Source: a bacterium (GTDB taxonomy: Bacteria; AUK180). From it: a stretch of DNA of 13,338 nt. Shown here one piece after another: positions 1 through 13,338 of this stretch (position 1 is its first letter; every line of letters begins with the position of its first letter). The notes below the pieces were generated by a model, which searched no databases, had not been told where the DNA came from, and saw only the letters and a program-made list of their open reading frames with translations. The DNA lies in assembly GCA_030622125.1 (NCBI GenBank), contig JAUXGM010000054.1, positions 1 through 13,338 of the forward strand, in the 5' to 3' direction. A program made the translations under genes and the position numbers.

Positions 1-1199
1 ACCTCTAACCTTTCACTTTCTATTTTTTTCTTTTCTTTGTCAATTGTCAATTGTCCATTGTCCATTTCTTTATTGCCTCCAACCTCTTCTTCTTTCTCTT
101 CACTATTCACTATTTTTTTTCCGGATACTTCTTTTTTCTTTTCATTGTCAATTGTCAATTGTCCATTGTCCATTTCTTTATTGCCTCCAACCTCTTCTTT
201 CTCTGTTCCTTTTTTACTTTTCTTCTGTGCCTTTGATATTGCCAAAACAATTATAATTACAATAACAAATACTCCACCAGCGATTCCACCAATTTTGAGA
301 TAAAGAAAAGTTTTTTCTTTTTTAATATTCTCTAACTGTTTTTCATATTGTGTAATATCTTTGTCTTTAAACTTTTTCTTTATTTCGTAAATCAGTTCAT
401 CTGCTTTTTTAAGATTTTTTGATTTTAAAGCAAGCCCTAACCCGATAATTCTTAGTTTGTATTCATTTTTCAACTGAAGTTCTTTTACAATTTTTTTAAA
501 TCGATCTTCTTGAACACCTGCATTAATTGCTTTATTTAGGAAAATGATTTTATCACCGGATGATTCCAATTGTTTAACTGCATCTAAAAAATATTCCACA
601 ATTATTTCCCGAATAGGAGTATTTTCTTTTTCTATTGCTTTTTTGTATCCTTCGCTCAGATATTTAATGCCCTGATCCAAATCTTTGTTAAGAATATATA
701 TTTTCCCGAGATAATACAAAAGCATTGGATTTTCATTCCATTTTCTTTCTTTCTGTATCTCATTCACGGCTTCATCAAATCTGCCTAATTTGACTAATAT
801 AAAGTATTTTAATCCGATAAGATTATTTTTTTGAAGGATATCTTTTGTATTTTTTAAACCGATTTTGCATTTTTTAAGTGCGGTTTCATAATCAGCTTTT
901 TCAATATATATTTTTGTATATGTCTCATAATTAATATATTTCCTTGCATGATAACTCTTATTTTTTTCTAATTTATCTAAGTAAAAAAGAGCATCATCAT
1001 ATTTTTTTTGTTCAAAGAAAGAGCCAATAAGATAAGGATATAGATTATATAAAAATGGAGTTTTTTTAATCTCTTTTCTGAAGATCAATTCGGACTTTTC
1101 ATATTCGCCGTTCTTAAAATAATTCATTCCATCTTTAATTGTTTCGCCATAAGTGAAAATACCCACCAATAAAAATAATATCAGCATTTTTACTTTCAT
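1..1199 (-). CDS. TPR-containing single-pass membrane protein with repeat-built cytoplasmic tail (3' end beyond window)
   Basis: The reading frame is open from ATG at 1199 to the left edge: 399 full codons with no stop, so the gene continues outside the window. Residues 1-18 form a signal peptide (hydrophobic run LILFLLVGIF, likely cleavage after TYG). Residues about 20-290 are helical with TPR-like pairs, e.g. GMNYFKNGEYEKSELIF, LVKLGRFDEAVNEI and LGKIYILNKDLDQGIKYL. A transmembrane helix lies at about 299-322 (IGGIAGGVFVIVIIIVLAI) and is followed by a lysine-rich stop-transfer stretch. The predicted topology is therefore TPRs in the periplasm and the tail in the cytoplasm. The tail (from about 331) is charged and contains two near-identical 36-residue units that include MDNGQLTIDN, encoded by heptanucleotide DNA repeats. 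ATG 1199 was chosen for the signal peptide and the promoter 5 nt upstream. There is no Shine-Dalgarno sequence. The specific function is unknown; it may assemble an envelope complex, which is inference. Confidence 0.88.
   Translation of the reverse strand, partial: MKVKMLILFLLVGIFTYGETIKDGMNYFKNGEYEKSELIFRKEIKKTPFLYNLYPYLIGSFFEQKKYDDALFYLDKLEKNKSYHARKYINYETYTKIYIEKADYETALKKCKIGLKNTKDILQKNNLIGLKYFILVKLGRFDEAVNEIQKERKWNENPMLLYYLGKIYILNKDLDQGIKYLSEGYKKAIEKENTPIREIIVEYFLDAVKQLESSGDKIIFLNKAINAGVQEDRFKKIVKELQLKNEYKLRIIGLGLALKSKNLKKADELIYEIKKKFKDKDITQYEKQLENIKKEKTFLYLKIGGIAGGVFVIVIIIVLAISKAQKKSKKGTEKEEVGGNKEMDNGQLTIDNEKKKEVSGKKIVNSEEKEEEVGGNKEMDNGQLTIDKEKKKIESERLE
41..68. repeat. Heptanucleotide repeat cluster (CAATTGT family), copy 1
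   Basis: Four consecutive 7-mers are CAATTGT, CAATTGT, CCATTGT and CCATTTC. They resemble the short tandem heptamer repeats dispersed in intergenic DNA of many cyanobacteria and other bacteria (established knowledge). Here they are read in frame, on the minus strand, as part of the tail of the TPR membrane protein. Three heptamers equal seven codons. Confidence 0.85.
101..114. repeat. Heptanucleotide tandem, second family (CACTATT x2)
   Basis: Two tandem copies of CACTATT lie between the two CAATTGT-type clusters. This is a different 7-mer family, also typical of dispersed bacterial heptamer repeats. On the minus strand it encodes the IVNSEE part of the 36-residue repeat unit. Confidence 0.7.
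149..176. repeat. Heptanucleotide repeat cluster (CAATTGT family), copy 2
   Basis: The same four 7-mers occur in the same order as at 41-68 (CAATTGT, CAATTGT, CCATTGT, CCATTTC), without any difference. The cluster lies inside the second 108-bp unit. Confidence 0.85.
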
Positions 1200-1204
1200 A
1201 TTTA

Positions 1205-1233
1205 ATTATAATATAAAATTCAAAAAAAATCAA
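1205..1233 (-). promoter_or_regulatory. Sigma70-type promoter placed for a leaderless transcript of the TPR gene
   Basis: Reading the minus strand, the -35 box is TTGATT (1233-1228), followed by a 17-bp spacer and the consensus -10 TATAAT (1210-1205). Only 5 nt separate the -10 from the ATG at 1199, so transcription is predicted to begin at or beside the start codon. No Shine-Dalgarno sequence is present. Confidence 0.75.
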
Positions 1234-1269
1234 CTTATTAAAAAAAAAACTTGAATTTGATTTTTTTTG
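1221..1269. repeat. Perfect 13-bp inverted repeat spanning both divergent -35 boxes
   Basis: CAAAAAAAATCAA at 1221-1233 and its exact reverse complement at 1257-1269 are separated by 23 bp. Each arm contains the -35 element and the start of the spacer of one of the two divergent promoters (TPR gene and lysS operon). It could be a symmetric operator, a curved A-tract/UP-like region, or a by-product of two similar promoters placed back to back. Confidence 0.7.
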
Positions 1270-1285
1270 GATTTTTATGTAAAAT
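1257..1285 (+). promoter_or_regulatory. Promoter of the lysS-dapF operon
   Basis: TTGATT (1257-1262), a 17-bp spacer and TAAAAT (1280-1285) fit a sigma70-type promoter. Transcription should start near 1292, giving a leader of about 18 nt that holds the Shine-Dalgarno sequence. That leader is too short for a riboswitch or T-box. Confidence 0.7.
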
Positions 1286-1296
1286 CAACTAATATT

Positions 1297-1302
1297 GAGG
1301 AG
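1297..1302 (+). promoter_or_regulatory. Shine-Dalgarno site deciding the lysS start
   Basis: GAGGAG lies 7 nt before the ATG at 1310. It rules out the in-frame upstream TTG at 1295, which overlaps the site itself, and favours ATG 1310. Confidence 0.85.
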
Positions 1303-1309
1303 TTATGAA

Positions 1310-2782
1310 ATGGATAATGAAAATCAGTTGATTCAAAATAGAATTCAAAAGTTAAATGAACTTGAAGATCAAGGAATCAACCCTTACCCGTATAAATGGG
1401 ATAAAAAAAATGAGATATCTAAGATAAGAGAACAGTTCTCAGATATTGAAAACGACCAACTAACGGATTATACGGCACAAATTGCCGGTCGGCTTATTTC
1501 AAAAAGAAGACAGGGGAAAGCCGGCTTTGCAAATATTAGGGATTTCAGTGATAAAATACAGCTTTACTTCAGACAAGACCGGCTTGGTGAAGAAAATTAT
1601 ACATTATTTAAAAAAACCGATATAGGGGATTTTATAGGAATTATTGGTAAAATATTTAAAACAAGAACAGGTGAAATAACGGTGCTTGTTGAAAAAATGA
1701 CAATACTTTCAAAATCTATACGGCCGCTTCCTGAAAAATGGCATGGTCTTCAAGATATAGAACTTCGTTACAGAAAAAGATATCTTGATCTTATATCCAA
1801 TTCCGATACTATGGATATATTTGTAAAGAGAACGAAAATAATAAAAGCGATTAGAGAATTTTTAGATAAAAAAAGATTTATTGAGGTAGAAACCCCGATA
1901 CTTCAAATAATTCCCGGCGGTGCAGATGCAAAGCCGTTTGTAACACATCATAATGCTCTTGATATTGATCTTTATATGAGGATAGCGCCCGAACTTTATT
2001 TAAAAAGATTGATCATCGGTGGATTTGAAAGGGTATATGAACTTAACCGAAATTTTAGAAATGAAGGAATGGATAGAGAACATAATCCCGAATTTACAAT
2101 GCTTGAAACCTATGCTGCTTATTGGGACTACAATGATGTGATGGATTTTGTTGAAGATATGATCAAATATATTATTGATAATATTTTTAATGGCAGTTTG
2201 ACTGTGGAAAGGAGTGATAATAAATTTGATTTTACCTTTCCATTTAAGAGATTATCAATGGTTGATACAATAAATAAAAAGCTTGGAAAAAATATTACAA
2301 CTATGAGTGAAAGTGAATTAATAAATGAAGTAGTAAAGGTGGGAAAAGAAAAACCGGTCTCAAAGGGGAAGGCGATTGAAAAGCTTTTTGAACACTATGT
2401 GGAACCGGATCTATTTGAACCTGTATTTGTTATTGATTTTCCTAAGGAATCCTCTCCATTAACAAAAGACCACCGTGAGATAAAGGGTTTTGTAGAAAGA
2501 TTTGAACTTTATATTGGCGGCATGGAGATTGCAAATGCATACTCCGAATTAAATAATCCGATTGAACAAAAAAAGCGTTTCTTGATGCAAGAGAAATTCA
2601 GAGAAAAAGGTGATGATGAAGCACAAAGAATGGATAGTGATTTTGTAGAAGCACTGGAATATGGAATGCCGCCAACAGGTGGCTTGGGAGTTGGAATAGA
2701 TAGACTGATCATGCTTCTGACCAATCAGAAGAGTATCAGGGATGTTATTCTATTTCCAACCATGAAAAAGGAGGCTAAATAA
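1310..2782 (+). CDS. lysS: Lysyl-tRNA synthetase, class II
   Basis: Charges tRNA-Lys with lysine in the cytoplasm using ATP. The 490 residues match the usual length for bacterial class II LysRS. The N-terminal OB-fold anticodon-binding domain covers about 50-135 (AQIAGRLISKRRQGKAGFANI). The catalytic core follows, with motif 1 around 175-198 (FIEVETPIL), motif 2 at about 249-262 (FRNEGMDREHNPEF) and motif 3 at about 457-467 (GGLGVGIDRL, ATP-binding Arg465). The linker RPLPEKWHGLQD and the APELYLKR segment are also typical of LysRS. No catalytic residue appears to be lost. It is the first gene of the operon, and its stop codon shares one base with the next gene's ATG (TAATG). The start at 1310 is set by GAGGAG. 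Confidence 0.97.
   Translation: MDNENQLIQNRIQKLNELEDQGINPYPYKWDKKNEISKIREQFSDIENDQLTDYTAQIAGRLISKRRQGKAGFANIRDFSDKIQLYFRQDRLGEENYTLFKKTDIGDFIGIIGKIFKTRTGEITVLVEKMTILSKSIRPLPEKWHGLQDIELRYRKRYLDLISNSDTMDIFVKRTKIIKAIREFLDKKRFIEVETPILQIIPGGADAKPFVTHHNALDIDLYMRIAPELYLKRLIIGGFERVYELNRNFRNEGMDREHNPEFTMLETYAAYWDYNDVMDFVEDMIKYIIDNIFNGSLTVERSDNKFDFTFPFKRLSMVDTINKKLGKNITTMSESELINEVVKVGKEKPVSKGKAIEKLFEHYVEPDLFEPVFVIDFPKESSPLTKDHREIKGFVERFELYIGGMEIANAYSELNNPIEQKKRFLMQEKFREKGDDEAQRMDSDFVEALEYGMPPTGGLGVGIDRLIMLLTNQKSIRDVILFPTMKKEAK
2768..2774 (+). promoter_or_regulatory. Strong Shine-Dalgarno site for the operon TPR gene, inside the lysS end
   Basis: AAGGAGG lies 7 nt before ATG 2782, within the last codons of lysS. 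This suggests efficient independent initiation as well as coupling at the TAATG junction. Confidence 0.85.
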
Positions 2783-3864
2783 TGCTATTTTCAAAGAAAT
2801 ATGAGGACCTTGTTGTCGAAGCAGTTGGTTATATACAGTTAAAACAATATCCAAAAGCAGAGGAATTATTGGTAAAAGCGATAAAAAGAAAAAAGAAAGT
2901 AAGTGATGCCTATGAATATCTGGGCATACTTTATATGAAAAATAAAAATGAAAAAAAAGCACAAAGTTGTCTTAAAACAGCAAACGAAATATCCGGTGGA
3001 TTATTAAAAACTATGTATTTTAATTCCGGTGTTGTTTTTTTTAAACGAGGGCTGATAGAGGATGCTTTTGAAGCATTTAAAAAAGTTCATTTGATGGATA
3101 ATGAAAATAAATTTGCAACATATTATCTGGGTGAAATACTTTCAAAAACAGGAAATTACATTGGGGCAATAGAAGAATTTCAAGAAATATTACAAAAATA
3201 TCCCGATGATATAAAAACATTAGAAAGTCTGGGTTACATCTACTTTGACTTAAAAATGACCGATAAAGGTATTGAGATCTTCCAAAAGTTAAGCAAGCTG
3301 GAACCAAAAAATGAAAGTTATCTTTTTAATATCGGATATCTATATAAATTCAAGGGAGAATATGATACCGCCGTTAAATATTTAAATGAAGCAATAGAAT
3401 TAAATCCGGATAACTATCTTCTCTATATCAATCTTGGAACACTATACAAAGAAAAAAAAGAATATTTAAAAGCGGAAGAGATGTTAAAAAAAGCAATAGA
3501 AAAATTTCCAATGGATTTTATGACCTACTATGATATGGGAAATATATTATTGGAAGAAAAAAAATATACGGAGGCTTTGAGTTATTTTCAAAAGGCATAC
3601 AATTTAAATGCCGATGATATCTATTCAATTAATAAAATAGCGCGTGTATATACCTTGTTGAACGATTATGAAAATGGAAGAAAATTTTATGAATTTGCGG
3701 TTACCAAAAATCCGGACGATCCATATAGTCATTTTAAATTTGCAGAATATCTTTTAAAAGTAAATGAAAAAGACGCTGCAATAAACGAATTTGAAAAGGT
3801 ACTTGCAATTGAACCGAATTATGTAATAGCAAAACTTAAATTGGAAGAACTTCGAGGGAAATGA
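2782..3864 (+). CDS. Cytoplasmic protein made almost entirely of about ten TPR repeats
   Basis: The 360 residues divide into about ten 34-residue helix pairs beginning near residues 8, 42, 76, 110, 144, 178, 212, 246, 280 and 314. The consensus positions are clear, e.g. LGTLYKEKKEYLKAEEMLKKAI and MGNILLEEKKYTEALSYFQKAY. There is no signal peptide, transmembrane helix or enzyme domain, so it is probably a soluble protein-binding scaffold. It overlaps lysS by 1 nt and mrdA by 4 nt (ATGA), which implies translational coupling to the wall-elongation genes. A role in recruiting or regulating PBP2/RodA is plausible from position only. It does not look like a duplicate of the membrane TPR protein at the left edge, since it lacks the signal peptide and the membrane anchor. 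Confidence 0.9.
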   Translation: MLFSKKYEDLVVEAVGYIQLKQYPKAEELLVKAIKRKKKVSDAYEYLGILYMKNKNEKKAQSCLKTANEISGGLLKTMYFNSGVVFFKRGLIEDAFEAFKKVHLMDNENKFATYYLGEILSKTGNYIGAIEEFQEILQKYPDDIKTLESLGYIYFDLKMTDKGIEIFQKLSKLEPKNESYLFNIGYLYKFKGEYDTAVKYLNEAIELNPDNYLLYINLGTLYKEKKEYLKAEEMLKKAIEKFPMDFMTYYDMGNILLEEKKYTEALSYFQKAYNLNADDIYSINKIARVYTLLNDYENGRKFYEFAVTKNPDDPYSHFKFAEYLLKVNEKDAAINEFEKVLAIEPNYVIAKLKLEELRGK

Positions 3865-5690
3865 ATTCCAATTCAAAAGATTTTAAGCAATTAGCAAAGA
3901 TCTTCTTGCCAATTTTACTTTTACTTTTTCTCTTTCTTCTTATAAATTTGATAAAATTACAGGTAGTTGATAAGGAAAAATATTACCGGCTTTCAACAAA
4001 AAATATGATTTACAGAACAAAATTGAAAGCAAAAAGAGGATTGATAATTGACAGAAATGGAAAACTCATCGTAGGAAACAGAATCGGTTATAATCTTTAT
4101 GTAATTGACGGTCTTAATTCTGATAAAATAAATGAGGTTAAAAATGAATTAAAAAAAATAAATATAACCTGGAATGAAAAAAAATACAAAAGGAATCAGG
4201 AAAATCTTGTAAAACGTTACCTTTCTTATAAAGATTATCTATATATATCAGCTAATGAAACGAAATTTAGGTATCTTGACACAAAAGAAGTCTTATTGCG
4301 GGATTATTACTATAGAGAGACTTTTTTCCATCCGGTTGGGTATGCTTCTTTGATCACACCTAAGTATTTGAGGAATAAAGAATATGAACAATATGATGAA
4401 AATGACTATATTGGTAAGAAAGGTTTGGAAAAGAGATATGAAAAAGAACTAAAAGGAAATGATGGCATTAATGTTTTGATAAAGGATACTTACGGACATA
4501 AAATGGAACTAACACTAAACAATGTTGGAAATCCCTCTTTATATAAAAAATTAAAAAGCAATAAAATTGAACCCAAAAGCGGCAAGAATCTTCAACTTAC
4601 CTTAGATAAAGAATTACAAACTTTTATTTATGATCTTTTGAAGGATTATTCGGCAACTTCAATCGTGATGAATATAAAAACCGGAGAAGTTCTTGCTTTT
4701 GTTTCTACTCCGGGGACTGATCCGAATTTATTTTTGAAAGGTATCTCATCGGAAATTTGGAGTAATATTGTAAGTGATGAACGGCATTCCCTATTGAATA
4801 AAGGCTTAGAACTTTTTAGCCCTGCATCTACATTTAAACCATTTACTGCATACTGTGGAATAAAGGAAGGACTCATAAAAAACGATAGTAAATTTAAACC
4901 CTGCCGTGGGGTTATAAAGATGTATGGAATAAAAAAGCATTGCTGGAAAAAAGGCGGTCATGGAAGAGAAGATATTTCGGGTGCTATTAGGGATTCATGC
5001 AATATATACTTTTTTCAACTTGGGGACAAGCTCGGTATAAATACTTTCCATAAATATGCAGAACTGCTTGCCCTTAATAAAAAAACCGGCATTGAGATTT
5101 ATAATGAAAAACAATCTGTCATTCCCGATAAAAACTACAAATTTGCAAATAGAATTGCCGATGGCAGGTGGTATCCACCTGAAACATTGGATGTTTCCAT
5201 TGGGCAGGGATTTGTTCAAATGACACCCATTAAACTACTTCAATTCTATTCTTTCATTGGGTCAAAAGGAAAGCTTGTTCAGCCATACATTATAAAGAAA
5301 ATAGATGATAAAGAATTAATTTATCCGGTCAAGATCATTGAGCACGATACTTCGGTCTTTGCCCCAATAATCAAGGGCTTACACGATGTTGTAGATTGGG
5401 GCGGAACCGGATGGCGAGCAAATTCAAAGTTAATAAAAATATGCGGAAAAACAGGGACAATGCAGGTAAAAAAGATCACGAAATATTTTAAAAAGCTTTC
5501 ACCGGAACAGGATGAAATTCCTTACAAAGAACGAGATACGGGACTTTTTGCTTCATTTGCCCCATACAAGTCACCTGAGTATGCTGCTGTTGTTGTGATT
5601 GAACATCATGGTAGTGGCGGTTATCTTCCCGCAATGATCACAAAAAAAATATATGAGTTCATGAAAAAAGGAAATTATTTTGAAAAGTAG
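3861..5690 (+). CDS. mrdA: Penicillin-binding protein 2, peptidoglycan D,D-transpeptidase of the elongasome
   Basis: Cross-links new peptidoglycan in the periplasm during side-wall growth, working with RodA. The 609 residues are normal for a class B PBP. A short cytoplasmic N-terminus and membrane anchor at about 13-33 are followed by the PBP dimerisation/pedestal domain (LKAKRGLIIDRNGKLI at about 55-70; GKKGLEKRYEKELKG at 185-199) and the transpeptidase domain from about 245. The catalytic motifs are intact: S323-T-F-K326, S379-C-N381 and K530-T-G532. A Cys/His-rich segment between the first two motifs (C348, H360-C361, H367, C380) resembles the metal-binding region described in PBP2 proteins. 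The downstream rodA supports mrdA rather than the division PBP ftsI. The start at ATG 3861 overlaps the stop of the preceding gene (ATGA), with GAGG just upstream at short spacing. Confidence 0.96.
   Translation: MNSNSKDFKQLAKIFLPILLLLFLFLLINLIKLQVVDKEKYYRLSTKNMIYRTKLKAKRGLIIDRNGKLIVGNRIGYNLYVIDGLNSDKINEVKNELKKINITWNEKKYKRNQENLVKRYLSYKDYLYISANETKFRYLDTKEVLLRDYYYRETFFHPVGYASLITPKYLRNKEYEQYDENDYIGKKGLEKRYEKELKGNDGINVLIKDTYGHKMELTLNNVGNPSLYKKLKSNKIEPKSGKNLQLTLDKELQTFIYDLLKDYSATSIVMNIKTGEVLAFVSTPGTDPNLFLKGISSEIWSNIVSDERHSLLNKGLELFSPASTFKPFTAYCGIKEGLIKNDSKFKPCRGVIKMYGIKKHCWKKGGHGREDISGAIRDSCNIYFFQLGDKLGINTFHKYAELLALNKKTGIEIYNEKQSVIPDKNYKFANRIADGRWYPPETLDVSIGQGFVQMTPIKLLQFYSFIGSKGKLVQPYIIKKIDDKELIYPVKIIEHDTSVFAPIIKGLHDVVDWGGTGWRANSKLIKICGKTGTMQVKKITKYFKKLSPEQDEIPYKERDTGLFASFAPYKSPEYAAVVVIEHHGSGGYLPAMITKKIYEFMKKGNYFEK
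5668..5672 (+). promoter_or_regulatory. Shine-Dalgarno site favouring a TTG start for rodA
   Basis: AAGGA lies 7 nt before TTG at 5680. The alternative ATG at 5692 begins one base after the mrdA stop and has only a weak purine stretch upstream. The TTG start is therefore preferred, adding four residues. Confidence 0.6.
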
Positions 5691-7038
5691 AATGAGAATA
5701 CTTATCTCTCTCAATGTTTTTCTCTTATCATTTATCGGTTTACTTTTTATTTACAGTGCTTTTTCCGGGCAGTATGATCTTCTTTTTAAGAATCCTTATG
5801 CAATCAAACAAATGATATTTATGATCATAGGGATAGTAATACTCAATTTATTTTCCGGGTTGGATTATAATATGGTTGTAAGGGCTTCAAAATATTTTTA
5901 TTGGTTCGGGCTGATTTTCCTTGTGTTGGTACTTTTTGTATTTCCCACTGTTAAAGGAAGATGGATCCGATTAGGTTTTATTTCATTCCAGCCGTCCGAA
6001 TTTATGAAATTGATCTATATTTTGTTTATCTCTTCCGTATTTAATTCATATTTTAAGAGACGCGATAAAACCTACACTTTTAATATAATAAAATTTATAT
6101 TTAAAACCGGTTTTTTAACTTTTGTCCCATTTTTTCTTATTTTAAAACAACCGGATCTTGGTACTTCCCTTGTTTTTATTATTATATGGCTTGTAATTTT
6201 ATTCTTTATAGGAACAGGATTTTATACAATACTATCTATTACATTTTTTTCCGTTGGGGCAATTTTAGGTGTTTTTTTAAGGGTTTCAAACGAAGCTTTT
6301 TCAAGCGGTAAAGTCGTTGCTTATTTACTAAGTTCAAACTTCTTCCATTTTCTTATAATAATTTTATTGATCTTGTTCATTGTTTTTCTTTTCTATATTC
6401 TATTTCTTTTATTTACGAAAATAAAGGTAAATATTATTAAGGTCTCTCTGTTATTTTTCTTTTTGGCAGCTGGATTTCACTTTTCATCTCCAATAGTTCA
6501 GAATTTAAAACAATATCAGAAGAGTAGAATTACTTCATTTATTAATCCTTATAGTGATTTGAGAGGTAGAGGGTGGCATATCATTCAATCAAGAATTGCA
6601 GTAGGCTCCGGTGGTATTTCAGGAAAAGGATTTCTTAAAGGCACACAAAATAAGTTAAATTTTCTTCCCGAAAGGCATACCGATTTTATATTTTCACTTA
6701 TTTCAGAAGAATTCGGATTTGTCGGCTCTTTTTTGGTCTTATTTTTGGAATTTTTATTGCTTTTGTTTCTATATTATACAGCAATAAAGAGTACATCAAC
6801 ATTGGGATTCTATATATCAATCTCAACTTTTATCCTATTTTTGATCCACATATTTGCAAATATTGGAATGAATTTGGGAGTTATGCCCGTTATCGGGATG
6901 CCGCTGCCTTTTGTTTCTTATGGCGGTTCGTTTTATATAGTGGCAAGCATATTATTAGGGATCAATGTCAATATTTATTCACAGCAAAAAAACATAAATA
7001 AAATAGGTATATTTTTTAATGAAGAGAACAGAAGATAG
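5680..7038 (+). CDS. rodA: RodA, SEDS-family peptidoglycan glycosyltransferase
   Basis: Integral membrane enzyme that polymerises lipid II into glycan strands for cell elongation, as partner of PBP2. It has about 10-12 hydrophobic helices. SEDS signatures are GRWIRLG...QPSEFMK (about 93-110), PDLGTS (158-163), FINPYSDLRGRGWHIIQS (287-303), LPERHTDFIFSLISEEFG (329-346) and PFVSYGGS (410-417). D335 corresponds to the essential extracytoplasmic Asp of RodA proteins. At 452 residues it is longer than the well-studied RodA enzymes (about 360-400). The extra length lies between PDLGT and the catalytic loop and looks like two added helices (about 220-246 and 252-272). It overlaps mrdA by 11 bp if TTG 5680 is the start, or begins one base after it if ATG 5692 is used. 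Confidence 0.96.
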   Translation: MKSRMRILISLNVFLLSFIGLLFIYSAFSGQYDLLFKNPYAIKQMIFMIIGIVILNLFSGLDYNMVVRASKYFYWFGLIFLVLVLFVFPTVKGRWIRLGFISFQPSEFMKLIYILFISSVFNSYFKRRDKTYTFNIIKFIFKTGFLTFVPFFLILKQPDLGTSLVFIIIWLVILFFIGTGFYTILSITFFSVGAILGVFLRVSNEAFSSGKVVAYLLSSNFFHFLIIILLILFIVFLFYILFLLFTKIKVNIIKVSLLFFFLAAGFHFSSPIVQNLKQYQKSRITSFINPYSDLRGRGWHIIQSRIAVGSGGISGKGFLKGTQNKLNFLPERHTDFIFSLISEEFGFVGSFLVLFLEFLLLLFLYYTAIKSTSTLGFYISISTFILFLIHIFANIGMNLGVMPVIGMPLPFVSYGGSFYIVASILLGINVNIYSQQKNINKIGIFFNEENRR

Positions 7039-7600
7039 AATTCATAACATGAAAAATATATTAAAGAAAAGAAAAAACAATGTTAGAGTAATGCTAAGTG
7101 ATATTCAAAACGAACATAATATATCCGCAATTATAAGGACATGTGATTTTTTTGGTATCCAATATATTGATATATTAAGTAGCAAGTTTACAAAAGACAA
7201 TTATCCGATCAATATTGCTATCACAAAAAAAGTAGAAAAGTGGATGGATATTACATTTTGGAAAAGCAGTAGAGATTATATAAAATTTCTAAAAAAACAC
7301 AGTTATCAATTCTATATTACAATGTTGGGAGATGATGCCATTGCATATAGTAAGGTTAATTATCATGAAAAAATTACAATAGGATTCGGCAACGAAAGGC
7401 AAGGTTTTACAGACAAAAATCTGATAAAGAATTGTAATGGTAAGATCATCATTCCGAAATTGGGTTTTTCCCAATCATTAAATGTTTCTGTGAGCGTAGG
7501 GGTAATTTTGTCAATGATAGAATTAAAAAGATCCAAGAAAGATGATCAATTTGAGACGGAGGAAAAAAGGAGGATCTATAAAAAATGGAAAGAGCTTTAA
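7019..7600 (+). CDS. trmH: TrmH/SpoU-family RNA 2'-O-methyltransferase, probably tRNA Gm18-specific
   Basis: Transfers a methyl group from S-adenosylmethionine to a ribose 2'-OH in RNA, using the knotted SPOUT fold. All three SpoU motifs are present: motif 1 NEHNISAIIRTCDFFG (31-46, Arg40 catalytic), motif 2 IGFGNERQG (121-129) and motif 3 IIIPKLGFSQSLNVSVS (143-159). Motif 1 and the downstream KVEKWMDI resemble TrmH (tRNA guanosine-18) more than the rRNA enzyme RlmB, and there is no N-terminal L30e-like substrate-binding domain. At 193 residues it lacks much of the C-terminal extension seen in the 229-residue E. coli TrmH. The start at ATG 7019 overlaps rodA by 20 bp with no good ribosome binding site. 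ATG 7049 (residue 11) is a possible alternative. Family assignment is secure; the exact target nucleotide is inferred. Confidence 0.88.
   Translation: MKRTEDRIHNMKNILKKRKNNVRVMLSDIQNEHNISAIIRTCDFFGIQYIDILSSKFTKDNYPINIAITKKVEKWMDITFWKSSRDYIKFLKKHSYQFYITMLGDDAIAYSKVNYHEKITIGFGNERQGFTDKNLIKNCNGKIIIPKLGFSQSLNVSVSVGVILSMIELKRSKKDDQFETEEKRRIYKKWKEL
7567..7573 (+). promoter_or_regulatory. Shine-Dalgarno site for dapF inside the methyltransferase gene
   Basis: AAGGAGG lies 11 nt before ATG 7585, within the last codons of the preceding gene. The motif is strong but the spacing is at the long end. Confidence 0.7.
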
Positions 7601-8388
7601 AATTTAAAAAATATTCAGGCGCCGGTAATGATTTTATTATGATCAATAATTATACCGATAAGCATGGTTTGGATTATAATAAACTTGCCAAAAAAATGTG
7701 CCCGAGAGGGCTTTCTGTTGGTGCCGACGGTTTAATTGTAATTGAACCGGCGAATAATCATGATTTCAAGATGAGATACTTTAATTCAGATGGCAGTGAG
7801 GCGGAAATGTGCGGAAATGGAGGTAGGTGTGTTTCAATGTTCGCATATCGTGAAAAAATAGTTGGCAAGCAAATGACCTTTGAAACTATCGCAGGCATCT
7901 ACTCATCGGAGATAATCAATGATAATGTACGATTAAAAATGCTTCCACCCCAAAAATGGACGAAATATATCATTAAATATAAAAGTGATAATATTGCAGG
8001 AACATTTTTGAATACCGGTGTTCCGCATTTTGTTACATTTTATTGTTCGGATGAGGACATAGTTCCCCTCGGAAAATTTATAAGATTTCATAAATATTTT
8101 AGTCCCGAAGGAACAAATGTTGATTTTGTAAAGATTATAGATAATCACAAATTAAAGATAAGAACTTATGAGAGAGGAGTTGAAAATGAAACCCTTGCCT
8201 GTGGTACCGGATCCGTTGCTTCCGCAGTTGTTGCCATAGTAAATGGTTCTGTGCACTCACCGGTAGATATCGTTACAAAAAGTGGAATTATATTAACGGT
8301 TGAAGTGGAATTTTCCAATGATAAAATTCGTTCTCTTTATTTAACCGGTGATGCCCGTGAGGTATATTGTGGAAAGTTTAAAGTCTGA
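7585..8388 (+). CDS. dapF: Diaminopimelate epimerase
   Basis: Cofactor-independent racemase that converts L,L-diaminopimelate to meso-diaminopimelate, the cross-linking residue of Gram-negative peptidoglycan and the last intermediate before lysine. The 267 residues match the family. Visible signatures are the N-terminal KYSGAGNDF (9-17), the first catalytic cysteine in EMCGNGGRC (C76) preceded by NSDGSEA, and the second in ETLACGTGS (C206). Both catalytic Cys residues are present, so the enzyme should be active. It overlaps the methyltransferase gene by 16 bp and is the last gene of the operon. Its 3' end overlaps the convergent gene by 11 bp, with no intergenic terminator. Its presence beside mrdA and rodA links precursor supply to wall growth. 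Confidence 0.97.
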   Translation: MERALKFKKYSGAGNDFIMINNYTDKHGLDYNKLAKKMCPRGLSVGADGLIVIEPANNHDFKMRYFNSDGSEAEMCGNGGRCVSMFAYREKIVGKQMTFETIAGIYSSEIINDNVRLKMLPPQKWTKYIIKYKSDNIAGTFLNTGVPHFVTFYCSDEDIVPLGKFIRFHKYFSPEGTNVDFVKIIDNHKLKIRTYERGVENETLACGTGSVASAVVAIVNGSVHSPVDIVTKSGIILTVEVEFSNDKIRSLYLTGDAREVYCGKFKV

Positions 8389-10114
8389 AATTTGATAGTT
8401 CTTCTTTTTTTAAGCGGAAGATGAAATGATCTCTTCTCGAATGAAGTTGAACTATTTTTTTTAGTTGTCCTGAGAAGGTCTTTGAAAAAAAGTATCCGGT
8501 TAATTTATCAATTGAAATATTTTTAGGCTTCATTACAACGAAGGTATTTGGTATAAATATTTTTTTATCCTGTTTATAGATAATGAATTGCGGTAGGGTT
8601 AAACCACCTTCTATTTTTAAGGCAATACAATTTTTTAAAAGCGGTTGATTTAGTCTTAAAGAGATATGTTCCTTATTAGAAGAATGAATATTTTTAATTT
8701 CCAAACAATGGAAATCAAAGTCATCAAAAGAAGCAAAGAAAAATTCATCGGGTCTTTTTTCAATTGGAATAAATTCAACTATTTTACCGAGTGTTAAATT
8801 TTTCTTTTTAATAAAAAACTCTTTTTCACTCAGGTTTTTTCTCATTTTACTAAATTTTTTTAATTTTTTTCTGTAAAGATATTCATCCTTGATCTCTTTT
8901 TCCCCGAGTTCTTTTTCTTTGTTTCCGGATAATCTTTCAATCGGAATAGAATAGAGAAGTTTTACGCTAATTCTTCTCATAACTCCTACTGCTCTTTTTT
9001 TAAATTCTTTAAGGAATCTTTCACTTTTCAAATAATAGAAAAGATAACCGGGATGAATATTCCCTGCCCTTATTATGAAAAGTCCTCTATCAACTATTAA
9101 TTTTCTATCTTCTTTCAATGCTAAACCAATATTCCCGCCACGGAAAAATGAAGAAATTATAATATCATTTCCCCTGACCATATTTGCTTTTGGGATATCT
9201 TCACTATCTTTCTTCATTATTTTTTCCACTTTTAGATGCTGACTTGACAAATTGGAATTTTTGATTTGAGCATCTTTAAATGAATGAGGTGATAATATTT
9301 TAGCAAAATCACCTAAGGCATTTTTCTTCCCTATTATATCGGGATACCAAAACTTATCTACAAAAGAATTTTGTTTAATATCTTTAATAAAGTTCGCCCC
9401 TTTATCCATTTCAAAGAATTCAAAACTTGTCTTCTCATTCGGATATTTTCCTTTTAGAATAATAATGTTTTGATTCATCAAAGACATAGAAGTTCTTGTT
9501 GAAAAATAAAGATATTCAACAGAGAAATTTTTCAGGATATAATTTCTTTCCTCTTTAAATTTATCTAAAAGAAAAAAATCCCTTCTTGTAAAGATCAATA
9601 TCTTGCCTCTATCTTTAATTATTTTTTTTATCTTGCTGAAATACCTCATTATATTTTCAATGTTGTAAGGAAATTCAAGAATGACTTTATCAAACTTTTC
9701 ATTAAATCTCTGTTCAAGAAATAATTTATTATGAAAATTATGGGATGGATACAATTTTTTTAACAGAAATATTTCATCTTTTGTGCTGTTGTGAAGCCAG
9801 ATGTGGCTTTTTGTTTTTGGTAATTCCAGTAATTTTTTTAAAATAAAACTTTGTTTTTGTAATATAAATGTAAAACTTTTATTTCCTTTTTTTGAAAAGA
9901 GAAAATCATCAAGAATATTGCTGTAATTTTTATATCTTATTCTTTCAAAAATAGGGAAATTGTGCAAAAAAATATCTTCACCTACCTTTATATGCAAATG
10001 GGTATACTCTAATATTTCAAAGATATTATCAGATAATATTGTGTCAATTTTTTGCGAACTTATCCTTCTTCTTTTTCCTTCAAGTGCAAGGTATAATAGA
10101 TATGATTTTCTCAT
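8378..10114 (-). CDS. Degenerate N6-adenine methyltransferase-like domain fused to HsdS-like target-recognition domains
   Basis: The 578 residues read as two parts. Residues about 70-225 follow the layout of HsdM-type N6-adenine DNA methyltransferases: a FILQKQSFILKKLLEL helix, a strand (SHIWL), then FDKVILEFPY (141-150) at the place of the catalytic FDxIxxNPPY motif, KKIIKDRGKILIFTRRDF (163-180), and a closing strand set at about 195-222. The catalytic NPPY is replaced by EFPY and no glycine-rich SAM motif I is visible, so catalysis looks lost. Residues about 265-395 resemble a type I specificity-subunit target-recognition domain: LGDFAKILS, then VRGNDIIISSFFRGGNIGLA, then IHPGYLFYYLKSERFLKEF and the end LLYSIPIERL. 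A charged helical segment (397-440) precedes a second TRD-like half (442-578) starting LGKIVEFIP. No endonuclease domain is visible, nor any hsdR or active hsdM nearby. The start at ATG 10114 is supported by a promoter 5 nt upstream. The gene is certain; the function is inferred. Confidence 0.7.
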   Translation of the reverse strand: MRKSYLLYLALEGKRRRISSQKIDTILSDNIFEILEYTHLHIKVGEDIFLHNFPIFERIRYKNYSNILDDFLFSKKGNKSFTFILQKQSFILKKLLELPKTKSHIWLHNSTKDEIFLLKKLYPSHNFHNKLFLEQRFNEKFDKVILEFPYNIENIMRYFSKIKKIIKDRGKILIFTRRDFFLLDKFKEERNYILKNFSVEYLYFSTRTSMSLMNQNIIILKGKYPNEKTSFEFFEMDKGANFIKDIKQNSFVDKFWYPDIIGKKNALGDFAKILSPHSFKDAQIKNSNLSSQHLKVEKIMKKDSEDIPKANMVRGNDIIISSFFRGGNIGLALKEDRKLIVDRGLFIIRAGNIHPGYLFYYLKSERFLKEFKKRAVGVMRRISVKLLYSIPIERLSGNKEKELGEKEIKDEYLYRKKLKKFSKMRKNLSEKEFFIKKKNLTLGKIVEFIPIEKRPDEFFFASFDDFDFHCLEIKNIHSSNKEHISLRLNQPLLKNCIALKIEGGLTLPQFIIYKQDKKIFIPNTFVVMKPKNISIDKLTGYFFSKTFSGQLKKIVQLHSRRDHFIFRLKKEELSNFRL

Positions 10115-10119
10115 AATGA

Positions 10120-10148
10120 ATTATAATACATTTTTTTACAAAATGCAA
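10120..10148 (-). promoter_or_regulatory. Sigma70-type promoter placed for a leaderless transcript of the HsdS-like gene
   Basis: On the minus strand the -35 is TTGCAT (10148-10143), followed by a 17-bp spacer and TATAAT (10125-10120). The -10 is exactly 5 nt from ATG 10114, as in the other minus-strand gene, and both share the 10-mer TATTATAATT. No Shine-Dalgarno sequence is present. Confidence 0.75.
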
Positions 10149-10185
10149 ATTCCATTACTTTTTTACGGTAGTATCAATCAAAAAC

Positions 10186-10214
10186 TTGACAAATGAAAAA
10201 AAAAAAAATATAAT
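10186..10214 (+). promoter_or_regulatory. Perfect-consensus promoter of the secreted beta-helix protein gene
   Basis: TTGACA (10186-10191), a 17-bp spacer that is mostly adenines, and TATAAT (10209-10214) match the sigma70 consensus at every base. Transcription should start near 10221, giving a leader of about 20 nt. This predicts strong housekeeping expression. Confidence 0.88.
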
Positions 10215-10230
10215 ACAATATAAAGTTTTT

Positions 10231-10235
10231 GGAGG
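10231..10235 (+). promoter_or_regulatory. Shine-Dalgarno site for the secreted protein gene
   Basis: GGAGG lies 5 nt before ATG 10241 and fixes that start, which also begins a good signal peptide. Confidence 0.88.
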
Positions 10236-10240
10236 AAATT

Positions 10241-13200
10241 ATGAAAAGAGGCTTTTTGATTTCACTTGGGATCATTGTTTTGAGTGCATTTTTATTTATT
10301 AACAGTAAGAGTGCGGTGCTTGATAAGAATTTAAACACAAGCAAGAGCGACAAGATAAAAGAGATTGTAGAGAAACTGAAAAATAAAAATGTAGCAAAAC
10401 CCGAAGGATATTTAAAGTCGATTCTTGATAAAAAAAAGAAAATAGATAATTCAGAAAAGCAGAAGGAGATAGAAAATCTTAAAAAAGATGTAAATAATGT
10501 CTTTAATAAATTGAGAAACGAATATTCAACTCAGAAAGTTAAAATACAATTAGAGCCGGAAGCAGAAATAAAGGATATTAATGATGTTAAAGAATTAATG
10601 GAAGATAAGAAGAAAAAATTTGATATTCAGCAGAATGAGAATACAAGATTAAAGAGCAGCGCGAAAGCACTTCTTACTGTATATCAGGAAGATTTTAATT
10701 CAGATACCGGAAATTATACTATTACCGATTTATCTTCATCTGCTACCGGTGAAAGACCGATATACTGGCATATTGATTCCTATAATGCTTATGAAGGCAA
10801 TTCATGGTGGTGTGGTATTGATGATTCCGATTATTTAATGACTTCTCCTGGTTACGGGAATTTTTGGGCACAGTCCCTTGTTCATAAGATTAATCTTACT
10901 GATGTAACCATACCCTGCACATTGTCATTTATGTTAAAATATGAAATTGAGAACTGGACTGCTGATTTCGGTTACGTTGACGTTTTAGATGAAGATTTCA
11001 ATTTATTAGATGAATTGATAACGAACCTCACAGGAACAAGTGATTGGCAAAAAGTGAAGCTTTCATTAACACCTTATAATGGACGGATTATTTATTTAAG
11101 ATTCAGATTCGGTTCAAATTTTATTTTTTCTGATGAGGATGGATACCTGGGAGTTATGGATCTAAATGGTGCAATGTATATAGATAATATAAAGGTATAT
11201 GGAGGCGGAAAGACATTTTTTGAAGATGATTGTGAGATGGGCAATCAGGACTGGATAATAAATCCTTCTGCCGGTCAGGTATGGGAAAGGACAGATCAAG
11301 GCGGTGGAAATTATGATATGTATGTAATGTATTCCAGTACCATTCCCGGCGTTTACTCATCAATGGAATCGCCTGCTATTGATTTATCCGGATATAATCT
11401 CTATGAAGTAGGTTGGCTCTCTTATGATTTGAATTGTAATATTGATGGAATGCTAATGGGAGATCTCTATACATTGTATATTTCATCTGATGGTGGAACA
11501 AATTGGAATAAGGTTCAGGAATTTTTCTTCCCAGTTAGTGGTTTGCAAAATATTGATGTCCGGAATTATGTCGGATATTCTGATGTGAGATTAAAATTCG
11601 TATTCAAAGCAAACGGTGACAGTTTTGCTGGTGGGGGACCTAATCCAGGAGTAAATGTTGATAATATACAAATAGATGTTGACAGGGTACCCGCACCGCC
11701 TAAGAACTTAACTGTAAGTAAAGTGCTTGGTGATAATACGCAACTATTTTTAAAATGGGATAAGAATAAAGAGTCGGATATTGCAGGATATAATGCGTAT
11801 AGAGGTAATAATTTAGGTGGTCCTTATCCTACAAAATTGAATACAACCGGATTGATCACGGATAATTTTTATACTGATACAGGTTTAACTCCCGGCACAA
11901 CATATTATTATGTTGTTACCGCAGTTGATAATGATCCAAATGAGAGTGCATATTCTAATGAGGCAATGGGACTTACCGATTCTGTTGCACCTGCCTGCTT
12001 ATATGGTGCAATACTTTCAGATACAACCTGGTCTTCTGATCAAACTGTTTGTGGCGATATTTACATTGCAGAGAGTGCAACCTTAACAATTGCCCCTGGC
12101 GTTTCTGTAACTGTAAATGCAAATACTGATTTGAATAATATCGGTGTTGACCCTATTAGGGTTGAATTTTTATGTGATGGTAATATAATCGCATCCGGAA
12201 CCTCAGGAAATACAATTGTGTTTATCTCGGATTCCGGTGGATTTTTCGATTGGCGTGGGATTTTGCTATCGGATTTAATAGATACCTCTATTACTAAATT
12301 CGATTGGTGTTCAATATCAAATGCCGTATCCGGATTACTTCTCAATGGTGTAAATGGTCTTAATCTAAACAATGTAACCTTTACGGATAATAATCTCGGT
12401 ATATTATGCTTTAACAATAATAGTGTTTCAATTATTGACTCTAATCTTTCTTCAAGTCTAGGGCAGGCTATTTATAATTCCGGTGATTTAGTTTTGAATA
12501 TAGATAATACCATTTTCCGGAGTAATTCAAATGCTGGAATTTATTCTAATATGGGAGTTAACAATTACACAATTCAGTATTCAACATTTGATAACAATGA
12601 TTTAAGTATTTATTTTGAAAATGCTCTGTTCCCATTTGGCAGCACTTCAAATGACTTTAATATTTCTTATACAAAATTTATTAATAATTCTAATGGTGGT
12701 ATCTATGGCACTGAGAGTGATTGTAATTTATCAATTAATAATTGTTTGTTTGATTCCAATGATTTAGGAATTTATACAGCAACGGGGAAATCAAATTATG
12801 ATATTTCATACAGCACATTTATAAATAATAGTACTGTGCATTTAGGAGCTCAATCATCCGGAGATAAAAACATTTCTAACTGTTACTTTGATAATTCTGA
12901 TCATGGGATATATATTATTTTAAGTTCGAATGTTGAGATTAAAAATTCTGAAATATACAATTGTTTTTGGCATGCAATATATTTCGAGCAAAATTCAGAT
13001 GTAGTTATAGATAATGTGGTTATTAATACAGCTGCTTGGGGGATTTATGTTGATGAAAGTGATAATATTGAGATTAAGAATTCACAAATTTATAATTGTA
13101 ATAATGATGGAATTTACTTCTGGGACCTTTCAGAAAGTGGAATATTAAATAATGTAACTGTTTCGACTGCTCCAATAGGAATTGAAATAATGAATCCTGA

Positions 13201-13338
13201 CGCTCTTGATAATCTTGACATATCAAATTCTAAATTTAGAAATTGTACCAATATGGGACTATACATTACAGATGTAAAGCAACTTAATTTAACGGATTCT
13301 ACGATTGAGAATAATAATATCGGACTATTTCAAAATAG
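10241..13338 (+). CDS. Large secreted multidomain protein: two beta-sandwich domains, FN3 and right-handed beta-helix (3' end beyond window)
   Basis: The frame is open for 1032 codons to the right edge; the final TAG bases are out of frame. Domain order: signal peptide 1-25 (FLISLGIIVLSAFLFI, no lipobox cysteine); a Lys/Glu-rich helical, probably coiled-coil stalk at about 27-140; a first jelly-roll-like domain at 145-321 (EDFNSDTGNYT ... NGAMYIDNIKVYGG), of the MAM/choice-of-anchor or immune-inhibitor-A type; a second related domain at 325-482 (FEDDCEMGNQDWII ... VNVDNIQIDV); a fibronectin III module at 484-577 (LFLKWDKNKESDIAGYNAYR, GTTYYYVVTAVD); then a beta-helix cap (ATLTIAPGVSVTV, 613-625) and parallel beta-helix coils from about 640 to the end, marked by recurring GIY turns about 22-26 residues apart. 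The coils are rich in Asn and Ser. The protein is probably exported to the cell surface or medium as a binder, adhesin or polysaccharide-acting protein. No catalytic site is recognised, and any C-terminal sorting domain lies outside the window. Confidence 0.9.
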   Translation, partial: MKRGFLISLGIIVLSAFLFINSKSAVLDKNLNTSKSDKIKEIVEKLKNKNVAKPEGYLKSILDKKKKIDNSEKQKEIENLKKDVNNVFNKLRNEYSTQKVKIQLEPEAEIKDINDVKELMEDKKKKFDIQQNENTRLKSSAKALLTVYQEDFNSDTGNYTITDLSSSATGERPIYWHIDSYNAYEGNSWWCGIDDSDYLMTSPGYGNFWAQSLVHKINLTDVTIPCTLSFMLKYEIENWTADFGYVDVLDEDFNLLDELITNLTGTSDWQKVKLSLTPYNGRIIYLRFRFGSNFIFSDEDGYLGVMDLNGAMYIDNIKVYGGGKTFFEDDCEMGNQDWIINPSAGQVWERTDQGGGNYDMYVMYSSTIPGVYSSMESPAIDLSGYNLYEVGWLSYDLNCNIDGMLMGDLYTLYISSDGGTNWNKVQEFFFPVSGLQNIDVRNYVGYSDVRLKFVFKANGDSFAGGGPNPGVNVDNIQIDVDRVPAPPKNLTVSKVLGDNTQLFLKWDKNKESDIAGYNAYRGNNLGGPYPTKLNTTGLITDNFYTDTGLTPGTTYYYVVTAVDNDPNESAYSNEAMGLTDSVAPACLYGAILSDTTWSSDQTVCGDIYIAESATLTIAPGVSVTVNANTDLNNIGVDPIRVEFLCDGNIIASGTSGNTIVFISDSGGFFDWRGILLSDLIDTSITKFDWCSISNAVSGLLLNGVNGLNLNNVTFTDNNLGILCFNNNSVSIIDSNLSSSLGQAIYNSGDLVLNIDNTIFRSNSNAGIYSNMGVNNYTIQYSTFDNNDLSIYFENALFPFGSTSNDFNISYTKFINNSNGGIYGTESDCNLSINNCLFDSNDLGIYTATGKSNYDISYSTFINNSTVHLGAQSSGDKNISNCYFDNSDHGIYIILSSNVEIKNSEIYNCFWHAIYFEQNSDVVIDNVVINTAAWGIYVDESDNIEIKNSQIYNCNNDGIYFWDLSESGILNNVTVSTAPIGIEIMNPDALDNLDISNSKFRNCTNMGLYITDVKQLNLTDSTIENNNIGLFQN
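12935..13099 (+). repeat. Diverged two-coil repeat within the beta-helix
   Basis: Bases 12935-12964 and 13070-13099 match at about 25 of 30 positions and encode EIKNSEIYNC and EIKNSQIYNC. The 135-bp offset is 45 residues, i.e. two beta-helix coils, suggesting growth of the helix by duplication of coil pairs. Confidence 0.6.

Follow-up and report, generated by a model that had tools for sequence, protein, structure and literature searches.

What becomes of a bacterial DNA methyltransferase gene that keeps its frame and loses its active site? The window that we analysed, 13,338 bases long, is the entire contig C31 of an assembly of 2.08 Mb (192 contigs, 96% complete). An initial annotation had described on it a pseudo-methyltransferase joined to HsdS-like recognition domains, with no restriction partner in view. 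The anatomy that it proposed is largely right, and its interpretation is supported in part. The open reading frame, its architecture, the loss of motifs and the lack of a linked partner are established. The most likely reading, to which we give a probability of about 0.5, is that the gene encodes a pseudoenzyme: a former single-chain N6-adenine methyltransferase that would now be a stand-alone sequence-specific DNA-binding protein.

8378..10114, minus strand: the whole open reading frame, 578 amino acids plus stop, a pseudo-gamma-class N6-adenine methyltransferase with two TRD-like domains
10120..10149, minus strand: possible promoter, TTTGCA-18-TATAAT, abutting the ATG; weak, 10/12 match

The intact frame of 578 codons is there, as claimed. 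It runs on the minus strand from 10114 down to 8378, a stretch in which the plus strand has many stops, and at the local base composition (stop chance 9.2% per codon) it would stay open by chance with a probability of about 4e-25. Codon usage agrees with this frame except in the first 60 codons, where the coding signal is no better than that of other frames. The predicted protein is basic (pI 9.9). The promoter, described initially as well formed, fares less well. A 10/12 match does lie on the minus strand, but it abuts the ATG, a position that would imply a leaderless mRNA, and the region has about as many promoter-like sites as chance predicts (17 found against 12.9 +/- 3.7 expected); the site is unremarkable.

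The gene sits between an operon (lysS - TPR - mrdA - rodA - trmH - dapF) and the gene of a secreted-looking beta-helix protein. It converges on dapF, overlapping it by 11 bases, and diverges from the beta-helix gene; the contig ends 3.2 kb upstream. The operon is kept in four relatives, in which something other than this gene follows dapF, and the open reading frame is therefore lineage-specific at this site. No tRNA or Rfam family was found within the window.

9365..10114, minus strand: degenerate methyltransferase domain, residues 1-250, from the PADLOC mad2 profile, colinear relatives and fold matches
9965..9994, minus strand: motif I slot, residues 41-50, HIKVGEDIFL (family D/E-PACGxGxFL), from the alignment; placed with less certainty than motif IV, at a model pLDDT of about 50
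9665..9694, minus strand: motif IV slot, residues 141-150, FDKVILEFPY (family FDxVIGNPPY), from alignment columns
9644..9664, minus strand: shortened loop after motif IV, residues 151-157, from the alignment

The first half of the protein goes back to a gamma-class N6-adenine DNA methyltransferase, with M.TaqI, M.BseCI, CamA and type IIG enzymes as relatives. We make this call because of a defence-system profile, three single-sequence matches and the fold. The PADLOC mad2 methyltransferase profile matches residues 137-210 (E 6.3e-7). The single-sequence matches are to N6-adenine methyltransferases that are colinear with the query: L094 over residues 123-392 (z 10.0), L114 over 64-488 (z 6.3) and L008 (z 6.6), all three spanning the end of the catalytic core as well as TRD1. 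Pfam and NCBIfam searches of the protein returned no family up to E 1, and a purpose-built methyltransferase profile scored the whole domain only marginally (4.8 bits; 5 of 996 shuffles as high). Direct alignment with the methyltransferase encoded on contig C170 of the same genome was not significant (z 2.2), and neither was the match to an HsdM-only profile, though its register was right.

The motif order I - IV - TRD is present in one chain, with the motif I slot placed at moderate confidence. The domain had been assigned to residues 60-230; it is complete from the N-terminus. Because it begins there, and because a TAA stands in frame three codons before the ATG, the chain lacks the N-terminal nuclease domain of type IIG and type IIB enzymes. 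The initial annotation had also treated the fusion to recognition domains as an oddity. In gamma-class enzymes (M.TaqI, M.BseCI, CamA, type IIG), core and TRD are ordinarily parts of one chain; what is odd here is the second TRD copy and the dead core.

How dead is the core? In an alignment of 49 rows, including 26 methyltransferases and 22 HsdS halves, with no residue pinned, FDKVILEFPY falls at the position of the catalytic motif, as had been claimed, and EFPY (147-150) falls on the NPPY column. All 26 methyltransferase rows have N-P-P there; the query alone deviates, with EFPY in place of the catalytic (N/D/S)PP(Y/F/W). Motif IV has lost G, N and the first P, and has kept F, D, P and Y. The claim that no SAM-binding glycine motif is visible stands in part: the probable slot has lost D/E, P, A and the second glycine of motif I, but keeps the first glycine (G45) together with F49 and L50. 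The acid of motif II is gone as well (GVDID has become SKKGN), so that neither the SAM-binding D/E-P-A-x-G-x-G motif nor an acidic motif II is present. The loop that follows motif IV is only 7 residues long, where the 26 relatives have 26-37, and the conserved P of the (I/V)xP strand is R177. Kept positions are F49, L50, F141, D142, P149, Y150, G170, R190, F204 and W256, and the query segment FYYLKSERF aligns on the conserved LNS segment of TRDs. Judged from the alignment columns, the placement of motif IV is secure and that of motifs I and II probable. A scaffold kept and a chemistry lost is the pattern that a pseudoenzyme shows, and SAM binding and catalysis have presumably both been lost. 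The initial view that the first half is methyltransferase-derived, with catalytic and SAM motifs gone, is thus borne out by the alignment columns and the profile matches.

Could the active site be divergent but still working, and the protein a SAM-dependent enzyme that acts on DNA or RNA? In favour are FD, PY and one glycine of motif I, all of them retained, and the well-preserved tail of the catalytic core (about residues 158-222). Against such activity stands the joint loss of the motif I D/E, P and second G, the motif II acid, the N of NPPY and the post-IV loop, in a family in which NPP is invariant in every one of the 26 relatives retrieved. We regard a surviving activity as highly improbable.

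The structure model is consistent with this anatomy. Guided by the alignment, AlphaFold gave pLDDT values of 85-92 in residues 140-200 and mostly 74-94 in 300-420; residues 45-130 and 431-533 are poor, and a single-sequence model was uninformative (pLDDT 35). Foldseek of the guided model found BrxX, CamA, M.TaqI and M.BseCI as the best solved matches (E 5e-9 to 1e-7). VIA-align aligned CamA over model residues 20-417 and matched HsdS-type TRDs with Z of about 10-12.6. The comparison with M.TaqI and HsdS that had been suggested at the outset thus matched both, but as consistency and not as independent proof, because the same families made up the alignment that guided the model. We rejected a BREX identity: the generic methyltransferase-TRD fold is all that the query and BrxX have in common, and the window has no BREX gene.

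8930..9331, minus strand: TRD1, residues 262-395, HsdS/M.TaqI-like target-recognition domain, from profiles and fold match
8810..8929, minus strand: long Lys/Glu-rich linker helix, residues 396-435, resembling the HsdS conserved helix (model helix 399-438)
8381..8809, minus strand: TRD2-like domain, residues 436-578, lacking the helix that closes a full HsdS, from the TRD profile

The second half reads as a DNA-recognition module. TRD1 is convincing, and well supported, as an HsdS-like target-recognition domain: the PADLOC HsdS (Specificity_I) profile matches residues 294-431 (E 5e-9), a TRD profile matches TRD1 (E 3e-10), and the model of TRD1 aligns with the PacII S subunit at VIA-align Z 12.6 (2.8 A over 135 residues). 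Single-sequence alignment with an HsdS (L057) continues through the linker. Of the two TRD-like halves claimed, the first therefore stands firmly; the second has weaker support, though more than chance would give. With the query left out of the TRD profile, residues 431-578 score 14.5 bits, which none of 999 shuffles reaches (best 12.9). TRD2 rests on the profile because pairwise similarity between TRD1 and TRD2 is not significant (z 1.5-1.8), and its region of the model has low confidence (pLDDT about 30-60). A second TRD is likely from the profile score. Of two TRDs split by conserved helices, as in HsdS, the query thus has TRD1 and the helix clearly, and TRD2 by profile with a low-confidence fold.

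Is this, then, the specificity part of a system encoded elsewhere? HsdS has the same TRD-helix-TRD arrangement. It differs from the query in working with HsdM and in having no part that derives from a methyltransferase, and the genome encodes no type I set. The earlier statement that no restriction partner is in view holds for the contig, which has neither HsdM nor HsdR. In the 96%-complete genome, Pfam found no other HsdS. The PADLOC HsdS profile matched one place (E 5.8e-8), of which the open reading frame itself is the expected source. No separate type I HsdR was found; the sole HSDR_N match lies within a type IIG-like frame on contig C124.

That frame and a gene on C170 encode other N6-adenine methyltransferases of the genome. 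On C170 (L002), an intact methyltransferase gene (539-2044, minus strand) lies directly after a gene of 265 aa without a Pfam match (2046-2843, minus strand), possibly an unrecognised type II restriction enzyme.

These two enzymes give some room to the proposal that the query is a specificity or regulatory subunit in trans, its dead half pairing with an active N6-adenine methyltransferase and its TRDs directing the pair. Precedents would be METTL14 with METTL3 and MTA9 with MTA1 (PMC9852454); in MTA1-MTA9 the inactive partner, whose NALW motif is eroded, belongs to the complex although it lacks SAM (PMC9852454). MTA9 and METTL14 resemble the query in that the methyltransferase fold is retained and the catalytic motif eroded. 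They are, however, obligate partners of the eukaryotic MT-A70 class and have no TRD, and the likeness would be an analogy only. Moreover, the query has no linked partner, the genome has no other HsdS and no separate HsdR, and the C170 and C124 proteins have C-terminal regions of their own and need no external specificity. By analogy, such a subunit is conceivable and quite unlikely.

A third alternative is that the gene is a late-stage relic of an orphan or restriction-modification methyltransferase, its function lost and its frame still unbroken. It is a single copy, missing from the dapF-downstream site of relatives, with a weak leaderless promoter and a first 60 codons indistinguishable as coding. 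It also has no ortholog in its family or phylum: none at E<1e-3 in 60 relatives or in the 7 genomes that represent this sparsely sampled phylum. Nor was there any at E<1e-3 in genomic contigs (two scans) or viral contigs (two scans), and 386 genomes held nothing convincing at E<=0.1. Phages gave no match up to E 10, and plasmids a single HsdS match at E 2. Two candidates were discarded: the match of TRD2 to a sequence from another phylum (L123, E 3.7e-4) is a chance one, lying antisense within a different gene and containing stops, and L124 is an ordinary HsdS.

Simple decay nevertheless explains the gene poorly. The initial annotation had set both the frame and the promoter against it; the open frame carries that argument, and the promoter does not. 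At a stop chance of 9% per codon, 578 codons are free of stops and frameshifts. We simulated neutral drift in 4000 copies that started from the query sequence, taking the catalytic losses as neutral substitutions in a dead gene. With 0.05 substitutions per site, the frame survived in 0.15% of the copies, and about one of the eight catalytic residues had changed; from 0.1 upwards it survived in none of the 4000. Drift far enough to change most catalytic residues would break so AT-rich a frame, and drift alone does not give 8 lost catalytic residues with an open frame. Structural positions, moreover, were selectively kept. On this simulation argument, which is not a dN/dS estimate, the protein probably lost its catalytic residues at a time when selection still maintained it for another role. 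We consider a mere relic unlikely. If it were one, it would be a record of orphan methyltransferase loss in a poorly sampled phylum.

A DNA-binding pseudoenzyme remains our preferred reading. Its Rossmann-like core would be retained as an inert scaffold that neither binds SAM nor methylates adenine; the C-terminal TRD1-helix-TRD2 would still bind a specific, probably two-part, DNA sequence; and the protein would act by occupying its sites, as a regulator, a roadblock or a site-masking protein. The decoy, roadblock and regulator functions proposed initially are likewise hypothetical.

Closest in build are CamA (577 aa) and M.BseCI (crystallised as a chain of 585 residues), both of which rank among the best fold matches: each is one chain of nearly the same length as the query, with an N-terminal gamma-class core followed by a TRD. 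Both methylate DNA and have motif I and NPPY intact, whereas the query has lost both motifs, has a catalytic part of about 250 residues against their 320, and adds a second TRD-like unit. Direct sequence comparison of the query with the two gave no significant match. M.TaqI and small type II N6-adenine methyltransferases (L008, L094) share the query's motif order, with a colinear methyltransferase tail and TRD; unlike the query, they have intact active-site motifs and one TRD. The gene next to L008 presumably resembles XamI-type restriction enzymes. In another genome, a 534-aa protein (L103, 1309-2913, plus strand) has an intact NPPF methyltransferase joined to an HsdS-like TRD; active-looking by its motifs and similar in layout to the query, it may be a useful comparison.

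Can an unlinked protein of this layout be regulatory? CamA, an orphan N6-adenine methyltransferase of Clostridioides difficile unlinked to a restriction enzyme, indicates that such a single-chain enzyme can be when active (PMC8187626). We found no bacterial methyltransferase pseudoenzyme of the query's kind in the open literature. We suggest tentatively, as a possibility short of even odds, that a bacterial N6-adenine methyltransferase has here been repurposed as a stable stand-alone DNA-binding pseudoenzyme, a regulator or site-masking protein with its own two-part reader, and so a counterpart of inactive methyltransferase subunits. If DNA binding without methylation is true, restriction-modification enzymes can become transcription-factor-like or site-masking proteins whose specificity is set by TRDs, and the query would be a natural TRD-based DNA binder.

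Other features of the window deserve mention. The secreted-looking protein encoded at 10229-13336 (plus strand) has fibronectin III and right-handed beta-helix (NosD-like) parts and runs off the contig end. Its likely ATG (10241) is preceded by GGAGG and, further ahead, by a perfect 12/12 sigma-70 promoter (TTGACA-17-TATAAT, 10186-10214, plus strand). This promoter lies near the start of the pseudo-methyltransferase gene and points away from it. At the other end of the window, a 68-nt direct repeat (24-91 and 132-199; 99% identical, spacing 108, with TTGTCAA/TTGTCCA units) lies within the 3' end of the TPR gene, where it gives the protein a repeated peptide, MDNGQLTID, close to the C-terminus.
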